Shown here: positions 1 to 64,000 of the stretch, piece after piece
Position numbering within the stretch: the stretch's first letter is position 1
How the letters are laid out: each line of letters begins with the position of its first letter
Source of the DNA: Adlercreutzia muris
Lineage (GTDB): Bacteria > Actinomycetota > Coriobacteriia > Coriobacteriales > Eggerthellaceae
Reading direction: 5' to 3'
Assembly: GCF_008831045.1 (NCBI RefSeq)
Contig: NZ_WAJS01000008.1
Location: forward strand, 1-64,000
Length of the DNA: 64,000 bases
Notes under the pieces: generated by a model
Database searches by the model: none
Told to the model about the DNA's origin: nothing
What the model saw: the letters and a program-made list of their open reading frames with translations, nothing else
Position numbers and translations under genes: made by a program

Positions 1-323
1 GGTATGATCGCGCATGGAGGGTCCTTCCTCTCCGTCTCCGGCCTAGACAACCCGAGAGGATACAGGAGGGGCCCTCTTCCTGTGGCACAGGGGAGCGACC
101 CGGAATCCGGACAAAGTTAACTCACACCGTGCGCGGCGCCGTCGCAGGCGCCTTCCGTAATTTCGCCGCCATCATACCACGCACCCGCTGCGGCAGGCCC
201 GCATCCCACGCAATCAGCAAGCCCGAAGCCATTGCGCGTCCATGCCCCCTTCGCCTATGCTCGTAAAACCTTCGTCAGCGTGAGCAATCCAAACGAACCC
301 CGAAACGAAGATAGGAGAAGGCC
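1..323. other. Gene-free leader before the recombinase
   Basis: I see no convincing gene here. The stretch has an imperfect palindrome around 63-82 (aggagg...ctcttcct), which could be the terminator of a gene outside the window. The last 20 bases hold the ribosome binding site of the recombinase (AGGAGAA, 8 bases before its ATG). No tRNA or attachment-site duplication was recognised. Confidence 0.5.
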
Positions 324-1250
324 ATGATCAACGCGATGACACCCCAGCACACCTTCTGCGATTACTATCGACAATGGGTTGCCATGTACAAGGAGGGCGC
401 CGTGCGCGATGTGACACTCAGCAAATACCACCTCACCTGCGCATGGCTGCAAAAGCTCATCCCTCTGCTCACCCTGGCAGAGCTCAACCGAATCACCTAC
501 CAGCAGCTTCTCAACGACTACGCCCAAAGCCACGAGCGGCAAACCACGATGGATTTCCACCACCAACTTAAAGGCGCCGTCCTCGACGCCGTGGACGAGG
601 GCCTTGTCGACAGAGATCCGACACGAAAGGCCATCATCAAGGGCAAGACCCCGCGCGCCAAGAAGCAGAAATACCTGAACCAGTTCGAACTCCACCGCTT
701 GCTCAACGATCTCAACCTCGGGGCGGACATCTCATGGGATTGGCTTATCCTGCTCATCGCCAAAACAGGGCTGCGGTTCTCGGAGGCCATCGCGCTTACC
801 CCCGCCGACTTCGAATTCGGAAGGCAGGTGGTGTCGGTGAGCAAAACCTGGGACTATAAGAGCGGAGGCGGCTTCGTGCCCACGAAAAACCGTTCGTCAG
901 TTCGCAAGGTGCAACTCGATTGGCAGCTCGTCATTCAGTTTTCGGAACTCACCAAGTCGCTTCCCCCCGATGAGCCCATCTTCGTGAACGGGAAGGTCTA
1001 CAACTCGACTGCCAATGACGTGCTAGAGCGCCACTGCAGGCATGCGGAAATACCCGTGATATCCGTGCACGGTCTGCGCCATACGCACGCGTCGCTCCTG
1101 CTGTTCGCCGGCGTATCCATCGCGAGTGTTGCCAAGAGACTGGGGCATGCCAGCATGAACACGACGCAAAAAACCTACCTGCACATCATCCAAGAACTTG
1201 AGAACCAGGATGTCGACCTTGTAATGCGCTCCATTTCAAGTCTCATCTAG
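324..1250 (+). CDS. Tyrosine site-specific recombinase beside hsdS cassettes
   Basis: Integrase/XerC-D-type DNA recombinase of 308 residues, which cuts and rejoins DNA through a covalent phosphotyrosine. The N-terminal half (about residues 10-110) looks like a SAM-like core-binding domain. The catalytic half carries the expected residues: Arg in KTGLRFSEA (about 151), the HxxR box in HGLRHTHAS (about 248-251) and the nucleophilic Tyr in TTQKTYLHI (about 284). The start at 324 has a good AGGAGAA site. Its 3' end overlaps the end of a silent hsdS cassette on the other strand (ends at 1236). This is the usual neighbourhood of recombinases that shuffle type I specificity genes, so I infer that its substrates are the repeats at 1263-2293 and 6493-7592. 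A plain prophage or ICE integrase is the alternative, but no other mobile-element genes are present. Confidence 0.88.
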
Positions 1251-1262
1251 ATCGGCGAAACG

Positions 1263-1295
1263 CTCACGCTGATGAAGGGTGATGAGCGAGTCGAG
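1263..1295 (+). repeat. Repeat R1, 33 bp, end of silent minus cassette
   Basis: Encodes the [10 protein letters not shown] helix on the minus strand. It is identical over 33 bases to R3 (6493-6525, same orientation) and to R2 (2261-2293, inverted), and over 29 bases to R4 (7099-7127). Confidence 0.95.
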
Positions 1296-1700
1296 GTTAC
1301 GGAAGAGGGAGCCTATTTTTTCTTGTTCTATTTTGCCCGGAACAGGAACGCTAAATTTTGAAAACTTTGATATCCAATGTCGTTCGTGACCTTGCGGCGT
1401 GTAGTTTATCTTCCCCAACGTATGGAAGATAAACCGAAAGTCATCCTCCTTGTCCCTTGGACTCAAAAGTTTCATCGCTGAACTCTTCACTTTAAATGGG
1501 AATTCAACAAAATGAGATGAGGTGGTGAAGTCATCGAAAATAACAACGGGGCTATCTTCGCTGGCAATCTTTATTCCATATTCCTCATCGGTATATCCCA
1601 AAATGAAGCGCTGTCCAGCTGTAAGCACGGGGGTTCCGGGGTTACCGCTGTATTCAGTGCTTTCAACAATGTAAGGCTGCGGCTGCTCGTATGTCAAAAG

Positions 1701-1725
1701 CTCCCCCAACCTACGCTGTTCCCAA
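1701..1725 (-). repeat. Repeat S1, start of silent minus cassette
   Basis: Encodes the WEQRRLGEL segment. It matches S3 (7562-7592) with two mismatches over 25 bases in the same orientation, and S2 (1797-1827) in inverted orientation with the same two mismatches. Confidence 0.85.
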
Positions 1726-1776
1726 TCATTAGCAAGCGCCTGTTGGATTGATACAAAACTCGAGCATGAAGATGCC

Positions 1777-1785
1777 GGGGGGGGG
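1777..1785 (+). repeat. Homopolymeric G9 tract
   Basis: Nine consecutive G residues directly upstream of and in frame with the plus-strand specificity cassette. Tracts of this kind are prone to slipped-strand changes. Confidence 0.95.
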
Positions 1786-1796
1786 ATTCACGACAG

Positions 1797-1827
1797 CTTG
1801 GGAACAGCGTAAGCTGGGGGAGTTGTA
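1797..1827 (+). repeat. Repeat S2, 31 bp, start of silent plus cassette
   Basis: Encodes WEQRKLGEL. It is a perfect 31-base inverted copy of S3 (7562-7592) at the start of the first recognition domain of the expressed hsdS. Confidence 0.95.
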
Positions 1828-2260
1828 TAAGCCTGTCTACGAGAAAAATGATTTGAGCTTCGAGACCGACAAAATCATCTCCGTTGCGGCAATGAGGTTC
1901 AACCCGGAGGCTGTGGTCTCGGATCGGGAATATCTTCGGACGTACAATGTGATGCGCGTCGGAGATATTGCCTTCGAGGGCCATTCGAACAAAGAGTTCT
2001 CGCATGGCAGATTCGTAGAGAATGTCATCGGCGACGGTATTGTTTCCCATATCTTTATCGTGTTCAGGCCAAACACATCATACGACTTGTGGTATTGGAA
2101 ATACGCCATAAACAACGAGAGATTGATGCGGAGCGCACTGGTCAGGTCTACGAAAGCGTCAACTATGATGCACGATCTTGTAGCCAATGATTTTCTATCC
2201 GAGTCAATTCCCGTCCCCTCGCTTTCCGAGCAACACAAGATCGGCGCGCTCTTCGCCAGG

Positions 2261-2293
2261 CTCGACTCGCTCATCACCCTTCATCAGCGTGAG
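2261..2293 (-). repeat. Repeat R2, 33 bp, end of silent plus cassette
   Basis: Perfect 33-base inverted copy of R1 and of R3, and a 29-base inverted match to R4. Confidence 0.95.
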
Positions 2294-2312
2294 GAGGCAG
2301 GCAGTGAAAATC

Positions 2313-5300
2313 CTACAAGTCGAAGCCTCCTTCCAAGATGAAGCGACGGAGCAGGCTATCGGCGCGCATCTTCACCTTGAACGCGGGAATAGAAGCGCCC
2401 TCGAGTGCAGACAGATACTCGCGCGCTCGCGCTAAATCCACGGTATCCATGAGCTTGTCGAAGCGGCCGAATTCGTTCAAGCCCTCCTCATCAGGCCCTG
2501 CGGCAAGAAGCTCCGCGAGCTGCGCCACATTCACGCCCAGGAAGTCTCCGGCACGCGCGATGCGCTCGTCTTGGGCATGGCGCTGATACTCGGTGATGTA
2601 GTCGCGGAACGTCTTGGTAGAGTCCACGAACACATCGCCACTCTGCACGTCGTGAATGAACAGGTTGGCATACTTCTGCTCTTCCTGACTCAGCGTGGCG
2701 AAGGTTTTGTGCAACGCCGCCAGGGCCGCCTCGGTGGCCGCCGCATCCGCACCCTCCAAATCAAGCTGCTTGAGCCACTTGGAGAAGTTCGCGTTCATGT
2801 AGTCCTGGTCGATCTTCGTGGTGTCGATATCCATCAAGTAACCGCTGATGTCATAGGGGATATCGGCTCCTCCGCGCTCCCGCCCCTCACCGGCCGGCAG
2901 CTCCTTGTAGCGCTGGGCCAGCGTGAGGTAATCGGTCTCATCGAAACGCACCGATATAATCTCGCGATTCTCAACCAGCTCCGCCCCGACATTTTCCATC
3001 ACATCGGAAATTGCCGCCGCCAGTTCCTCGACCACGTCCTCCCCCACCGGGAAGTCGTAATCCGACTCGTCCCACGTAAACCCCTGCACCTTTGCCGCTT
3101 CTACCAGCAAGTCGAATTCGCGGAAGAGCTTGGCGAACTTGGCCTTGGCGGCGCCATTCTCAGGCAGATGCAGAAAACCTTCCACTCCCCCATCGTGGAA
3201 TACCGAGGAAATCTCATCGAAGACGCTGTTCAGCGCTAACAGATTCTCCCGCAGTTTCGGTACGAACAGGCCGAAGGGCTTGTCGCCCGAATACAAGCTG
3301 ATAGCCTCCTCGATATATTTGCGCATCGTATGGGGCCGACGATAGTAGCGAATAACGCCGAACGGCTTCTCGTTCTCGTTGAACAGGCGATTCGTGCGGC
3401 TGAACGCTTGGATAATCATCTCATAGCGCAGGATCTTATCCAGATACAGGGCATTGATCCACTTCGAGTCGAAGCCGGTCAGCATCTGGTCCACCACAAT
3501 GAGAATATCGAGCCGCTCCTCGGGCTTCTTCTCGATGCCCAGATAGGGCCGTTTGTGAGCCAGCCGGTTGGACACATCGGTCTTGAAAGCCGGCCACGTG
3601 CCTAGCGTGAATTCCTTGCCGTAGCGCTCGTTGTAATCGCCGATTATCTCCTCAAGCGCATCCTGCTTGATGAGTGCCTTATCGATGCGCTCCTGCTCGT
3701 TATCGATCGAGGGATCAACCAGAACCGTCACGCTCAGGGGCAATTTGTCCTGCTCCTTGAACAGGTGGTAGTAGTCGATGGCCTCGGGAATGGAATGGGT
3801 GGCGAACACCGCATGGAACTTCCCCATGCGGCTGAGCGTCGGCCAGTGCTTCAAAATGTCGGCCACCACCTGGCGCTGGTGCTCCGTCACCTCCGCCTGG
3901 CCGGCCGTGCCGTACTGCGATTCCGCCACCATGCTCTCGATGCCGTGGCACCGCTCACCCCGATCATTCTCGTAAGGGGCCATGGGCATGTCCATGACCT
4001 GGTAGTATACCCGCTCGCGCCGCGGATCGCCCATCACCTCTTCAATACTGCGGGCCTTGGCCTCGTCCAGCGCCACCGCTTGTCGCAAATCGAACTCCGG
4101 ATAGGTGGCTACCGGGTACGTGTCGAACCCGAGCACGTTCCCGTCCCGAATGCCGTCGGCGATGCTGTAGCGGTGCAGCTCGTCGCCGAACACATCGGTG
4201 GTCGTGCTCAGCTTTTTGCGATTCTCCTCGTGTATCGGCGTGCCCGTGAAACCGAACAGCACCGCCGAGGGAAACACTCGCCGGATGGTCTCCATGTTCT
4301 TGCCGAATGTCGAGCGATGGCACTCGTCCACAATGAACACCATACGCTTCTTCCGAATCGCCTCCAGGTCTGCCGCGCTCATGGCGTCCTCATCGATGTT
4401 GCCCATCTTCTGAATAGACGTCACGATGAGTGTGTCAGAAGGATCGGAGCTCTTCAGCTTCGCTTTCAGCACATCGGTGCTCTCGGTCTGCTGCACCGCC
4501 TCGGTGGCGCTGGCGAACGACCGGTACTGCTCCAGCGACTGCGTTCCCAGCTCGATGCGGTCTACCAGGAACACCACCTTGTCGGCGTCTTTGGAATTGG
4601 CAATCAGCTGCGCGCACTTGAAGCTGGTCATGGTCTTGCCACTGCCGGTGGTATGCCACACATAACCGCCTTTGAGCCCCTTGGCGCCCCACAGCTTGTC
4701 CCGATCGATCTTCGTCACGCGATCGGAGATGCGACTGGCCGCGAAGTACTGGTAGCTGCGCATGACCTTCAGAACGCCGTCGGAGTCGTCGGCCACGGTG
4801 TAGTAGCCGATGAGCTGGTGTGCCATGGGTATGCTCAGCAGCAGCTTCACCACATCGAGCCAGTGGTTCACCGGTTCGTTGTTGAAGTTCGCCCAATGGA
4901 ACTGGAATTTCTCGTTGAACGTGCCGTCAGGACCCGGATTGGCGAAGTACTTCGTCTCCTCCGGCGTCATGGCCACGAATATCTGCACGAGCGAGAACAG
5001 CCTCGTGAACACCCCTTCATGGGCATATTTGCGAATCTGCCCCGCTGCCTCGCTCACGGGCACACCGCTCTTCTTCAGCTCGAGGTGGAAAAGGGGCATT
5101 CCGTTGATGAGCAGCATGAGATCGCCCCTGCGGTCGTGGCCCAGCTTCGACTTTGAGGGAAACACCGGTTGCTGGGCTATCTGGTAGCGGCTCGATCCGC
5201 CGGCGATCTCATCGCGATGGAATATCTTCAAAGCCACATCGCGGCCCTCGTGCAACTTATCGTCGGGGTTATCGCGCTTAATGACGATCTCCTTGCCGTT

Positions 5301-5555
5301 GATGAGCTCGTTGATGGCCACGGGGGTGCGCTTGGCCACCACCTGTTCGATTATCTGCTGCATTTCGGTCGGCGTCAGAGGTACGTTGTTCAAGCAGTCG
5401 CGATGCTTGTTGTTCTCGTACAGGATAGACGCCCAGTTATCAATAAGGTCCTGCTCGGTGGGATAGTGCAACACACCGCCAGCGTCGTCCCATCCATAGG
5501 ACTTCAAACCGTCGATGACCGCTTCCTCAAAAGCCGCTTCGCTATCGAACACCAT
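2313..5555 (-). CDS. hsdR: Type I restriction endonuclease subunit HsdR
   Basis: Motor and nuclease subunit of the type I restriction complex, 1080 residues, near the family's usual length. Around residues 145-165 lies a nuclease-domain segment, RRGDLMLLINGMPLFHLELK, consistent with the PD-(D/E)xK fold. The superfamily 2 helicase core follows: Walker A HTTGSGKTM, DEAD-type box VDECHRS and motif III GFTGTP, then the second RecA lobe and a long helical C-terminus that binds HsdM. The start has AAGGAG six bases upstream. It is the last gene of hsdM-hsdS-antitoxin-fic-hsdR, 29 bases after fic. Its 3' end overlaps the end of the silent plus-strand cassette. Confidence 0.96.
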   Translation of the reverse strand: MVFDSEAAFEEAVIDGLKSYGWDDAGGVLHYPTEQDLIDNWASILYENNKHRDCLNNVPLTPTEMQQIIEQVVAKRTPVAINELINGKEIVIKRDNPDDKLHEGRDVALKIFHRDEIAGGSSRYQIAQQPVFPSKSKLGHDRRGDLMLLINGMPLFHLELKKSGVPVSEAAGQIRKYAHEGVFTRLFSLVQIFVAMTPEETKYFANPGPDGTFNEKFQFHWANFNNEPVNHWLDVVKLLLSIPMAHQLIGYYTVADDSDGVLKVMRSYQYFAASRISDRVTKIDRDKLWGAKGLKGGYVWHTTGSGKTMTSFKCAQLIANSKDADKVVFLVDRIELGTQSLEQYRSFASATEAVQQTESTDVLKAKLKSSDPSDTLIVTSIQKMGNIDEDAMSAADLEAIRKKRMVFIVDECHRSTFGKNMETIRRVFPSAVLFGFTGTPIHEENRKKLSTTTDVFGDELHRYSIADGIRDGNVLGFDTYPVATYPEFDLRQAVALDEAKARSIEEVMGDPRRERVYYQVMDMPMAPYENDRGERCHGIESMVAESQYGTAGQAEVTEHQRQVVADILKHWPTLSRMGKFHAVFATHSIPEAIDYYHLFKEQDKLPLSVTVLVDPSIDNEQERIDKALIKQDALEEIIGDYNERYGKEFTLGTWPAFKTDVSNRLAHKRPYLGIEKKPEERLDILIVVDQMLTGFDSKWINALYLDKILRYEMIIQAFSRTNRLFNENEKPFGVIRYYRRPHTMRKYIEEAISLYSGDKPFGLFVPKLRENLLALNSVFDEISSVFHDGGVEGFLHLPENGAAKAKFAKLFREFDLLVEAAKVQGFTWDESDYDFPVGEDVVEELAAAISDVMENVGAELVENREIISVRFDETDYLTLAQRYKELPAGEGRERGGADIPYDISGYLMDIDTTKIDQDYMNANFSKWLKQLDLEGADAAATEAALAALHKTFATLSQEEQKYANLFIHDVQSGDVFVDSTKTFRDYITEYQRHAQDERIARAGDFLGVNVAQLAELLAAGPDEEGLNEFGRFDKLMDTVDLARAREYLSALEGASIPAFKVKMRADSLLRRFILEGGFDL

Positions 5556-5584
5556 CAGCTGCTCCTTCCACAGCTCTCATAGAG

Positions 5585-6235
5585 CTATCTCCCCTTGATC
5601 TTAAGCAGATCTTGATTCAGTGGCGTTGCGGGATCGCAGGGCGATGCAATACGCCGAAACATATCCACAAGACCTCCGAGCTCCAAATCCTCCGCAGCGG
5701 CCCTGCTGGCCTCGTCATTCTCCTCGCCGGTCACCTGGCACCAGTCCAGGTCGTAGCCTGCATTGTGGCAAAGAATCGTCCAGAACAAACGCTGCGTCCT
5801 CCCGTTTCCCTCGCGAAACGGGTGAATGAAGTTGTAGTTGTCGAAATGGTAGGCCAAACGCTGGGCGAACTGGGCCTGCGAAAGACCTTCAAGCATCTGG
5901 TCTTTGCGCAGCTCTTCCTGCGCCCACTGGAAACCCATGGGAATATTAGGCGACGGAAGAAAAAACTCGGACCCCTCGCCGCTCTTCCGGATTTCTACCG
6001 TGCGTGGGCGTCCCGCCCAGTCATAGATATCCTGGAAGAGATGCTGGTGAATCTTCCGGAAATCCTTCATTGACCCCGTGGGCTTCAGAGACAATTGCTC
6101 TAAAAACTCGCCGGTGCGCAAAGCGATGAACTCACCTTCGGCATTGCGGAGCTCATCGTAGCTTGTAGCGCCGACGAGATTGCGCAAGACACCCGTTGCA
6201 GGATCGACGTAAGGGTCAACGAATTTATGCTCCAT
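5585..6235 (-). CDS. fic: Fic-domain AMP-transferase (putative toxin)
   Basis: Fic enzymes transfer AMP, or another phosphate-linked group, to hydroxyl groups of target proteins. The 216-residue protein carries the complete active-site motif HPFREGNGRTQR at residues 138-149, with catalytic His138 and the anion-hole glycines intact, so an active enzyme is expected. The gene overlaps the small upstream gene by 11 bases, which implies coupled translation. That partner has the inhibitory motif of class I Fic antitoxins, so this is most likely a Fic toxin-antitoxin pair. Sitting inside a restriction-modification operon, it may stabilise the locus or act as a second defence step, which is inference. 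A regulatory Fic with a cellular target is the alternative. Confidence 0.92.
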   Translation of the reverse strand: MEHKFVDPYVDPATGVLRNLVGATSYDELRNAEGEFIALRTGEFLEQLSLKPTGSMKDFRKIHQHLFQDIYDWAGRPRTVEIRKSGEGSEFFLPSPNIPMGFQWAQEELRKDQMLEGLSQAQFAQRLAYHFDNYNFIHPFREGNGRTQRLFWTILCHNAGYDLDWCQVTGEENDEASRAAAEDLELGGLVDMFRRIASPCDPATPLNQDLLKIKGR

Positions 6236-6410
6236 GAGCAGGCGCTTTCTTGCGCGTCGACCAGCGGCGCTTCGTGCGCGTCATAAGCTCCTCGATGGAG
6301 ATATCGCCAGCGACATACTCATCGGCATCCTCGCGGAATTCGGCCGACACATAGGCTCCCTCCATCTCACCAGAATGGATGGCCTCCTTTATAACGCGCT
6401 CACGATCCAT
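6225..6410 (-). CDS. VbhA-like Fic antitoxin
   Basis: Small protein of 61 residues immediately before fic. Near its N-terminus, HSGEMEGAY contains the (S/T)xxxE(G/N) inhibition motif as Ser13-x-x-x-Glu17-Gly18. In known class I antitoxins the Glu points into the Fic active site and blocks productive ATP binding. The rest is acidic (AEFREDADEY) and then basic (TKRRWSTRKK). It starts 28 bases after hsdS with a TTAGGAG ribosome site and overlaps fic by 11 bases. Confidence 0.85.
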   Translation of the reverse strand: MDRERVIKEAIHSGEMEGAYVSAEFREDADEYVAGDISIEELMTRTKRRWSTRKKAPAHGA

Positions 6411-6438
6411 GGCAAACTCCTAACCGAGGACAACAGTA

Positions 6439-7659
6439 TTAAACGAACATCTTCTCGAGGCAAGCCTGCTTGAGGTTTTTCAGAATTTCCAACTCACGCT
6501 GATGAAGGGTGATGAGCGAGTCGAGTAAATCGAAAAAGCTTCCGATGGCGTGCTGCTCTCCAGTCGAGGGCATTGCAATTCGGCTCTTCAAGAGCTTGTC
6601 GAAGAAGAAATAGAGGCGCACGCCGCCTTCCTGCAATGCTTCGATCTGCTTGGCAAAAAGAGCCGTTTTGAACCAGTGCCACAAAAACCTATCGTCGCAT
6701 GTCTCATCGGAGCGAAACACTTCGTAGAGTGAGCTAATAATGACATTCTCCCTGGTAGAAAGATAACCGATGGAGCCAACATTGATTCTCGCAGGATTGT
6801 AGGCGAACGAGCCAGGCTCGACGATCCAGTAGGCAGTTTTGTCCGCTTCTGCCATTGTGCCGCCGTTTTCGAACTGCTCACTCTGCGGCACGAAGCCAGA
6901 GGTATTTGAAACCGAATAGCTTTCAAAGTCGAGATTGTCCGCATTGCGCAAACCTGATGCGTGAATAAATTCGTCAAACGCACGCTGTTCCCAAGGATCA
7001 GTGAAACCCTCGAAACGAATCTCGGGAACGTTCTCCCCCTCTCGAGGGAACATCTTTTCAAGCAGTGATTGTTTTACTGTTTTGAGCTTATCTACCTTAC
7101 GCTGATGAAGGGTGATGAGCGAGTCGAGCTTTTGGAAGAAAAGGCCGATGCGGGATTGTTCGGGTACTGTCGGAGCCGGCATCGATTCCTTGAGAAAATC
7201 CGCTGCAACTAAATTATGCATCATAGTAGACGCTTTTGTGGAGCGAACTAATATTGCGCCCATTACTCGCTCATTGTTGATGGCGTATTTCCAATAAGCA
7301 AGATCGTACTGGGTTTTCGGGCGGAAAACATCGAACACATGAGACACAATGCCTGGTCCAATATCATTTTCAACAAATCTGCCGTGGGCGAAATGCTTGC
7401 TGCGATTTCCTTCAAAGGCGATGTCTCCAAGATCCATCACATTGTAGGTTTCGAGATAGCCTTCCGCTAATTCCCGATCTGCAGGACTAAATCGCATATT
7501 TGCAACAGAGATAATACTCTCACCTCCGTATTCGCCGCTGTTCTTTCGTCCGGCCTTTTCGTACAACTCCCCCAGCTTACGCTGTTCCCAAGGATCGGAG
7601 AATCCCTCGAAGCGGAGGGCGGGAACGGAGTCGTTTTCGCACTTACGCTGGTCGGCCAT
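6439..7659 (-). CDS. hsdS: Type I restriction specificity subunit HsdS (expressed copy)
   Basis: Determines the DNA sequence recognised by the HsdM/HsdR complex. I start it at the ATG at 7659 (MADQRKCEN), one base after the hsdM stop, with GGTGAG overlapping the hsdM end; this gives 406 residues. The order is WEQRKLGELY, recognition domain 1 (about 30-180), helix [10 protein letters not shown], spacer LKTVKQSLLEKMF, WEQRAFDEF, recognition domain 2 (about 220-380), second [10 protein letters not shown], and a closing LKNLKQACLEKMF. Each domain is framed by repeats shared with the silent cassettes near 1.2-2.3 kb, so either half could be replaced. Domain 1 is homologous to the plus-strand cassette. 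Confidence 0.95.
   Translation of the reverse strand: MADQRKCENDSVPALRFEGFSDPWEQRKLGELYEKAGRKNSGEYGGESIISVANMRFSPADRELAEGYLETYNVMDLGDIAFEGNRSKHFAHGRFVENDIGPGIVSHVFDVFRPKTQYDLAYWKYAINNERVMGAILVRSTKASTMMHNLVAADFLKESMPAPTVPEQSRIGLFFQKLDSLITLHQRKVDKLKTVKQSLLEKMFPREGENVPEIRFEGFTDPWEQRAFDEFIHASGLRNADNLDFESYSVSNTSGFVPQSEQFENGGTMAEADKTAYWIVEPGSFAYNPARINVGSIGYLSTRENVIISSLYEVFRSDETCDDRFLWHWFKTALFAKQIEALQEGGVRLYFFFDKLLKSRIAMPSTGEQHAIGSFFDLLDSLITLHQRELEILKNLKQACLEKMFV
6493..6525 (+). repeat. Repeat R3, end of HsdS domain 2
   Basis: 33 bases identical to R1 and, inverted, to R2. Encodes the second [10 protein letters not shown] of hsdS. Confidence 0.95.
6982..6999 (+). repeat. Repeat S4, start of HsdS domain 2
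   Basis: An 18-base direct copy of part of S3 (7579-7596), extending imperfectly into the ccctcgaa block. Encodes DPWEQR. Confidence 0.85.
7099..7127 (+). repeat. Repeat R4, end of HsdS domain 1
   Basis: 29 bases identical to R1 and R3, and inverted to R2. Encodes the first [10 protein letters not shown]. Confidence 0.95.
7562..7592 (-). repeat. Repeat S3, start of HsdS domain 1
   Basis: Perfect 31-base inverted partner of S2 (1797-1827). Encodes WEQRKLGEL. Confidence 0.95.
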
Positions 7660-7660
7660 G

Positions 7661-10165
7661 CTACTCACCGCCCAAAAGCTTACGCAGCTCGGCGATGCCC
7701 AGCATGTCGAACTCGTCTCCAACCAACTGGCCGAGCATCTCGTTCAATTCGCGTTCGGCATCGCTGATCTGCCCGGCAATATCCGCATAGGTGTCTTGAT
7801 ATTTCTCCTGCAAAGCTTCGATCTTCTTCACCAGGCGATCAATGGACTGCTGCGGCAGCGTCATCAGCCCACCCATAAGAGGATCGACCCATTTGCGCTC
7901 AAGCAACTCGTACACCTGCTCATCGGTAAGAGACTCCACCAATGTACGCGTGGCGTCTTCCAACGCTTCCGTCCGCTCCTTCACTGCCTTCTTCAGCGAC
8001 TTTTGGCGTTTGGTCGCCTCGGCAAGCAGCTGCTGCCTCTCCTCGATCTCCTCGTCAGTCAAATCGCACGAAGCCTCTTCCCCATCGCCGTCATCCTCCG
8101 GGGGAAGCTCCTCCTTCAGGCTGTCGCACTCCCCTGACACGCGGATCAGTTCGTCCTGCACCGTCCGAAGGGCTGACAGCTCGTCGGAAAGCAGCGCCTC
8201 CTGCACCAAGCCGAAGGGCAGCACATGCCCCTTCCAGCCGTCCTGCACCTCGACGTCCTTCCCGCCCTTCTTCTTCAGCACCATAAGCGGATCAACGCGG
8301 CGGGTCGCATCGAACCCCTCGGTCTGCAGCATTTCCAAATCGGCGGAGATGCCCTCCCATGCATTATCGAGTACCTGATAGGCCTCGTATTTATCCACCA
8401 GGGAGAAGTCGCTCACGCGCTGGAAAATATCACTCGCGACAGACTCCTCCTCGCCTAACGAGTCCACCGCATCCCATCGGCCAATCAAATCGCTCACGAG
8501 TTTGCGGCGCAGACCCGAGAATGCATCCTGATACCGCTTGATATAAGAGCGCACGGCTTCGTTGCACGCCACCGCTTCCGACAGATTGTCAACCCGCAGA
8601 GAGGCCGCATGATCGTTCCCGGAAGCAAACAGGGCATCGTGCAGCCCGGGAAGCGCCTGCCACCACGTATCGAGCGCATCTATCTCGGCACGCGGAATTC
8701 CCCCGAACATCGTCGAGTACAGATCCCACGTCTCCGTAGGCTCCGACGAGTCCACATAGCGGGGAATATTCAAGTTGTAGTCGTTGGCGCGAATCTCTTC
8801 CTTCCCGACGAGGCGCGAGAAACCCTCCACGGTCTGGCGAGCGTCGACCACATCTACAATACGGCGAATGTCGGAGGCGCGCAGGCGGTTGCTCTTCCCC
8901 GCTTTCTCGAAGCCCTTCGAGGCGTCCACGATGAGCACGTCGCTTTCCGTGCGCTTCTGCCGCAACACCATAATGATGGTGGGGATACCCGTGCCGAAGA
9001 AGATATTCGCCGGCAAGCCGATGATGGCCGCAATCTTGTCGTTCTCGATGAGGTTGCGGCGGATGTTGCCTTCCTCGCCGCCACGGAAGAGCACCCCGTG
9101 GGGCAATACGATGCACATAATGCCCGAGGGCTTCAGATGGTATAAGTCGTGTAGCAGGAAGGCGTAGTCGGCCTTGGAGCGCGGCGCGATACCGTAGGCG
9201 AAGCGGATGTCAGCATCCTTCCCCTCCGGCTCCCAGCGCTGCGAGTACGGAGGATTTGAGACGACGGCATCCACATAGAGCGGGTCGTAGGTGCCGCTGG
9301 GATCCGAATCATCGAAATAGGGCCAGTCCTCTTCCAGCGTGTCGCCGTTGCGCACAAAGAGGTTCGAGGGCTTGATGCCGCGCATGACCAAGTTCATGCG
9401 GGTCAGGTTGAACGTGGACTGATTCAGCTCCTGCGCATAGTAGATGATACCGTCCTCGTTGCCCATACGGCGTTTCACGGCCTCGCCGATGGTGATGAGA
9501 AGCGAACCCGATCCGCTGGTGGGATCGTAAATGCGAATCTCGTCTTGGTTGCGCAGATGATCGGCCACGATTTCTGACATGAGCTCGGACACCTCGTGGG
9601 GCGTGTAGAACTCGCCGGCCTTCTTGCCCGCGCTTGAAGCGAATTTGGAGATGAGGTCCTCGTAGATGTAGCCGAGCACATCGTAGTCTTGGCGGGTGTG
9701 CATGGGAATGGTCTGCACAAGATGGATAAGATCACGCACCGAGCGCGTCTGGGACGTGGCATCGCCCAGCTTGCTCAAGCCCGTCTGTAAAGTAACGAAC
9801 ACATCCTTGAACACCTTCTGATAGGTGGGGCTCACCAGGCGGCTGAATGCCGAAAGCGCCTCGTAGACCTGCGATATGGCGAAGTCGTTGCCCGCGGCAA
9901 CCCACGTGGAGAAAAGGTTCTTGTAGTCGATGAAGTAGCCGAGACGGCGCTGAGCATAGCCGACGGTTTCCTCGTCCTCTTCGGTCAACTGCTCCATGTC
10001 GGCCGCCGTCATGCCCTCGGCGAGAAAGAACTGCTCCTCTTTCTCGGACAGGTACTTGTAGAAGATGAAGCCGAGGATGAAGTCCTTGTACTCGCTTGCA
10101 TCCACCTTGCCGCGCATGCGGTTGGCAGATTCCCAGATTTTCGCGGCGAGCTGTTGCTTGTTCAT
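7661..10165 (-). CDS. hsdM: Type I DNA methyltransferase subunit HsdM
   Basis: N6-adenine methyltransferase of the type I system; with HsdS it methylates host sites. I start it at MNKQQLAAKIWESA (10165), preceded by AAGGGA, giving 834 residues. The N-terminal helical HsdM domain (KYLSEKEE) is followed by the S-adenosylmethionine motif DPTSGSGSLL and the catalytic NPPY motif in SNPPYSQRW. The C-terminal third is long and rich in charged coiled-coil sequence (for example SLKEELPPEDDGDGEEAS), longer than in the classical E. coli type IA family. It is first in the operon, and a perfect TATAAT lies about 35 bases upstream of the start. Confidence 0.96.
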   Translation of the reverse strand: MNKQQLAAKIWESANRMRGKVDASEYKDFILGFIFYKYLSEKEEQFFLAEGMTAADMEQLTEEDEETVGYAQRRLGYFIDYKNLFSTWVAAGNDFAISQVYEALSAFSRLVSPTYQKVFKDVFVTLQTGLSKLGDATSQTRSVRDLIHLVQTIPMHTRQDYDVLGYIYEDLISKFASSAGKKAGEFYTPHEVSELMSEIVADHLRNQDEIRIYDPTSGSGSLLITIGEAVKRRMGNEDGIIYYAQELNQSTFNLTRMNLVMRGIKPSNLFVRNGDTLEEDWPYFDDSDPSGTYDPLYVDAVVSNPPYSQRWEPEGKDADIRFAYGIAPRSKADYAFLLHDLYHLKPSGIMCIVLPHGVLFRGGEEGNIRRNLIENDKIAAIIGLPANIFFGTGIPTIIMVLRQKRTESDVLIVDASKGFEKAGKSNRLRASDIRRIVDVVDARQTVEGFSRLVGKEEIRANDYNLNIPRYVDSSEPTETWDLYSTMFGGIPRAEIDALDTWWQALPGLHDALFASGNDHAASLRVDNLSEAVACNEAVRSYIKRYQDAFSGLRRKLVSDLIGRWDAVDSLGEEESVASDIFQRVSDFSLVDKYEAYQVLDNAWEGISADLEMLQTEGFDATRRVDPLMVLKKKGGKDVEVQDGWKGHVLPFGLVQEALLSDELSALRTVQDELIRVSGECDSLKEELPPEDDGDGEEASCDLTDEEIEERQQLLAEATKRQKSLKKAVKERTEALEDATRTLVESLTDEQVYELLERKWVDPLMGGLMTLPQQSIDRLVKKIEALQEKYQDTYADIAGQISDAERELNEMLGQLVGDEFDMLGIAELRKLLGGE

Positions 10166-10201
10166 AGAAGCGTCCCTTTCGATGCGAGCACAGATCGTTT
10201 C

Positions 10202-10207
10202 ATTATA
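10202..10207 (-). promoter_or_regulatory. Probable -10 box of the hsdM operon
   Basis: Perfect TATAAT on the minus strand, 36 bases before the hsdM ATG. No clear -35 hexamer is visible. Confidence 0.55.
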
Positions 10208-10254
10208 ACGAACGCGGTAGTACAGCGTGAGCCACAAGAGGGCCAGCCAACAAA

Positions 10255-10278
10255 GAGGGGCGACCGCAGCCGCCCCTC
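10255..10278 (-). terminator. Rho-independent terminator after alaS
   Basis: Eight-base-pair stem GAGGGGCG/CGCCCCTC with an 8-base loop, followed on the minus strand by TTTGTT. It lies 32 bases past the alaS stop. Confidence 0.75.
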
Positions 10279-10309
10279 GGGGTGATAACTTTGCGTGGCG
10301 CGAAGAGCC

Positions 10310-12946
10310 CTACAGCACCATGTTGCGGGCGATCTCCAGAGCCTCATCGATGCCCTCGGCGTTCTTGCCGCCGGCCTGGGCCATGGCGGGCTTGCCGCCG
10401 CCACCACCCTGGACTGCCGGGCCCATGGCCTTGATGAGCGCGCCGGCGTCGAAGCCCGCGGCCACGGCCTCGTCGGTGCCGGCCGCCAACAGCAGGGGCT
10501 TGCCGTCCTTCACGCCCGCCACCACGATCGCTCCGGGCGCCCCCATGCGGCTCTTGAGCACATCCCACAGATTACGCAGCTGACCGCCGTCGCGCACCTC
10601 GGTCCGCGCGATGATGACGGGGTAGCCGGCCGGGGCCATCTGCACCTGGGCGAGCAGCTCGTTGAACACATCGCCGCCCACCATCTCCTTAGCGCGCTTG
10701 GCCTTGGTGCGGAAGTCCTTCAGGACCTTCTGGTCAGCGGCCACGCGCTCGGACACGTCGAAGGGGGGCACGCGCAAGATGGCCGCGGTCTCCTTCAGCT
10801 CGGCCTCCACCTTGTTCACGTAGGCGAGCGCCCCGAAGCTCGTCACGGCCTCGATGCGGCGCACATTGGCGCCCACGGAGGACTCGCTCGTGATCTTCAA
10901 GAAGCCGATCTCGGCAGTATTGCCTACATGGCAGCCGCCGCACAGCTCGCGGGACGCCTCGCCGGCCTCCACGACGCGCACGACCTCGCCGTACTTCTCG
11001 CCGAACAGCCCCGTGATGCCGGCGGCGCGGGCCTCTTCCAGGGAGGTCTCGTAAATCGTGGTAGGCACGGCGGCCATGATGTGGTCGTTGGCCTCGCGCT
11101 CCACCTCGGCCAGCTGCTCGGTCGTGCAGGCCTCGAAGTGGGTGAAGTCGAAGCGCAGGCGGTCGGGGCCCACATAGGAGCCGGCCTGCTTCACGTGATC
11201 GCCCAGCACGCGGCGCAGGGCGGCGTGCAGGATGTGCGTGGCGGTGTGGTTGCGCTCGATGGCGGCGCGGCGATTGGCATCCACGCGGGCCACCACCGTA
11301 TCGCCCACGGCCAGGGCGCCCTCGTCCACGCGCACCGCGTGCACGAACAGCCCCGCCTCGGGAGCGCGGGTGTCCAGCACGGCTACGCGGCCGGCACCGT
11401 TCTCCATGAGGCCGGTGTCGCCCACCTCGCCGCCCATCTCGGCATAGAAGGGGGTGGCGGCCAGAAGCGCCTCGCCGGTCTCGCCAGCGGCCAACCCGTC
11501 CACCCGCTCGCCGTCGCGCACGAGGGCGACCACACGCGTCTCGGCGGCCGTGGCGTCGTAGCCGATGAAGGCCGTGGGACCCAGCTCGCGCAGCAGGTCG
11601 GCGTACACGCCGCCGTAGGTGGACCAGGCGGCCTCGGCGTCCTTGGCACCGGCTGCGCGAGCGCGCTCGCGCTGGGCGGCCATGGAGCGCTCGAAGCCCT
11701 CCATGTCCACCTTCACGCCGCGGCCCTCGGCAATCTCCTGAGTCACTTCCACGGGGAAGCCGTAGGTGTCGTGCAGGGTGAAGGCCTCCTCGCCGGAAAG
11801 CGTGTCGCCCGCAAGCTTGCCCAGGGCCTCTTCCAGGTAGGCCTGGCCCTGGCGCAGGGTGGCGCCGAAGCGATCCTCCTCGGCCATGATGAGGCCGCGC
11901 TCCAGCTCGCGGTTCTCTACGATCTCGGGGTATACATCTCCCATGAGGCGCACGATCTCGTCCACGTACTCGTTGAGGAAGTGGCCCTCGATGCCGATGA
12001 GCTGGGCCTTCATGATGGCGCGGCGCAGCAGGCGGCGCAGCACGTAGCCGCGGCCCTCGTTGCCCGGCAGGATGCCGTCGGCGATCATGAAGGTGACCGA
12101 GCGAGAATGGTCGGCGATGATGCGCAGGGCCAGATCCACCTCGGCATCCTCCCCGTAGGTGCGGCCGGACAAACGCTCGCCCACGGCCACGAGGCTGCGC
12201 AGCACGTCGGTCTCGTAGTTGGACTGCACCCCCTGCATGATGGCGGCCATGCGCTCCAGGCCCATGCCCGTGTCGATGTTCTTCTTGGGCAGGGGGGCAA
12301 GCGTGCCGTCCTCCTGGCCGTCGTACTGGGTGAACACGCAGTTCCAGAACTCCAGGAAGCGGTCGCAGTCGCAGCCCGGCGCGCAGTCGGGGCTGCCGCA
12401 GCCGAAGTCAGGACCCTGGTCGAAGTAGATCTCCGAGCAGGGGCCGCAGGGGCCCGTGGGACCGGCGCGCCAGAAGTTGTCGTCCTCGCCGAGGCGGGAG
12501 ATATGGTCATCGGGCACACCCAGGTTCTTCCAGATCTCGATGGTCTCGTCGTCGTCCTCGAACACGGTGAAGTACAGACGCTCGGGAGGCAGTCCTAGCA
12601 CGTTCACGGAGAAGTCGTAGGCCCAGGCGCACATCTCCTCTTTGAAGTACTCGCCGAAGGAGAAGTTGCCGAGCATCTCGAAGAAGCTCAGGTGGCGCCC
12701 CGTGGTGCCGATGATGTCGATATCGTTGGTGCGCACGCACTTCTGCACGCTGGTGGTGCCGATATAGGGCGCCTCCAGCTGCTTCTGCTGCAGGAAGTAG
12801 GGCTTGAACTGTACCATGCCCGCACTCGTCAGCAGAAGCGACGGGTCATCGGGAATGAGGGAGGAAGAGGGCACGAGCTTGCAGCCCTTCTCCTGGAAGT
12901 AGGCGAGGTACTTCTCGCGGATTTCCGCGGTGGTCATGTACTGCAT
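10310..12946 (-). CDS. alaS: Alanyl-tRNA synthetase
   Basis: Charges tRNA-Ala with alanine in the cytosol. The 878 residues are full length. The class II catalytic core occupies the N-terminal ~430 residues (SSLIPDDPSLLLTSAGMVQF, RHLSFFEMLGNFSFG). The editing domain has the zinc-ligand motif HTATHILH and the later CGGCHVGN pair, and the C-terminal DHHA1 domain is Gly/Ala rich (GGGGGKPAMAQAGG). The start at 12946 has AGGAT eight bases upstream; a second in-frame ATG three codons later is possible. Its own promoter lies in the short gap before the permease gene. Confidence 0.98.
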   Translation of the reverse strand: MQYMTTAEIREKYLAYFQEKGCKLVPSSSLIPDDPSLLLTSAGMVQFKPYFLQQKQLEAPYIGTTSVQKCVRTNDIDIIGTTGRHLSFFEMLGNFSFGEYFKEEMCAWAYDFSVNVLGLPPERLYFTVFEDDDETIEIWKNLGVPDDHISRLGEDDNFWRAGPTGPCGPCSEIYFDQGPDFGCGSPDCAPGCDCDRFLEFWNCVFTQYDGQEDGTLAPLPKKNIDTGMGLERMAAIMQGVQSNYETDVLRSLVAVGERLSGRTYGEDAEVDLALRIIADHSRSVTFMIADGILPGNEGRGYVLRRLLRRAIMKAQLIGIEGHFLNEYVDEIVRLMGDVYPEIVENRELERGLIMAEEDRFGATLRQGQAYLEEALGKLAGDTLSGEEAFTLHDTYGFPVEVTQEIAEGRGVKVDMEGFERSMAAQRERARAAGAKDAEAAWSTYGGVYADLLRELGPTAFIGYDATAAETRVVALVRDGERVDGLAAGETGEALLAATPFYAEMGGEVGDTGLMENGAGRVAVLDTRAPEAGLFVHAVRVDEGALAVGDTVVARVDANRRAAIERNHTATHILHAALRRVLGDHVKQAGSYVGPDRLRFDFTHFEACTTEQLAEVEREANDHIMAAVPTTIYETSLEEARAAGITGLFGEKYGEVVRVVEAGEASRELCGGCHVGNTAEIGFLKITSESSVGANVRRIEAVTSFGALAYVNKVEAELKETAAILRVPPFDVSERVAADQKVLKDFRTKAKRAKEMVGGDVFNELLAQVQMAPAGYPVIIARTEVRDGGQLRNLWDVLKSRMGAPGAIVVAGVKDGKPLLLAAGTDEAVAAGFDAGALIKAMGPAVQGGGGGKPAMAQAGGKNAEGIDEALEIARNMVL

Positions 12947-12994
12947 AGGTATCCTGTCCGTCCTTTACGGCATGTCGAAAATATCCAACCGAGC

Positions 12995-13000
12995 ATTATA
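12995..13000 (-). promoter_or_regulatory. Probable -10 box of alaS
   Basis: Perfect TATAAT on the minus strand, about 50 bases before the alaS start and overlapping the space just past the permease stop. A conventional -35 is not evident. Confidence 0.55.
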
Positions 13001-13007
13001 GTACAAG

Positions 13008-14384
13008 TTACCTGCGGCCGTCGTCCTCATCGTGGGAGTGGCGCGGGGTGATGCGGCCGTGGCGCTGCATATGCAGCTTCGGAAGACGCCCCGATATTCC
13101 GGGCATGTTCTCCAGGCGAATGGGCCGCAACGTGCCCGTGGTGCCGGGGGCCGTGGCGTCGGCGATGGGGTTCACCTCCTCGGCATTGGCCGGCGTGCCC
13201 TTGAAGAACACGCCGTCCTCGGCCACGAGATGACGGCCGGTGCGCTTCTCGAAGTAGTACACGAACACCGACTTGGCCACCGCCACGAGCGGGATGGAGG
13301 CGAGCATGCCTACGAGCGAGCCGAGCAGGCCGCTCATGGCCCCGCCCAGAGCGGAGCCCACCATGAGGGCGAACAGGGTGAGGGCCGGGTGGATGTCCAC
13401 GGAGTTCGCCATGATCTTCGGAGAGATGAAGGTGTAGACGAGCTGCTGGATGACAATGGTGCCGATCAGCGCGATGGCAGCGGTCATGGGGCCGGAGAAG
13501 ATGGCCACGATGGCCGCGAGCGCGCCGCCGATCCAGGGACCGATGATGGGGATGATGTTCATGACGCCGGTGATGAGGCCGAGCACGGCGGCGTTGGGCA
13601 CGCCGATGAAGCCGAACAGCACGCCGCAGCCCACGCCGATGATGGCGCATTGGAACAGCGTCCCCTTGATGTAGCCGCCCATGACGCGGGTGAAGGTGGC
13701 GTGGAAGAACTCGGCGTCCCCCGCGTGCTTGGGACCGATGAGGCGCCGGGTCTCCCGGCCGATGGCCGGCAGCTCCATGAGCACCCAGAAGGCGATGACG
13801 AGGCCGAAGCCGAAGGCCATGAGCCCGTTGGCGAGCGTGGTGCCGAAGGCCACCACGCCATTGGCGCTGCCCTGGGCAATGCCGGCGGCCCAGGATGCCG
13901 CCGCCTTCTGGGCCTCGGCGATGAGGCTCTTCACCGTGTCGTCCTCGAAGACCGGCGCATAGCGGACATAGATGTCGTTGCCCCAGGCGATGACCGCGTC
14001 CACGTAGTGGGGCATGCTGGTGAGCAAGTCGTTGAACTGGGCGTTCAGGCCGAACATAGGAGAGAACAGCAAGAAGCCCACTACCGCGATCACGAGCGCC
14101 ATGACCACGTAGGCCACCGTGGTGCCGATGGCGCGGTTCACGTGGACGCGCTCGAGGCCGTTCACGATGCCCCGCAGGCAGAACACGATGATGAGCGTCC
14201 AGATGAGGATGGCCACGGGCACCGACAGGATGCCCATGAGCCATACGATACCTCCGAGCAGCCCGATGGCGGCGATGACCGACCACAGGTCGAGGAAGCG
14301 GATGCGGGCCTTGGCCTGACGCGCCGTCAGGCTGCGATCGGCCGCGGCACGGGGATTGTTGTCGGCGGGTACCTCGGTGCTCAT
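13008..14384 (-). CDS. AI-2E/PerM-family membrane transporter
   Basis: Member of the AI-2 exporter-like (PerM/YdiK) family, 458 residues. A cytoplasmic N-terminus is followed by paired hydrophobic helices (VIAAIGLLGGIVWLMGIL; VVMALVIAVVGFLLF). The family's C-terminal transmembrane block follows, with GVPNAAVLGLITGVMNIIP and GPWIGGALAAIVAI. The last ~90 residues are a soluble basic tail rich in His and Arg. The start has AAGGAG seven bases upstream. It lies 24 bases after the DUF948-type gene, so the two are likely cotranscribed. The substrate is unknown; relatives have been linked to autoinducer or small-molecule export. Confidence 0.85.
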   Translation of the reverse strand: MSTEVPADNNPRAAADRSLTARQAKARIRFLDLWSVIAAIGLLGGIVWLMGILSVPVAILIWTLIIVFCLRGIVNGLERVHVNRAIGTTVAYVVMALVIAVVGFLLFSPMFGLNAQFNDLLTSMPHYVDAVIAWGNDIYVRYAPVFEDDTVKSLIAEAQKAAASWAAGIAQGSANGVVAFGTTLANGLMAFGFGLVIAFWVLMELPAIGRETRRLIGPKHAGDAEFFHATFTRVMGGYIKGTLFQCAIIGVGCGVLFGFIGVPNAAVLGLITGVMNIIPIIGPWIGGALAAIVAIFSGPMTAAIALIGTIVIQQLVYTFISPKIMANSVDIHPALTLFALMVGSALGGAMSGLLGSLVGMLASIPLVAVAKSVFVYYFEKRTGRHLVAEDGVFFKGTPANAEEVNPIADATAPGTTGTLRPIRLENMPGISGRLPKLHMQRHGRITPRHSHDEDDGRR

Positions 14385-14408
14385 AGACAGCTCCTTGAAG
14401 AGCGCAGG

Positions 14409-15257
14409 CTACTGGACAGAATAGGGATCGCGGCCAACCGGCGCCGCCGGGGCGTCGGCCGCAGCGGCGTTGGGGGACACCGCGCGAGCATGGTCGCCCG
14501 CAGGCTCGGTGTCGGCGCCGGCGGCGTCCACCGCGGCGTTGGCGAGCGCGGCGGCGGTATCGGTCAACTGGCTCTCGAAGGCCTCGGAGCGGGAGGCGCG
14601 GGAGGCGGCCTCGGCCTTGCGAGCCGCATGGCGGGCCTTCTGCTCGGATACCACGGCACTGGCTGCATCGCCCACGGCGCTCACAGCGTCGGCGACGGTG
14701 GCGGAACGCCCGGCCTCAGGGACCGCCGGACCGCCGCCGAGGCGCACCGACTCATCGGAGGCGTAGCGGGGCTTGAACTTGCTGCGCAGCTTGCCCGTGA
14801 GGGTGTTCACGAGATCGATGGGGGCGCTCGTCACCGTATCGACAGCGCCGGCGGCCTTGGAGACGGAATCGGTGATCTGAGTCACGTCCTCCAGGATCTG
14901 ATCGACCCGCATGAGCTCCAAATTCGCCGCATCCACCGTGAGAGACAGGCGCTCCACGAGGGGATCGACCCGGCCCACGGCCGGACGGGCCTCCTCAGCC
15001 AGGGCGTTCGCCTTCTCCATGAGGGGCGTGACCTGCTCGACGATGAGGGTGTTGACGCTGCCGACGAGGGGCTCCACCTGGGCCGTGACCTTCTCCACAT
15101 GCTGCAAGGTGGGCACCAGTTCCTCGTGGGCGTCGTCGATGGTGGCCCGGGTCGAGCGAATGGTGAGGGCGAGCTCCACGACGAACCAGACGAGCACGGC
15201 GCCTACGAGCACGTAGACGACGGGCAGCGCGATATCCACAAGAGCGGCGAATTCCAT
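14409..15257 (-). CDS. DUF948-type single-pass membrane protein
   Basis: 282 residues starting at MEFAALVDIALP (15257), with AAGGAGG upstream. A single N-terminal membrane helix (VVYVLVGAVLVWFVVELAL) is followed by a long amphipathic helical region with regularly spaced LVERL/VEPLV heptads typical of DUF948 coiled coils, then an Ala-rich, low-complexity tail. Function is not known; such proteins resemble general-stress or envelope-associated coiled-coil factors. A TATAGT box at 15288-15293 may be its promoter. Confidence 0.75.
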   Translation of the reverse strand: MEFAALVDIALPVVYVLVGAVLVWFVVELALTIRSTRATIDDAHEELVPTLQHVEKVTAQVEPLVGSVNTLIVEQVTPLMEKANALAEEARPAVGRVDPLVERLSLTVDAANLELMRVDQILEDVTQITDSVSKAAGAVDTVTSAPIDLVNTLTGKLRSKFKPRYASDESVRLGGGPAVPEAGRSATVADAVSAVGDAASAVVSEQKARHAARKAEAASRASRSEAFESQLTDTAAALANAAVDAAGADTEPAGDHARAVSPNAAAADAPAAPVGRDPYSVQ

Positions 15258-15407
15258 GATGAGCCTCCTTATAATTCCGAAGACCAAACTATACTATTAC
15301 CGCGCTCATTCTAATAAGGCTCCCGGCCCATTCCACAGAAGGCTCCCACACAGTAGCCATTCCGTAAACGGATGGAGACACCGCGTCAATCGCGCCCGCT
15401 GCAGGGC

Positions 15408-16718
15408 CTACTGGCCGCGATCCCGAGCGGCGGCGTCGATGCGCCAGGCCTCCCAGCCCCGTTCGCTCGGCTGGTAGAAGCAGCCGCGCTCCAAGCCATC
15501 GGGCAGATACCGCTGATCAACCCAACCGCCAGGATAGCTGTGCGGATATTGGTACTTCCCGTAATGCTCCGAACCGGGACGGTGCCGGTCGCGCAGGTAG
15601 TCGGGCACTTTGCGGGCAGGACCATGGCGCACCTCCGAGAGCGCCGCGTCGATGGCGGCCTCGGCGGCATTGGATTTGGGGGCCAGGGCCAGGTAGATGG
15701 CGGCCTGGGCCAGGTTGATGCGGCATTCGGGATACCCGATGACCTCGGCGGCGCGGAAGGCGGCCTCGGCCACGAGCAGGGCCTGGGGGTCGGCGTTGCC
15801 GATATCCTCCGAGGCGGCGATGAACATGCGGCGGGCGATGAACTTCGGGTCCTCTCCCCCGTCGATCATGCGGGCGAGCCAGTACACCGCGGCATCGGGA
15901 TCGCTGCCGCGCATGGACTTGATGAACGCCGAGATGATGTCGTAGTGCATGTCCTTGTTCTTGTCGTAGGGCAGCGCCCGATGGGGTGTGGCGGCCCGCA
16001 CCATGGCCTCGGTAACGGCGACCGGGGCCTCAAGGGTGCCTGGGGCCACCATGTCGGCCGCCAGCTCCAAGGTGGTGAGAGCCCCGCGCCCATCGCCCCC
16101 GGCCAGGGTGACGATGGCGTCGCGGGCGGCATCCTCCAGAACATAGAGGCCCGCCAGCCCCCGCTCGTCGGCCACGGCCCGACCCACGAGCTCGGCGACC
16201 TCGTCGTCGGACAGGGAGTGCAGCTCCACTACCCGAGAGCGGGAGATGAGGGCCGAGTTCACCTCGAAGAAGGGGTTCTCGGTCGTGGCCCCCACGAGCA
16301 CGAGCAGCCGGTCCTCCACGGCGTGGAGCAGCGCATCCTGCTGGCTGCGGTTGAAGCGGTGGATCTCGTCCACGAACAGGATAGTGCGCAGGCCGCCCAT
16401 GAGCAGTCGCTTCTCCGCCGCGTCTATCTCGCGGCGCAGGTCGGAGACGGTGCCCCCGATGGCCGAGACCTCCACGAACGTGGCGCGGGTGGACTCGGCG
16501 ATGACATGGGCGAGCGAGGTCTTCCCCGTGCCGGCGGGGCCGAAGAGGATAACCGAGCTGAGGCTGTCGTTCTCGATGGCGGCCCGAAGCCAGCTGCCCT
16601 CGCCCACGGCCTCGCCCTGGCCCACCACCTCATCGAGGGTGCGAGGGCGCATGCGCACGGCTAGGGGAGCCACCGTGGCCCGCCGATCGTTCTCCATAGC
16701 TGTAAATAAAGTATCCAT
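15408..16718 (-). CDS. rarA: Replication-associated recombination protein A (RarA/MgsA)
   Basis: AAA+ ATPase related to clamp loaders and RuvB that acts at stalled replication forks. The 436 residues show Walker A GPAGTGKTS (about 60-68), Walker B ILFVDEIHRFN, sensor 1 VGATTENP and the C-terminal MgsA tetramerisation region (PGSEHYGKYQYPHSYPGGW). A TAGGAT sequence ends six bases before the ATG. It could be a -10 box of a leaderless transcript or a Shine-Dalgarno-like AGGATAGG. Confidence 0.95.
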   Translation of the reverse strand: MDTLFTAMENDRRATVAPLAVRMRPRTLDEVVGQGEAVGEGSWLRAAIENDSLSSVILFGPAGTGKTSLAHVIAESTRATFVEVSAIGGTVSDLRREIDAAEKRLLMGGLRTILFVDEIHRFNRSQQDALLHAVEDRLLVLVGATTENPFFEVNSALISRSRVVELHSLSDDEVAELVGRAVADERGLAGLYVLEDAARDAIVTLAGGDGRGALTTLELAADMVAPGTLEAPVAVTEAMVRAATPHRALPYDKNKDMHYDIISAFIKSMRGSDPDAAVYWLARMIDGGEDPKFIARRMFIAASEDIGNADPQALLVAEAAFRAAEVIGYPECRINLAQAAIYLALAPKSNAAEAAIDAALSEVRHGPARKVPDYLRDRHRPGSEHYGKYQYPHSYPGGWVDQRYLPDGLERGCFYQPSERGWEAWRIDAAARDRGQ

Positions 16719-16811
16719 GGGCCTATCCTACCACGGCTCCGCCCAAATGGTCACGAGAAATCGAACAAATGTTTACCTTTAGAACCGAGGGAGCGGGCGT
16801 GGGGGCGTTAC

Positions 16812-17522
16812 CTATTCCACCCGCATCATGCGATAGCCGATGCCCACATGGGTCTGGAGGTAGACGGGATTGGCGGGATCGGGCTCGATCTTCTTGCGCA
16901 AGGTGGCCATGAACACCCGCAGGCTCGGCAGGTCGGAGGCCAGGGCGGCGCCCCACACCTCCTTCAGAATGTAGTTGTGGGTGAGCACCTTCCCCGTATG
17001 GCGGGCCATAAGGGCCAGGAGCTTGTACTCGATGGGGGTGAGGTGCAGCTCGGCTCCATCGCGGAGGGCCACGCCGGCGTCGAAATCGATTTCCAGGCCG
17101 CCGTTGTGGTACCGCTGGGGCACCTCGGGCGCCGGCTGGTCGTAGGCCTGGCGGCGCAGGGCCACCCGCACCCGGGCCAAGAGCTCCTCCACAGAGAAGG
17201 GCTTCGTGAGGTAATCGTCGGCCCCGGCGTCCAGGGCGGCCACCTTGTCGGCGTCCTCTTGGCGGGCCGACAGCACGATGACCGGCGTGCGCGACCAGCC
17301 GCGCAGGGCGCCGATGACCTCCACGCCGTCGCGGTCGGGCAGCCCCAGATCCAGAATGACGAGGTTGATGTCGGTCGCGCTCGTCAGCTCCATAAGGGCC
17401 GCCGTGGCCGTAGCGGCCTCGCGGTGGGCGTAGCCGTGCACATCGAGGGCCGTGGCCACGAGGTTGCGCACGGCCCCGTCGTCCTCCACCACGAGGATGA
17501 CGCCCTCATCGTGAACTGCCAT
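16812..17522 (-). CDS. kdpE: KdpE response regulator
   Basis: OmpR/PhoB-type regulator, 236 residues, partner of KdpD in control of the potassium pump. The receiver domain has acidic residues at 14-15, phospho-acceptor Asp58 in VILDLGLPD and the conserved Lys in YLTKPF. The C-terminal winged helix (LHLTPIEYKLLALMARH; LPSLRVFMATLRKKIE) binds DNA. It overlaps kdpD by 17 bases, so the pair is translationally coupled. The start has GGAGG eight bases upstream. Confidence 0.96.
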   Translation of the reverse strand: MAVHDEGVILVVEDDGAVRNLVATALDVHGYAHREAATATAALMELTSATDINLVILDLGLPDRDGVEVIGALRGWSRTPVIVLSARQEDADKVAALDAGADDYLTKPFSVEELLARVRVALRRQAYDQPAPEVPQRYHNGGLEIDFDAGVALRDGAELHLTPIEYKLLALMARHTGKVLTHNYILKEVWGAALASDLPSLRVFMATLRKKIEPDPANPVYLQTHVGIGYRMMRVE

Positions 17523-20316
17523 AGCTCCCGCCTCCCTCCATCATCGGAACCGCAGCCTCGGGCAGGGTGAAGGAGAACACACAGCCGTGGGGCACGGCGT
17601 CGGCCAGGGTTATGTCGCTGCCATGGGCCCGCAGAATCGAGCGGCACAAAGACAGCCCCAGGCCCATGCCGCGGCGGCTGTCGCCCCCCTCGCCCGGAGC
17701 AGCGGACCACCCCTCGCCAGCGGCCGTGCCGTGGTAGAACAGCTCGAAGACGCGGGCCTTCTCCCCGTCCGGAATGCCAGGACCGTCGTCGGCCACCGCC
17801 ACGGCGACGAGAGGCTCGCCCGCGGCCGAGCGCTGGCGCGCCGCCGTCACGCGGATGGTGGAGCCGGGCGGGGTGTAGGCCACGGCGTTGTTCACGAGGT
17901 TCACCACCACCTGCACGATGAGCCGTCCGTCCATGGAGGCCATGAGCAGCTCGTCCTCCACTTCCACAGCGATGGCGCGATCGGCCGCCGCGCGGCTGAC
18001 GTGGCGCAGCGCGTCATCAAGCACGTCAGCCACCAGCTCGGGGGCCCGGGCCACCTCCACGGCACCGTCGTCGAGGCGCGTCACCGACAGCAAGTTCTCC
18101 ACGAGGTCGATAAGCCAGGTCGCATCCTCGTAGATGTCGGAGGCCAGACGGCGGCGCTGGGCGCCGTCCAGGGCATCGCCCGCGGTCAGGAGCACATCGG
18201 CGTCCCCGGAGATGCTCGTGAGGGGCGTGCGCAGATCGTGGGAGATGGCCCGCAGCAGGTTCGACCGCAGAGCCTCCTTCTCGGCCTTCACCGAAAGATT
18301 GCGCCGATCTCGGGCCAGAACCAGGGCCTGGGCCTGCTGGCCGCATTCATCGAGAAGGGCGGCCAGCAGGTTGCGCTCGAAGGACCCGAAATCGCCGCTG
18401 TCCCGCTCCATGACCAAGCCGGCCACGGCGAACACGCGCTCAGCCGAGCGGATGGGCAGATACAGGCAGCGGGTCTCCCGCAGCGTATCGGTCGTGGCGC
18501 CGGCCGGCTCGCCGTTGGCGGCCACCCAGGCGGCCACGGCCCGCTCGCCGGGGGCCGTGAGCGCGGCAGCCTCGGCATCGCCCCCGCCGGTGCCCGGCAC
18601 GTCGAAGACCCGGGGAGCGGCCAGGCCCGAGGGGGCCAGATCGTCGGCGCGGTAGATGACCACAGGTCGGTCGAGGATCTTCACCACCTGGGCGGCGGCC
18701 GTCTCGAGGCAGCCGTCCAGGGTAGAGGCGGCCTGGAGCTTGCGGCTGCTCTCCAAGAGCACTTCGGTACGGTAGGAGCGGCGGGCCGCCTGAGCCGCCT
18801 GGCGCTTGAGGCGGATAGCCAGCGACGAGGCCGCCAAAGTGCCCATGAGCAGGAAGGCGAAGATCACCGGGGCCGACAGGCCGTAGGCATGGAAGGTGAA
18901 GCGCGGGGCCGTGAAGAAGAAGTTGTAGGCCACCACGCTGCCCAGAGCTGCCAGCACCGCATAGAGGAAGCCGTCGGCCCGGGTAGCTACGAGCAGGGCC
19001 ACGAGCAGATAGACCATGAGCACCACCGAGGTGGCGGGGCTCACGGCCCAGGCCACCGCGCTCACGGCCGTGGCCAGGGCCACGGCCCCCAAGGCCCGGA
19101 CCCCGTCGGCGGCCGTGGGCCTAAATCCCGTGGAGGCGTGGAGGCGCTTGAGCACCGAGGGAGCGTCCACGGCCGGCACCGCCGTGACCACCGCCTCGGG
19201 AGCGGCCCGCATGAGCCGCCAGGCCACCTCCCCCCGTCCGAAGAGCCGCGAGCGGCCGGTGCCGGCGGGCACCACGATGCGGCGGATACCGGCCGTGGCG
19301 GCGTAGAGGGCCAAGGGCTGCACGGGATCGTCGCCCGCGAGGGTGACCACGCGGGCGCCGAGCTCCTCGGCGAGGGCCACGGCCCGCTTGCGCCCCTCCA
19401 CCTCATCGGGGGCGGCGGCCTCCTCGGGCGATTCCACGACGAGGGCCGTCAGAGTGCCGTGGGCGGCCTCGGCCAGGGCAGCTGCCGTGCGGATGACCCG
19501 GGCGGCAGCGTCCTCGCCGCTCACCAGCACGAGCACGTCCTCGCCCCCGGCCGCATGGGGCACCGCCGAGGTGGGAGCGTTGCGGGTGAGGCGATCGGCC
19601 GCCCGGCGCAGGGCCACCTCGCGCAGGGCGGCGAGGTTGGTACGGGAGAAGAAGTGCGCCAGCGCCGTGCCCACCCGCTCCGGGGCGTAGATCTTGCCCG
19701 CCCGCAGGCGCTCGATAAGGTCGGCCGGCTCCAAATCCACGAGCTCCACCGAATCGGCAGCGTCGAAGATGCGGTCGGGGATGCGCTCGGAGGGGGCCAC
19801 GGCGGTGATGGCGGCGATCTTGTCGTTGAGCCCCTCGAGGTGCTGTACGTTCACCGTGGTGTACACGTCGATGCCGGCGCGGAGCAGCTCCTCCACATCC
19901 TGGTAGCGCTTGCGGTGGCGGCATCCCGGCGCGTTGCTGTGGGCCAGCTCGTCCACGAGCACGATCTGGGGACGGCGCGCCAGGGCCCCATCCAGGTCGA
20001 ACTCCCGCAGGGCGATGCCGCGGTGGGACAGCTCGCGGCAGGGCAGCACCTCGAGCCCTTCCACGAGGGCCAGGGTGTCGGCACGGGTGTGGGGCTCCAC
20101 ATAGCCCACCACGATGTCGGCGCCGGCCTCCTGGGCCCGATGGGCCTCGCTCAGCATGGCGTAGGTCTTGCCCACCCCGGCCGCGTAGCCGAAGAACACC
20201 TTCAGCGTCCCCCGACCGGTCGGAGCGGCGGCCTCCTCCTCGCGCAGGCGGTGCAGGATGGCCTCCGGATCGCGACGCGCCTCGGCCGCCTCCCCATTGT
20301 CGAACCCAAGCGCCAC
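17506..20316 (-). CDS. kdpD: KdpD sensor histidine kinase
   Basis: Membrane histidine kinase sensing potassium limitation. The frame is open from an ATG at 20337, but AGGAGG lies inside that ATG reading and only five bases before a GTG. I therefore prefer the GTG at 20316 (936 residues). The N-terminal KdpD domain has Walker A GYAAGVGKTY; a universal-stress-like domain, a four-helix DUF4118 membrane block (VVLMVYLLVALLVATR and following) and a GAF-like region come next. The kinase core has the H-box AISHDLRTPLTS, N-box VNLVNNAVAYTPPG and G-box VADDGPGIPDGE. It lies downstream of kdpC, separated by strong hairpins that may lower its expression relative to the pump. Confidence 0.95.
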   Translation of the reverse strand: MALGFDNGEAAEARRDPEAILHRLREEEAAAPTGRGTLKVFFGYAAGVGKTYAMLSEAHRAQEAGADIVVGYVEPHTRADTLALVEGLEVLPCRELSHRGIALREFDLDGALARRPQIVLVDELAHSNAPGCRHRKRYQDVEELLRAGIDVYTTVNVQHLEGLNDKIAAITAVAPSERIPDRIFDAADSVELVDLEPADLIERLRAGKIYAPERVGTALAHFFSRTNLAALREVALRRAADRLTRNAPTSAVPHAAGGEDVLVLVSGEDAAARVIRTAAALAEAAHGTLTALVVESPEEAAAPDEVEGRKRAVALAEELGARVVTLAGDDPVQPLALYAATAGIRRIVVPAGTGRSRLFGRGEVAWRLMRAAPEAVVTAVPAVDAPSVLKRLHASTGFRPTAADGVRALGAVALATAVSAVAWAVSPATSVVLMVYLLVALLVATRADGFLYAVLAALGSVVAYNFFFTAPRFTFHAYGLSAPVIFAFLLMGTLAASSLAIRLKRQAAQAARRSYRTEVLLESSRKLQAASTLDGCLETAAAQVVKILDRPVVIYRADDLAPSGLAAPRVFDVPGTGGGDAEAAALTAPGERAVAAWVAANGEPAGATTDTLRETRCLYLPIRSAERVFAVAGLVMERDSGDFGSFERNLLAALLDECGQQAQALVLARDRRNLSVKAEKEALRSNLLRAISHDLRTPLTSISGDADVLLTAGDALDGAQRRRLASDIYEDATWLIDLVENLLSVTRLDDGAVEVARAPELVADVLDDALRHVSRAAADRAIAVEVEDELLMASMDGRLIVQVVVNLVNNAVAYTPPGSTIRVTAARQRSAAGEPLVAVAVADDGPGIPDGEKARVFELFYHGTAAGEGWSAAPGEGGDSRRGMGLGLSLCRSILRAHGSDITLADAVPHGCVFSFTLPEAAVPMMEGGGSYGSSR

Positions 20317-20418
20317 CGCAACCTCCTTCCTCTCCATTGCTTACCGTATCCATCATCCTATCACTGGCCGCAGCCCCGATGGTTTCGTTCACTTAACAGT
20401 TAATCAATCTAAGGAAAC

Positions 20419-20472
20419 GGGGAAGCGCCCCGAGAAGCCAGTGAGGCTCCGGCAGGTGCCTGCCGGAGCCTC
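20419..20472 (-). terminator. Hairpin pair between kdpC and kdpD
   Basis: A perfect 14-bp stem with a 2-base loop (20443-20472, GAGGCTCCGGCAGG paired with its complement). On the minus strand it is followed by a GGGG...CCCC hairpin (20419-20431) and GTTTCCTT. It looks like a terminator or attenuator placed inside the kdp operon. Confidence 0.65.
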
Positions 20473-20481
20473 AGCGTCGGA

Positions 20482-20516
20482 GTAATACGCTCGTCCCGCC
20501 AGGACGGACGTATTAC
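20482..20516 (-). repeat. Hairpin overlapping the kdpC stop codon
   Basis: Inverted repeat GTAATACG/CGTATTAC plus CGTCC/GGACG around a 5-base loop. It contains the kdpC stop and may protect the kdpFABC mRNA 3' end. Confidence 0.6.
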
Positions 20517-21121
20517 ATGATGCCGTCCAGCATGAGGTTCACCTTCAGCACGTTCACCCGGGCCTCCCCGATGGCGCCGAGCAGGGGCCGTTCGGTGCAC
20601 TGGCGGATGATGGCCCGCACCTCCTCCTCAGTGCGACCGCAGGCCGCAGCCACGCGCCCTACCTGGTACTCGGCGGCGGCCGGCGAGATGTGCGGGTCGA
20701 AGCCGGAGCCCGACACGGTCACCAGCTCGCTCGGCACCGGCGCGTCGCCCTGGTCGGGATGGGCCGCGCGCACGACCTCCACCCGCGCGGCCACGCGCTC
20801 GGCAAACTCGTCGCTGGCGGGACTTAGGTTCTCGGGGCCGTACCACAGAAGCCGCTCGCCGTCCTCCCCAGTGAACGTGGAGGCATCGGCCACGGTAGGG
20901 CGCCCCCACAGATGGCCGGGATCGCTGAAGGGCTGGCCCACCAGGGCGCTCCCGTAGGTCACGCCGTCCACCTGGATGAGCGATCCCGCGGCTTGGGCCG
21001 GAAAGGCCGCTGCGGCCACGCCGCAGATGGCGAGGGGGTACAGAACCCCGAGCAGCGCCGTGGCCGCCAGCACGAGGACCGCCGAGCGCAGGATGGCGCG
21101 CGCCCACTGATTTCCATGCAT
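20513..21121 (-). CDS. kdpC: Potassium pump subunit KdpC
   Basis: Single-pass subunit that stabilises the KdpFABC complex and raises its potassium affinity. 202 residues: one N-terminal membrane helix (AVLVLAATALLGVLYPLAI), then a soluble domain with the family blocks GSALVGQPFSDPGHLWGRP and VTVSGSGFDPHISPAAAEYQ. Ribosome site AAAGGAG lies eight bases before the ATG. It follows kdpB by 15 bases. Confidence 0.96.
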   Translation of the reverse strand: MHGNQWARAILRSAVLVLAATALLGVLYPLAICGVAAAAFPAQAAGSLIQVDGVTYGSALVGQPFSDPGHLWGRPTVADASTFTGEDGERLLWYGPENLSPASDEFAERVAARVEVVRAAHPDQGDAPVPSELVTVSGSGFDPHISPAAAEYQVGRVAAACGRTEEEVRAIIRQCTERPLLGAIGEARVNVLKVNLMLDGIM

Positions 21122-21136
21122 GATTCTCTCCTTTCC

Positions 21137-23362
21137 CTAGGCCACACCCAGGGCCACGAGGGCCATATCCAGCGCTTTGATGGCCACAAAGGGCACCGCC
21201 ACGCCACCAAGGCCGTACACCGCGAGGTTGCGGGCCAGAAGCGAGGCCGGCGTGCCCTCGCGGTACTTCACGCCGCGCAAAGCCAGCGGAATGAGCGCCA
21301 CGATGATGAGGGCGTTGTACAGAATGGCCGCGAGCATGGCCGAGGCGGGGCTGGCCAGGTGCATGATGTTCAGCACCTCCAGGCCCGGGTACAGCGGCAC
21401 CAGCAGCGCCGGGATCACCGCGAAGTACTTCGCCAGGTCATTGGCGATGGAGAACGTGGTCAGGCTGCCGCGGGTCATGAGCAGCTGCTTGCCGATGCGC
21501 ACGATCTCGATGAGCTTGGTGGGCGAGGAATCCAGGTCCACCATGTTGCCCGCCTCCTTGGCCGCCTGGGTGCCGGAGTTCATGGCCACGGCCACATCGG
21601 CCTGGGCCAGGGCCGGCGCGTCGTTGGTGCCGTCACCGGTCATGGCCACGAGGTGCCCCTCGGCCTGGTAGCCGCGAATGGCCGCCAGCTTCGCCTCGGG
21701 GGTGGCCTCGGCGATGAAGTCGTCCAGCCCCGCCTCGGCGGCGATGGCCGCGGCCGTGAGCGGGTTGTCGCCGGTGACCATGACGGTCTTGATGCCCATG
21801 GCGCGCAGGTCGGCGAAGTTCTCGCGGATGCCCGACTTGATGACGTCCTTCAAATGGATGACCCCGAGCACCTTCCCGTCCCGGGCCACCACGAGCGGGG
21901 TGCCGCCGGCCCGGGCCACCCCGTCGGCGATGGCCGCGGTCTGGGCGCTGTAGCGGCCCCCGCGCTCCTCCACGTAGGCCCGCACGGCATCGGCGGCCCC
22001 CTTGCGAATTTCGTGGCCGCCGAAGTCCACGCCACTCATGCGCGTTTGGGCCGTGAAGGGCACCACGGTGAAGCCCGCTCCGGCCAGGGTGCGCTCGCGG
22101 ATGCCGAAGCGCTCCTTGGCGAGCACCACCACAGAGCGGCCCTCGGGGGTCTCGTCGGCCAGGCTCGCCAGCTGGGCGGCGTCGGCCAGGTCGCGCTCGC
22201 TGGCGCCGTCCACGGGCAGGAAGGCCGCGGCCTGGCGGTTGCCCAGGGTGATGGTGCCGGTCTTGTCCAGCAGCAGCACGTCCACATCGCCGGCCGCCTC
22301 CACGGCCCGGCCGCTCGTGGCCAGCACGTTGGCCCGGTTCAGACGGCTCATGCCGGCAATGCCGATGGCCGACAGCAGCGCGCCGATGGTGGTGGGCGCC
22401 AGGCACACGAACAGGGCCACAAGCGAGGTGAGTCCCACGGGATTCGCCTCGCCGGCCTGGGCGGCCGCGAACGACCCGAAAGCGTACAGGGCCACCGACA
22501 CGGTCAAGAACACCAGGGTGAGCGCGATGAGCAGCAGCTCTAAGGCCCGCTCGTTGGGGGTCTTCTTGCGGGCCGCCGACTCCACCATGGCGATCATCTG
22601 GTCGAGGAAGCTCGCACCGGGCTCGGCCGTCACCCGGGCCACGAGCCAGTCGGAGAGCACCGTGGTGCCCCCGGTGAGCGCCGAGCGGTCGCCGCCGCTC
22701 TCGCGCACCACCGGGGCCGATTCGCCGGTGATGGCGCTCTCGTCCACGCTGGCCGCGCCCATGAGGATCTCGCCGTCGGCGGGCACGGCCTCGCCGGCGC
22801 ACACGAGGTACACGTCCCCTCGGGCAAGCTCGGTGGAGCACACCGCGCACGAGGCGTCCCGCAGCAGGGCGAGCGGATCGTCGGCCCCCTCGGCCAGGGC
22901 CAGGGCGGCCCCGTCGATGCGCCGGGCCCGCACATCTCGCTTGGCCGAGCGCAGGGCATCGGCCTGGGCCTTGCCCCGCCCCTCGGCCAGGGCCTCGGCG
23001 AAGTTGCCGAAGAGCACCGTGGCCCACAGGATAGCGGCAACGGCCGCGATGTAGCCTGCCGGCGCGTCGGAGATGCCGCCCAGGGCCAGCAGGAACAGCG
23101 CCGTGGTCAAGAGGGCCGACAGGTACACCATGAACATCACGGGGTTCTTGGCCTGGTCCCGCACCGAGAGCTTCTTCACGGCCCCGCGCAGGGCCCGACC
23201 TACCGGGGACGCCCCCGCAGCCGGCGCGCCCCGGCGCGCCGCACCGCAGCCGGCGCCGGCGGCCGGACCGAGGAGGGCCCCGGTGCCCGCGTCATTTCCC
23301 GCGCCCGGCTCACTTTCGACCGCCGCGCGGAGATCCTTCCCGCTCTTTGCCAACGTCGTCAT
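21137..23362 (-). CDS. kdpB: Potassium pump P-type ATPase KdpB
   Basis: Energy-coupling P-type ATPase of the Kdp pump, 741 residues. It contains the phosphorylation motif DKTGTITLG, the actuator-domain TGES motif (ITGESAPV), the hinge motif [16 protein letters not shown] and a C-terminal membrane bundle. The N-terminus has an unusual ~60-residue Ala/Gly/Pro-rich extension ([19 protein letters not shown]) before the conserved KNPVMF segment. It is spaced 15 bases from both kdpA and kdpC. Confidence 0.97.
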
Positions 23363-23377
23363 AGCGCACTGCCTTTC

Positions 23378-25165
23378 CTACGCGAGGGCGCCGAGCTGCT
23401 CGGCCACAGGCCCCAGGGCCAGGGCCGGCAGCAGCGTGAGGGCGCCCACGAGCACGATGATCATCAGGAGGAGGAACACGAACAGGGGGCTCGCCGTGGA
23501 GAGCGACCCGGGACCGGCGGCCACCGGCTCGCGCCGGGCCAGGGAGCCGGCCAGCGCGAGGGCGCAGGCCACGGGGATGAGGCGGCCGGCCGCCATGGCC
23601 CCGGCCAGCACGATGTTCACGAGCGGAGCATCGGCGTCCAGCCCGGCGAGGGCCGAGCCGTTGTTGGCCCCGGCCGAGACGGCAGCGTAGAGCACCTCGG
23701 TGAAGCCGGCAGGACCGCCCTCGCCCGCGGGCACGGCCCCAGCGGGGGCCAGGCAGAGCCCGGCGGCCGCGAGCAGGATCACAAGGGCCGGGGCCGTCAC
23801 CATCACCACGGCGGCACGCATCTCGGTCGGGCCGATCTTCTTCCCCAGGTACTCGGGGGTACGGCCCACCATGAGGCTCGCGATGAACACCGTGAGCACG
23901 GCAAATCCCACCAGGGCCGCCAAGCCCGTGCCGGCCCCGCCGCCCACCACCTCGCCAAGCCCCATGAACACCAGCGGCACCAGCGTGCCCAGGGGCGTGA
24001 GCCCCTCCAGGGAGGCGTTGGTCGACCCGTTAGCCGCCGCCGTGGTGAACGCGGTCCAAATGGCGGAGCCGGCCGTGCCGATGCGGCACTCCTTCCCCTC
24101 CATGTTGCCAGCGGCCTGGGAAAGCGAGCCGGTGTAGACGGCCCCGTCCTGGGAAAGCTGGGGCGTGGCCCGAAACTCCGCCCCCACGAGCACGGCGGTG
24201 CCGATGGCCAGCAGGATGAGCACGCAGGCCAGCAGCGCCCGCCCCTGGCGCCGGTCGGCCACCATGCGCCCGAAGCTGAGGATGAGGGTGAAGGGCAGCA
24301 GCAGAATGGCCAGGCACTCGAGCAAGTTCGCCAGGGGCGTGGGGTTCTCCAGGGCCGAGGCGGAGTTCGCCCCGTTGAAGCCGCCGCCGTTGGTGCCCAG
24401 CTGCTTGATGGCCACCTGGGAGGCCTGGGGGCCCAGGGGCACCACGGCCTCGGTCACCTCCTCCACGGCCGCCGGATCGTCGGCGGCCACCACATTGCCG
24501 GCCTCGTCCACGGCCACGGGCTCCAGCAGCTGCACGGTCTCGTAGCCCTGGAAGGTCTGGGGCACGCCCTGGGAAGCCAGGGCTATGGAAAGCACGAGGG
24601 AGAGGGGCAAAAGCACACAGAGGATCACGCGGATCACATCGGCGAAGAAGTTCCCGAGCCGCCCGTCGCCGGCCGACCACAGTCCCCGCATGAGGGCGAA
24701 GGCCACGGCAATGCCCACGGCCGGGGACAGGAAGTTCTGCACAGCCAGGCCCGCGGCCTGGGACAAGTAGCTGAGGTGCGATTCCCCCGCCACGGCCTGC
24801 CAATCGGTGTTGGTCGCGAAGCTCACGGCCATGTTCAGGGCCGTATCGGCGGGCAGCCCCCCGAAGCCCTCGGGGTTGGCGGGCAGGGCCCCCTGGGCCA
24901 CGAGCAGCAGGAACAGCCCCGCGATGGACACCCCCGTAAAGGCCACGACGCACACCAGATAGCGCCTCCAGCCCATGGAGTCGTCCGGGTTCACCCGCAG
25001 AAGGCGGAAGGCGCCGCGCTCCACCGGGCCGATGATGCGGCGGGCCCGGGCCTGGCGCCCCTCCATCACGTTCACGAGGTAGCCGGAAAGCGGCACCGCG
25101 CAGGCCACCAGCAGGGCCCCGTAGGCCGCCGCCGTGAACAGGGCCGCGCTCACCTCCCCGCTCAT
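23378..25165 (-). CDS. kdpA: Potassium channel-like subunit KdpA
   Basis: Membrane subunit that binds and conducts K+, 595 residues with about ten hydrophobic segments. Selectivity-filter-like loops are visible: TNTDWQAVAGESHLSYLSQ, QLGTNGGGFNGANSA and SAGANNGSALAGLDAD. The ATG overlaps the stop of the tiny kdpF gene (ATGA). Confidence 0.97.
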   Translation of the reverse strand: MSGEVSAALFTAAAYGALLVACAVPLSGYLVNVMEGRQARARRIIGPVERGAFRLLRVNPDDSMGWRRYLVCVVAFTGVSIAGLFLLLVAQGALPANPEGFGGLPADTALNMAVSFATNTDWQAVAGESHLSYLSQAAGLAVQNFLSPAVGIAVAFALMRGLWSAGDGRLGNFFADVIRVILCVLLPLSLVLSIALASQGVPQTFQGYETVQLLEPVAVDEAGNVVAADDPAAVEEVTEAVVPLGPQASQVAIKQLGTNGGGFNGANSASALENPTPLANLLECLAILLLPFTLILSFGRMVADRRQGRALLACVLILLAIGTAVLVGAEFRATPQLSQDGAVYTGSLSQAAGNMEGKECRIGTAGSAIWTAFTTAAANGSTNASLEGLTPLGTLVPLVFMGLGEVVGGGAGTGLAALVGFAVLTVFIASLMVGRTPEYLGKKIGPTEMRAAVVMVTAPALVILLAAAGLCLAPAGAVPAGEGGPAGFTEVLYAAVSAGANNGSALAGLDADAPLVNIVLAGAMAAGRLIPVACALALAGSLARREPVAAGPGSLSTASPLFVFLLLMIIVLVGALTLLPALALGPVAEQLGALA

Positions 25166-25254
25166 CGCCCGTCACCGTCCCTCAACAGCAGTACCGCGAG
25201 GTACGCCATCGCGGCCAGGGCCAGCACGCCCACCGCCGCCGTCACATACGCCAT
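25162..25254 (-). CDS. kdpF: Potassium pump small subunit KdpF
   Basis: Encodes a 30-residue single-helix peptide that reads MAYVTAAVGVL, ALAAMAYLAVL and LLRDGDGR. It lies directly before kdpA with an ATGA start/stop overlap and has AAAGGGGAG before its ATG. Size, position and hydrophobic character match KdpF, the small peptide that stabilises the KdpABC complex in the membrane. Confidence 0.85.
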   Translation of the reverse strand: MAYVTAAVGVLALAAMAYLAVLLLRDGDGR

Positions 25255-25389
25255 GGCGCTCCCCTTTCGCTCAGGGCCCCGCAGGGCCGCACCGTCACAG
25301 GCGGTGCGGTGCCGTTCTCGGCCTTCCGCACCGGATGGAACCTAGTCTAGGAAAAAGGGGATAAACGCGCCCTTAAGGTTCGCGCTCGG

Positions 25390-25408
25390 GTATTAAGGGA
25401 GTATTAAG
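25390..25408 (-). promoter_or_regulatory. 11-bp-spaced direct repeats upstream of kdpF
   Basis: Two copies of CTTAATAC (minus strand) one helical turn apart, 136 bases before kdpF. OmpR-family regulators bind such direct repeats, so this is a candidate KdpE site. A related CTTAAGG lies at 25372-25378. Confidence 0.45.
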
Positions 25409-25430
25409 ACAGGCGGGATGCCCTGGCGTC

Positions 25431-25621
25431 GCGGAAGGGGAGGGCCCGCGGCGGCCGACTTCGCGCTGATCCCTTTCCGAATGCGGCAACAGAAGCAGAG
25501 AAGCTGATGCACGCAGGCCGGCACCATCCCGCCATCGCTGCTGCTGAAGTGGAATCTGCTTCTTAACGGCCGCATTCTCCAAGGGGCGCTCAGACGTCCG
25601 CCGCGGGCCCTCCCCTTCCGC
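25431..25621. repeat. Long imperfect palindrome with perfect 24-bp arms
   Basis: Bases 25431-25454 are perfectly complementary to 25598-25621. Pairing continues inward imperfectly (for example GAATGCGGC against GCCGCATTC), and outward with gaps to CTGG/CCAG. It lies downstream of tsaD and upstream of the kdp promoter region. It could be a miniature inverted-repeat element or a large terminator-like hairpin. I found no gene inside it. Confidence 0.8.
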
Positions 25622-25652
25622 AGCGGAACGTCACCAGTACGGGTTTGATGGC

Positions 25653-28115
25653 TCAGTAGGGCTGCTCCAAATCGCCGTGGGCCGCCGCATCGGTGGAAAG
25701 GGGCGAGAAAGCCCCGGCGCGATAGCGGTCGAGGGCCACTTCCGCGATCATGCCGGCGTTGTCGCCGCAGGAGGCCAGCGGGGGCATCACGAGCCGCACC
25801 CCCAACTCGGCGCAGAGCCGCTCGTAGGCCGCCCGCAGCGTCGGGTTGGCCGCCACGCCGCCGCCGAGGCAGAACGTCGGCGCCCCGGTCTTTTCCAGGG
25901 CCGTCCGGGCCTTGGCCACCTGCACGTCCACCACAGCGGCCGTGAAGCTCGCGCAGATGTCGGGCACGTTCAGCGGGCGGCCCGCCTCGCGCTCGTTGTT
26001 GATGTAGGTGACCACGGCGGTCTTCAAGCCTGAAAGCGAGAAGCGCAAATCTCCCGAATGCAGCATGGCCCGGGGGAAGGAAATGGCCGCGGGGTCGCCC
26101 TCGGCGGCGAACTTCGACACCACCGGGCCGCCTGGATAACCGAGCCCCAGGGCCTTGGCCACCTTGTCGAAGGCCTCGCCTACCGCGTCGTCGATGGTGG
26201 CACCGAGCACGCGGTAGTCGCCCCAGCCGGCCATATACACGAGCATGGTGTTGCCGCCGGACACTAGCGACACCACCGCCGGGGGAGCAAAGTCCTCCAG
26301 GCCGATCTTGTTGGCGTAGAGGTGCCCCTCCAGGTGGTTCACAACGATGAAGGGAAGATCGGCGCCCCAGGCCGCCCCCTTGGCGAAGGCCACCCCCACC
26401 ACGAGCGCTCCCACGAGCCCCGGGGCATAGGTGACGGCCACGGCATCCAGGTCGCGCCAGGCCAGGGCGGCGCAGCCGAGGCTTTCCGCGGCCCGGTCCA
26501 GGGCCTCGTCGCACACGCCGCAGATGGCCTCGATATGCTTGCGGCTGGCAATCTCGGGCACCACTCCGCCGAAGCGGGCGTGGAAGTCCACCTGAGTCGC
26601 CACCACATCGGAGCGCAGCGCACCCGTACCGTCGATGACGGCGGCTGCCGTCTCGTCGCAGGACGACTCAATGGCGAGGATGAGCGGACGCATTGCGGCC
26701 ACCGCCTCCCCTTCCGGAATGCCTCCGCTGGGCGCCGTTCCCGGCCCTGGCTCGGACGCGGGCGCCGGTGCAGCCGGCTCCCCGTTGGGTAGGGCCGCCA
26801 GGGCCAGGGTGGGTAGCGGGCCCGTCATGATGACGGCATCCTCTCCGTCGGAATAGTAACGCGGGCGCTTCCCCGCCACAGTCAGGCCGAGAGCCCCGTA
26901 GAGCGCCTGGGCGCCCGCGTTGGCCGCGCGCACTTCCAGCGAGCAGGTGCGGGCCCCCAGGTTGCGCGCGTCGTCGGCCACGCGGGCCAGCAAGGCACGC
27001 GCGATGCCGTGGCGGCGCCAAGCGGGATCCACCCCCACCTTCAGGATCTGCACGTCGCCGTCCACTACCCAGCCGCCGGCATAGCCCACCAAGGGCGCGT
27101 CGGCCGTAAGCGGCATCTTCGGGTCGGCGGCGTAGGCGGCCCACCACACGCGGTCGACCCGTCCCAGCTCGTCGACCACCAGAGCCTCGCTCCATGCGTC
27201 GGTTCCCATCACCGCGGCTTCCAGGGCCGCCACGTCGGCTCCGTGCCGCGCGTCCAGGGGCTTGTAGGCAATGCCCTCGCCGTTGGCCCGGGCGTTGGCG
27301 ATGGCCGTGTCGTTCATGGTCACATGCTTGCTGCCGCGCTTGCCCGCCAGGGCGTCGTCGGCCCGGGCCAGGCGCTGCCGCTCGTTCTCCTCGGCGTCGG
27401 ACAGGCGCGTGTACACCGGCAGCAGCAGACCGGGATCGTGCCGGCGCGCGTCGAGGGGGTCGCACTGTCCCGCCCGCCAGGCCGCCTGCACCGCCTGCAG
27501 CAGGCCGCAGCCCGTCGGCGCCCACCGGTCCTCGGGCGCGAAGGGGCCCGCGCCGGCGAACAAGTCGCCGTACTTGCGCAGTCCGTCGCCGGCAACGAAA
27601 TCAGCCGGGCCGCCCGCAGCCAGCTCTTCGGCGGCCTCGGCGGCCTTCACCACCCGGTCGGCCGTCAGGCGCACGGCGCCGTCATCGGTCAGCGAGAAGC
27701 GCACCGGGTACACCTCCCGGCGCATGGCGTCGGCCACCACCGCACCGGTGCCGCGCAGACCCGCGTCCCACAGGCCCCAAGCCACGGCATCCAAGGAAGA
27801 GACCCCCACAAGGGCGGCGCCCAGGGCGCTCGCAATGCCCTTGGCCGTGGCGAGGGCGATGCGCACGCCGGTAAACGACCCTGGCCCGCGGCCCACGACC
27901 ACGCAGGCGATCTCGTCGCGGGCCGCGCCCGCTTCGGCGCACAGGCGATCGATGCGGGGAACGAGCTGAGTGTTCGAGGCCCGCCGCGCCTCCACTTCCG
28001 CCGAGGCCACGACCGTCACCGCGGACCTGTCGGCATCGAGCAGCCCGAGCCCCAGGGCAATGACCTCGTTGGCGGTGTCGAAAGCGAGAACGAAGGAGCG
28101 CGCAGCTGTACTCAC
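25653..28115 (-). CDS. tsaD: TsaB-RimI-TsaD fusion (tRNA t6A synthesis and N-acetyltransferase)
   Basis: One reading frame joins three usually separate proteins. Residues 1-~240 are TsaB (LAFDTANEVIALGLG; GRGPGSFTGVRIALATAKG), the t6A-complex scaffold. About 267-440 is a RimI-type GNAT acetyltransferase with the acetyl-CoA loop RRHGIARALL and the C-terminal ANAGAQALYGALG. From 475 is TsaD (ILAIESSCDETAAAV; metal-site NHLEGHLYA; SGGNTMLV), which transfers threonylcarbamoyl to A37 of tRNAs. I choose the GTG at 28115: GGAAGAGG is five bases upstream, and the in-frame ATG at 28130 is part of that ribosome site. This gives 820 residues. A TACAAT box lies upstream near 28155. tsaE lies 284 bases upstream on the same strand. 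Confidence 0.94.
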   Translation of the reverse strand: MSTAARSFVLAFDTANEVIALGLGLLDADRSAVTVVASAEVEARRASNTQLVPRIDRLCAEAGAARDEIACVVVGRGPGSFTGVRIALATAKGIASALGAALVGVSSLDAVAWGLWDAGLRGTGAVVADAMRREVYPVRFSLTDDGAVRLTADRVVKAAEAAEELAAGGPADFVAGDGLRKYGDLFAGAGPFAPEDRWAPTGCGLLQAVQAAWRAGQCDPLDARRHDPGLLLPVYTRLSDAEENERQRLARADDALAGKRGSKHVTMNDTAIANARANGEGIAYKPLDARHGADVAALEAAVMGTDAWSEALVVDELGRVDRVWWAAYAADPKMPLTADAPLVGYAGGWVVDGDVQILKVGVDPAWRRHGIARALLARVADDARNLGARTCSLEVRAANAGAQALYGALGLTVAGKRPRYYSDGEDAVIMTGPLPTLALAALPNGEPAAPAPASEPGPGTAPSGGIPEGEAVAAMRPLILAIESSCDETAAAVIDGTGALRSDVVATQVDFHARFGGVVPEIASRKHIEAICGVCDEALDRAAESLGCAALAWRDLDAVAVTYAPGLVGALVVGVAFAKGAAWGADLPFIVVNHLEGHLYANKIGLEDFAPPAVVSLVSGGNTMLVYMAGWGDYRVLGATIDDAVGEAFDKVAKALGLGYPGGPVVSKFAAEGDPAAISFPRAMLHSGDLRFSLSGLKTAVVTYINNEREAGRPLNVPDICASFTAAVVDVQVAKARTALEKTGAPTFCLGGGVAANPTLRAAYERLCAELGVRLVMPPLASCGDNAGMIAEVALDRYRAGAFSPLSTDAAAHGDLEQPY

Positions 28116-28213
28116 GGAAACCTCTTCCATGCCGTATCGGTATTTCGTTCCGGTATTGTACCGCAGCCCCCGCGGCCCGCCGAGCGGCACGGGCCGCGAC
28201 GCGCGACTGCCGA

Positions 28214-28345
28214 CGCGAGATGCAAAAAATGACGGTTGAGCGAGTTCGTCTGCGACCACAAGCATGCTCGAGCGAGGTTTTGGCCCGGAAAGGGAGGCGC
28301 GCCGGCCTCCTCGGCTCGCGAAAACGTCATTTCCCGCATCTCGCG
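28214..28345. repeat. Intergenic palindrome between tsaE and the tsaD fusion
   Basis: Arms 28214-28234 and 28325-28345 are inverted copies matching at 18 of 21 bases (GCGAGATGC...ATGACG). Within the left half, 28238-28256 matches the GAGCGAGTTCnnnnGCGAC core of the hairpin repeats at 55911-56000 and 62402-62491, suggesting a divergent member of that family. Confidence 0.6.
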
Positions 28346-28398
28346 GCCCTTGGCTCGCCGCAGGCGAAACACAGGACAGCAGCCGGCGGCACAGGCGC

Positions 28399-28911
28399 CT
28401 ACAGCTTACACTTCCCCAAACGCGCCTTGGAGTCGTTGGCCCACACGCACAGAAGCTGACGAGCGCGGCTGCCGTAGGAATGGGCCACGATACGGCGAGA
28501 CTCGTCGGACTCAACGGTGACAGTCAGCTCCAGGTAGTCGTAGGGCATGTCCTCGGGGAACTTCTCGGCCCATTCCACGAAGGCAACTCCGTCGCCGTCG
28601 CCGTCGATGGCGCTGTAGTAGTCGATGTCCTCCAGCTGGAAACGATCGTCCAGCCGGTACAGATCATAATGGCGCACGGGAATGCGGCCCTCGCCGTATT
28701 CCAGCAGAATGTTGAAGGTGGGACTCGTGACCGGCGAGCGCACGCCGAGGGCGGCGGCCACCCCCTGCACGAACTGGGTCTTACCGGCGCCCAAGTCGCC
28801 ATCGAGCACCACCACATCGCCCGGATGCAGGTAGGGCGCCAACGTGGAGGCGAGCTGCTTGGTCGCCTCGGGGGTGGAAGTGGTGCGCTGGTATGTCAGT
28901 CCGTTTGCCAT
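28399..28911 (-). CDS. tsaE: tRNA t6A ATPase TsaE
   Basis: Small P-loop ATPase that drives turnover of the TsaBD complex. 170 residues with Walker [10 protein letters not shown] (about 38-46), the switch segment [10 protein letters not shown] and the family's YDLYRLDD block. TAAGAT ends six bases before the ATG and no Shine-Dalgarno site is present, which suggests a leaderless mRNA. It is upstream of its functional partner, the tsaB-rimI-tsaD fusion. Confidence 0.95.
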
Positions 28912-29113
28912 GGCCCTATCTTACGGCCCGCGCCCCATAGCGCAAGTCCCGCCAGGGCAAACGCGCAAAACCCGACCGAATTACCCATATTCCTTACGAT
29001 TTCTTAGGCTGGGGGCCCTACAGCGGTTCTCGCCGAGAAGACCGGTGCCGCCTCCGCCAGACGGCACGCCGTTCCCGCTCGCGCCCGCTTGCCCGCGCGA
29101 TGCCCCGGGAAAG

Positions 29114-29935
29114 CTACTTCGCGGACTTGGTGCGATGACAGGCGTACATGGTCGCGCCCACGAGCACGCCGCCCACGATGTTGCCGAGCGTGACGGGAAT
29201 GAGGTTCGCCGCGATGAAGTCCCCGAAGGTGAGCAGGGCCGTGTTGATGCCGGCCGCGTCGATCATGCCGGTGTAGGCCGGGTTCATATAGGCGAAGATG
29301 CCCGCCGGCACATAGTACATGTCGGCCACGCAGTGCTCGAGGCCGGCCAGCACAAACCCCATGATGGGGAAGAAGATACCGAGGATGCGACCGGCGGTGT
29401 CCTGGGCGGTGTTGGCCTGGTACACCGCGATGCACACCATGAGGTTGCAGAAGATGCCCAGCACGAAAGCGTTCGCCCACGGCAGCCCGTTCTTTGCGGC
29501 CGCCACCTTGGCCGTGTACACGGCCAAGTCGCCCCCGCCGATGTTCAACTGGCCGAAGAACGCCATGCAGGCGGCCAGAAGCACCGCGCCCACGAGGTTG
29601 CCGGTGAACACGATGCCCCAATTGCGCAGCAGACGCCCCCAGGTGATGCGGCCGTCCAGCGCCGCCGTGATCATAAGGGCGTTGCCCGTGAACAGCTCGG
29701 TGCCCATGAGGATGACCATCATGAGTCCCACGGGGAAGATGAGGCCCGATACGAGGCGCACCATGCCGGCGTTGTCGAGGGCGTGGGCCGCCGTGGAGGA
29801 GGTCACGCCGCCTAGGCCGATGAGCAGACCTGCGGCCACGGCGAGGACGAACAGGCGCCACGCCGGCGATGCCGCCTTCCCCACCGAAGCCTTCATGTAG
29901 TTGTCGGTGATCTCGGTGGGCGTGAAGATGGGCAT
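29114..29935 (-). CDS. Formate/nitrite transporter family channel
   Basis: FocA/NirC-type pentameric membrane channel, 273 residues from MPIFTPTEITD (29935), with AGGAG seven bases upstream. Six hydrophobic segments are visible, with the family's half-helix motifs GTELFTGNALM and NLIPVTLGNIVGGVLVGA. The open frame continues further upstream, but the preceding codons do not look like protein and precede the ribosome site. In an organism with Nap and NrfA, nitrite or formate are both sensible substrates; the sequence does not decide. Confidence 0.92.
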   Translation of the reverse strand: MPIFTPTEITDNYMKASVGKAASPAWRLFVLAVAAGLLIGLGGVTSSTAAHALDNAGMVRLVSGLIFPVGLMMVILMGTELFTGNALMITAALDGRITWGRLLRNWGIVFTGNLVGAVLLAACMAFFGQLNIGGGDLAVYTAKVAAAKNGLPWANAFVLGIFCNLMVCIAVYQANTAQDTAGRILGIFFPIMGFVLAGLEHCVADMYYVPAGIFAYMNPAYTGMIDAAGINTALLTFGDFIAANLIPVTLGNIVGGVLVGATMYACHRTKSAK

Positions 29936-29946
29936 GGTCGCTCTCC

Positions 29947-29987
29947 TTCTCGTGAATGTCAGTGAAAGACATATCATTTCACGAGAA
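29947..29987 (-). promoter_or_regulatory. Inverted repeat in the leader of the formate/nitrite channel gene
   Basis: TTCTCGTGAA and TTCACGAGAA, ten-base arms 21 bases apart. The arm nearer the gene abuts its ribosome binding site, so it could be a protein operator or a translation-controlling hairpin. Confidence 0.45.
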
Positions 29988-30127
29988 AGCCCCTGACGCT
30001 GCGTCATCATTGCGCCAATCGGCTGACGGCGCGACCTCCTTTGTCTTTTCCCGCAATTCCCATCCAACTTAGCACGGCGAATGCGAAGATGCGGGCACTG
30101 TTTCCAAAAGCGCCTCCATACAGGTGC

Positions 30128-30182
30128 TTCCCCATTTTATGGGAAGCACTCCGAGCAAAACTATCCCCATTCCATGGGAAGC
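30128..30182. promoter_or_regulatory. Two operator-like dyads in the divergent region
   Basis: Two near-identical sites, TTCCCCATTTTATGGGAAGC (30128-30147) and ATCCCCATTCCATGGGAAGC (30163-30182), each contain the perfect dyad CCCAT-N3-ATGGG. Their 35-base spacing is between three and four helical turns. They sit between the divergent formate/nitrite channel and flavoreductase genes, upstream of the latter. The LuxR-type protein at 32007-33446 is the nearest candidate regulator. Confidence 0.6.
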
Positions 30183-30272
30183 GCGAGCCGGCTTCATGGG
30201 CCATGATGATCACTGGCAAGAGACGTTCGGGCACCGCAGTCCGCGTCCAAGAAACAGTGCAAGGAGGGACTC

Positions 30273-31967
30273 ATGCAGACCATGGATCGCAGAATGTTCA
30301 TCAAAGGCGGCATCGGCGCAGCGGCCGGAACCGCCCTGCTGGGAATGGCGGGGTGCGCCCCATCCGCCACTGCAAGCGGGAAATTGGCCGACACCGCAAA
30401 CGACGAGCTTCCCACCGACCTCAAGGAGAGCGACTTCGATTTCAGCATCGTAGAGCGCGAGCCGATCACCGAGTTCGCCGCCGAGGAAACCTACGACATC
30501 GTCGTAGTAGGCGCGGGCTGCGCCGGCGTGCCCGCCGTACTTACCGCCGTGGAAGAGGGCGCAAAGGTAGCCTGTCTCCAGAAAGAGGCCGTGGTGTCCG
30601 CCAATGGCAACGGTTGCTCCTTCGTCGCAAAAGAGCACTCCACCCCCGCCGGCATCAAGCGCTGGCGCAGCGACTGGGCCCGCCTTAACGACTGGAGGAT
30701 CAACAACGACTTGTTCGACTACTATGTGGAATACGCCGAGGAAGCCGTGCCGTGGGTGATATCCCAGGGCCGCTCCGTCGGCATCGAGCCCATCGAGTTC
30801 CTCACCGACAGCTCCATCCGCTACGATGACGGCAGCGTTGTCGCCGTTTGCGACGCGACCCAAGCCTCGAATCAGGACCTCATGACCGCTCTCGCCCAAA
30901 AGGCAGCCGACGGCGGTGCCACGTTCTACTACGAAACCCCCTGCGTGCAGCTCGTCCAGGAAGAGGACGGCACCATCACCGGCGCCATCGGCAAGCAAAA
31001 AGACGGCACCTATGTGAAGCTCACCGCCACAAAGGGCGTAGTGCTGGCCGCCGGCGATTACATGAACAACGAGTCTATGGTGGATCGGAACATGCGCGAT
31101 GCGTCCATGTTCCCCCTCTGCCTGGTCAACCACACAGGTGACGGGCACATCCTCGGCATTCTGGCAGGCGGGCGCATGGCACCGCTCGGACACGCCCGGC
31201 AGATCCACACCAACTATATCGGCCCCTTCATGTTCTATCCCTTCCTGGCCCTCGATGTCAACGGCAAGCGCTTCTGCAACGAAACCATTCCGATGAGCAG
31301 CCTGAACATCTCCATGTCCGCCACCTACAAACCCGAGGATCGCGGCATCCACTACCGCATCTTCGACTCTAAGACCGAAGGCGCCGTGGAGGGCATCCCC
31401 GGCGTACCGCCGGTGGCCCTCGTAGGCGAGGGCAGCGCCTGGATGGATCCCGAAACGGTGGTGTCGGGGAATACCCTCGAGGAGCTCTGCGAGGCGGCCG
31501 GCATTCCCGTCCAGGAGGGAGTGGCCAGCATCGAGCGATACAACGAGCTGTGCGCCAAGGGCGCCGACGACGATTTCGGCGTGGCCGGATCCGACATGGC
31601 GGCCATAGACACTCCCCCGTTCTTCTGCATCAAGGGAGATGTGGGCATCTCGGGCATCAACGCCGGTATCATGGTGGACAACCGCTACCGAGTGACCGAC
31701 GGCGAGGGCAATCCCATTCCCGGCCTCTACGCCGCCGGCATCCAGGCGGGCAACCCCTGCGGGGGCATCAACTGGAACATGCCGGGCGGCTTCTCGAACG
31801 CGCATATCTTCACCGCCGGACGCTACACCGTCATCCACGCGCTAACTGGGGACATGACACCCTCGAACCCGGCGAGCTTCGATTCTATCGCCGACTCCTT
31901 CATCGGGGAAGACGGCGGCTACGCCTGGGACAGCCCCGCTTGCGCCACGGCCATCTCGGTCTGGTAA
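30273..31967 (+). CDS. Tat-exported FAD-dependent reductase lipoprotein
   Basis: Fumarate-reductase/flavocytochrome c-like flavoprotein, 564 residues, expected to reduce an unsaturated or otherwise oxidised organic substrate outside the cytoplasm. The N-terminus has a twin-arginine signal (DRRMFIKGG, Arg6-Arg7) ending in a lipobox (GMAGC, Cys28). The FAD fold begins YDIVVVGAGCAGVPA, and the C-terminal FAD-contact block is GLYAAGIQAGNPCGGINW. There is no FMN-binding or heme domain, so the electron donor must be separate. AAGGAGG precedes the start. A LuxR-family gene converges on it, the usual regulator arrangement for such enzymes in this family. The substrate cannot be deduced. Confidence 0.9.
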   Translation: MQTMDRRMFIKGGIGAAAGTALLGMAGCAPSATASGKLADTANDELPTDLKESDFDFSIVEREPITEFAAEETYDIVVVGAGCAGVPAVLTAVEEGAKVACLQKEAVVSANGNGCSFVAKEHSTPAGIKRWRSDWARLNDWRINNDLFDYYVEYAEEAVPWVISQGRSVGIEPIEFLTDSSIRYDDGSVVAVCDATQASNQDLMTALAQKAADGGATFYYETPCVQLVQEEDGTITGAIGKQKDGTYVKLTATKGVVLAAGDYMNNESMVDRNMRDASMFPLCLVNHTGDGHILGILAGGRMAPLGHARQIHTNYIGPFMFYPFLALDVNGKRFCNETIPMSSLNISMSATYKPEDRGIHYRIFDSKTEGAVEGIPGVPPVALVGEGSAWMDPETVVSGNTLEELCEAAGIPVQEGVASIERYNELCAKGADDDFGVAGSDMAAIDTPPFFCIKGDVGISGINAGIMVDNRYRVTDGEGNPIPGLYAAGIQAGNPCGGINWNMPGGFSNAHIFTAGRYTVIHALTGDMTPSNPASFDSIADSFIGEDGGYAWDSPACATAISVW

Positions 31968-31993
31968 TCGACCACTTTTCGCCCTCCCCCCCT

Positions 31994-32023
31994 GCGACCG
32001 GGCCCCTCAGCGGGCCCGGTCGC
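31994..32023 (+). terminator. Terminator of the flavoreductase gene, overlapping the LuxR 3' end
   Basis: Twelve-bp perfect stem GCGACCGGGCCC/GGGCCCGGTCGC with a 6-base loop, followed by CTTTGT. The right arm encodes the last codons of the convergent LuxR gene. Confidence 0.85.
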
Positions 32024-33446
32024 CTTTGTCCACAGCCTCGTTCACCATGTCGATGAGCTCTTGACGCGAGTGCACGCCGAGCTTTCGATAGAGGCTCTTT
32101 GCATAGGTTTGGATGCTGTTCACCGACAGGAACAAGCGCTCGGCAATCTTTTTCTGGGTGTTACCGCGGTAGAGCAGCCCGAGCACTTCGCTCTCCCGCT
32201 CGCTCAAGCCATGTTCGTCGGCCAGAGCGGCGATAACCGCCGACACATCGATGGCGCCCGCAAGGTACCCAGAGCGCGCGGGATCCGCACCGTCAAGGCG
32301 CAGTCGCACGAACCAGAGCATCCCCAGCGTCATGACAAAGGCCGTAACGAGCATGACGGCATTGACGACTGAATCCATCTGCGCGGAAGGGAGCCCGACA
32401 AGTCCGATGGCGTGAATGGCGCAATCGACGGCAACGGTGAGCATGGGCGCGACAACCGCGGACTGCCACCAAGGAAGACCCCGCGCGCGCATCCCCTCTT
32501 GAACCGCCACCCACAGCAGCATGATGGCCATGGGACGGCTCGACAGGATCAAAGCTCGGCATAGGACGGCCAGCGGCGCATACAGCAGGGCGGTGCAATA
32601 GAGGCAGGCGATGCAGAGGATGAAGAAACCGAGCCACGGATAGCCCGCGCGACCCTGGCGCCATGCAGCGAATGCGCAGAGGCAAAAAGCCGGGTAGAGC
32701 CCAAGGGCGATGGCGCAATGGATCCATCCATCGGAAAACCACGTCTCACCCCGAGCCACCGACGAGAGGCTCATGAACGCCCCGCTTCCCAGCAGGTAGC
32801 ACAGTAGAATGGCAGCCGCGAGCGCAGCAGCACGACCCGAAAGCGACAACGCAGGGCGTGGCGGAGACGGCGGCTCGGAATCACTGCGGCCGAGGCGGCC
32901 GAGAATCACCAGGAAGACACCGCCCAAGGCGGGCATGAGCGGGTTGGAGATCTCCCCGGTGGGCAGAGGATCCGTAAGCGCCACGATAGCCTCGCCGATC
33001 AGGAACGACAGGAACAGGGAGAGGGCGAGCATGACGGCGTTGTCCCGAGAAGACAAGCGCCGCGATGCCCCCGCAAGGGCAACGGCGACCACCACGCCAT
33101 AGATCGCCACGATGGCGGGGTAGGCGACCATCAGCCAAAGCGGTATCGCTCCGATATGAGCGCTGACAATGAGCGCGGCGCCGCAGGCAAGCAGCGCGGC
33201 GCCGGACCCAACGACAGCCATCGTGCTTTCGGCCACCCGCTCGGCCAGACCGTCACGAAGCGCTACGAGAACCCCGCCTGAAAGGGCCATCGTAATGAGC
33301 GTGACAACGTTGCTGGCGAATACAGGGGCCGCATCGTAGGAGGTATAGGATTCGGGCACTACGTTCGACGGGTAGGGAAACAGCACGAACAACGCCCAAA
33401 AGCAGGCGTAGGCCAACGCGAGCAGCAGGATACGCAGCTTGTTCAA
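32007..33446 (-). CDS. LuxR-family regulator with multi-helix membrane domain
   Basis: About 479 residues from a TTG at 33446 (LNKLRILLLALAYACF), chosen because GGGGAGAGAGG directly precedes it. An in-frame ATG at 33524 would add an implausible polar leader. About a dozen hydrophobic segments fill residues 1-~400 (for example ALFVLFPYP, AIVAIYGVVVAVALA). The C-terminal LuxR helix-turn-helix is LSERESEVLGLLYRGNTQKK followed by LFLSVNSIQTYAKSLYRKLG. Membrane LuxR proteins of this form are typical of Eggerthellaceae and usually sit beside substrate-specific reductases. It is convergent with the flavoreductase gene. Confidence 0.88.
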   Translation of the reverse strand: MNKLRILLLALAYACFWALFVLFPYPSNVVPESYTSYDAAPVFASNVVTLITMALSGGVLVALRDGLAERVAESTMAVVGSGAALLACGAALIVSAHIGAIPLWLMVAYPAIVAIYGVVVAVALAGASRRLSSRDNAVMLALSLFLSFLIGEAIVALTDPLPTGEISNPLMPALGGVFLVILGRLGRSDSEPPSPPRPALSLSGRAAALAAAILLCYLLGSGAFMSLSSVARGETWFSDGWIHCAIALGLYPAFCLCAFAAWRQGRAGYPWLGFFILCIACLYCTALLYAPLAVLCRALILSSRPMAIMLLWVAVQEGMRARGLPWWQSAVVAPMLTVAVDCAIHAIGLVGLPSAQMDSVVNAVMLVTAFVMTLGMLWFVRLRLDGADPARSGYLAGAIDVSAVIAALADEHGLSERESEVLGLLYRGNTQKKIAERLFLSVNSIQTYAKSLYRKLGVHSRQELIDMVNEAVDKGDRAR

Positions 33447-33556
33447 CCTCTCTCCCCTCGAATCAGAACCGGTCGCGCGCGGCCCCAGGGGGCCGCCACC
33501 ATTATACCCGCCATCTGCCCCCAAGGGGCAAGGCTCGTTTCACGAGTCGTCCGCCC

Positions 33557-34417
33557 CTAGCGCTGCCCAGCCTCGGCCGCCTGCACCACATGGGCCATGG
33601 TAACCGTGGTGGTCACGCCGCCGAGGCCCCGGGGCACCGGCGTGATGGCGCCTTCGGGCCCCAGCACGGATTCCACGGCGTCGAAGTCCACATCGCCGCA
33701 GAGGTTGCCCGCCTCGTCGAAGTTGATTCCCACGTCGAGCACCGTCTGGCCCGGCGCGAAGTACTCCGGCCCGAAAGCGCGGGCCCGGCCCGTGGCGCAC
33801 ACGACGATGTCGGCCTCGCGGGTATGGGCCGCCGCGTCGGCGGTACGGGAATGGGCTAGGGTGACCGTGGCGTGGCGGGCCAAGAGCATCATGGCCACGG
33901 GCCGCCCGATCACCAGGCTGCGACCGAGCACCACCACCCGCTTGCCCTTAACGGGAATGTCGTAGAAGTCCAGGGTCTCCAGACAGGCCCGGGCCGTGGC
34001 CGGGGGAAAGCCCTCCCCCGTATCGGCGAACACCCCGGCCAGCGATGCCGAGCCGATGCCGTCGATGTCCTTTTCCGGGGCCAGTCGATCGCACACGGCC
34101 CGCTCGTCCATGGAGGGGGGCAAGGGGCGGAACATGAGGCAGCCGTGGATGCCGTCGTCGGCGTTCACCGCATCGATCACCGCTTCCAGCTCGCCTTGGG
34201 GGGCATCGGCCGGCAGCTCGAAGCGGCGCACGGCGAGCCCCAAGGCCTCGGCCCGCTTGCACGCGGTGCGCTCGTAGGACAGATCGTCCGGACGCACTCC
34301 CACCCGCACGATGGCCAGCGTCGGAGTCACGCCGACCGCGGACAGGCGCTCGATGCGGGGCGCCAGATCGTCGACCAGGGCCGCCGACACTTCCTTGCCA
34401 GTGAGCAGCTTCGCCAT
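33557..34417 (-). CDS. folD: Bifunctional methylene-THF dehydrogenase/cyclohydrolase FolD
   Basis: Interconverts 5,10-methylene-, methenyl- and 10-formyl-tetrahydrofolate with NADP(H). 286 residues from MAKLLTGKEVSAAL (34417). Visible signatures are the catalytic segment DDLSYERTACKRAEALG (Lys within CKRAE), PEKDIDGIG and the nucleotide-binding GRSLVIGRPVAMML, and the C-terminal PVPRGLGGVTTTVT. FolD normally has YVxxKxK where this has YERTACK, a variation worth checking. Its ATG overlaps the fchA stop (TAATG). Confidence 0.93.
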   Translation of the reverse strand: MAKLLTGKEVSAALVDDLAPRIERLSAVGVTPTLAIVRVGVRPDDLSYERTACKRAEALGLAVRRFELPADAPQGELEAVIDAVNADDGIHGCLMFRPLPPSMDERAVCDRLAPEKDIDGIGSASLAGVFADTGEGFPPATARACLETLDFYDIPVKGKRVVVLGRSLVIGRPVAMMLLARHATVTLAHSRTADAAAHTREADIVVCATGRARAFGPEYFAPGQTVLDVGINFDEAGNLCGDVDFDAVESVLGPEGAITPVPRGLGGVTTTVTMAHVVQAAEAGQR

Positions 34418-35031
34418 TATCCCAGCCTCTCCACCACGTCGGCATACACATCGTCGGCCAGGGCGCTGCCAGCGGCGATGAGGTCCTCCATCTGCTCGCG
34501 ATAGGCGGCGGCCCGGGCCTCGTCGTCCATGGAGCCGATGTTGATGCGCACGTTCAGGCTGGCCGCCAGAAGGGCCGCCTTTGCCAGCACCGCCCCAGCT
34601 CCGGCATCGGACACGGCCAGTACCGAGCCGTGGCAGCCCAGGAACACGCAGGACTCGATTACCTGCACGCACTGGCGCATAATCTCCAGCGGCACCTCGC
34701 AGGCATCCACGAGGGCCACTTGCAGGGCCGCACGCTGAGCAGCGGCTTCCTCCTCGGTGCCGCGCGGCAGCCCGTAAGCGGCGGCCAAGGGCGCGAAGGC
34801 CTCGGCATCGGCATCGATGAGCTCCAAAAGGCGCAAGCGCGTGGCCTCCAATTCCAACAGTTCGGCCTGCACGCGCTCCTCCACGTCAGCGTACTTCTTT
34901 TTCCCCACGGTGAGGTTGCCCACCATGGAGGCCAGGGCACTCGCCAGGGCCCCCACGTAGGCGCTCGCCCCGCCACCGCCCGGTGTGGGCGCCTTCGACG
35001 CCAGCGCCTCGATGAACTCGGTGTTTACCAT
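34417..35031 (-). CDS. fchA: Methenyl-THF cyclohydrolase FchA (cyclodeaminase family)
   Basis: 204-residue all-helical protein of the formiminotransferase-cyclodeaminase C-terminal family, with TPGGGGASAYVGALASALA at the N-terminus and NVRINIGSMDD near the C-terminus. As FchA it hydrolyses methenyl-tetrahydrofolate. It is coupled to folD by a stop/start overlap and lies near fhs, so the three make a formate-to-methylene-THF route. A histidine-degradation role is less likely because no hut genes are nearby. Confidence 0.88.
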   Translation of the reverse strand: MVNTEFIEALASKAPTPGGGGASAYVGALASALASMVGNLTVGKKKYADVEERVQAELLELEATRLRLLELIDADAEAFAPLAAAYGLPRGTEEEAAAQRAALQVALVDACEVPLEIMRQCVQVIESCVFLGCHGSVLAVSDAGAGAVLAKAALLAASLNVRINIGSMDDEARAAAYREQMEDLIAAGSALADDVYADVVERLG

Positions 35032-35059
35032 GATTCTCCCAATCGCACGCTTCGACCCA

Positions 35060-35177
35060 TTGTCTTTCGTAAAAAAATCAGCTATACTGCAAGGGCACTG
35101 GCAAAGCCCGTAGGTTGCTAGCCTGGGTACGGGCGGCGCGGTGTTGACGATTAAGCCCGGTTGCCGCCGGGCTTTTT
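35060..35177 (+). ncRNA. Predicted small antisense RNA opposite the hydrophobic peptide gene
   Basis: A good promoter, TTGTCT-17 bases-TATACT (35060-35088), is followed about 65 bases later by a rho-independent terminator (AGCCCGG/CCGGGCT, 35154-35173, then TTTTT). The predicted transcript starts near 35095 and is about 80 nt. Its terminator overlaps the stop codon of the convergent 41-codon gene, as in convergent type I toxin-antitoxin pairs. No ORF with a ribosome site lies in it. Confidence 0.6.
35154..35177 (+). terminator. Terminator of the small antisense RNA
   Basis: Stem AGCCCGG/CCGGGCT with a 6-base loop and five T residues. Confidence 0.8.
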
Positions 35178-35301
35178 ACTGTTCTCCCGCTCCATCCGAT
35201 TGCTTATACTTCCATCGCTCGTACCTGTCGAGCCCCATAAGCGCCAGGGCCATCCAGTTGGGCAGTGCCGTTAAAACGAGAATGAGAACTTCTTTCAGCA
35301 T
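35176..35301 (-). CDS. Small hydrophobic peptide, putative type I toxin
   Basis: Encodes 41 residues that read MLKEVLILVLTALPNW, then MALALMGLDRYERWKYKQ and SDGAGEQ. It has one membrane helix followed by a basic RYERWKYK end, the layout of holin-like and Fst/TxpA-type toxins. GAGGAG lies 10 bases before the ATG, and TAGAAT at 35359-35364 may be its -10. It faces the predicted small RNA whose terminator covers its stop codon. The similarity is one of architecture, so the toxin call is inference. A plain small membrane protein is possible. Confidence 0.6.
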   Translation of the reverse strand: MLKEVLILVLTALPNWMALALMGLDRYERWKYKQSDGAGEQ

Positions 35302-35369
35302 AAGGCGTCACTCCTCTCTCAAGAAGCGCCGCCCGCATCGGACTTTGCCAGTGCCGCCATTCTAACACG

Positions 35370-35406
35370 AAAACAGCCCCAAGCTATTCGCCTAGGGGCT
35401 GTTTTT
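35370..35406. terminator. Bidirectional terminator after fhs
   Basis: AAAACAGCCCC/GGGGCTGTTTT, 11-bp stem, with T runs on both strands. It lies 17 bases past the fhs stop. Confidence 0.85.
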
Positions 35407-35422
35407 ACATGCTATTTATTGC

Positions 35423-37111
35423 CTAGAACAACCCAACAATGGTGCCGTCTTCCAGCACGTCAATCTTATGGGCGGCCGGGGCCTTGCCCAGGCCGGGCAT
35501 GGTCATAATGGAGCCAGTCAGCGCCACGATGAAGCCGGCACCGGCCGACACCTTCACCTGGCGCACCGTGACGGTGAAGTCGCGGGGAGCGCCCAGCTTC
35601 GTGGCATCGTCCGAGAACGAGTACTGGGTCTTGGCCATGCACACGGGCATGGCCCCGAAGCCCAGGGCCTCCAACGACGCGATCTCCTTCTGCGCGGCCG
35701 GCTCGAACACCACGCCGTCGGCCCGGTAGACCCGCTTGGCAATGGCCTCGATCTTCTCGGCGATGGAAAGGTCGCTCTCATAGGAGAACGAGAACGTCTC
35801 GGCCGAGCGGCCGGCCGCGTCTCCGCTCTCGCAGAGGGCCACCACCTCGTCGGCTAGGGCCAGGCCGCCCTCGCCGCCCTTGGCCCACACCTCGGACAGG
35901 GCCACGTTCACGCCCAGCTCGCGGCACTTGGCCTCCACCAAATCCAGCTCGGCCTTGGTGTCGGTCGGGAAGGCGTTGATGGCCACCACGCAGGGCAGGT
36001 TGTACACATTCGTGATGTTCTCCACGTGCTGCAGCAGGTTCGGCAAGCCCGCCTCCAGCGCTTCCAGGTTCTCCTCGTTCAGGTCGGCCTTGGCCACGCC
36101 GCCGTGGTTCTTGAGCGCGCGCACGGTGGCCACCACCACCACGGCATCGGGCGCGAGGCCGGCCAGGCGGCACTTGATGTCGAGGAACTTCTCCGCGCCC
36201 AGATCGGCGCCGAAGCCGGCCTCGGTCACGCAGTAGTCGCCCAGCGCCATGGCCATGCGGGTGGCCATGATGGAGTTGCAGCCGTGGGCGATGTTGGCGA
36301 AAGGACCGCCGTGCACGAAGGCCGGGGTACCCTCCAGCGTCTGCACGAGGTTCGGCTTCAGGGCGTCCTTCAGAAGCGCGGCCATGGCGCCCTCGGCCTT
36401 CAGATCGTGGGCCGTGACCGGCTTGTCATCGTAGGTGTAGCCCACCACGATGCGGCCCAGGCGCTCCTTCAGGTCGGTGATGGAGGTGGCCAAGCAGAAG
36501 ATGGCCATAACCTCGCTGGCCACGGTGATGTCGAAGCCGTCCTCGCGGGGCACACCGTGGGCCTTGCCGCCGAGGCCGTCCACGATGTGGCGCAGCTGGC
36601 GGTCGTTCATGTCCACCACGCGCTTCCAGGTGATCTTGCGGACATCGATGTTCAGCTCGTTGCCGTTCTGGATATGGGCGTCCAGCAAAGCCGCGAGCAG
36701 GTTGTTGGCAGCCCCGATGGCGTGGAAGTCGCCGGTGAAGTGCAGGTTGATGTCCTCCATGGGCACCACCTGGGCGTACCCGCCGCCGGCGGCGCCGCCC
36801 TTGATGCCGAACACGGGCCCGAGCGACGGCTCGCGCAGGGCCACGACCACGTTCTTGCCGCGCTGGGCCAGGGCATCGGCGAGCCCGACGGTGGTGGTGG
36901 TCTTGCCCTCGCCGGCGGGCGTGGGGTTGATGGCGGTCACCAGGATGAGCTTGCCTGGGGCGTGCTCCTCCTCGCGCAGGAGGTTGAAATCCACCTTGGC
37001 CTTGTAGTTGCCGTACAGCTCAAGGTACTTCTCGTCGACGCCGGCAATGGCGGCGATCTCGCCAATGGGTTTCGGTTCGGTCGCCTGGGCAATTTCAATG
37101 TCGGTCAACAC
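35423..37111 (-). CDS. fhs: Formate-tetrahydrofolate ligase
   Basis: Makes 10-formyl-THF from formate, ATP and THF; entry step of the one-carbon pathway completed by fchA and folD. 562 residues, full length. Blocks typical of the family: [20 protein letters not shown] (nucleotide loop), [37 protein letters not shown] and [17 protein letters not shown]. It starts at a GTG (37111) with GAGGG seven bases upstream. A TAGAAT box at 37200-37205 and an 11-bp hairpin in the leader precede it. Confidence 0.97.
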
Positions 37112-37416
37112 GTCGGGCCCTCTTTCTCATGTCGCGGCGCCGGGAACGTCCTGGCAGCCTCCTTTGACGAATGCGCCCGCACGCTGCGGGCGCATCCCCA
37201 TTCTAGCCATGGAACCGCACGGTGGCCCGCACCGTTCCCCCAAGGGCACAACTTCCCCGCGATACGGCCCTGCGCCGGCAGCAAGGCCGGACGCGACCGC
37301 TCCCGCGATGCGTTCCGCGCCGGCATCGGGGCCGGCGCCCCGAGACAGGACGACAGCGCCCGTCCCTCCCGACGCCGATCGGGCGCGGTTCCCGTGCCCG
37401 CAGTGCCAGAGCCCCC
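37112..37416 (-). promoter_or_regulatory. Leader region of fhs with a strong hairpin
   Basis: Gene-free stretch between coaX and fhs. It contains a perfect palindrome ATGCGCCCGCA-CGC-TGCGGGCGCAT (37171-37195), directly preceded on the minus strand by TAGAAT (37200-37205). The hairpin could end coaX transcripts or form the start of the fhs leader. I looked for a tetrahydrofolate riboswitch and could not recognise one. Confidence 0.4.
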
Positions 37417-38184
37417 CTATTGGGCCCGCTCGGCAATGAGGCGCAGGCCGTGGAGGGTCAGCTCCGGGTTCACTGCGGAGATGGTGGCGGAATGGGGCGC
37501 CACCACCGGGGCCAGGCCGCCCGTGGCGATGACCGGGGCCTCGTAGCCCATCTGGGCAAAGATGCGGCGCACCAGACCGTCCACCCGGTCGGCCTCCCCC
37601 AGCATGATGCCGGCCTGGATGGCCTCCACCGTGGAGGTGCCGATGGGGGCAGGAGGCACCACCAGCGCGATGTCGGGCAGCTGGGCCCCACAGGCGAATA
37701 GGGCGTTGGCCGAAGTCTGCACGCCCGGCGCGATGACGCCGCCACGGAAGCGCCCCTCGCCGTCGATCACCTCGATGTTGGTGGCGGTACCGAAATCGAC
37801 CACCACGACCGGGGCCCCATAGAGGCTGCGGGCGGCCACGGCATCGGCCACGCGATCGGCGCCGATCTCGTGAGGACGGGGGTAGTCGGCCTCGAAGAGC
37901 CCGGCGGCCGTCTCGGCCGAGCACACAAGGGGCGCGGTGCCCGTGGCGTCGGCGATGGCCTGTATCCATGCGCGGCTGAGCTGGGGTACCACCGAGGCCA
38001 CAGCCGAGGCCCGCACCTCGGTCAGGGCGAGATCATCCAGGGCGAAAAGCGAGGAAAGGGTCGCCCGCAGCTGGTCGGCGGTCACCGAACGATCCGTGGC
38101 CACGCGCCACATGGCAGCGAGTCGCTCACCGTCGTAGGCCCCGATAACGGTATGGGTATTCCCTATGTCAATAGCAAGTAACAT
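37417..38184 (-). CDS. coaX: Type III pantothenate kinase
   Basis: First step of coenzyme A synthesis. 255 residues from MLLAIDIGNTHTVIGAYDG (38184). The ASKHA-fold phosphate loops are DIGNTHT and DFGTATNIEV, and the pantothenate region is RPHEIGADRVADAVAA. AGGAAG lies 13 bases before the ATG, a long spacing. It is divergent from a response-regulator gene. Confidence 0.94.
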   Translation of the reverse strand: MLLAIDIGNTHTVIGAYDGERLAAMWRVATDRSVTADQLRATLSSLFALDDLALTEVRASAVASVVPQLSRAWIQAIADATGTAPLVCSAETAAGLFEADYPRPHEIGADRVADAVAARSLYGAPVVVVDFGTATNIEVIDGEGRFRGGVIAPGVQTSANALFACGAQLPDIALVVPPAPIGTSTVEAIQAGIMLGEADRVDGLVRRIFAQMGYEAPVIATGGLAPVVAPHSATISAVNPELTLHGLRLIAERAQ

Positions 38185-38248
38185 AATTATGACAATCTTC
38201 CTCAGTTTTCCAGTAAAATATGACACAGTGTTTATAGTGAACACGGTG

Positions 38249-38263
38249 CTTGATTATATCAAG
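38249..38263. promoter_or_regulatory. Perfect 15-bp palindrome upstream of the orphan regulator
   Basis: CTTGATTATATCAAG (6-bp arms, 3-base centre) lies 58 bases before the regulator start in an AT-rich divergent intergenic region. GTGTT...AACAC at 38228-38244 is a second dyad. Either may be an operator. Confidence 0.4.
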
Positions 38264-38321
38264 GATTAAACGATCTGCCCCCGCAGGGCAATCGTCGACA
38301 TGACGAGAGAAAGGCAAGATT

Positions 38322-39017
38322 ATGATTGAGACACCGAGCCGAATCCTTGTCGTTGACGACGAGCCATCGATCACTGAATTCGTCAGCTACGCGTTGCGGA
38401 AGGAAGGCTACGACGCCGACGTCGTCGACAACGGCGAGGAGGCCTTCGCCCTCGCGAGCGCGAACAACTACGATCTGTTCGTCCTCGACATCATGTTGCC
38501 GGGAATGGACGGCTACGAGCTGTGCCGCCGCCTTCGTTCCAAAACTACGGCCCCCGTGCTGTTCCTGTCGGCCCGCGACACCGAGCTCGACAAGGTGGTG
38601 GGCCTGGAAATCGGCGGCGACGACTACCTGGCCAAGCCCTTCGGCGTGCGCGAGCTCATCGCCCGCGTGCGCGCCCTGCTGCGCCGCGGCCAGGGCGGCG
38701 AGTTCCCCGGGGCCTCCAACTCCATCACCGCCTCGGGCATCACGCTCGACGAGGACGCCCACACCGCCGCCGGCGACCACGGCGAGATCGACCTCACCCC
38801 CCGCGAGTTCGAGCTGCTGGCCTCCCTCATGAAGAACGCCGGCAAGGTGGTCTCCCGCGAGGACCTGCTCCGCGACGCCTGGGGCTGGGAGTACCTCACC
38901 GAGACGAAGACCGTGGACACCCACATCAAGCGCCTGCGCGACAAAATCCACGCCGCCGGCTACGATCCGGCCCTCGTGGAGACCGTCCGCGGCTACGGCT
39001 ACCGCTTCAAGGCGTAA
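38322..39017 (+). CDS. OmpR-family response regulator without adjacent kinase
   Basis: 231 residues. The receiver domain has the acidic pair at 12-13, phospho-acceptor Asp56 (FVLDIMLPG), Thr/Ser switch LFLSARD and Lys in YLAKPFG. The winged-helix domain has LTPREFELLASLMKNAGKVV and TKTVDTHIKRLRDKI. No sensor kinase gene is adjacent; a terminator follows directly and the neighbours are coaX and bioY. The gene is monocistronic, so its kinase must be encoded elsewhere or it works without one. Confidence 0.93.
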   Translation: MIETPSRILVVDDEPSITEFVSYALRKEGYDADVVDNGEEAFALASANNYDLFVLDIMLPGMDGYELCRRLRSKTTAPVLFLSARDTELDKVVGLEIGGDDYLAKPFGVRELIARVRALLRRGQGGEFPGASNSITASGITLDEDAHTAAGDHGEIDLTPREFELLASLMKNAGKVVSREDLLRDAWGWEYLTETKTVDTHIKRLRDKIHAAGYDPALVETVRGYGYRFKA

Positions 39018-39041
39018 CCAACGCACCTCATCTTAAGCGCC

Positions 39042-39074
39042 AAGGGGCTCCCAGATGGGAGCCCCTTGCTTGTT
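39042..39074 (+). terminator. Terminator of the orphan response regulator
   Basis: AAGGGGCTCCC/GGGAGCCCCTT, 11-bp stem and 4-base loop, followed by GCTTGTT. Confidence 0.85.
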
Positions 39075-39125
39075 GTCACGCCTCCCGATCAGAGGGCGGC
39101 GCATATTCCAATTCGCCCAAACGGC

Positions 39126-39767
39126 CTACTTCACCACGGCCTTCACGGCGTCGGCGCAGATGACGGCGGCCACGATCTTGCAGGCGTCCACCACCATGAA
39201 GGGGGCCACAGCCGTGAGGAAGGCCGTCATGAGGTCCACCTGACCCACGGCCATGTACTGGACGCAGCCGCAGACGTAGGCCACGGCCGTGAAGATGAGG
39301 CCGGCCGCCAGATCGACCCCGAAGGCGCGCAGGAACGCCACGGCCCGCTGGGCCGGCGCGAGGGCGGCCCGCTCGGCGGCCGTGGGCCGCGGGCCGCGGG
39401 CGGGGCCCGAGCCGCGGCCCGGACGCGCCAGATGCAGGAACAGCACCGCGGCGCTCACGCCAAGGAGGTAGCCCCACAGAAAGCCGCCCGTGGGACCGGC
39501 CAGCACCCCGAGGCCCCCGCGCATACCGGAGAACACCGGCACGCCCACGGCGCCGAGGAGCAGATAGCCCGCGATGGCGGCGATGGCCTCCTTGGGCCGC
39601 AGCACCACGATGGCGAAGGTGATGGCGAACATCTGCAACGTGAAGGGCACCGGCCCCAGAGGTACGGTTACCCATGCCGATACCGCCATGATGGCAATGG
39701 TCAGGCCTACAAAGGCCACGGAACGGGTGCGCGCGGAAGCGCTGGTTTTCGTGCGTGCGGTTTCCAT
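39126..39767 (-). CDS. bioY: BioY biotin transporter substrate-binding component
   Basis: S-component of an ECF-type biotin transporter. About 213 residues with six hydrophobic segments; family landmarks include VPLGPVPFTLQMFAI, LLLGAVGVPVFSG and GPTGGFLWGYLLG. A 45-residue polar loop rich in Arg/Gly/Pro (RPGRGSGPARGPRPTAAER) separates the last helices and is longer than usual. I prefer the ATG at 39767, eight bases after AAAGGAG, over the one at 39773, which would be only two bases away. birA is nearby (41544-42389), supporting biotin use. Confidence 0.92.
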   Translation of the reverse strand: METARTKTSASARTRSVAFVGLTIAIMAVSAWVTVPLGPVPFTLQMFAITFAIVVLRPKEAIAAIAGYLLLGAVGVPVFSGMRGGLGVLAGPTGGFLWGYLLGVSAAVLFLHLARPGRGSGPARGPRPTAAERAALAPAQRAVAFLRAFGVDLAAGLIFTAVAYVCGCVQYMAVGQVDLMTAFLTAVAPFMVVDACKIVAAVICADAVKAVVK

Positions 39768-39772
39768 GGTCA

Positions 39773-39796
39773 TATCTCCTTTCGACGAGGGAGATA
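39773..39796 (-). promoter_or_regulatory. Hairpin enclosing the bioY ribosome site
   Basis: TATCTCC (minus strand, upstream) pairs with GGAGATA, which includes the AAAGGAG of bioY. A folded mRNA would hide the ribosome site. It may equally be a small protein operator; it does not resemble the classic BirA operator. Confidence 0.4.
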
Positions 39797-39901
39797 CTAC
39801 GGGACGCCGTGCGCTTCAGACGCCAGAGTCGCCCCTGAACGGCCAACGGGAAGCGATTTGATCAGTTTTGAGCATATGCACAAAATATGGATGCCACAGC
39901 C

Positions 39902-41497
39902 TCAGGCCTCCGCGCCCTGGGCGCACAGTCGGGCCAAGCGGCGCAGGCGCACCATCTCCCATGCGATGAAGACGGCCGTGGTGCCCGTGGCCAGCAGATC
40001 GGAGACGGGAGCGGCGAAGTACAGGGCATCGAGGCCCGTGAGCCCCGGGGCCAGAGAGGGCAGCATCTCGGGCATGAGGTACAGCAGCGGCACAAGGAAC
40101 AGGATCTGCCGCGTCAGCGTGAGGAGCACCGACTTGGCCGGCTGGCCTGTGGCCTGGAAGTAGTTGGCGCTCACGATCTGAAAGCCCACAAAGGGCAGAA
40201 TGAGGAACTGCACTCGGAGGGCGAAGGCGGTGAAGTCCACGAGCCCGTCGTGCTTGATGCCGAAGCCGTGGGCGATGGGGACGGCGAATAGCTCCACCCC
40301 AGCGAACATGACCACAGCGATGGAGGTGGCGGCCCCGATGCCGTACCACAGCGTCTTGCGCACCCGGGCCACCTTGCGGGCACCGTAATTGAAGCCGAGC
40401 AGCGGCTGCAGGGCGATGGCGATGCCGATGAGGGGCATGACGGTGAACTGGCCGATACGCTGCACCACCCCAATGGCCGCCAGGGCATCGTCGGCACCGA
40501 TGGGAGTGAGGGCACCGTATTTCACGAGTTGGAAGTTGATAACGAAATTCACCACGGCCATGCCGGCCTGCACGCAGAAACTCGGGAGCCCATAGCCCAG
40601 AATAGTGACGATGAGGGGCACGTTCGGAACCATGGAGCGCACAGACAGGCGCATGGGCACATCGGTGCGGCCGCAGAAGTACCACAGCACCGTGGCACAA
40701 GAGCAACCCCAGCCGAGCACCGTGGCCAGGCCGCTGCCGGCCACTCCCCAGCCGAGCATGATGACGAACAGGAAGTTGAAGGCCACCGAGCTCGCGAGGC
40801 CCACCACCATGGTGCCGAGGGCCCGGTTCGGGGCACCGCACGTGCGGATGAAGTTGTTCACGCCCATGCCGATGCACTGGAGCAGGAAGCCCGAGCAGAG
40901 GATCTGAATGAACGTGAGGGCGTAGGGACGCACTTCCTCGGTGGCCGAGGCAAGGTCGAGCACCCCGTTCACGAGCACGGGGTTCCATCCGATGAACAGC
41001 ACCACCACGGCGGCCAACAGGCTCAGGGACACCACGTTACCCAGGGCCCGTTCGGCATCTTCGCGCCGGCCCTCCCCCAGGCGCAGGGCCGCCAGAGCGT
41101 TGCCGCCGTTGCCGATGAGCATGGCCAGGGCCATGAACACGATCATGATGGGATTGGCCACGGTCATGGCTGAAAGGCCGATCTCGCCCACGGCATGGCC
41201 GAGGAACACCGAGTCGATGATGGCGTAGGAGCCGTTGATGAGCATGCCCACCACCGACGGGATGGCGAACTCGGTGATGAGCCGCGGAATGGAGGCGGTG
41301 CCCATGCGCAGCACCTTCTCGTCGCCGGCCGAGTGGCCGCGCAGCGCCTCTCCCCGGTCGTCCAACGCCGCGTCCTCATCGGGACGGCCGGCACCGCCCT
41401 CAGTCGCGGCCGCCCCCGCGTCGGAGCCACCGGCGACCGGAGTGCGGTCGGTAGGTGTCACAGGTTCGCTAGGTTCGCTCTGCTTCGATTCGTCCAT
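39902..41497 (-). CDS. MATE-family multidrug/metabolite exporter
   Basis: 531 residues starting at MDESKQSEPSEPV (41497). A ~65-residue polar, acidic N-terminal extension (GGSDAGAAATEGGAGRPDED) precedes twelve membrane helices in two homologous halves, beginning ITEFAIPSVVGMLINGSYAI. Blocks such as GWGVAGSGLATVLGWG and FNYGARKVARVRKTL are typical of MepA-like MATE proteins, which expel compounds using Na+ or H+ gradients. The substrate is unknown. Confidence 0.92.
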   Translation of the reverse strand: MDESKQSEPSEPVTPTDRTPVAGGSDAGAAATEGGAGRPDEDAALDDRGEALRGHSAGDEKVLRMGTASIPRLITEFAIPSVVGMLINGSYAIIDSVFLGHAVGEIGLSAMTVANPIMIVFMALAMLIGNGGNALAALRLGEGRREDAERALGNVVSLSLLAAVVVLFIGWNPVLVNGVLDLASATEEVRPYALTFIQILCSGFLLQCIGMGVNNFIRTCGAPNRALGTMVVGLASSVAFNFLFVIMLGWGVAGSGLATVLGWGCSCATVLWYFCGRTDVPMRLSVRSMVPNVPLIVTILGYGLPSFCVQAGMAVVNFVINFQLVKYGALTPIGADDALAAIGVVQRIGQFTVMPLIGIAIALQPLLGFNYGARKVARVRKTLWYGIGAATSIAVVMFAGVELFAVPIAHGFGIKHDGLVDFTAFALRVQFLILPFVGFQIVSANYFQATGQPAKSVLLTLTRQILFLVPLLYLMPEMLPSLAPGLTGLDALYFAAPVSDLLATGTTAVFIAWEMVRLRRLARLCAQGAEA

Positions 41498-41543
41498 GGG
41501 GCTCGTGCCTTTCCTCAAAAAACGCCGAGCGCCATTGTAGACC

Positions 41544-42389
41544 CTAGGGCAGCGGAACGACGTGGGCCTCCCCCGAGGCGACGGGCACCACGCCGTCAGC
41601 GGTACGCACGAGCAGCCGGCCGCGCTCGTCCACGCCGGCGCCGACGCCCTCCACCGTGGTCGCCCCGCCGATGGTCTCGATGCGCAGGGGGCGCCCATCC
41701 AAGAACGACACCGCCTCGTAGGTGGCCAGGGAAGGCTGGAAGCCCAGCTCGCGCCAGCGACCGTAGTTCACCAGCACCCGGGCGAGCACCTCGCGCTGCA
41801 CGTCGGTGATGAGCTCCTCGCGCCGCGCCGCCTGCTCTGGCTCGTCGAGCGCCTCGATGGTTGCGCGGACGGTGGAGGGATGGGCGGGGCTGGAAGCGGG
41901 ATCCATCATGAGATCGGCTAGGTACTCGGGGATGTTGCGGCCCTCGATAGGACGCTCCACGTCGGGCGGGAACACGTTGACACCGATGCCCACGCACACC
42001 CCTCCCCCGCAAGACTCCAGCGAGATGCCGCAGAGCTTGCGGTACTCGTCGGCCCGCTCGCAGTCGGCGGGCATGTACACCACGTCGTTGGGCCATTTCA
42101 GCTGGATGCCATCCTCAACGGAGGGGTCGGCCATGGCCGCCAGGGCCCGCTGCACGGACAGGCCCGCCACTAGGCTGAGCGTGGCCAGACCGCTGCCGGC
42201 CACATCGGGACGCAGCAGCAGCGACATGTACAGGCCGCCCTCGGGGCTGTCCCAGCCGCGGCCCTGGCGGCCGTAGCCGCCGGACTGGCGCCGGGCCCGC
42301 ACCACGAGCCCCTCGGCCTTGCCCTCGCGCAGGGCCTCCTTCACCACCTCGTTGGTCGAGGTCACCTCGTCGATAACCGTGAGCTTCAT
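41544..42389 (-). CDS. birA: Biotin-[acetyl-CoA-carboxylase] ligase
   Basis: Attaches biotin to carboxylase carrier domains. 281 residues; the catalytic core has RRQSGGYGRQGRGWDSPEGG (biotinyl-AMP loop) and LKWPNDVVY, with a C-terminal SH3-like segment. There is no N-terminal helix-turn-helix, so it is a class I enzyme that does not act as a repressor. It starts directly after the folP-folK stop, so the two are cotranscribed. Confidence 0.95.
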   Translation of the reverse strand: MKLTVIDEVTSTNEVVKEALREGKAEGLVVRARRQSGGYGRQGRGWDSPEGGLYMSLLLRPDVAGSGLATLSLVAGLSVQRALAAMADPSVEDGIQLKWPNDVVYMPADCERADEYRKLCGISLESCGGGVCVGIGVNVFPPDVERPIEGRNIPEYLADLMMDPASSPAHPSTVRATIEALDEPEQAARREELITDVQREVLARVLVNYGRWRELGFQPSLATYEAVSFLDGRPLRIETIGGATTVEGVGAGVDERGRLLVRTADGVVPVASGEAHVVPLP

Positions 42390-43703
42390 CTACAACCTCC
42401 TCGCCTTCCCCACGCGCTCGGCCGCGGGAACCGCCCCGACGGCCGTACCGTCGGCCAGCTCGTAGCCGGGCAGGATGTCGAGCAGGGGGCGCACCACAAA
42501 GTCGCGCTCACAGGCACGGGGGTGCGGCAGGGTGAGCTCGTCGTCGGAGGCCACGTACATCTGGTAGTCCACGATATCCAGGTCCAAGGTGCGCGGGCCG
42601 TTCTCCATGGTGCGCACGCGGCCAAAGGAGTTCTCGATGCCGTGGAGGTAGCCGAGCAGCTCCTTAGGCGGCAGCCCAGTGCGCAGCAGCACGACGGTGT
42701 TCACGAAGGCGTCCTGATCGGTATAGTAGGCCGGCTCGCTCTCGTAGAAGGGGGCCATGTCGATGATCTGGGTGTCCGGCAGGCCGCATAGCTGTCCCAC
42801 GGCGAGATTGATCTGGGCGATCTTCGCCTCGGTCTCCTCGCCGGGTTCGGCCACTAAAGCCACATTGGATCCCAGGCCCAGTACCACAGCCGGGCGCAGG
42901 TCGCCCAGGGCCGCTACCGTGAGGGGCACGTTGTGGGTGCGCACCACGCTCGCCCCCAGCTCGCAGGCGAGCAGTGCCTCGGCGGCCGAGGCCACGTCGC
43001 GCTCGTGGGGCTCTTCCACGCCGTAGGCGTAGCCCACGTAGCTCTTGCGGGAGGCGGCTACCATGACCGGATAGCCCAGGTGCACGAGCTCATGGAGGTT
43101 GCGCATGAGCTCGATGGTCTGCTTGGGGGTCTTCCCGAAGCCGGGACCCGGATCGATGCAGATGCGGGACCGGTCGACGCCCGCTTCCTCGAGGGCGGCG
43201 GCCGCATCGCGCAGGTAGTCGCGCACCTCGGCCACCACATCGTCGTAGACGGGGTTGTCCTGCATGGTCTTCGGCTCGCCGGCCATGTGCATCACCACGC
43301 AGCCGCAGCCGCTCTTCGCCGCGACCTGCGCCATGGCGGGATCGCGGAAGCCGGACACGTCGTTGACGATGGACGCGCCCGCGGCCAGGGCCCGGGAGGC
43401 CACCTCGGCGTGGCGCGTGTCCACCGACACGCACAGCCCGCGCTCGGCCAGGGCCGCGATCACGGCCCCGATGCGCTCCCATTCCTCGGCCGGGTCTACC
43501 GCATCGGAACCGGGGCGGGTGGACTCGCCGCCCACGTCGACGATGGCCGCGCCCGCGTCCACCATAGCCAGGGCGTGCTCCACCGCCGCGTCGGCATCCA
43601 GATAGAGGCCTCCGTCGGAGAACGAGTCGGGAGTGATGTTCAGAATGCCCATGACGATGGGCGTCGATGTATCGAAGTCGAAGCGACCGCAATGCCAAAT
43701 CAT
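42390..43703 (-). CDS. folP: Dihydropteroate synthase-HPPK fusion (FolP-FolK)
   Basis: Two consecutive folate-synthesis enzymes in one chain of 437 residues. Residues 1-~275 are dihydropteroate synthase: GILNITPDSFSDGG, VDVGGESTRPGSD, VNDVSGFRDP and ICIDPGPGFGKT. Residues ~280-437 are 6-hydroxymethyl-dihydropterin pyrophosphokinase: VLGLGSNVA, RTMENGPRTLDLDIVDYQ and LPHPRACERDFVVRPLLDI. Fusion would allow product transfer from HPPK to DHPS. The domain order is the reverse of the metabolic order. birA follows without a gap. Confidence 0.95.
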   Translation of the reverse strand: MIWHCGRFDFDTSTPIVMGILNITPDSFSDGGLYLDADAAVEHALAMVDAGAAIVDVGGESTRPGSDAVDPAEEWERIGAVIAALAERGLCVSVDTRHAEVASRALAAGASIVNDVSGFRDPAMAQVAAKSGCGCVVMHMAGEPKTMQDNPVYDDVVAEVRDYLRDAAAALEEAGVDRSRICIDPGPGFGKTPKQTIELMRNLHELVHLGYPVMVAASRKSYVGYAYGVEEPHERDVASAAEALLACELGASVVRTHNVPLTVAALGDLRPAVVLGLGSNVALVAEPGEETEAKIAQINLAVGQLCGLPDTQIIDMAPFYESEPAYYTDQDAFVNTVVLLRTGLPPKELLGYLHGIENSFGRVRTMENGPRTLDLDIVDYQMYVASDDELTLPHPRACERDFVVRPLLDILPGYELADGTAVGAVPAAERVGKARRL

Positions 43704-43830
43704 GAAGGGGACGTGCCTTTCCGTTTGCCAGCCTAAGCGCTCAGTGTAATGCCGACCTCGCCGCTTTTCGTTGACTTTCGGGCGAAAGGCCCGTGTACGA
43801 GCTCTGCGCGGGCGCCAAGAACGGGTGCGA

Positions 43831-43960
43831 GAAAAGAAGCGGCCCGGCTGGAGGGGGCCAGCCGGGCCAGAAGGAGGGGGGATGCGACTCTCTCAGGAGC
43901 CGCTTTCTGCTTTTCAGAGACAAAGCAGGCAAGTGATCGGAGGGGGTTGTCTCACTTGCT
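43831..43960 (-). ncRNA. Candidate C-rich small RNA with anti-Shine-Dalgarno motifs
   Basis: On the minus strand an extended -10 (TGTTATACT, -10 at 43972-43967) is followed by four consecutive hairpins. They are GCAAGTGA/TCACTTGC, CTGCTTT/AAAGCAG, GCGGCTC/GAGTCGC (one G-U pair) and a terminator stem GGCCCGGCTGG/CCAGCCGGGCC (43841-43868) with GCTTCTTTTC after it. C-rich unpaired stretches (CCCCCTCC in the first loop, CCCCCCCTCCTT before the terminator) are complementary to ribosome sites such as AAGGAGG. I see no ORF with a ribosome site. Size about 130 nt. Confidence 0.55.
43841..43868 (-). terminator. Strong hairpin terminator of the candidate small RNA
   Basis: 11-bp GC stem with a 6-base loop and a T-rich tail on the minus strand. 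Confidence 0.75.
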
Positions 43961-43972
43961 GGGCTCAGTATA

Positions 43973-44229
43973 ACAACCGCCCTTGAATTCCCTATGACGC
44001 GAAGGTGGGGAACTTGTGGATTCAACGGGTCATCTTTAAGCAATTCTTCAGAATTGAGAAGAATTCCCATCAGCGGTAACAACCCGTCGACGCCGTTGCG
44101 ACGGTCGCGGAAGCGAGGTCCGGGCACCCCCTCCCGAGCCGCCGGGACACCCTCGCTGCGAACTTCGCGCCCGGCCCCCGGAAGCGCCCGGCGCCGTGCC
44201 TCCGAGAGGCCGCGCCGCGCTGGCGACTC
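43973..44229. other. Gene-free stretch downstream of galU
   Basis: No gene seen. An AT-rich dyad, AATTCTTC-8-GAAGAATT (44042-44065), stands out from the GC-rich surroundings and lies about 70 bases upstream of the small-RNA promoter on the minus strand. It may be a regulator site. Confidence 0.4.
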
Positions 44230-45042
44230 CTAGCCGTTTTTCCGCTGGAACAGAATGTTGTTGGTCTCGAGCCAGCTCTCCACCGTGCCGGTGTCGAAGC
44301 CGTCGGCCGGATCCACCACGAGCGCGTACAGCTCCTCCTCGGCGAGCACCGCGTCCAGCGCGTCGGTCAGCTGGATCTCGCCGCCCACGCCGGGCTGAAC
44401 ATCGGCCAGAAGCTCCATGACCCTCGGCGAGAGCAGGTAGCGGCCGAACACGGCCAGGTTGCTGGGGGCATCCTCCAGCGCCGGCTTCTCCACCAGCGAG
44501 TCCACCTTCCACACATCGTCGGCCACAGCCGCGCCGGCGATGACGCCGAAGCGGCTCACCTCGTCGTCGGGCACGGGCATGACGGCGATGACGCTCGCGC
44601 CGCCGTGGGCGTCCGACACCGCCTTCATGGCCGGCAGCATCTTGTTATCGGGCACGAGCACATCGCCCAGCAGCACGTAGAAGGGCTCGCCGGCGCAGGC
44701 CTCGGCGGCGCAGCGCACTGCATGGCCGAGGCCCAGGGCCTCTTCCTGGTACACGTAGCTCACCGGGTAGTTGCCCACGGCCTCCACGGCATCGGCGTAG
44801 CCATCCTTGCCGCGCTCGCGCAGCAGGGCCACCAGTTCGGGGTTCGGGGAGAAATGCTCCTCGATGGCCCGCTTCTCGCGGCTGTTGATGATGACGACCC
44901 CATCGGCCCCGGAGGCCAGGCCCTCCTCCACCACGTACTGGATGGCCGGACGGTCCACCACCAGCAGCATCTCCTTAGGCTGGGCCTTCGTAGCCGGCAG
45001 GAAGCGGGTGCCGAGCCCCGCCGCGGGAATGAGAGCCTTCAC
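44230..45042 (-). CDS. galU: UTP-glucose-1-phosphate uridylyltransferase
   Basis: Makes UDP-glucose for envelope polysaccharides. 270 residues with the nucleotidyltransferase signature AAGLGTRFLPATKAQPKEML, the active-site DKP-like segments LVEKPALEDAPSN and GEIQLTDALD. It starts at a GTG (45042) with AGGAGAAAGG upstream. Confidence 0.95.
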   Translation of the reverse strand: MKALIPAAGLGTRFLPATKAQPKEMLLVVDRPAIQYVVEEGLASGADGVVIINSREKRAIEEHFSPNPELVALLRERGKDGYADAVEAVGNYPVSYVYQEEALGLGHAVRCAAEACAGEPFYVLLGDVLVPDNKMLPAMKAVSDAHGGASVIAVMPVPDDEVSRFGVIAGAAVADDVWKVDSLVEKPALEDAPSNLAVFGRYLLSPRVMELLADVQPGVGGEIQLTDALDAVLAEEELYALVVDPADGFDTGTVESWLETNNILFQRKNG

Positions 45043-45141
45043 GTGAGCGCCTTTCTCCTAGAGGGCCCGCGCCAAACGGGGCCCGCGTCTTCGCATGTCG
45101 TCGGCCCATGATACTACAGGATGTGCGCTATACTTACGGCC

Positions 45142-46125
45142 ATGGAAAACGAAAACGGGCAACATACCGACCCCATTCCCGACGAGGCCTTCGTCCAGCT
45201 CCGCGCCGCCGAAGCCGGCAAGCCGGCCGCCGTGCGCTTCCTCGCCTTCAACACCGTGGTGGATATCGAGGCCTACGGCGAGGACGGGGCCTGCGCGGCC
45301 GCCTTCGACGAGGCCCGCGCCCTCTGCCGCACCTACGAGCGCCTGTTCAGCCGCACGCTCCCCCACTCCGACATCGCCCGCGTGAACGGCGCCGGCGGTG
45401 CGGCGGTGGCCGTGGACCCCCTCACCTACGACCTGCTCTCGCGCGCCGCCGCCTACTGCGCGGCCAGCGAGGGCGCCTTCGATATCACCGTGGGGCCGGC
45501 CGTTCGCCTGTGGAACTTCCACGAGGGCACCGTGCCCGACCCCGATGCCCTGGCCGAGGCCGTGCGCCACGTGGACTGGCGCCAGCTGAAGCTGTGGAAG
45601 GAGGGCGGCGCCTGCCTCGCCCGGCTGGCCGATCCGGCAGCCGCCGTGGATGCGGGCGGCATTGCCAAGGGCTGGATCGCCGACCGGCTCATCGACGCCC
45701 TGGCCGCCCACGACCTGGGCGGCATCATCGTGAACCTGGGCGGCAACGTGGCCGTGCGCGGGGCGAAGCCTTCGGGCGAGCCCTGGGGCATCGGGGTGCG
45801 CAACCCGGCCGACCCGGCCACCCTGCTCGGCGCCGTGCCCCTGGCCGCGGGATCGGCCGTCACGAGCGGCATCTACGAGCGCTGCTTCACCGCCCCCGAC
45901 GGCACCTTCTACCACCATATCCTGGACCCGCGCACCGGCATGCCCGCCGAAACGGATGTGGCCGGCGTGACCGTCATCTGCGAGCAGTCCATCGACGCCG
46001 AGGGGTTCTCCACCACCCTGCTCGCCCTGGGAACCGAGCGCGGTCGTGCCCTCGTGCAACGGCACCCGGAAATTCTGCAGGCCTTCTTCGTGGATCGGGA
46101 GGGGCGCATCACCCCGGCCCGCTAA
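45142..46125 (+). CDS. apbE: FAD:protein FMN transferase (ApbE)
   Basis: Covalently attaches FMN from FAD to Thr/Ser of flavin-carrier proteins. 327 residues with family blocks AGGIAKGWIADRL, NLGGNVAVRG, VTSGIYERCF and HHILDPRTGMPAE. No signal peptide or lipobox is visible, so it should act in the cytoplasm. I choose the ATG at 45142: TATACT (45129-45134) ends seven bases before it and there is no ribosome site, so the mRNA is probably leaderless. Its likely client is the FMN-binding lipoprotein at 49915-50556. Confidence 0.94.
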   Translation: MENENGQHTDPIPDEAFVQLRAAEAGKPAAVRFLAFNTVVDIEAYGEDGACAAAFDEARALCRTYERLFSRTLPHSDIARVNGAGGAAVAVDPLTYDLLSRAAAYCAASEGAFDITVGPAVRLWNFHEGTVPDPDALAEAVRHVDWRQLKLWKEGGACLARLADPAAAVDAGGIAKGWIADRLIDALAAHDLGGIIVNLGGNVAVRGAKPSGEPWGIGVRNPADPATLLGAVPLAAGSAVTSGIYERCFTAPDGTFYHHILDPRTGMPAETDVAGVTVICEQSIDAEGFSTTLLALGTERGRALVQRHPEILQAFFVDREGRITPAR

Positions 46126-46250
46126 GGCCCCTGCGGTCTTTCGTGCCTCCAGCCCGCACGCACCCCTGCGATCTTCCCATCCCGCGCTGCGATTCGCTCG
46201 CACCTCTGTGGTCTTTCGTCCTAGCCGTTTCCGCCGCCCGCCCGGAGCGC

Positions 46251-46256
46251 TATAAT
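46251..46256 (+). promoter_or_regulatory. -10 box of the tandem MarR gene
   Basis: Perfect TATAAT, 42 bases before the GTG start. The overlapping TTGTTACAGTAATGAA has partial dyad symmetry and could be an autoregulatory MarR site. Confidence 0.5.
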
Positions 46257-46297
46257 TGTTACAGTAATGAACTATTCCCGAGGCAAGGAGCCGGGCT

Positions 46298-47227
46298 GTG
46301 GGCGCCACTTCCGAAAAAGACAAGTTCAACCTGGACTCCACCTATTTCGTGGCATTCGAGATGGCCCACGAGGCCCTGGCCCGGGGCTTGGCCGCCGCCA
46401 GCGATTTGAACATCACCCAGTACCGGGTGCTCACCAAGCTGCTGCAAGCCGGCGAGGCCGTGAACCAGGGCGCCCTAGGAAAGCTCCTCGGCATGAAGCC
46501 CAACGGCATCACCCAGGCCGTGGATGCGTTGGAGGCCCGGGGGCTCGCGACCCGGGAGAGCGGCCGGGCCGACGGGCGCACCCGCTTCCTGCGCGTCACC
46601 GATGCCGGCGCGGCCCACGTCGCCGCCGTGAACGAGGCCCTCGTCGAAAGCCTCTACGAGCACTTCCCCACGGCCGACCCCACCTATCGCACCATTTTGG
46701 AGGCGGCCGTGGCGGCGGCGGCCCAGATCGAGCCGCCGCTGAATTCGGAGATGGCCAACCGCTTCCCCGCCACCCGCTCCCTCGTGTCCATCGAGCTTTT
46801 GCGGGCCGAGACCGAGCGAACCCTGCGCGAGGCCACGGGCGCCTCGTTCAACGAGTGCCGCATCGTACAGCGCCTGAGCGAGACCGACCGCCCCGAGCGC
46901 GTCGGCGAGCTGGCATGCGCCCTGCACCTGTCCCCGGTGAACGCCGCCCGGGCCACCGAGCGCCTCGTCGGGCGCGGCTGGGCGCGGCGCCTGAAGTCGC
47001 CCGCCGACAAGAAGGCGGTCTACGTGGCCCTCACCGACGAGGGCGTCTACCAGGGGTTCCTCATCAGCGCCACGGTAAACGAGCTGGCCGCCACGAAGCT
47101 GTGGGCCCACCTCACCCCCGGCCAGCGCGAGGCCATCGAGCGCGTCGGCCACGTTGTGGTGGCCGAGCTGGACGCCCGCCGCCAAGCAAAGGAGCAGGCC
47201 GCCTACGACCTGCTCCAGGAAATCTAG
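46298..47227 (+). CDS. Tandem MarR-family transcriptional regulator
   Basis: 309 residues, about twice the usual MarR length. It has two winged-helix units in sequence: NQGALGKLLGMKPNGITQAV with wing RADGRTRFLRVTDAG (about 65-110), and RVGELACALHLSPVNAARAT with wing SPADKKAVYVALTDEG (about 205-250). It may bind as a single-chain pseudo-dimer. Start at GTG 46298, with AAGGAG seven bases upstream. It lies between apbE and the flavin oxidoreductase genes, so it may control them. Confidence 0.85.
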   Translation: MGATSEKDKFNLDSTYFVAFEMAHEALARGLAAASDLNITQYRVLTKLLQAGEAVNQGALGKLLGMKPNGITQAVDALEARGLATRESGRADGRTRFLRVTDAGAAHVAAVNEALVESLYEHFPTADPTYRTILEAAVAAAAQIEPPLNSEMANRFPATRSLVSIELLRAETERTLREATGASFNECRIVQRLSETDRPERVGELACALHLSPVNAARATERLVGRGWARRLKSPADKKAVYVALTDEGVYQGFLISATVNELAATKLWAHLTPGQREAIERVGHVVVAELDARRQAKEQAAYDLLQEI

Positions 47228-47243
47228 AGCATTTCGCCGCCCG

Positions 47244-48014
47244 CTACGACAGCGCCGCCTTTGGCTGCACCGGCGCGCTCGCCTTCGGTACCGGAGCGCC
47301 CTCCTGCCTGCGGATAAGGGCCGCGGCGCCAAAGAGCAGGACCACGTTCACGATCAGGTCGGCCGCCACCCAGCCGCCAAGGGCCGGCAGGCTCACCGTC
47401 GCCACGTTCAGGGCCGAGAAGGTGCCCACCGTGAGCACCATGACCACCGCGCCGCAGGCCGCGCAGGCCACGATGAGGGCCGCCGCCAGGGAATGCCCCG
47501 CGCGGGCGCGGGCCACGCAGACGCACACCACCATCGACGCCGCACCGAGCAACGTGCCCAGGAAGGCCGCGAAGACGATAACGCCCAGCACGATGACGGG
47601 CAGCCCCGGCAGCTTCGAGCTCATGGAGCCCACCTGCACCGCCGACAGGATGCCGAGCACCACCACGACCAGGCACACGACGGCCGCAAGCGCCGTGGCC
47701 CAGCCCCACAGAAACGCCGTTGCCGGGCGCGGGCGACCGTCGCCGCGGGCCGCAAGGACCCCGTAGAGCACCGCGCCGGCCGTGGACACCACAAGCGCCA
47801 GCCCTGCCGCGAACAGGAAGGCCACGAAGGCCGAGCCCGTGAGGATGGAGCAGATCACATCCAAAATGGGCACGCCCGAGGCCGAGATGTAGTCGAAGGC
47901 GAGCACGCCGGTGCCCCCGGCCACGGTAAGCCCGATGCGGGCCAGAATCGCTATCACGAGCGCCATGGCGTACAGCGTGAGGAACGGCCGCGCCATTGCT
48001 TTCATATCGTTCAT
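47244..48014 (-). CDS. Integral membrane protein of unknown function
   Basis: 256 residues from MNDMKAMARPFLTLY (48014), with AAGGAG seven bases upstream. About six hydrophobic segments (for example ALVIAILARIGLTVAGG, AAVVCLVVVVLGILSA, VILGVIVFAAFLGTLLGAA) and a short basic tail. I do not recognise a family. It lies 64 bases downstream of the FAD oxidoreductase on the same strand, so it could be a membrane partner such as a quinol-side electron donor, although no heme or Fe-S ligands are visible. Confidence 0.7.
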   Translation of the reverse strand: MNDMKAMARPFLTLYAMALVIAILARIGLTVAGGTGVLAFDYISASGVPILDVICSILTGSAFVAFLFAAGLALVVSTAGAVLYGVLAARGDGRPRPATAFLWGWATALAAVVCLVVVVLGILSAVQVGSMSSKLPGLPVIVLGVIVFAAFLGTLLGAASMVVCVCVARARAGHSLAAALIVACAACGAVVMVLTVGTFSALNVATVSLPALGGWVAADLIVNVVLLFGAAALIRRQEGAPVPKASAPVQPKAALS

Positions 48015-48077
48015 AGTCAGCTCCTTCCGAAGCACTCCCGCGGAGCGCCTTGCGCCCCGCGCGTTCCAAGCGCGCCC

Positions 48078-49922
48078 TTAGGCCTCGCCCATCTCGTTTT
48101 CCACCGCCGAGGTGCCGCAGAGGTACCCGCCGCAGAACGCCAGGCCCACATCCCCCATGAGCGAGCCCAGGATGGGGTCGCCGATGTAGCTGTTCTCGCC
48201 GCAGGCGCCGCCCGCGGTGTGCCAGCCGGCGTAGAGCCCCGGGATGATGCGGCCGTTCACACCCACCACCTGCATCTGGTCGTTGATGAGCAGGCCAGCC
48301 TTGGTGCCGTAGAGGTTGCCGCCGATGCGGCAGCCGTAGAAGGGCGGCTCGGTGATGGCGTGCAGCCACTCGGGCGGCATGGGGTACATGAAGTCGTCCT
48401 CGCCCCGCTCGCAGGCCTCGTTCCACTTCGCCACCGCCTCGGTGAGCACCCCCTCGGCCAGGCCCAGATCGGCCTCCAGCTCCTCCAGGGTGTCGCGGCG
48501 CTTCAGCACGTCGGCCTCGATGGCGTCGGCCACGCCGTGGTGCCAGTCGCGGTAGTGCTCGGGCACCTTCTCGATCTGCTCCAGATCGGGGGTCAGCAGC
48601 TTGCGGCAGTGCTCCTGGGCGAACCCGGCCAGATGATCCTCGTAATTCGCGTCGAAGACGATGTAGGAGCGGTGGCCCGGCGGGGTCATTTGAATAGTGG
48701 CCAAGTCGCCCAGGGCGTAGATGGCGTTGGCGCCGTCCTCGGCCACGCGGGAGTCCATGTAGCGCAGGCGGTTGCCACAGCGGTCGATGGTCAACCACGG
48801 CTGGCGCGACAGCTGGGTCATGCCGTCGTAGAGGAACCGCGCCCAGGTGCCGCCCTCGGCCTGCCAGTCCACGCCACCGTCGAAAGAGGCGGAGCTGTTG
48901 AAGCCGGACACATCGGCCCCCACTCCGAGCCCCATGCGGAAGCACTCGCCAGTTTCGCCGGCCGTCAGATAGCTGGAGGCGCAGCCCATGGCCGCCGTGG
49001 GGATGTACTTGTCCAGTAGCGCCTTGTTGTTGCAGAAGCCGCCGGCCGTGAGGATGACGGCGCGCTTCGCGTGGATGAACTTCTCCGCGCCGTAGTCCTC
49101 ATTCACCACGACGCCCACGATGCGCCCGTCCCCGTCCTGCACGAGGGCCGCCGCCGGGCTCTGGAAGTGGAAGTCCACCCCGTGCTTGTAGCCGTAGTTG
49201 TACATGGCGTCAGTGGCGTCCTTCATCTTCAGCACGTGGTGGTCCAGGGTCGAGCGCTTGGGGGCCACGTACACGGGCACCTCGCCCAGACGCCAGTGCA
49301 CGCCGCAGTCGGCCATCCAATCGAGGCTCTTGCCCCCTTCCTCGGCGATCTTGTAGATGAGCTTGGGGTCGGCCGCGTAGTGGTACTCGTCCATGGCCCA
49401 GTCGGTGAGGGCCTGGGGCGAGAAGGGGTAGCTCGGGAAGGCGAACTTCTTCTCCTCCTGGCCGGAGTAGCCACCGAGGATGCCGCACATGCCCGCCTCC
49501 TGGGCGTTGCCGCCGGGAAGCCCCATGGCCTCCACGCAGATGACCTCGGCCCCCAGCTCGCAGGCGCGGGCCGCGGCGTTCAGGCCACCGCCCCCGGCGC
49601 CCACCACGCAGATGTCGCACTCGTAGTCCCACGCCGCAGGCACGTCCCGAGGCGGAATGGGCGTGGCGTCGTTGGCGGGGAAGCTCGCGGCATCATGCTC
49701 GCGGTAGGTGCCGTCGGCGGCGCTCGCGTTGGTGGCATGGCTCGGGTTGGGGGCGGCCACAGGGTCGCCCTCCCGCGTCCAGTCGCCCCGGCGCTCGGCG
49801 CTCGCGGCGAGGGCCGCCTCGGGAGTAAGTAGCCCCGCGGCAGCGGCCCCGGCCGCGGCCAGGGCCGATCCGGTCAGAAAGGCGCGGCGCGAGAGGGCGC
49901 CGGTGGCAGAAGACTTACTCAC
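48078..49922 (-). CDS. Tat-exported FAD-binding oxidoreductase
   Basis: Fumarate-reductase flavoprotein-like enzyme, 614 residues. The twin-arginine signal is SRRAFLTG (Arg12-Arg13) followed by an Ala-rich helix with a likely cut after EAALAA, so a soluble exported protein. The FAD fold is CDICVVGAGGGGLNAAARAC, the C-terminal block is GRIIPGLYAGWHTAGGACGE. There is no FMN-binding or heme domain in the chain. The preceding gene, overlapping by 8 bases, encodes an FMN-binding lipoprotein that can supply electrons. The substrate is unknown. Confidence 0.92.
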   Translation of the reverse strand: MSKSSATGALSRRAFLTGSALAAAGAAAAGLLTPEAALAASAERRGDWTREGDPVAAPNPSHATNASAADGTYREHDAASFPANDATPIPPRDVPAAWDYECDICVVGAGGGGLNAAARACELGAEVICVEAMGLPGGNAQEAGMCGILGGYSGQEEKKFAFPSYPFSPQALTDWAMDEYHYAADPKLIYKIAEEGGKSLDWMADCGVHWRLGEVPVYVAPKRSTLDHHVLKMKDATDAMYNYGYKHGVDFHFQSPAAALVQDGDGRIVGVVVNEDYGAEKFIHAKRAVILTAGGFCNNKALLDKYIPTAAMGCASSYLTAGETGECFRMGLGVGADVSGFNSSASFDGGVDWQAEGGTWARFLYDGMTQLSRQPWLTIDRCGNRLRYMDSRVAEDGANAIYALGDLATIQMTPPGHRSYIVFDANYEDHLAGFAQEHCRKLLTPDLEQIEKVPEHYRDWHHGVADAIEADVLKRRDTLEELEADLGLAEGVLTEAVAKWNEACERGEDDFMYPMPPEWLHAITEPPFYGCRIGGNLYGTKAGLLINDQMQVVGVNGRIIPGLYAGWHTAGGACGENSYIGDPILGSLMGDVGLAFCGGYLCGTSAVENEMGEA

Positions 49923-50556
49923 GGCTCTTCACCTCCTGATTGTTGGCGGGCGCGGCGGCGTCGGCTGCGGCAGCACCCTCGCCAGATGCGGCGCCGGCCC
50001 CATCGGCTGCGGCACCGTCGGTCTCGCCATCGGCCGCACCCCCCGGTGCGTCCGCGCCGGCACCCGCAACGGCGCTGTCGGCCGCCCGGCCGGTCTGGGC
50101 CTGGGCGAGGGCATCCTCCACGGCCTGTTTCACCCCGGCCGTGGTGATGGTGGCCCCGGCGATGGCATCGATGTCGGCGCCCTGGGCCGCCTCGATCATG
50201 GCGGCGTAGCGTCCGTCGCGGATGGCCTCGTAGCCCCCGCGGCTCTGACTCTCGCCGTCCTGGGCGGTCTCCAAGCATGTCAGGCGCCCGTCGTCCACGA
50301 GCAGCGTCACGGAGATCCAGCCCTCCATGCCGCGGCCGTGCCCCGTGTACACCCCATCGTGCAGATCGCCCTCGGCCCGGGCCGCCCCCGTCGCGGTCAC
50401 CTCGGCCGCCCAGGGGTCCTCGGTATGCAGGGCCAGCTGCTCGGCCGTAGCCGCATCCTTGGAACCGGAGCCCTCGAAGCTGGCCCCGCATCCGGAAAGT
50501 CCCAGCACGAGCGCCGTGGCGCCACAGAGCGCCGCCGTTGTCCTCACGCCGTTCAT
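49915..50556 (-). CDS. FMN-binding domain lipoprotein
   Basis: 213 residues from MNGVRTTAALCGA (50556), with GGAGGG five bases upstream. Signal peptide with lipobox GLSGC (Cys23), then one FMN-binding domain (YTGHGRGMEGWISVTLLVDDG) and the flavinylation site AGATIT (133-138). ApbE normally modifies the last Thr of (S/T)GAT-x-T; here the first residue is Ala. The C-terminal ~60 residues are Ala/Gly/Asp rich and probably a flexible tether. It overlaps the FAD oxidoreductase gene by 8 bases. Confidence 0.92.
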   Translation of the reverse strand: MNGVRTTAALCGATALVLGLSGCGASFEGSGSKDAATAEQLALHTEDPWAAEVTATGAARAEGDLHDGVYTGHGRGMEGWISVTLLVDDGRLTCLETAQDGESQSRGGYEAIRDGRYAAMIEAAQGADIDAIAGATITTAGVKQAVEDALAQAQTGRAADSAVAGAGADAPGGAADGETDGAAADGAGAASGEGAAAADAAAPANNQEVKSRE

Positions 50557-50901
50557 AGTCCCTCCAATCATTCGCCGTTGTTGGACTGATATTTCTTCAT
50601 GAAAGTTTTCTTTTATTTACAATCATGAACTTATTGCTGCGGAGCATATCAGCGTTTTACCCGTATAGCAAGGATATATTGACGAAATTTAACATTCCGT
50701 CAACTACTACCAAATTGATAATTTATGGATATTGACTGAAGATACGAAGGCGAGTAAGGTACGGGACAACGACCGCAAGCATCCCTTGCGCAGCCGTCGC
50801 GGCCGAGTCGGAGACGCGGGCCGGAAGGCGCACCCGCGCCCGCCGATCCGCCCCGGCCGCGACGAGCTTCCCTACCCGGTATCTAATAAGGAGGGATACC
50901 C
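50557..50901. promoter_or_regulatory. AT-rich divergent regulatory region
   Basis: No gene. AT-rich against the surroundings. It holds two TCATGA sites 26 bases apart (50597-50602 and 50623-50628), placed before the FMN-lipoprotein gene, and a TTGACG-13-CGTCAA dyad (50679-50703) facing the DUF5692-type gene. The last 150 bases before that gene are GC-rich. These are candidate operators; the regulator is unknown. Confidence 0.45.
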
Positions 50902-52023
50902 ATGCTCTTCGATGTGTACGGCCCCAACGCCGCCTACCAATGGCTCGGCCTCGCCCTCGTTCTTGTCCTGCTCATCCTGCTGAACGAGTTCGCCCGCCGC
51001 ACCAAGTTCGGCGGATGCTTCATGTTCTTCGGCGTGTGCGGCGCCATGACCGTCTACTGCCTCGCCGTGGAGATCGGCGCGGCGGCCGGCGCCGAATGGG
51101 CGCTTACCAACCCCACCCACACCGACATGAACAGCTGGTTCCACTATGCCAAGGTGTATGCTGCCACCGCCGGCTGCATCGGCTTCATGATGCTCAAGTA
51201 CTCCTGGGGCAAAATCGGCCGCTCCCACTGGTTCAAGGCCTTCCCCTTCGTCATCGTGGCCATCAACATCCTCATCGCCGTGGTGAGCGACTTCGAGAGC
51301 GCGTTTCGCGCTTGGGGCACCACCTGGGTGTCCACCGAGGGCGTCACGCTCTACGGCGGCTGGCACAACGTGTTCAACGGCATCGCCGGCCTGCTTAATA
51401 TCGCCTGCATGACCGGCTGGTTCGGCATCTACATCTCCAAGAAGCGCCAGGACATGCTATGGCCCGATATGACCTGGGTGTTCATCATCGCCTACGATCT
51501 GTGGAACTTCTGCTACACCTACAACTGCCTGCCCACCCACTCCTGGTACTGCGGCGTGGCCCTGCTGCTGGCGCCGACCATCGCCGGGCTTCTGTGGAAC
51601 AAGGGCGGCTGGATCCAGAACCGCGCCTTCACCTTGTCCATGTGGTGCATGTTCTGCCAAATGGTGCCGATGTTCGCCAACGACTCCATCTTCGCGGCTA
51701 ACTCCGTGAACAACCCCAACGTGAACCTCGCGGTGTCGCTCATCGCGCTCCTCGCGAACGTCGCCGCCCTGGCCTACATCATGTACCGCGCCAAGAAGCT
51801 GGGCGTGAACCCCTACAAGCAGGAAGTGTTCGTGGGCACCAAGGACTTCCAGAAGGCCATGGAGCGCCGCGCCGATACCCCCTACCTGCTTGAGACCGAG
51901 CCCGCCAGCGCCACGGCGGCCGAGATCGCCGAGATGGTGGCCTACAACGACCTGCCCGCCGAGGGCACCCCGGGATACGTGTACGTGGCCGTGGAGAAGA
52001 TCGACACCCCGCAGCGCAAGTAG
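50902..52023 (+). CDS. DUF5692-type multi-pass membrane protein
   Basis: 373 residues, about nine hydrophobic helices rich in aromatic residues (LGLALVLVLLILLNEFAR, FGGCFMFFGVCGAMTVYCL, YDLWNFCYTYNCLPTHSWY, FTLSMWCMFCQMVPMFAND), then a ~75-residue soluble tail. Ribosome site AAGGAGG lies eight bases before the ATG. I assign it to the DUF5692 family from memory of the sequence style, without a search. The recurrent Cys, Tyr and Trp in helices are unusual. It is divergent from the flavin reductase genes. Function unknown. Confidence 0.7.
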   Translation: MLFDVYGPNAAYQWLGLALVLVLLILLNEFARRTKFGGCFMFFGVCGAMTVYCLAVEIGAAAGAEWALTNPTHTDMNSWFHYAKVYAATAGCIGFMMLKYSWGKIGRSHWFKAFPFVIVAINILIAVVSDFESAFRAWGTTWVSTEGVTLYGGWHNVFNGIAGLLNIACMTGWFGIYISKKRQDMLWPDMTWVFIIAYDLWNFCYTYNCLPTHSWYCGVALLLAPTIAGLLWNKGGWIQNRAFTLSMWCMFCQMVPMFANDSIFAANSVNNPNVNLAVSLIALLANVAALAYIMYRAKKLGVNPYKQEVFVGTKDFQKAMERRADTPYLLETEPASATAAEIAEMVAYNDLPAEGTPGYVYVAVEKIDTPQRK

Positions 52024-52155
52024 CCGCTCCTCCCAGCCGCTTCCATCCCCATGCCGAGGGTCCGCGACGTTCGCCGTCGCGGGCCCTCGCTGTTCAGGAG
52101 CCCTCGTCACCGAAGGAAACCGCTCCTTCCTGCCAGGCACTCGACCGCTAAGAGA

Positions 52156-52193
52156 GCGCCTCCGGAGGAGCCGGGGCGCTTCTCCGGAGGCGC
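52156..52193 (+). terminator. Terminator of the DUF5692-type gene
   Basis: Stem GCGCCTCCGGA/TCCGGAGGCGC, extended imperfectly inward, then CCCTTTCCC. It lies 132 bases past the stop. Confidence 0.75.
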
Positions 52194-52212
52194 CCCTTTC
52201 CCACCCGACAGG

Positions 52213-53211
52213 CTAGCGGGACGCCATCCCCTTCGTCGCGAAGCAGATGGCGTCCAAGATGAGCTGCGCCGCATAGAGGGAAGTCTGGTTCGCCCAGTCA
52301 TAGGGCGGCGATACCTCGCACACATCTAATCCGACGATGGGGCCCCGCGCCGCCACGGCACGGATGATCTCTCGCACCTGGTCGTACAGAAGACCGCCTG
52401 GCTGGGGCGAGCCGGTACCAGGGCAGATGGAGGGAACGAGACCGTCGATATCCACGGTGATGTAGTAGCAGGGCGCCTGGGGAATGAGGGAGCAAGCCGC
52501 CTCCGCGCCGTCACGGTGCACCTGGGGCGCCGGCACGAGCACGCTATCCCACTGGCGCGCATCGGCGAAGGCGGTCGGTCTCGAACTGCCGAGCCCTCGC
52601 AGGCCGAACTGCACCATGGAGGTGATATGCGGCATCTCCGAGGCCCGCCGCATGGGCGAGCTGTGACTCTCCCGAAATTCACCGTAACTGTCCGTCCAAT
52701 CCAGGTGAGCGTCCACCTGCACCACGCACAGGTCACTGAAGCGGTCCAGCGCACGGAAGATGGGGGTGGGATGGGCGTGGCGTGGTCGCCGCCGATAACC
52801 ACCGGCACCGCTCCGAGATCAAGGACTTTTCGCACCGCCGCCTCCAAATTGCGGAAAGCCTGGTCGCCTCCGCAGGGACTCACGTCCACATCACCGCAGT
52901 CGACGATGATCTGCCCCTCGTCGAGGAACATCTCGTCGAGCACCGGACGTAAAGGCGCCGCAGTCCATCGGCGTAGACGGTGGAGGCATCGCGCACCGCC
53001 CGCGGCGCCATGCGAGCCCCCGAGCGCGCACTCGTTCCCAGATCGTAGGGAAACCCGAGAACGGCCACGTCGGCATCGCCCGGACGCAAGTCGTCCAAAC
53101 TCGGGCACAGCCGCGCCTTCATGAAGGTGGCGATGCCCGCAAAGGGCAGATCGAAGAAGTTGCCGGGGCGGTGGTGAAGGAAGTACTGGAATACCGCTCG
53201 TCAAAGGCCAT
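52213..53211 (-). pseudogene. Frameshifted agmatinase/arginase-family gene
   Basis: An agmatinase-like ureohydrolase in pieces over three frames. It starts MAFDERY (53211), shifts near 53190 to FQYFLHHRPGNFFDLPFAG and MKARLCPSLDDLRPGDADVA, shifts again near 52965 to RPVLDEMFLDEGQIIVDCGD and IGGDHATPIPP, and shifts a third time near 52760 to VQVDAHLDWTDSYGEFR and DIDGLVPSICPGTGSPQ. The metal-binding blocks GGDHAT, DAHLDW and DIDGL survive. Three separate frameshifts with no internal rearrangement point to a decaying gene, not an intact enzyme. Confidence 0.88.
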
Positions 53212-54008
53212 GGTGCCCTCGCTTTCCGCCCGTCGACATCGCCAGAGGGCCAGGTCGCACCTGACGGGACAAGGGCGGCCCACCCACCCATCATTGCCGG
53301 AGGAGCCCGTGCCTGACGGAGCGAAGGCAGACCCGCTGATCGAGCCGGCCCCATTGTAGCCCGCCACCACCGCGGGCACAAGCGGCCGCCCCGCGCAACG
53401 CCTCCCTTCCCCAGGCATCATCTTCAATGCATGAGCAACTTCTCAAGAATTTTGAGAAGTCGTGCCGTTGCATTCCCATATTTTCAGAAGTGTCACCCTG
53501 CGCGAGGAAGGGCGGTGAAAGCAGCAGCGGACGCAATCGATATCGTGCCCGATGCTCTGGCGCTGGTGGAGGATGTGTCAGCGGCCATCGCCCGCCGGGT
53601 TGGCCGGATTGAAATAAATATCGCTGAAAACGGCACAACGCCATGAGTTTTGAGAGAAGAGCAGGGTACGACCGCAACATATCCGATGACACTGCGACAG
53701 GAGGGCCCGTGTTTGGAGTTCGGCCTTTACTGGGCCTGGGTCATCGCGGCGTCCTGCAGCGGCGCGCTGGGCCCTTTGGCCCTAACGCCGCCTCGCCCAT
53801 TGACGCTATCTGGCTGCAGGGGCGAAAACAGAAGCGGGCGCGATCGACATCGCTCCCGCTTGGAAGCGGCTGCTGGGTTTTAGGGAGCCTGAGCCGGTTG
53901 CAATCATTGCGCATTGCCCGACTTTTGGCCAACATCGAGCGCGCGGACTGAGCACACGCTGGTCTTCGTGTGCCGCCATCGCTCGAACGGGCCATGGCGG
54001 GCAAGCGG
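53212..54008. other. Decayed intergenic region with a possible LuxR remnant
   Basis: No intact gene. A dyad ACTTCTCAA-5-TTGAGAAGT (53438-53460) stands out. On the plus strand around 53710-53770 the frame reads FGLYWAWVIAASCSGA, resembling the first membrane helix of Eggerthellaceae LuxR regulators, but it runs into a stop without the rest of the protein. It may be the leftover regulator of a lost neighbouring enzyme. Base composition is lower in GC than the flanks. Confidence 0.4.
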
Positions 54009-54200
54009 CTACTCGCCCTTCGCCTGCTGGTCGGCCACGGCTTCTTCCAGCAGCATGAGCTGGGCGGTGGCCTTCTTCGTACCGCGGAAGATGATGAGCA
54101 CGTAGGCGAGCAGGGCCACCCACAAAAGCGCATAGGCCGCGATGATATAGGGGGCCGAAGGCAGGATGGTGGAATAGATGTCAGCGAGAATGGGGTTCAT
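54009..54200 (-). CDS. ccmD: CcmD-like heme exporter small subunit
   Basis: 63 residues with one membrane helix (APYIIAAYALLWVALLAYVL) and a basic then charged helical tail (FRGTKKATAQLMLLEEAV). Its position directly after ccmC, 9 bases away, and its size fit CcmD, which releases heme-loaded CcmE from the ABC transporter. Confidence 0.75.
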   Translation of the reverse strand: MNPILADIYSTILPSAPYIIAAYALLWVALLAYVLIIFRGTKKATAQLMLLEEAVADQQAKGE

Positions 54201-54209
54201 GGCTATCTC

Positions 54210-54977
54210 CTAGCGTTCGTCGTCGAGGGTTTCCTTGAGCGCGTCAACGCGCTGGGTGAGGCGCACCTGATTGAAGCGGGCGCGGTACAGGGCGAAGCCC
54301 ACAAGCAGCATGCCGAGCGCGCACAGGCCCACGCACAGGCCCATCTCGGGGCTCATGCCGCCCTCGCGCAGCACCACCGGATGGATGGACGAGGGAATGA
54401 GCCGCGTGATCATGAAGCAGATGGGCACGTCGATGGTGGCGATGATGGCCACCACAGCGGCAAAGGTGGCGCGGCGCTCCGGCTCGTCCACCGAGCTTCT
54501 CAGCACGAAGTAGGCGATCACGATGAGCATGAGGATGAGGTAGGTGGTCAGGCGCGGCTCCCAGCTCCACCACACGCCCCACTCGAAGCGCGTCCACATC
54601 TCGCCGGTGATCATGGTGAGCACCACGAACAGCAGGGCGATTTCCAGGCAAATGCGCGAGCAGGTGTCGAAACGCCGGTTCTTCGTCATGAGGAAGCGCA
54701 CGGCGTAGTAACACCCGAAGCCCAGGGCAAGAAACGACGTGATGGCCACGGGCATATGGAAGTAGAAGATCTTCTGGGACAGGAGCATCTTCTGGGACAC
54801 CATCACGTCCCCGATGAGCTCGGCGCCGTTCACTGTGGCACCGCCCACGGGGGCCACGGTGAAGAACGCCATGAGGAACCCGATGGTGGTCAGCACCGCA
54901 CCCGCAATGAGCGCCGGCGCCACCAGCTTGTCGGGCCACTGCCCCGCCTCGGGCAGCTTCAACGTTTTATCAGTCAC
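54210..54977 (-). CDS. ccmC: Cytochrome c biogenesis protein CcmC
   Basis: Places heme on CcmE at the outer face of the membrane. 255 residues, six helices, with the tryptophan-rich heme-handling motif WGVWWSWEPRLTTYLIL and flanking His residues (FHMPVA; SSIHPVV). It lies between ccmB and ccmD. Confidence 0.94.
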   Translation of the reverse strand: MTDKTLKLPEAGQWPDKLVAPALIAGAVLTTIGFLMAFFTVAPVGGATVNGAELIGDVMVSQKMLLSQKIFYFHMPVAITSFLALGFGCYYAVRFLMTKNRRFDTCSRICLEIALLFVVLTMITGEMWTRFEWGVWWSWEPRLTTYLILMLIVIAYFVLRSSVDEPERRATFAAVVAIIATIDVPICFMITRLIPSSIHPVVLREGGMSPEMGLCVGLCALGMLLVGFALYRARFNQVRLTQRVDALKETLDDER

Positions 54978-55037
54978 TCGTTCTCCTCTCCAAAATTATT
55001 TCCCATAGTACCGGTTGAGCATAAGTCAGCGAGGTTG

Positions 55038-55127
55038 CGACAGGTGCCTGCAATTCGCTTGAAGAGCGGCTGAGCGGCCTTCGTGCCGCGAAGGTAAGCT
55101 CTGAGCGCGAAGGGCGGGTGCCTGTCG
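55038..55127. repeat. Nested palindrome between ccmB and ccmC
   Basis: CGACAGG (55038-55044) pairs with CCTGTCG (55121-55127). Inside, TTCGC/GCGAA, AGAGC/GCTCT and CCTTCG/CGAAGG also pair in order, giving one long interrupted stem. No gene. Possibly an mRNA-stabilising or attenuating element within the ccm operon, or a palindromic repeat element. Confidence 0.6.
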
Positions 55128-55152
55128 GAACCGCAGCATCAGGTCGTCTCCT

Positions 55153-56031
55153 TCAGTTGACCACGAAATCGTAGAGCACCCAGCTGGCAAGAATCATAAC
55201 CACATCGTAGCCAGCGCCGAGCGCCAGCGAGGTGAGAAATCCGTCGGCGAACACATCGCCGCCCACGAGCGCGCAGGTAGTGGCCGACACGCAGGCGTAC
55301 AGCAAGGGGAAGATCACGGGCACGAACAGCAGCGCCAGCATCACGTCCTTGCCGCGGGTGGCGGCGGTGATGGTGGACAGCATGGTGCCGATGCCGGCGA
55401 TGCCGATGCTGCCGAGCACGAGCGGCGCCACCAAAAGCCAGCCCGTCTCGGCCGGGGCCGCGAAGCTGGAGAAGAACACCCAGTACAGCGGCACGGCGAT
55501 CACTTCCACCAACACAAGGAACACCAAATTCGACGTCGCCTTGGCCAGAAAGATCACGCCGCGGTCGAGCGGCGCCAAAAGCAGGCCCTCCAAGCACCCG
55601 TTCTCGGTTTCCTTGGCGAACGAGCGGTTCAGGCCCAGAAGCGATGTGAACACCACGAGCGCCCACAGAAGGCCGCCGGACACTTCCAGAAACTCCGCCC
55701 CGGGACGGGCGAAGGACAGGGCCACGCCGAACACCACGATGACCAAGAAGGCGTAGATGCCCATGGACACCACCATGTCCTTGGTGCGGAACTCCGCCTT
55801 CAGGTCCTTGGCGAGCAGGGTCTTGTACTGCGTCCAGGTCGAGGGCGCCTGGCAGAGGGCGCTGCGCGTCCCTTCGCGCTCAGCCGCAGAAGACGCATCG
55901 GAGGACTCCGGGTGTTCCGATCGAGCGAGTTCCGCAGCGACTGAAACAGCCCGGTGGGCTGTTTCACCAAGCGAGGACTGTTTGAGCGAATCGGAATTCC
56001 CGGAGGCTTCCGTTCCGTGGCGATCCTCCAT
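55153..56031 (-). CDS. ccmB: Heme exporter subunit CcmB with repeat-derived N-terminus
   Basis: Membrane subunit of the CcmAB transporter. 292 residues against about 220 usual. CcmB homology begins near residue 67 (TQYKTLLAKDLKAEFRTKD) and shows six helices. Residues 11-41 (GNSDSLKQSSLGETAHRAV... to SEHP) are encoded by a hairpin repeat also found near 62.4 kb outside a gene. No ATG, GTG or TTG in frame occurs between the repeat and the CcmB core, so translation must pass through the repeat from the ATG at 56031, directly after the ccmA stop. Confidence 0.9.
   Translation of the reverse strand: MEDRHGTEASGNSDSLKQSSLGETAHRAVSVAAELARSEHPESSDASSAAEREGTRSALCQAPSTWTQYKTLLAKDLKAEFRTKDMVVSMGIYAFLVIVVFGVALSFARPGAEFLEVSGGLLWALVVFTSLLGLNRSFAKETENGCLEGLLLAPLDRGVIFLAKATSNLVFLVLVEVIAVPLYWVFFSSFAAPAETGWLLVAPLVLGSIGIAGIGTMLSTITAATRGKDVMLALLFVPVIFPLLYACVSATTCALVGGDVFADGFLTSLALGAGYDVVMILASWVLYDFVVN
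55911..56000. repeat. Hairpin repeat, copy A (inside ccmB)
   Basis: About 90 bases, closely similar to copy B (62402-62491). Central stem GAAACAGCCC/GGGCTGTTTC (55943-55965) with a 3-base loop; outer stem TTCCGAT/ATCGGAA. Compared with copy B, three inner and one outer base pairs differ with pairing preserved. Confidence 0.9.
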
Positions 56032-56741
<710 letters not shown>

Positions 56742-56745
<4 letters not shown>

Positions 56746-59108
56746 TTGCCCTCCCCCGCACCAGCCGCGCCAGCCTCGTCGGCGCCATCGCCAGCGGCGT
56801 CATCGGCGCCATCGGCAGCGGCCTCATCGGCCCCGGCGGCTGCATCCCCCTCGGCGTCCTCCACGAGGGCCACCTCCTCGGCCACGGTCGCCTCCACGAT
56901 ACCGGGGCGTTCGGCCGCAGCAGCCTCATCGGCAGCCTCGTCGGCAGTGGCAGCCTCGGCCGCCAGGACGCGGACCGGCTCGTCGTCGCCTTCATCGCCC
57001 TCGCGCCGTACCGCGCGCTTGGCGAACAGCGGGATGAGGCAGCCCACCATGAGCAGGCCGAAGCCCACCCACACCAGCGAGATGAGCGGGTTCACCCGCA
57101 CATCCATGGAGAAGTCGCCGTTCTCGTTCACGCCGCGGTACACCACGAACAGATCCTCCAGCGGGAAGCTGATGACGCTCGCCTCCAGTTTCTGCTGCTG
57201 GGTGGCGCCCACCACCTGCACGGCCGGGGCCACAGAACCCACGAAGGCGCCGTCGCGGTAGGCGTCGAAGTACACCGTGTACTTCACGTTGCCGTTGCCC
57301 AGCTCCTCGATGTTATTGCCTGTATACTGCAGCTCGAAGTCCTGAATGACGAAGGGCTCCACAGTGGCGTCCTCGTCCTCGCTGTAGGGCACATAGTCGG
57401 TCACCTCGGTCACGTACATGGACGACCCGATGAGGCCCACGAGGATGACGCCCATGGCCGCATGGGCCACCGAGCCGCCGAACAGGGACAGCCGCCGGCG
57501 CAGCGTGGCGCCGGTCACGCGCTTGAGAGCGCGCACGGCCATGAACAGGGCGTTGAAGACGAGCAGACTCGCCACGGCGAAGCCCACTACGGTCAGGCCG
57601 TTGTAGTAGGCCGGCGCCCCCTGCTCCAGCAGCCCCTCGGCCGTGGTGCCGCCCATGGCGATCATGGCGTTGTAGCTGGGCAGCAGGTACGTGGCGAAGT
57701 ACACCATCAGCACGACGAACAGCACGAGCGCGCACAGCCCCGGCACCCGGGCGGCGCGCCAGAAGGCCTTCTTGTCGGTGCGGCGCCAGCCCAGAAGTGG
57801 GCAGATGGCCAGCACGGCCAGGTACGCGATGCCAAGCGGCCGGGCAATGGCGTTGTAGGTGCCCGCCGACAGGGACTGGCCGCCGAAGGGCAGCCAGCTC
57901 GGCAGGGCCGAGGACACGGTCATGTAGGCCAGAAGCACCGCGAACACCACCATGATGAGGTTGTTCACGTAGTAGGCCGCCTCCTTCGACGCCATGGACT
58001 CGATGTCGTCATCGGCCGCATTGACCGCGCCGAAGCTCTTGCGGCGCACGATAAGGCCCACGATGCCGGCCAAAAGCGACAGCACGATGAGCGCCCCGAA
58101 CATCACGAGCGACACCGGGTCGCCCTCGAAGGCGTGCACCGACTGCACGAGGCCCGAGCGGGTGATGAAGGTGCCCAGCACCACGAAGCAGAAGGTGAGG
58201 CAGGCGCAGAACACGCTCCAGCGCTTGAAGGCGCCGCGCTGGCGATACACAGTGAAGGAGTGGATGAGGGCCACGCCCACAAGCCACGGCAGCAGGCTCG
58301 CGTTCTCCACCGGATCCCAGCCCCAGTAACCGCCCCAGCCGAGCACCACGTAGGCCCACACGGCGCCCAGGCCGATGCCGATGCCGAGCAAAAGCCAGGA
58401 GAACATGAGGTAGCCGGTGGAACGATTCACCCACAGGGCCGAATCGTCGTCCACGATAAGCGCCGCCACGGCGTAGGCGAAGGGCAGCGTGAGCCCCGCG
58501 TAGCCGATGAACAACGTGGGCGGGTGGATGGCCATGGCCCAGTGCTCCAAAAGCGCGTTCATGGAGCGCATGGAGGCAGCGGCGTTCAGGACGCCGTTCT
58601 CGGCGAAGTAGCGGGAATCGGTGGTCAGGAAGGGCATGTTGGCCTCGGAGAACAGCAGCACCGAGACGAACGCCGTCAGCACGAGCTGGGCGATGCACAG
58701 CGCCCCGTTATCGAGGGGACGCGTACCCCTGCGCGTGGCAAACACGAGCACGGAGTTGAACACGGCGATGAGCCACGCCCAGAACAGAAGCGACCCCTGG
58801 CGGCCGGCCCACAGGCCCGCCAGCTTGTAGAGCCAGGCGATGTCGGACACCGAGTTGGAGCGGTTGTCCAGCACGTACTGGATGGAGTTGTCGCCGGTGA
58901 AGAAGCACCACACGAGCACGGCGCAGCACACCGTGAGGGCCGCCGCCACGAGCACGGCGGCAAGGCGGCCGCCCCAGGCGAAGGTCTCGGAGCGCTCGAA
59001 GGAGCGCTTCTTGTACAGGATGTGGGCCACGCCCAGGCACAGCACCGAAATCACGCAGCCCGCGAAGGCTACCAAAAGGCCGAGCAGGCCGATCATCGAG
59101 ACACCCAT
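56742..59108 (-). CDS. ccmF: Heme lyase CcmF
   Basis: Joins heme from CcmE to apocytochromes. 788 residues with about fifteen helices. The heme-handling WWD motif is WGGYWGWDPVENASLLPWL; other blocks are GSLLFWAW and LEHWAMAIHPPTLFIGY. The C-terminus carries ~80 extra Ala/Glu/Asp-rich residues (AAEAATADEAADEAAAAERP), probably disordered and absent from standard CcmF. It lies three bases after ccmE. Confidence 0.95.
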
Positions 59109-59111
59109 GGC

Positions 59112-59780
59112 CTAGCCCTCCAATGCAACGTCGGTGGCGGCGAACTTGCCGTCGTCGGTCATGGCGCCGGTCAGCACCACGGTGGCGCCATCGGTCACCT
59201 CATCCGACAGGGCCCCATCGAAGGTGACGGGCAGCACGACGCTCTTGTCGCTGGACTCGGCCAGCACGAAACGGTCGCCCTGGCCCGCAGCGGTCAGGGT
59301 GCCCTCGGCCACGGTGCCGGTCACCTTCACCACTTTGCCGATCACCTCGTTGCCGTAACCGAGCAGCTGCGACACTTGAAGGGCGTTGTCGGCGTTCTCG
59401 TACTTCGAGGGGCACTTGGTGACCAAGTTGCTGCACTCCAGAACGCCGGCCTCGTTGATCTTGCCGGTGCAGATGGCGGTCACATCGTTGCCGAAGGTGG
59501 AGGAGGCGGCGCCGTCATAGCGCACCTCCAGATGGGTGGCGGGATCGCCCTCCGGGTCATAGATCTTGAAGGTGAGCACGTTGTCGGTGGTGGCGAAGGA
59601 ATCCTGCACCACGTTGCCCGATACCTGCACCTTCTGGCCCGCCTGGGGGTTCTCCGCCGCCTCGGCCACCGAAAGCGTGGTGGCGGCGGTGTTGCCGCCC
59701 ACAAAGGCGAGCACCAGGATGAGCACGATGACGATGACGCCGGAGACGGCGATCATCCTCTTCTTCATCTTCGCGTTCAT
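59112..59780 (-). CDS. ccmE: Heme chaperone CcmE, CxxxY type with extra domain
   Basis: Periplasmic heme carrier, 222 residues from MNAKMKKRMIAV (59780), with AGGAGG upstream. One membrane helix, then an OB-fold. The covalent heme site is CPSKY (Cys123, Tyr127), where the standard family has HxxxY. A C-terminal stretch of ~90 residues (VIGKVVKVTGTVAEGTL... to VALEG) looks like a second OB-fold. The Cys-type CcmE is known from some sulfate reducers, archaea and Gram-positive bacteria. Confidence 0.92.
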   Translation of the reverse strand: MNAKMKKRMIAVSGVIVIVLILVLAFVGGNTAATTLSVAEAAENPQAGQKVQVSGNVVQDSFATTDNVLTFKIYDPEGDPATHLEVRYDGAASSTFGNDVTAICTGKINEAGVLECSNLVTKCPSKYENADNALQVSQLLGYGNEVIGKVVKVTGTVAEGTLTAAGQGDRFVLAESSDKSVVLPVTFDGALSDEVTDGATVVLTGAMTDDGKFAATDVALEG

Positions 59781-59972
59781 AATCCTCCTGTTTCCGTCGA
59801 TGAGCCAGACCGGCCTCCCCGACGGTCTGAAAAATACCATCGGCCAGTATCGCCGAAACACGCGCGGGCGCGGGCGGGAACTCCGCCGAAACCAGCAGAT
59901 CAGCGCAAACGCAACATTTTCGCAATGGGCTGGGCGCGGCGGAGCCGCCCGGCCGCTGCCCCGCAAAAAGCA

Positions 59973-60003
59973 CCGGCGCGCACCGCTGAGGGATGCGCGC
60001 CGG
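59973..60003 (-). terminator. Terminator after nrfA
   Basis: CCGGCGCGCA/TGCGCGCCGG, 10-bp stem, followed on the minus strand by TGCTTTTTGC. It separates nrfA from the ccm genes. The remaining gap to ccmE holds no gene. Confidence 0.85.
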
Positions 60004-60054
60004 GCCGAAGCGCAGGAGGGAGGGTTCCCGCGCGAGTGGATGAATGAGCCGAAC

Positions 60055-61323
60055 CTAGGCGATGCCGAGCAGGGCGAAACCCTCTTCCAACTGGGCCTCG
60101 GCCTTGTCGAGGTTGGCGTGGGCGGCCTTATAGTTGTGGGCACCCTCGGAATTCTCCACCATCACATAGTCCCAGTAGAACTGCGCATGGCGCTGAATCT
60201 GCTGGGCTTGGGCCAGCTTGTCGGCATCCAGGCTGTCCTTCTGGGCGGCCAGCTCGTCGGTGTAGCGCTTGATGTCGGCGGCGATAGCGTGCTCGCGGTC
60301 GGTAACCTCCTTCTGCCAGCCGCGCACCTCGCCCGCGATGTCCTTGTGGCAGCTGCCGCACTGCTCCGTGATCGCGGGATTCTCCAAGGGGCTCACCAGC
60401 TCATGGGAGCTGTACTCGCCGTTTTCGTCGGAGACGGGGGCCATGTGGCAATCGGCGCAGCTGTAGCCCTGCTTGGCCATGGAAGACTGCTCGGCGCCGT
60501 AGATGGTCTCGAACTCGGGATGCTGGGCCTTGAGCATGGGCGCGCCGGTCTCGGGGTGCTCCCAATCCTTGAAGCCCATCTCGTCATAGTAGGCCAAGAT
60601 GGCCTCGGCGTCCATGGCCGCCAACCCCTCGTAGGGATTGCTCGTGGCCTTGGTGTCCGGATCGAAGTAGTACTCGTTGTGGCACTGGCCGCAGGTCTGG
60701 GCCTCCACGGGCACCTGCTCGGCATCGGAGCCCATGGCATGGGCGAAGTGCCGCTGGGTGACGACCACCTGGGTGGGGTCGTTCTCATGGCAGTTGTAGC
60801 AGCTGATGGGCTCGCTCATCTGCGCGAGCACCTCGGCGAAGGGGCGGGCGTAGGCCTCGTCGCCCTCGCTGTTCACCATGGCCGTGAACTGCGGCGTCTT
60901 GCAGGTGATGCAGTTGGCCAGGGTCTTGTCGTTCACGCGCGGCGTCTCCGAGATGGAACGCAGCGTGTAGCTGTGGGACGCGGCCTCGTCGTAGCCCTTG
61001 GCGAAGCCATAACCGGCGTACATGGTGGCCAGCTCCGGGTACTCTTCCAGGTAGTTCATCTTACCCTCGGGGCTGTTGGCCTCGTTGGCCTTGTAGGTGG
61101 CGTACTGGCCCGGGTAGATGTCCTTCCAGCTGTCGGCCAGCACGACGCCGAACTCGTCGGCCTCGGGGGTCTCGACCGGAGCGGCCACAGGCTCGGACGT
61201 ACCGGCACCTGTCGCGGGCTCCTGCGGGTTGCCGGATCCCGCGGGCGCGCAAGCGGCCAGGGCCGCCACCAACGCCACCGTGCCTACGGCCGTGGCAGCG
61301 ATGCGCATCGTCGACTTTCTCAT
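60055..61323 (-). CDS. nrfA: Pentaheme nitrite reductase NrfA (lipoprotein)
   Basis: Reduces nitrite to ammonium with six electrons. 422 residues: lipobox ALAAC (Cys25), active-site heme CITCK (138-142) with Lys as ligand, and four CxxCH motifs at 175-179, 211-215, 289-293 and 322-326. The family's YYFDP and KAQHPE segments flank the catalytic site. The lipid anchor replaces a membrane partner, and no nrfH is visible. AAAGGAGG precedes the ATG. It lies between napH and the ccm genes. Confidence 0.97.
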   Translation of the reverse strand: MRKSTMRIAATAVGTVALVAALAACAPAGSGNPQEPATGAGTSEPVAAPVETPEADEFGVVLADSWKDIYPGQYATYKANEANSPEGKMNYLEEYPELATMYAGYGFAKGYDEAASHSYTLRSISETPRVNDKTLANCITCKTPQFTAMVNSEGDEAYARPFAEVLAQMSEPISCYNCHENDPTQVVVTQRHFAHAMGSDAEQVPVEAQTCGQCHNEYYFDPDTKATSNPYEGLAAMDAEAILAYYDEMGFKDWEHPETGAPMLKAQHPEFETIYGAEQSSMAKQGYSCADCHMAPVSDENGEYSSHELVSPLENPAITEQCGSCHKDIAGEVRGWQKEVTDREHAIAADIKRYTDELAAQKDSLDADKLAQAQQIQRHAQFYWDYVMVENSEGAHNYKAAHANLDKAEAQLEEGFALLGIA

Positions 61324-61457
61324 GGTTCCCTCCTTTGATCGGCCGCGCTCATCGGCGCAGCTTCCGTTGACACGAGACTACCGCGAGGGGCCTCCCGCGA
61401 AAAGGGACGGTTCTCCGCTCATTGGTGGGGACGGAGCGAGGGCCAACCCGACGCTTC

Positions 61458-62360
61458 CTAGGATTCTGCCACGGGATCGCGCTCCTCCCGCCGGGTCTGC
61501 GCCCGCGCGGGAAGGCGGCCGAGGGAGAAACTCAGCGCCCGAGCGGGGCACGTGTCCACGCAGGCGCCACAGGCCATGCAGTCGCCGGCGCGCACGATGA
61601 CGTCGTCGCCCGAGAGCGCGGGCGCCAAAATGACGGGATCGGCCAAACACGCCTCCTCGCATCGACCACAGTGCACGCAGGCGTCGTGGTTAATGTGCAC
61701 GTTCATCTGGCCCGCGCGGCCGAGGACCTGGAAGAGGCCGCCCAGCGGACACAGTGAGCGGCACCACACGCGCCGGCTCACGAAGAGCTCGGCGATCACG
61801 ATGGCCGCAAGCGTACCCGCCCCGGCAAACCCGCCGAAGGCGAGCCCCTTGTTCACCGCGCCGATGGGAGAGACGGTCTCGAAGACGGGAAAGCCCACAA
61901 GCGCCGATACCGCCACCACGGCCGCGGCCACGGCGATCTTCACGTGGCGGTCGAGCACCCGCTCGGGCACCGCGATGCCGAGGCGACGGCGCAGGGCGTC
62001 AACACCCTCGCCGATGAGGTTCACCGGACATACCCACCCGCAGAAGGCCCGCCCGCGCACCAGGCCGTAGGCCACCACCACGAGGGCCGCCCCCGCAAGG
62101 CCCACTGCCGCCAGCCCGTAGCCGGAAGCGAGCACCTCGAGGGCCACGAGCGGGTCGAGCAGCGGGATGCCGGCCGCCGAGGACGACGAGAGACTCCCGA
62201 AGAACACACCTTCGGCCGGCGTGGCAACCTCCCCATCGCCGCCCGCGTACAGCCCCGCCAAGCCCCATCCGGCCAACAGCGGCGGCAAGCAGAACAGCCC
62301 GAGCATCGCCACCTGAACGATCCGCCGAGCCAGCGTTATCTTTCCCATAGACCGAGTCAC
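61458..62360 (-). CDS. napH: NapH-type membrane ferredoxin
   Basis: Quinol-oxidising Fe-S membrane protein feeding periplasmic reductases. About 300 residues from a GTG at 62360 (VTRSMGKITLARR), chosen for GAGGAG upstream. Four helices, two loop motifs (FCGWVCP and CRSLCPLGG), and two 4Fe-4S clusters in the tail: CVHCGRCEEAC and CMACGACVDTCP. The open frame upstream of the GTG is non-coding repeat sequence (copy B of the hairpin repeat). napG is absent from the window. Confidence 0.93.
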   Translation of the reverse strand: MTRSMGKITLARRIVQVAMLGLFCLPPLLAGWGLAGLYAGGDGEVATPAEGVFFGSLSSSSAAGIPLLDPLVALEVLASGYGLAAVGLAGAALVVVAYGLVRGRAFCGWVCPVNLIGEGVDALRRRLGIAVPERVLDRHVKIAVAAAVVAVSALVGFPVFETVSPIGAVNKGLAFGGFAGAGTLAAIVIAELFVSRRVWCRSLCPLGGLFQVLGRAGQMNVHINHDACVHCGRCEEACLADPVILAPALSGDDVIVRAGDCMACGACVDTCPARALSFSLGRLPARAQTRREERDPVAES

Positions 62361-62401
62361 AATTTTCTCCTCAACAATGGCAATGCGTAGAGGGAACATG
62401 G

Positions 62402-62491
62402 GGTGTTCTGACCGAGCGAGTTCCGCAGCGACTGGAGCAGTCCAGAGGACTGCTCCACAAAGCGAGGACTGTCTGAGCGAATCAGAATACC
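62402..62491. repeat. Hairpin repeat, copy B (upstream of napH)
   Basis: Matches copy A (55911-56000) across its length. Central stem GGAGCAGTCC/GGACTGCTCC (62434-62456), outer stem TTCTGA/TCAGAA. It lies between napD and napH. Confidence 0.9.
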
Positions 62492-62517
62492 CCATGGTCC
62501 CGACCGGCGAAGAGCCG

Positions 62518-62772
62518 CTACCCGAGCGTTTCGTCCTCGAAGTTCACGTACACCAGGTTCACGTTCAGCACGCCGGGGATCGCCACCATGCGGCTCGATA
62601 CCTCGTGGGATGCTCCCGTCGAAGGCGCCTCGATGGTGACGACGATCTTGTAGCCGTTCACCTCGTGCACCTCCACCCCCTCCAGGGCCGCCAGCGCCTC
62701 GGTCACCGCGGACACGGCCTCGGGACGCGCCTCTACAATCAGCGAGGAGATGACCAGCTTCTCGTCTTCCAT
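62518..62772 (-). CDS. napD: NapD-like chaperone
   Basis: 84 residues from MEDEKLVISSLIVEARPEAV (62772), with GGAAGGAG upstream. The small ferredoxin-like fold with VEVHEVNGYKIVVTIEAP fits NapD, which binds the Tat signal of NapA and prevents export before the molybdenum cofactor is inserted. Lies between the diheme cytochrome and napH. Confidence 0.85.
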   Translation of the reverse strand: MEDEKLVISSLIVEARPEAVSAVTEALAALEGVEVHEVNGYKIVVTIEAPSTGASHEVSSRMVAIPGVLNVNLVYVNFEDETLG

Positions 62773-62831
62773 GCTCGCTCCTTCCTGCAGCAGCGGGAAA
62801 GGCAGCGGGGCCGCCCTTCCCACCACGGCAA

Positions 62832-63164
62832 CTACTCCTGGCTCACCGGATGGCAGGTGATGCACTCGGCACGGGGGCCGTCGATGGCGCGCGTGGCGGC
62901 GTCGCCTCCCACATAGTGGTCGGCGGGCAGCGGCGTGGCCATGCTCAAGAGCACCTCAGCCGTATCGCTCGACCCATGGCAGCCGTAGCAGCCATTCGCG
63001 CCGAGGCGCTCGTAGCGCCCCTCGTGGCTCGCCGGCATGAGCGGCGGCTCGCCCGGGTTGTAGGTCGCGCCCGTGTCGGCCATAGGCTCGGAACATCCGC
63101 CCAGCGCCGCCAGGCCCAGCGCGCCGGCCAGCACGGCGGCCGCGATCGTCTTTTTCCTCTTCAT
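62832..63164 (-). CDS. Small diheme c-type cytochrome lipoprotein (NapB-like)
   Basis: 110 residues from MKRKKTIAAAVLAGALG (63164), with GAGGGG upstream. Lipobox LGGC followed by two heme sites, CYGCH and CITCH, with spaced His residues (MPASHEGRYE, PADHYVGG) that can be axial ligands. Its place between napA and napD suggests it is the NapB-like electron donor to NapA. Confidence 0.85.
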   Translation of the reverse strand: MKRKKTIAAAVLAGALGLAALGGCSEPMADTGATYNPGEPPLMPASHEGRYERLGANGCYGCHGSSDTAEVLLSMATPLPADHYVGGDAATRAIDGPRAECITCHPVSQE

Positions 63165-63168
63165 GGCG

Positions 63169-64000
63169 CTACCCCTCAATCTTCTCGATGGAAACGCAGG
63201 TCTTCTTGAAATCGGGCTCCTTGGAAAGCGGGCAGTAGGTGTCCTGGACCACCAGGTTGATGAGCGTCTCCTCGGCGAAGAACGGCGCGAACACCATACC
63301 CTCGGGCGGCCGGGTGCGCCCCGCGGTGGACACCGTGATGTCGCAGGTGCCGAAGCGCGAGGTGAGCCGCACGCGATCGCCGTCGGTCACCCCCAGACGC
63401 TCGCAGTCGGCCGGGTTCACATCCAGCAGCGCCTCGGGAAGCGCCCGGGCGAGCTCGGGCACGCGGCGGGTCATCGACCCGGTGTGCCAGTGCTCCAGCA
63501 AGCGCCCCGTGGAGAACCAGAACGGGTACTCCTCGCTCGGCTCCTCAGCCGGCGGCTCATAGGGGCGGAACACCACCGAGGGGCGTTGGTCGGCCGACTT
63601 GTAGAAGCTCACGCCGCCGGCCTTGTCGTGCGCGCCGTAGGTTTCCACGCCGTGCTCGTCGAAGCCGTCCTCCTGCTTGCCGTCGCAGAAGCGCCACAGG
63701 GTGGGCAGCCACTTCCCGTCTACCTCGCGCACCGGCCAGGTGAGCCCGTGGTTGTGGATGTACTCCTCGTAGGGCGCCAGCTGCTTGGCCTCCATCTTCA
63801 GCTTGGCCTCGGCGTTGATGGCCTCCGCATCGGGGTTCAGGCTCGGGTTGCTGAAGGTGCGGTACTCCTCCCAGATGCTCGCGCACACCTCGCGGTCGGT
63901 TCCCTTGAAGGCGGCCGCATCGGCATCGTACCAGGCGCCGAACAAGTGGTCGAAGGCGTCCTCGCCGCCGATCTGCTCGCCGGCGAGGACCCGCTTGGCG
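63169..64000 (-). CDS. napA: Periplasmic nitrate reductase NapA, C-terminal part (cut by window end)
   Basis: The frame is open to the edge of the window, so at least 277 residues of a larger protein. It shows the C-terminal molybdopterin-dinucleotide-binding region: FWFSTGRLLEHWHTGSMTRR, VNPADCERLGVTDGDRVRL and EETLINLVVQDTYCPLSKEP. This matches NapA/assimilatory-type nitrate reductases. The N-terminal Fe-S and signal regions lie beyond the window. It overlaps no other gene and ends five bases before the diheme cytochrome's start. Confidence 0.88.
   Translation of the reverse strand, partial: AKRVLAGEQIGGEDAFDHLFGAWYDADAAAFKGTDREVCASIWEEYRTFSNPSLNPDAEAINAEAKLKMEAKQLAPYEEYIHNHGLTWPVREVDGKWLPTLWRFCDGKQEDGFDEHGVETYGAHDKAGGVSFYKSADQRPSVVFRPYEPPAEEPSEEYPFWFSTGRLLEHWHTGSMTRRVPELARALPEALLDVNPADCERLGVTDGDRVRLTSRFGTCDITVSTAGRTRPPEGMVFAPFFAEETLINLVVQDTYCPLSKEPDFKKTCVSIEKIEG

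Follow-up and report, generated by a model that had tools for sequence, protein, structure and literature searches.

The analysed stretch of DNA (the window) comprises the first 64,000 nucleotides of contig NZ_WAJS01000008.1 of Adlercreutzia muris, a member of the Eggerthellaceae. On its reverse strand it carries a Ccm gene cluster in which ccmE is followed by the adjoining genes ccmF, ccmA, ccmB and ccmC, as expected of System I* (Table 1). For ccmA, other ABC ATPase models among the matches listed scored higher than TIGR01189, yet stayed below their own cut-offs. For the probable ccmD, both CcmD (12.5 bits) and TIGR04391 (15.9 bits) stayed below cut-off.

Table 1. Positions of the ccm genes, of the parts of ccmE and of related features in other genomes; positions refer to the window unless a locus is named.
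Feature	Position	Strand	Remark
nrfA	60055-61323	-	ccmE sits between nrfA and ccmF
Likely ribosome-binding site of ccmE, AGGAGG	59784..59789	-	read from sequence
ccmE, two-barrel cysteine-type (System I*) CcmE, 222 aa	59112..59780	-	ATG start
N-terminal membrane anchor, residues 3-28	59697..59774	-	one helix in the AlphaFold2 model; membrane spanning inferred
Barrel 1 (D1), CcmE OB domain, residues 34-122	59415..59681	-	PF03100 match 59394-59672, 64.2 bits, profile 6-98
Heme-attachment motif C123-P-S-K-Y127 (CPSKY)	59400..59414	-	invariant in 71/71 rows
Fixed 8-residue linker, residues 128-135	59376..59399	-	8 residues in 71/71 rows
Barrel 2 (D2), CcmE OB domain without attachment residue, residues 136-221	59118..59375	-	PF03100 match 59124-59381, 46.1 bits, profile 5-89 of 99
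ccmF, heme lyase, 788 aa	56742..59108	-	only CcmF_C match in own genome
ccmA, ABC ATPase	56032..56745	-	TIGR01189 131.7 bits, cut-off 131.6
ccmB	55153..56031	-	first ~50 codons of listed frame overlap a repeat; true start probably downstream
ccmC	54210..54977	-	TIGR01191 90.7 bits, below cut-off 186
Probable ccmD, 63 aa, one hydrophobic stretch	54009..54200	-	weak match; position after ccmC
Insertion in CcmF of G233	L193, ccmF frame from base 3492, residues 422-512	+	
Insertion in CcmF of G254	L194, 2925-3248	-	
Adjoining ccmE pairs outside the class	L084 2122-3093; L085; L086; L087 1850-2845		paralog motifs CPDKL, CPDNY or CPENY

The C-terminal tail of CcmF (56742-57010, reverse strand) is rich in Ala, Glu and Asp and lies outside the CcmF_C match. 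Upstream of nrfA (61458-63945, reverse strand) we found a NapH-like ferredoxin protein, a weakly NapB-like cytochrome and an open frame resembling part of a reductase. A repeat of approximately 90 bases with an imperfect palindrome inside occurs in two copies, at about 55910-56010 and 62400-62500, and the arms of the palindrome change in step (GAAACAGCCC/GGGCTGTTTC in comparison to GGAGCAGTCC/GGACTGCTCC). As the copies overlap both ccmB and the napH-like gene, the listed starts of these two genes are doubtful. A DUF5692 family protein (438.7 bits) is encoded on the forward strand at 50902-52023.

The product of ccmE is, near certainly, a two-domain CcmE. Both domains scored above the curated PF03100 cut-off of 24.6 bits in the profile search of the genome, and on the whole 222-residue protein the Pfam CcmE model gave 106.8 bits, with its best stretch at residues 37-129. 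The predicted N-terminal helix precedes two barrels, which start at residues 34 and 136; CPSKY closes barrel 1, and barrel 2 stops at the position where the heme motif is expected. Single-barrel CcmE is described as one domain with the motif in the C-terminal tail, whereas here the motif lies between two domains, which makes the protein a variant. An earlier note, made from this DNA alone, had claimed that CPSKY replaces HxxxY, that the protein is about 70 residues longer than usual and that the extension is OB-like, probably a second OB domain. These claims held. Residues 123-127 are CPSKY instead of the HxxxY of standard System I, and the 222 residues compare with 159 in PDB 8ce8 and with 127, 132 and 137 in three single-barrel CPSKY relatives. 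The extension is by sequence a second CcmE domain, which when modelled alone also gave a confident OB barrel. The window gene was the only CcmE locus of its own genome (assembly 99.99% complete, 94 contigs); neither the separate HxxxY CcmE that would have spoken against the earlier note nor any other second CcmE locus was found there.

AlphaFold2 with 71 sequences predicted an anchor helix and two OB-type barrels for the full protein with a mean pLDDT of 86.2, and as the pTM of the full model was 0.48 the relative placement of the two barrels is left open by the model. Structure prediction had been suggested as a check, and it returned the second OB fold: folded alone, barrel 2 formed an OB barrel with a pLDDT of 93.3 and a pTM of 0.84. 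In Foldseek the whole model ranked 8ce8_E (CcmE) at the top (1.3e-5), and the top three structures for barrel 2 alone were all CcmE, namely 1lm0 (8.9e-5), 8ce8 (2.4e-4) and 2kct (4.7e-4). With VIA-align, barrel 1 was matched to the CcmE structures 1j6q (Z 13.0, 1.9 Å over 91 residues), 1sr3 (Z 12.9, 2.2 Å over 88 residues) and 1lm0 (Z 12.7); CcmE reached Z 13.0-12.4, with 2kct at 10.9, in comparison to values up to 12.8 (4joi_C) for non-CcmE OB proteins. For barrel 2, CcmE gave Z 11.1-10.5 and other OB folds up to 12.2. As VIA-align ties CcmE with other OB folds, we base the CcmE identity of the barrels on sequence, with support from Foldseek.

The proposed survey of CcmE in Eggerthellaceae bore the second domain out. 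PF03100 matched in 113 of 138 genomes of the family, and all 113 had at least two matches. In the sample of the class 219 of 396 genomes had a match (218 above cut-off), and 213 of these 219 had at least two; the 213 are counts of matches per genome, and a tandem in a single frame was confirmed in 53 frames (52 genes) and in 80 named loci. Among the class genomes with one Pfam match, G227 and G253 had a tandem once the frame was read, G216 and G267 were cut by contig ends, and in G254 the match sits inside CcmF. G369 was rejected as a carrier, its below-cut-off match lying in a 415-residue frame that reads as an unrelated protein. A scan of GTDB contigs gave at least 471 encoded relatives, the best 80 of which were kept as the named loci, and the match covered both domains in all 80. 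The titles of these best 80 were mostly those of the class or its families, with the gut genera Adlercreutzia, Gordonibacter, Slackia and Collinsella among them; five were loose (L103, L136, L154, L155 and L157) and L160 was titled 'Aeromicrobium'. The closest relative among the matches listed was an uncultured Enterorhabdus with 96% identity. The order ccmE-F-A-B-C on one strand was present in 60 of the best 80 loci from at least 471; 16 of the remaining 20 had less than 3.2 kb after ccmE, and L134, L136, L142 and L162 showed another gene arrangement.

Outside the class CcmE was found in 131 of 346 genomes of the phylum sample. By Pfam matches none of the 131 had a CcmE fusion, a count that may miss, among the 121 genomes with a single match, a fusion whose second domain is too weak for Pfam; in the other 10 the two PF03100 matches were on different contigs, far apart or in adjoining separate genes. 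Among plasmids no tandem CcmE was found; the search gave 3 records, and in each of them less than 80% of the query was covered. Opposite-strand matches of the barrel-1 model were discarded as genes and taken as mirror frames of GC-rich codons. The two-barrel arrangement was thus not seen in the other Actinomycetota sampled. From these sequence data the second domain is a degenerate second CcmE domain common to the Eggerthellaceae and the wider class and no quirk of one genome. Because the two-domain frame is conserved across the class, a chance origin is disfavoured.

Cysteine-type CcmE is known as System I* (PMC3601427), so that the reading of the window protein as Cys-type, through C123 of CPSKY, places it in a described group. 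CPSKY is the commonest System I* motif in the 2011 review, in 25 of 36 bacterial genomes (PMC3601427). The different heme chemistry that had been associated with the cysteine is drawn from the account in that review (PMC3601427), and by likeness it may apply to the window protein. Like the System I* CcmE of Desulfovibrio and archaea, the window protein has CPSKY, an OB barrel placed between membrane anchor and motif, and a genome that, as is frequent in these systems, lacks a CcmH match; the Desulfovibrio structure 2kct matches both of its barrels. Unlike the single-barrel System I* relatives of 127-137 residues, which end soon after the motif, it continues into a second CcmE barrel at a fixed distance. 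The fold of barrel 1 and the membrane anchor are shared with standard System I CcmE (HxxxY, E. coli; 1sr3, 8ce8), from which it differs in Cys for His, the second barrel and the lack of a CcmH match in the genome. The CcmABCEF system reported for Methanosarcina acetivorans likewise has a CXXXY CcmE and no CcmH, but its ccmD is absent and its genes are not in one operon (PMC9084895), whereas here one ccmE-F-A-B-C cluster is accompanied by a probable ccmD. In the mostly open-access texts on CcmE tandems or duplications, Eggerthella and Coriobacteri that were searched, a two-barrel CcmE was nowhere described. Within that scope the second barrel, found class-wide, is new, while the cysteine itself was already known. 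Two further observations concern cysteine-type CcmE elsewhere. L062, L065, L071, L073 and L083 have F for the motif Tyr (CPSKF or CSSKF), listed as a rare variant in the 2011 review (PMC3601427), and a plasmid of Metabacillus sp. B2-18 carries a single-barrel CPSKY ccmE (L172, 3923-4384, forward strand) with ccmF and an annotated ccmH, another cysteine-type CcmE alongside CcmH.

Conservation was followed in an alignment of 71 rows, consisting of the window protein and 70 of the best 80 of at least 471 loci; ten loci that started later or had a longer match (L107, L117, L140, L143, L146, L148, L150, L152, L154 and L170) were left out. CPSKY, the commonest System I* motif, was invariant in all 71 rows, and in the 53 class frames that were read (52 genes) it occurred once, in barrel 1, with no [CH]xxxY downstream. 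The linker from Y127 to V136 had 8 residues in every row, in comparison to spans between fixed columns of 85-90 residues for barrel 1 (70 of 71 rows) and 75-82 residues for barrel 2 (71 rows). Within barrel 2, G155, G205 and A215 were present in all 71 rows and R170 in 70, and no conserved His, Cys or Met was found across them. A heme relay, in which barrel 2 would bind another heme or receive the one on barrel 1, is made very improbable by this last result together with a Pfam match that breaks off short of the CxxxY position (profile 5-89 of 99), in spite of the CcmE fold that barrel 2 has kept.

In 10 pairs among five close relatives, dN/dS was 0.05-0.15 for residues 37-127 (barrel 1 and motif) and 0.20-0.44 for residues 128-222 (linker and barrel 2), approximately 2 to 4 times higher for barrel 2. 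As judged from these ratios, barrel 2 is under purifying selection. The higher dN/dS of barrel 2 would suit a neutral duplication that is carried along, but the values are well under 1, the linker is constant and barrel 2 is kept in 213 of the 219 class genomes with a match, and we give this explanation hardly any credence.

A tree of 64 domains over 94 columns grouped its 22 barrel-2 domains in one clade (98/99) and its 22 barrel-1 domains in another (96/93), from which barrel 2 is of single origin. The single-barrel proteins nearest to barrel 1 were those of lineages f31 and f45 (90/84), and the branch that holds barrel 1, barrel 2 and these proteins on one side had 78/72 only. Outside the class, four genomes (G463, G651, G675 and G684) have adjoining ccmE genes, with an altered-motif paralog just before the CPSKY ccmE, and CcmH was present in all four. 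These pairs resemble the window protein in pairing a CPSKY CcmE with a second CcmE whose motif is altered, and they differ in being two genes with the paralog first and with CcmH present, in contrast to one fused protein. In the AU test, a tree with barrel 2 joined to three paralog rows was less likely (p 0.175), and barrel 2 as a duplicate of the class's own barrel 1 gave p 0.384. The tree does not favour a derivation from the adjoining-paralog type, but neither a paralog fusion nor a duplicated barrel 1 is rejected, and the data do not choose between the two. The unfused pairs follow a similar logic to a barrel 2 that mimics a CcmE dimer partner, or that stabilises the protein in the cell envelope with no specific partner, and barrel 2 is indeed a degenerate copy of the same domain. 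However, the fixed linker and the purifying selection on barrel 2 speak against this role, as do the lower likelihood of the tree that joins barrel 2 to the paralog rows and the copy of barrel 2 inside CcmF (see below), which points to the lyase. We consider such a role unlikely.

No CcmH match was found in the own genome or in any of the 60 Eggerthellaceae searched, with search controls that matched in 4 of 14 genomes. Absence of CcmH, often observed in System I*, is in the account of System I* in PMC3601427 not a characteristic feature. ResB (PF05140) also had no match in the own genome, with controls matching in 5, which speaks against System II; the one DsbD_TM match there is of the CcdA type. 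In the phylum sample CcmH was found in 0 of 21 tandem-bearing class genomes and in 99 of the 131 CcmE-bearing genomes outside the class. Among 18 outside-class genomes with a Cys-type CcmE that were read, 10 were without and 8 with CcmH, and f31 and f45 have a single-barrel CPSKY CcmE, no CcmH match and the same ccmE-F-A-B-C order. In these genomes the tandem accompanies the lack of CcmH, and the lack of CcmH needs no tandem. As f31 and f45 are single-barrel and without a CcmH match, the absence of CcmH probably predates barrel 2. As the CcmH-less single-barrel relatives share the E-F-A-B-C order, barrel 2 would not be required for a CcmH-less system as such.

In standard System I, CcmH and CcmI receive or position the apocytochrome at CcmF, and barrel 2 could in principle have replaced CcmH in this task. 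The missing CcmH match in all 60 Eggerthellaceae and the 0 of 21 against 99 of 131 genomes agree with such a replacement. The proteins of f31 and f45, nearest to barrel 1, are against it, being single-barrel and also without CcmH, and so are the 10 of 18 genomes outside the class; we regard it as quite unlikely. As for the neighbouring nrfA, its product has one CITCK (CXXCK) and four CXXCH motifs, and PF02335 matched in 95 of 137 Eggerthellaceae. The CcmH family takes in NrfF. As the genome has a single CcmF_C match and no CcmH match, the lysine-type heme of NrfA may be attached by the general CcmF.

A CcmE-type domain was also found inside CcmF. The starting clue was the sole CcmE match of G254, which fell within a ccmF frame. 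A barrel-2 model detected the domain in the CcmF of G233 (37.9 bits) and G254 (37.5 bits), in comparison to 16.4 and 15.3 bits with a barrel-1 model, and when compared with the CcmE of G233 the insertion reached a score of 161 for barrel 2 but 86 for barrel 1. Among 176 ccmF-like frames, which include fragments and repeats, 3 had the insertion, two of them being the same G254 gene. Two of five genomes of the genus carried it, and G213, G234 and G247 did not; a 701-residue frame of G213 was set aside as a further case when it proved to be the tandem CcmE of that genome. Across 69 genomes of the order, a model built on the two insertions was strong only for the CcmF frames of G233 and G254 (215.9 and 214.6 bits), and the next match was barrel 2 of G233's own CcmE (63.5 bits). 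SVHAF of CcmF, which we take to be P-His2, one of two conserved periplasmic histidines, aligns in the insertion-bearing CcmF with 6zmq, and counting membrane spans from it would place the insertion in the next periplasmic loop. Two such histidines are described for CcmF in PMC10746174. The nearly invariant R170 of barrel 2 was not seen in the copy inside CcmF, and dN/dS between G233 and G254 was 0.38 for the insertion, 0.17 for CcmF before it and 0.24 after it. The insertion is probably one event. It hints that the lyase acquired and retained a copy of a barrel-2-like domain, which would suit a module that acts on CcmF. A local duplication without a docking role is a possible source, because ccmE adjoins ccmF and the assemblies of G233 and G254 are fragmented (about 110 and 220 contigs).

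Our working model, to which we give a probability of roughly 0.55, is a System I* chaperone with two OB barrels in which the non-binding barrel 2 docks the heme of barrel 1 on CcmF and presents it. With the N-terminal helix as its membrane tether, barrel 1 would take heme from the CcmABC(D) complex and presumably hold it covalently via C123 of CPSKY. Ordinary CcmE carries the attachment residue in a flexible C-terminal tail, which is described along with a 'buoy' model in PMC10457321, and one extra alanine near its attachment His abolishes heme attachment (PMC3601427). In the two-barrel protein the putative attachment residue instead lies between the barrels, in a hinge whose length is fixed. 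The attachment site is no longer present in barrel 2, which most likely carries no heme of its own and, kept at a constant distance from C123, could act on the heme of barrel 1. It may dock holo-CcmE on the CcmF lyase, present the heme and perhaps cover it, in a system without CcmH.

This model is supported by the 8-residue linker, since it stays constant while both barrels vary in length, by the single clade of barrel 2 and its purifying selection, by the shared gene order in 60 of the best 80 loci, and by the barrel-2-like domain that also occurs inside the CcmF of G233 and G254. It is weakened by the restriction of that insertion to 2 of 69 genomes of the order with a dN/dS above the rest of CcmF, by the single-barrel CcmH-less CPSKY relatives that keep the same gene order, and by the faster change of barrel 2, whose dN/dS is a multiple of the barrel-1 value. 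Further points against it are the pTM of 0.48 of the full model, the R170 that has no counterpart in the insertion, and the four loci with another gene arrangement. More tentatively, one heme-binding CcmE barrel and one that binds none might share the handling of the covalent heme across the class, with barrel 2 as a portable CcmF-docking module that was grafted into the lyase in one genus.

Many gut genera of this class respire with c-type cytochromes. PMC3601427 names as an open question for System I* how CcmE releases heme from a covalent bond, especially when that bond is a cysteine thioether. A heme site fixed between two barrels, one of them without an attachment residue, would offer a testable handle on the hand-over from CcmE to CcmF, and the genus that has the barrel also in CcmF would add a concrete one.
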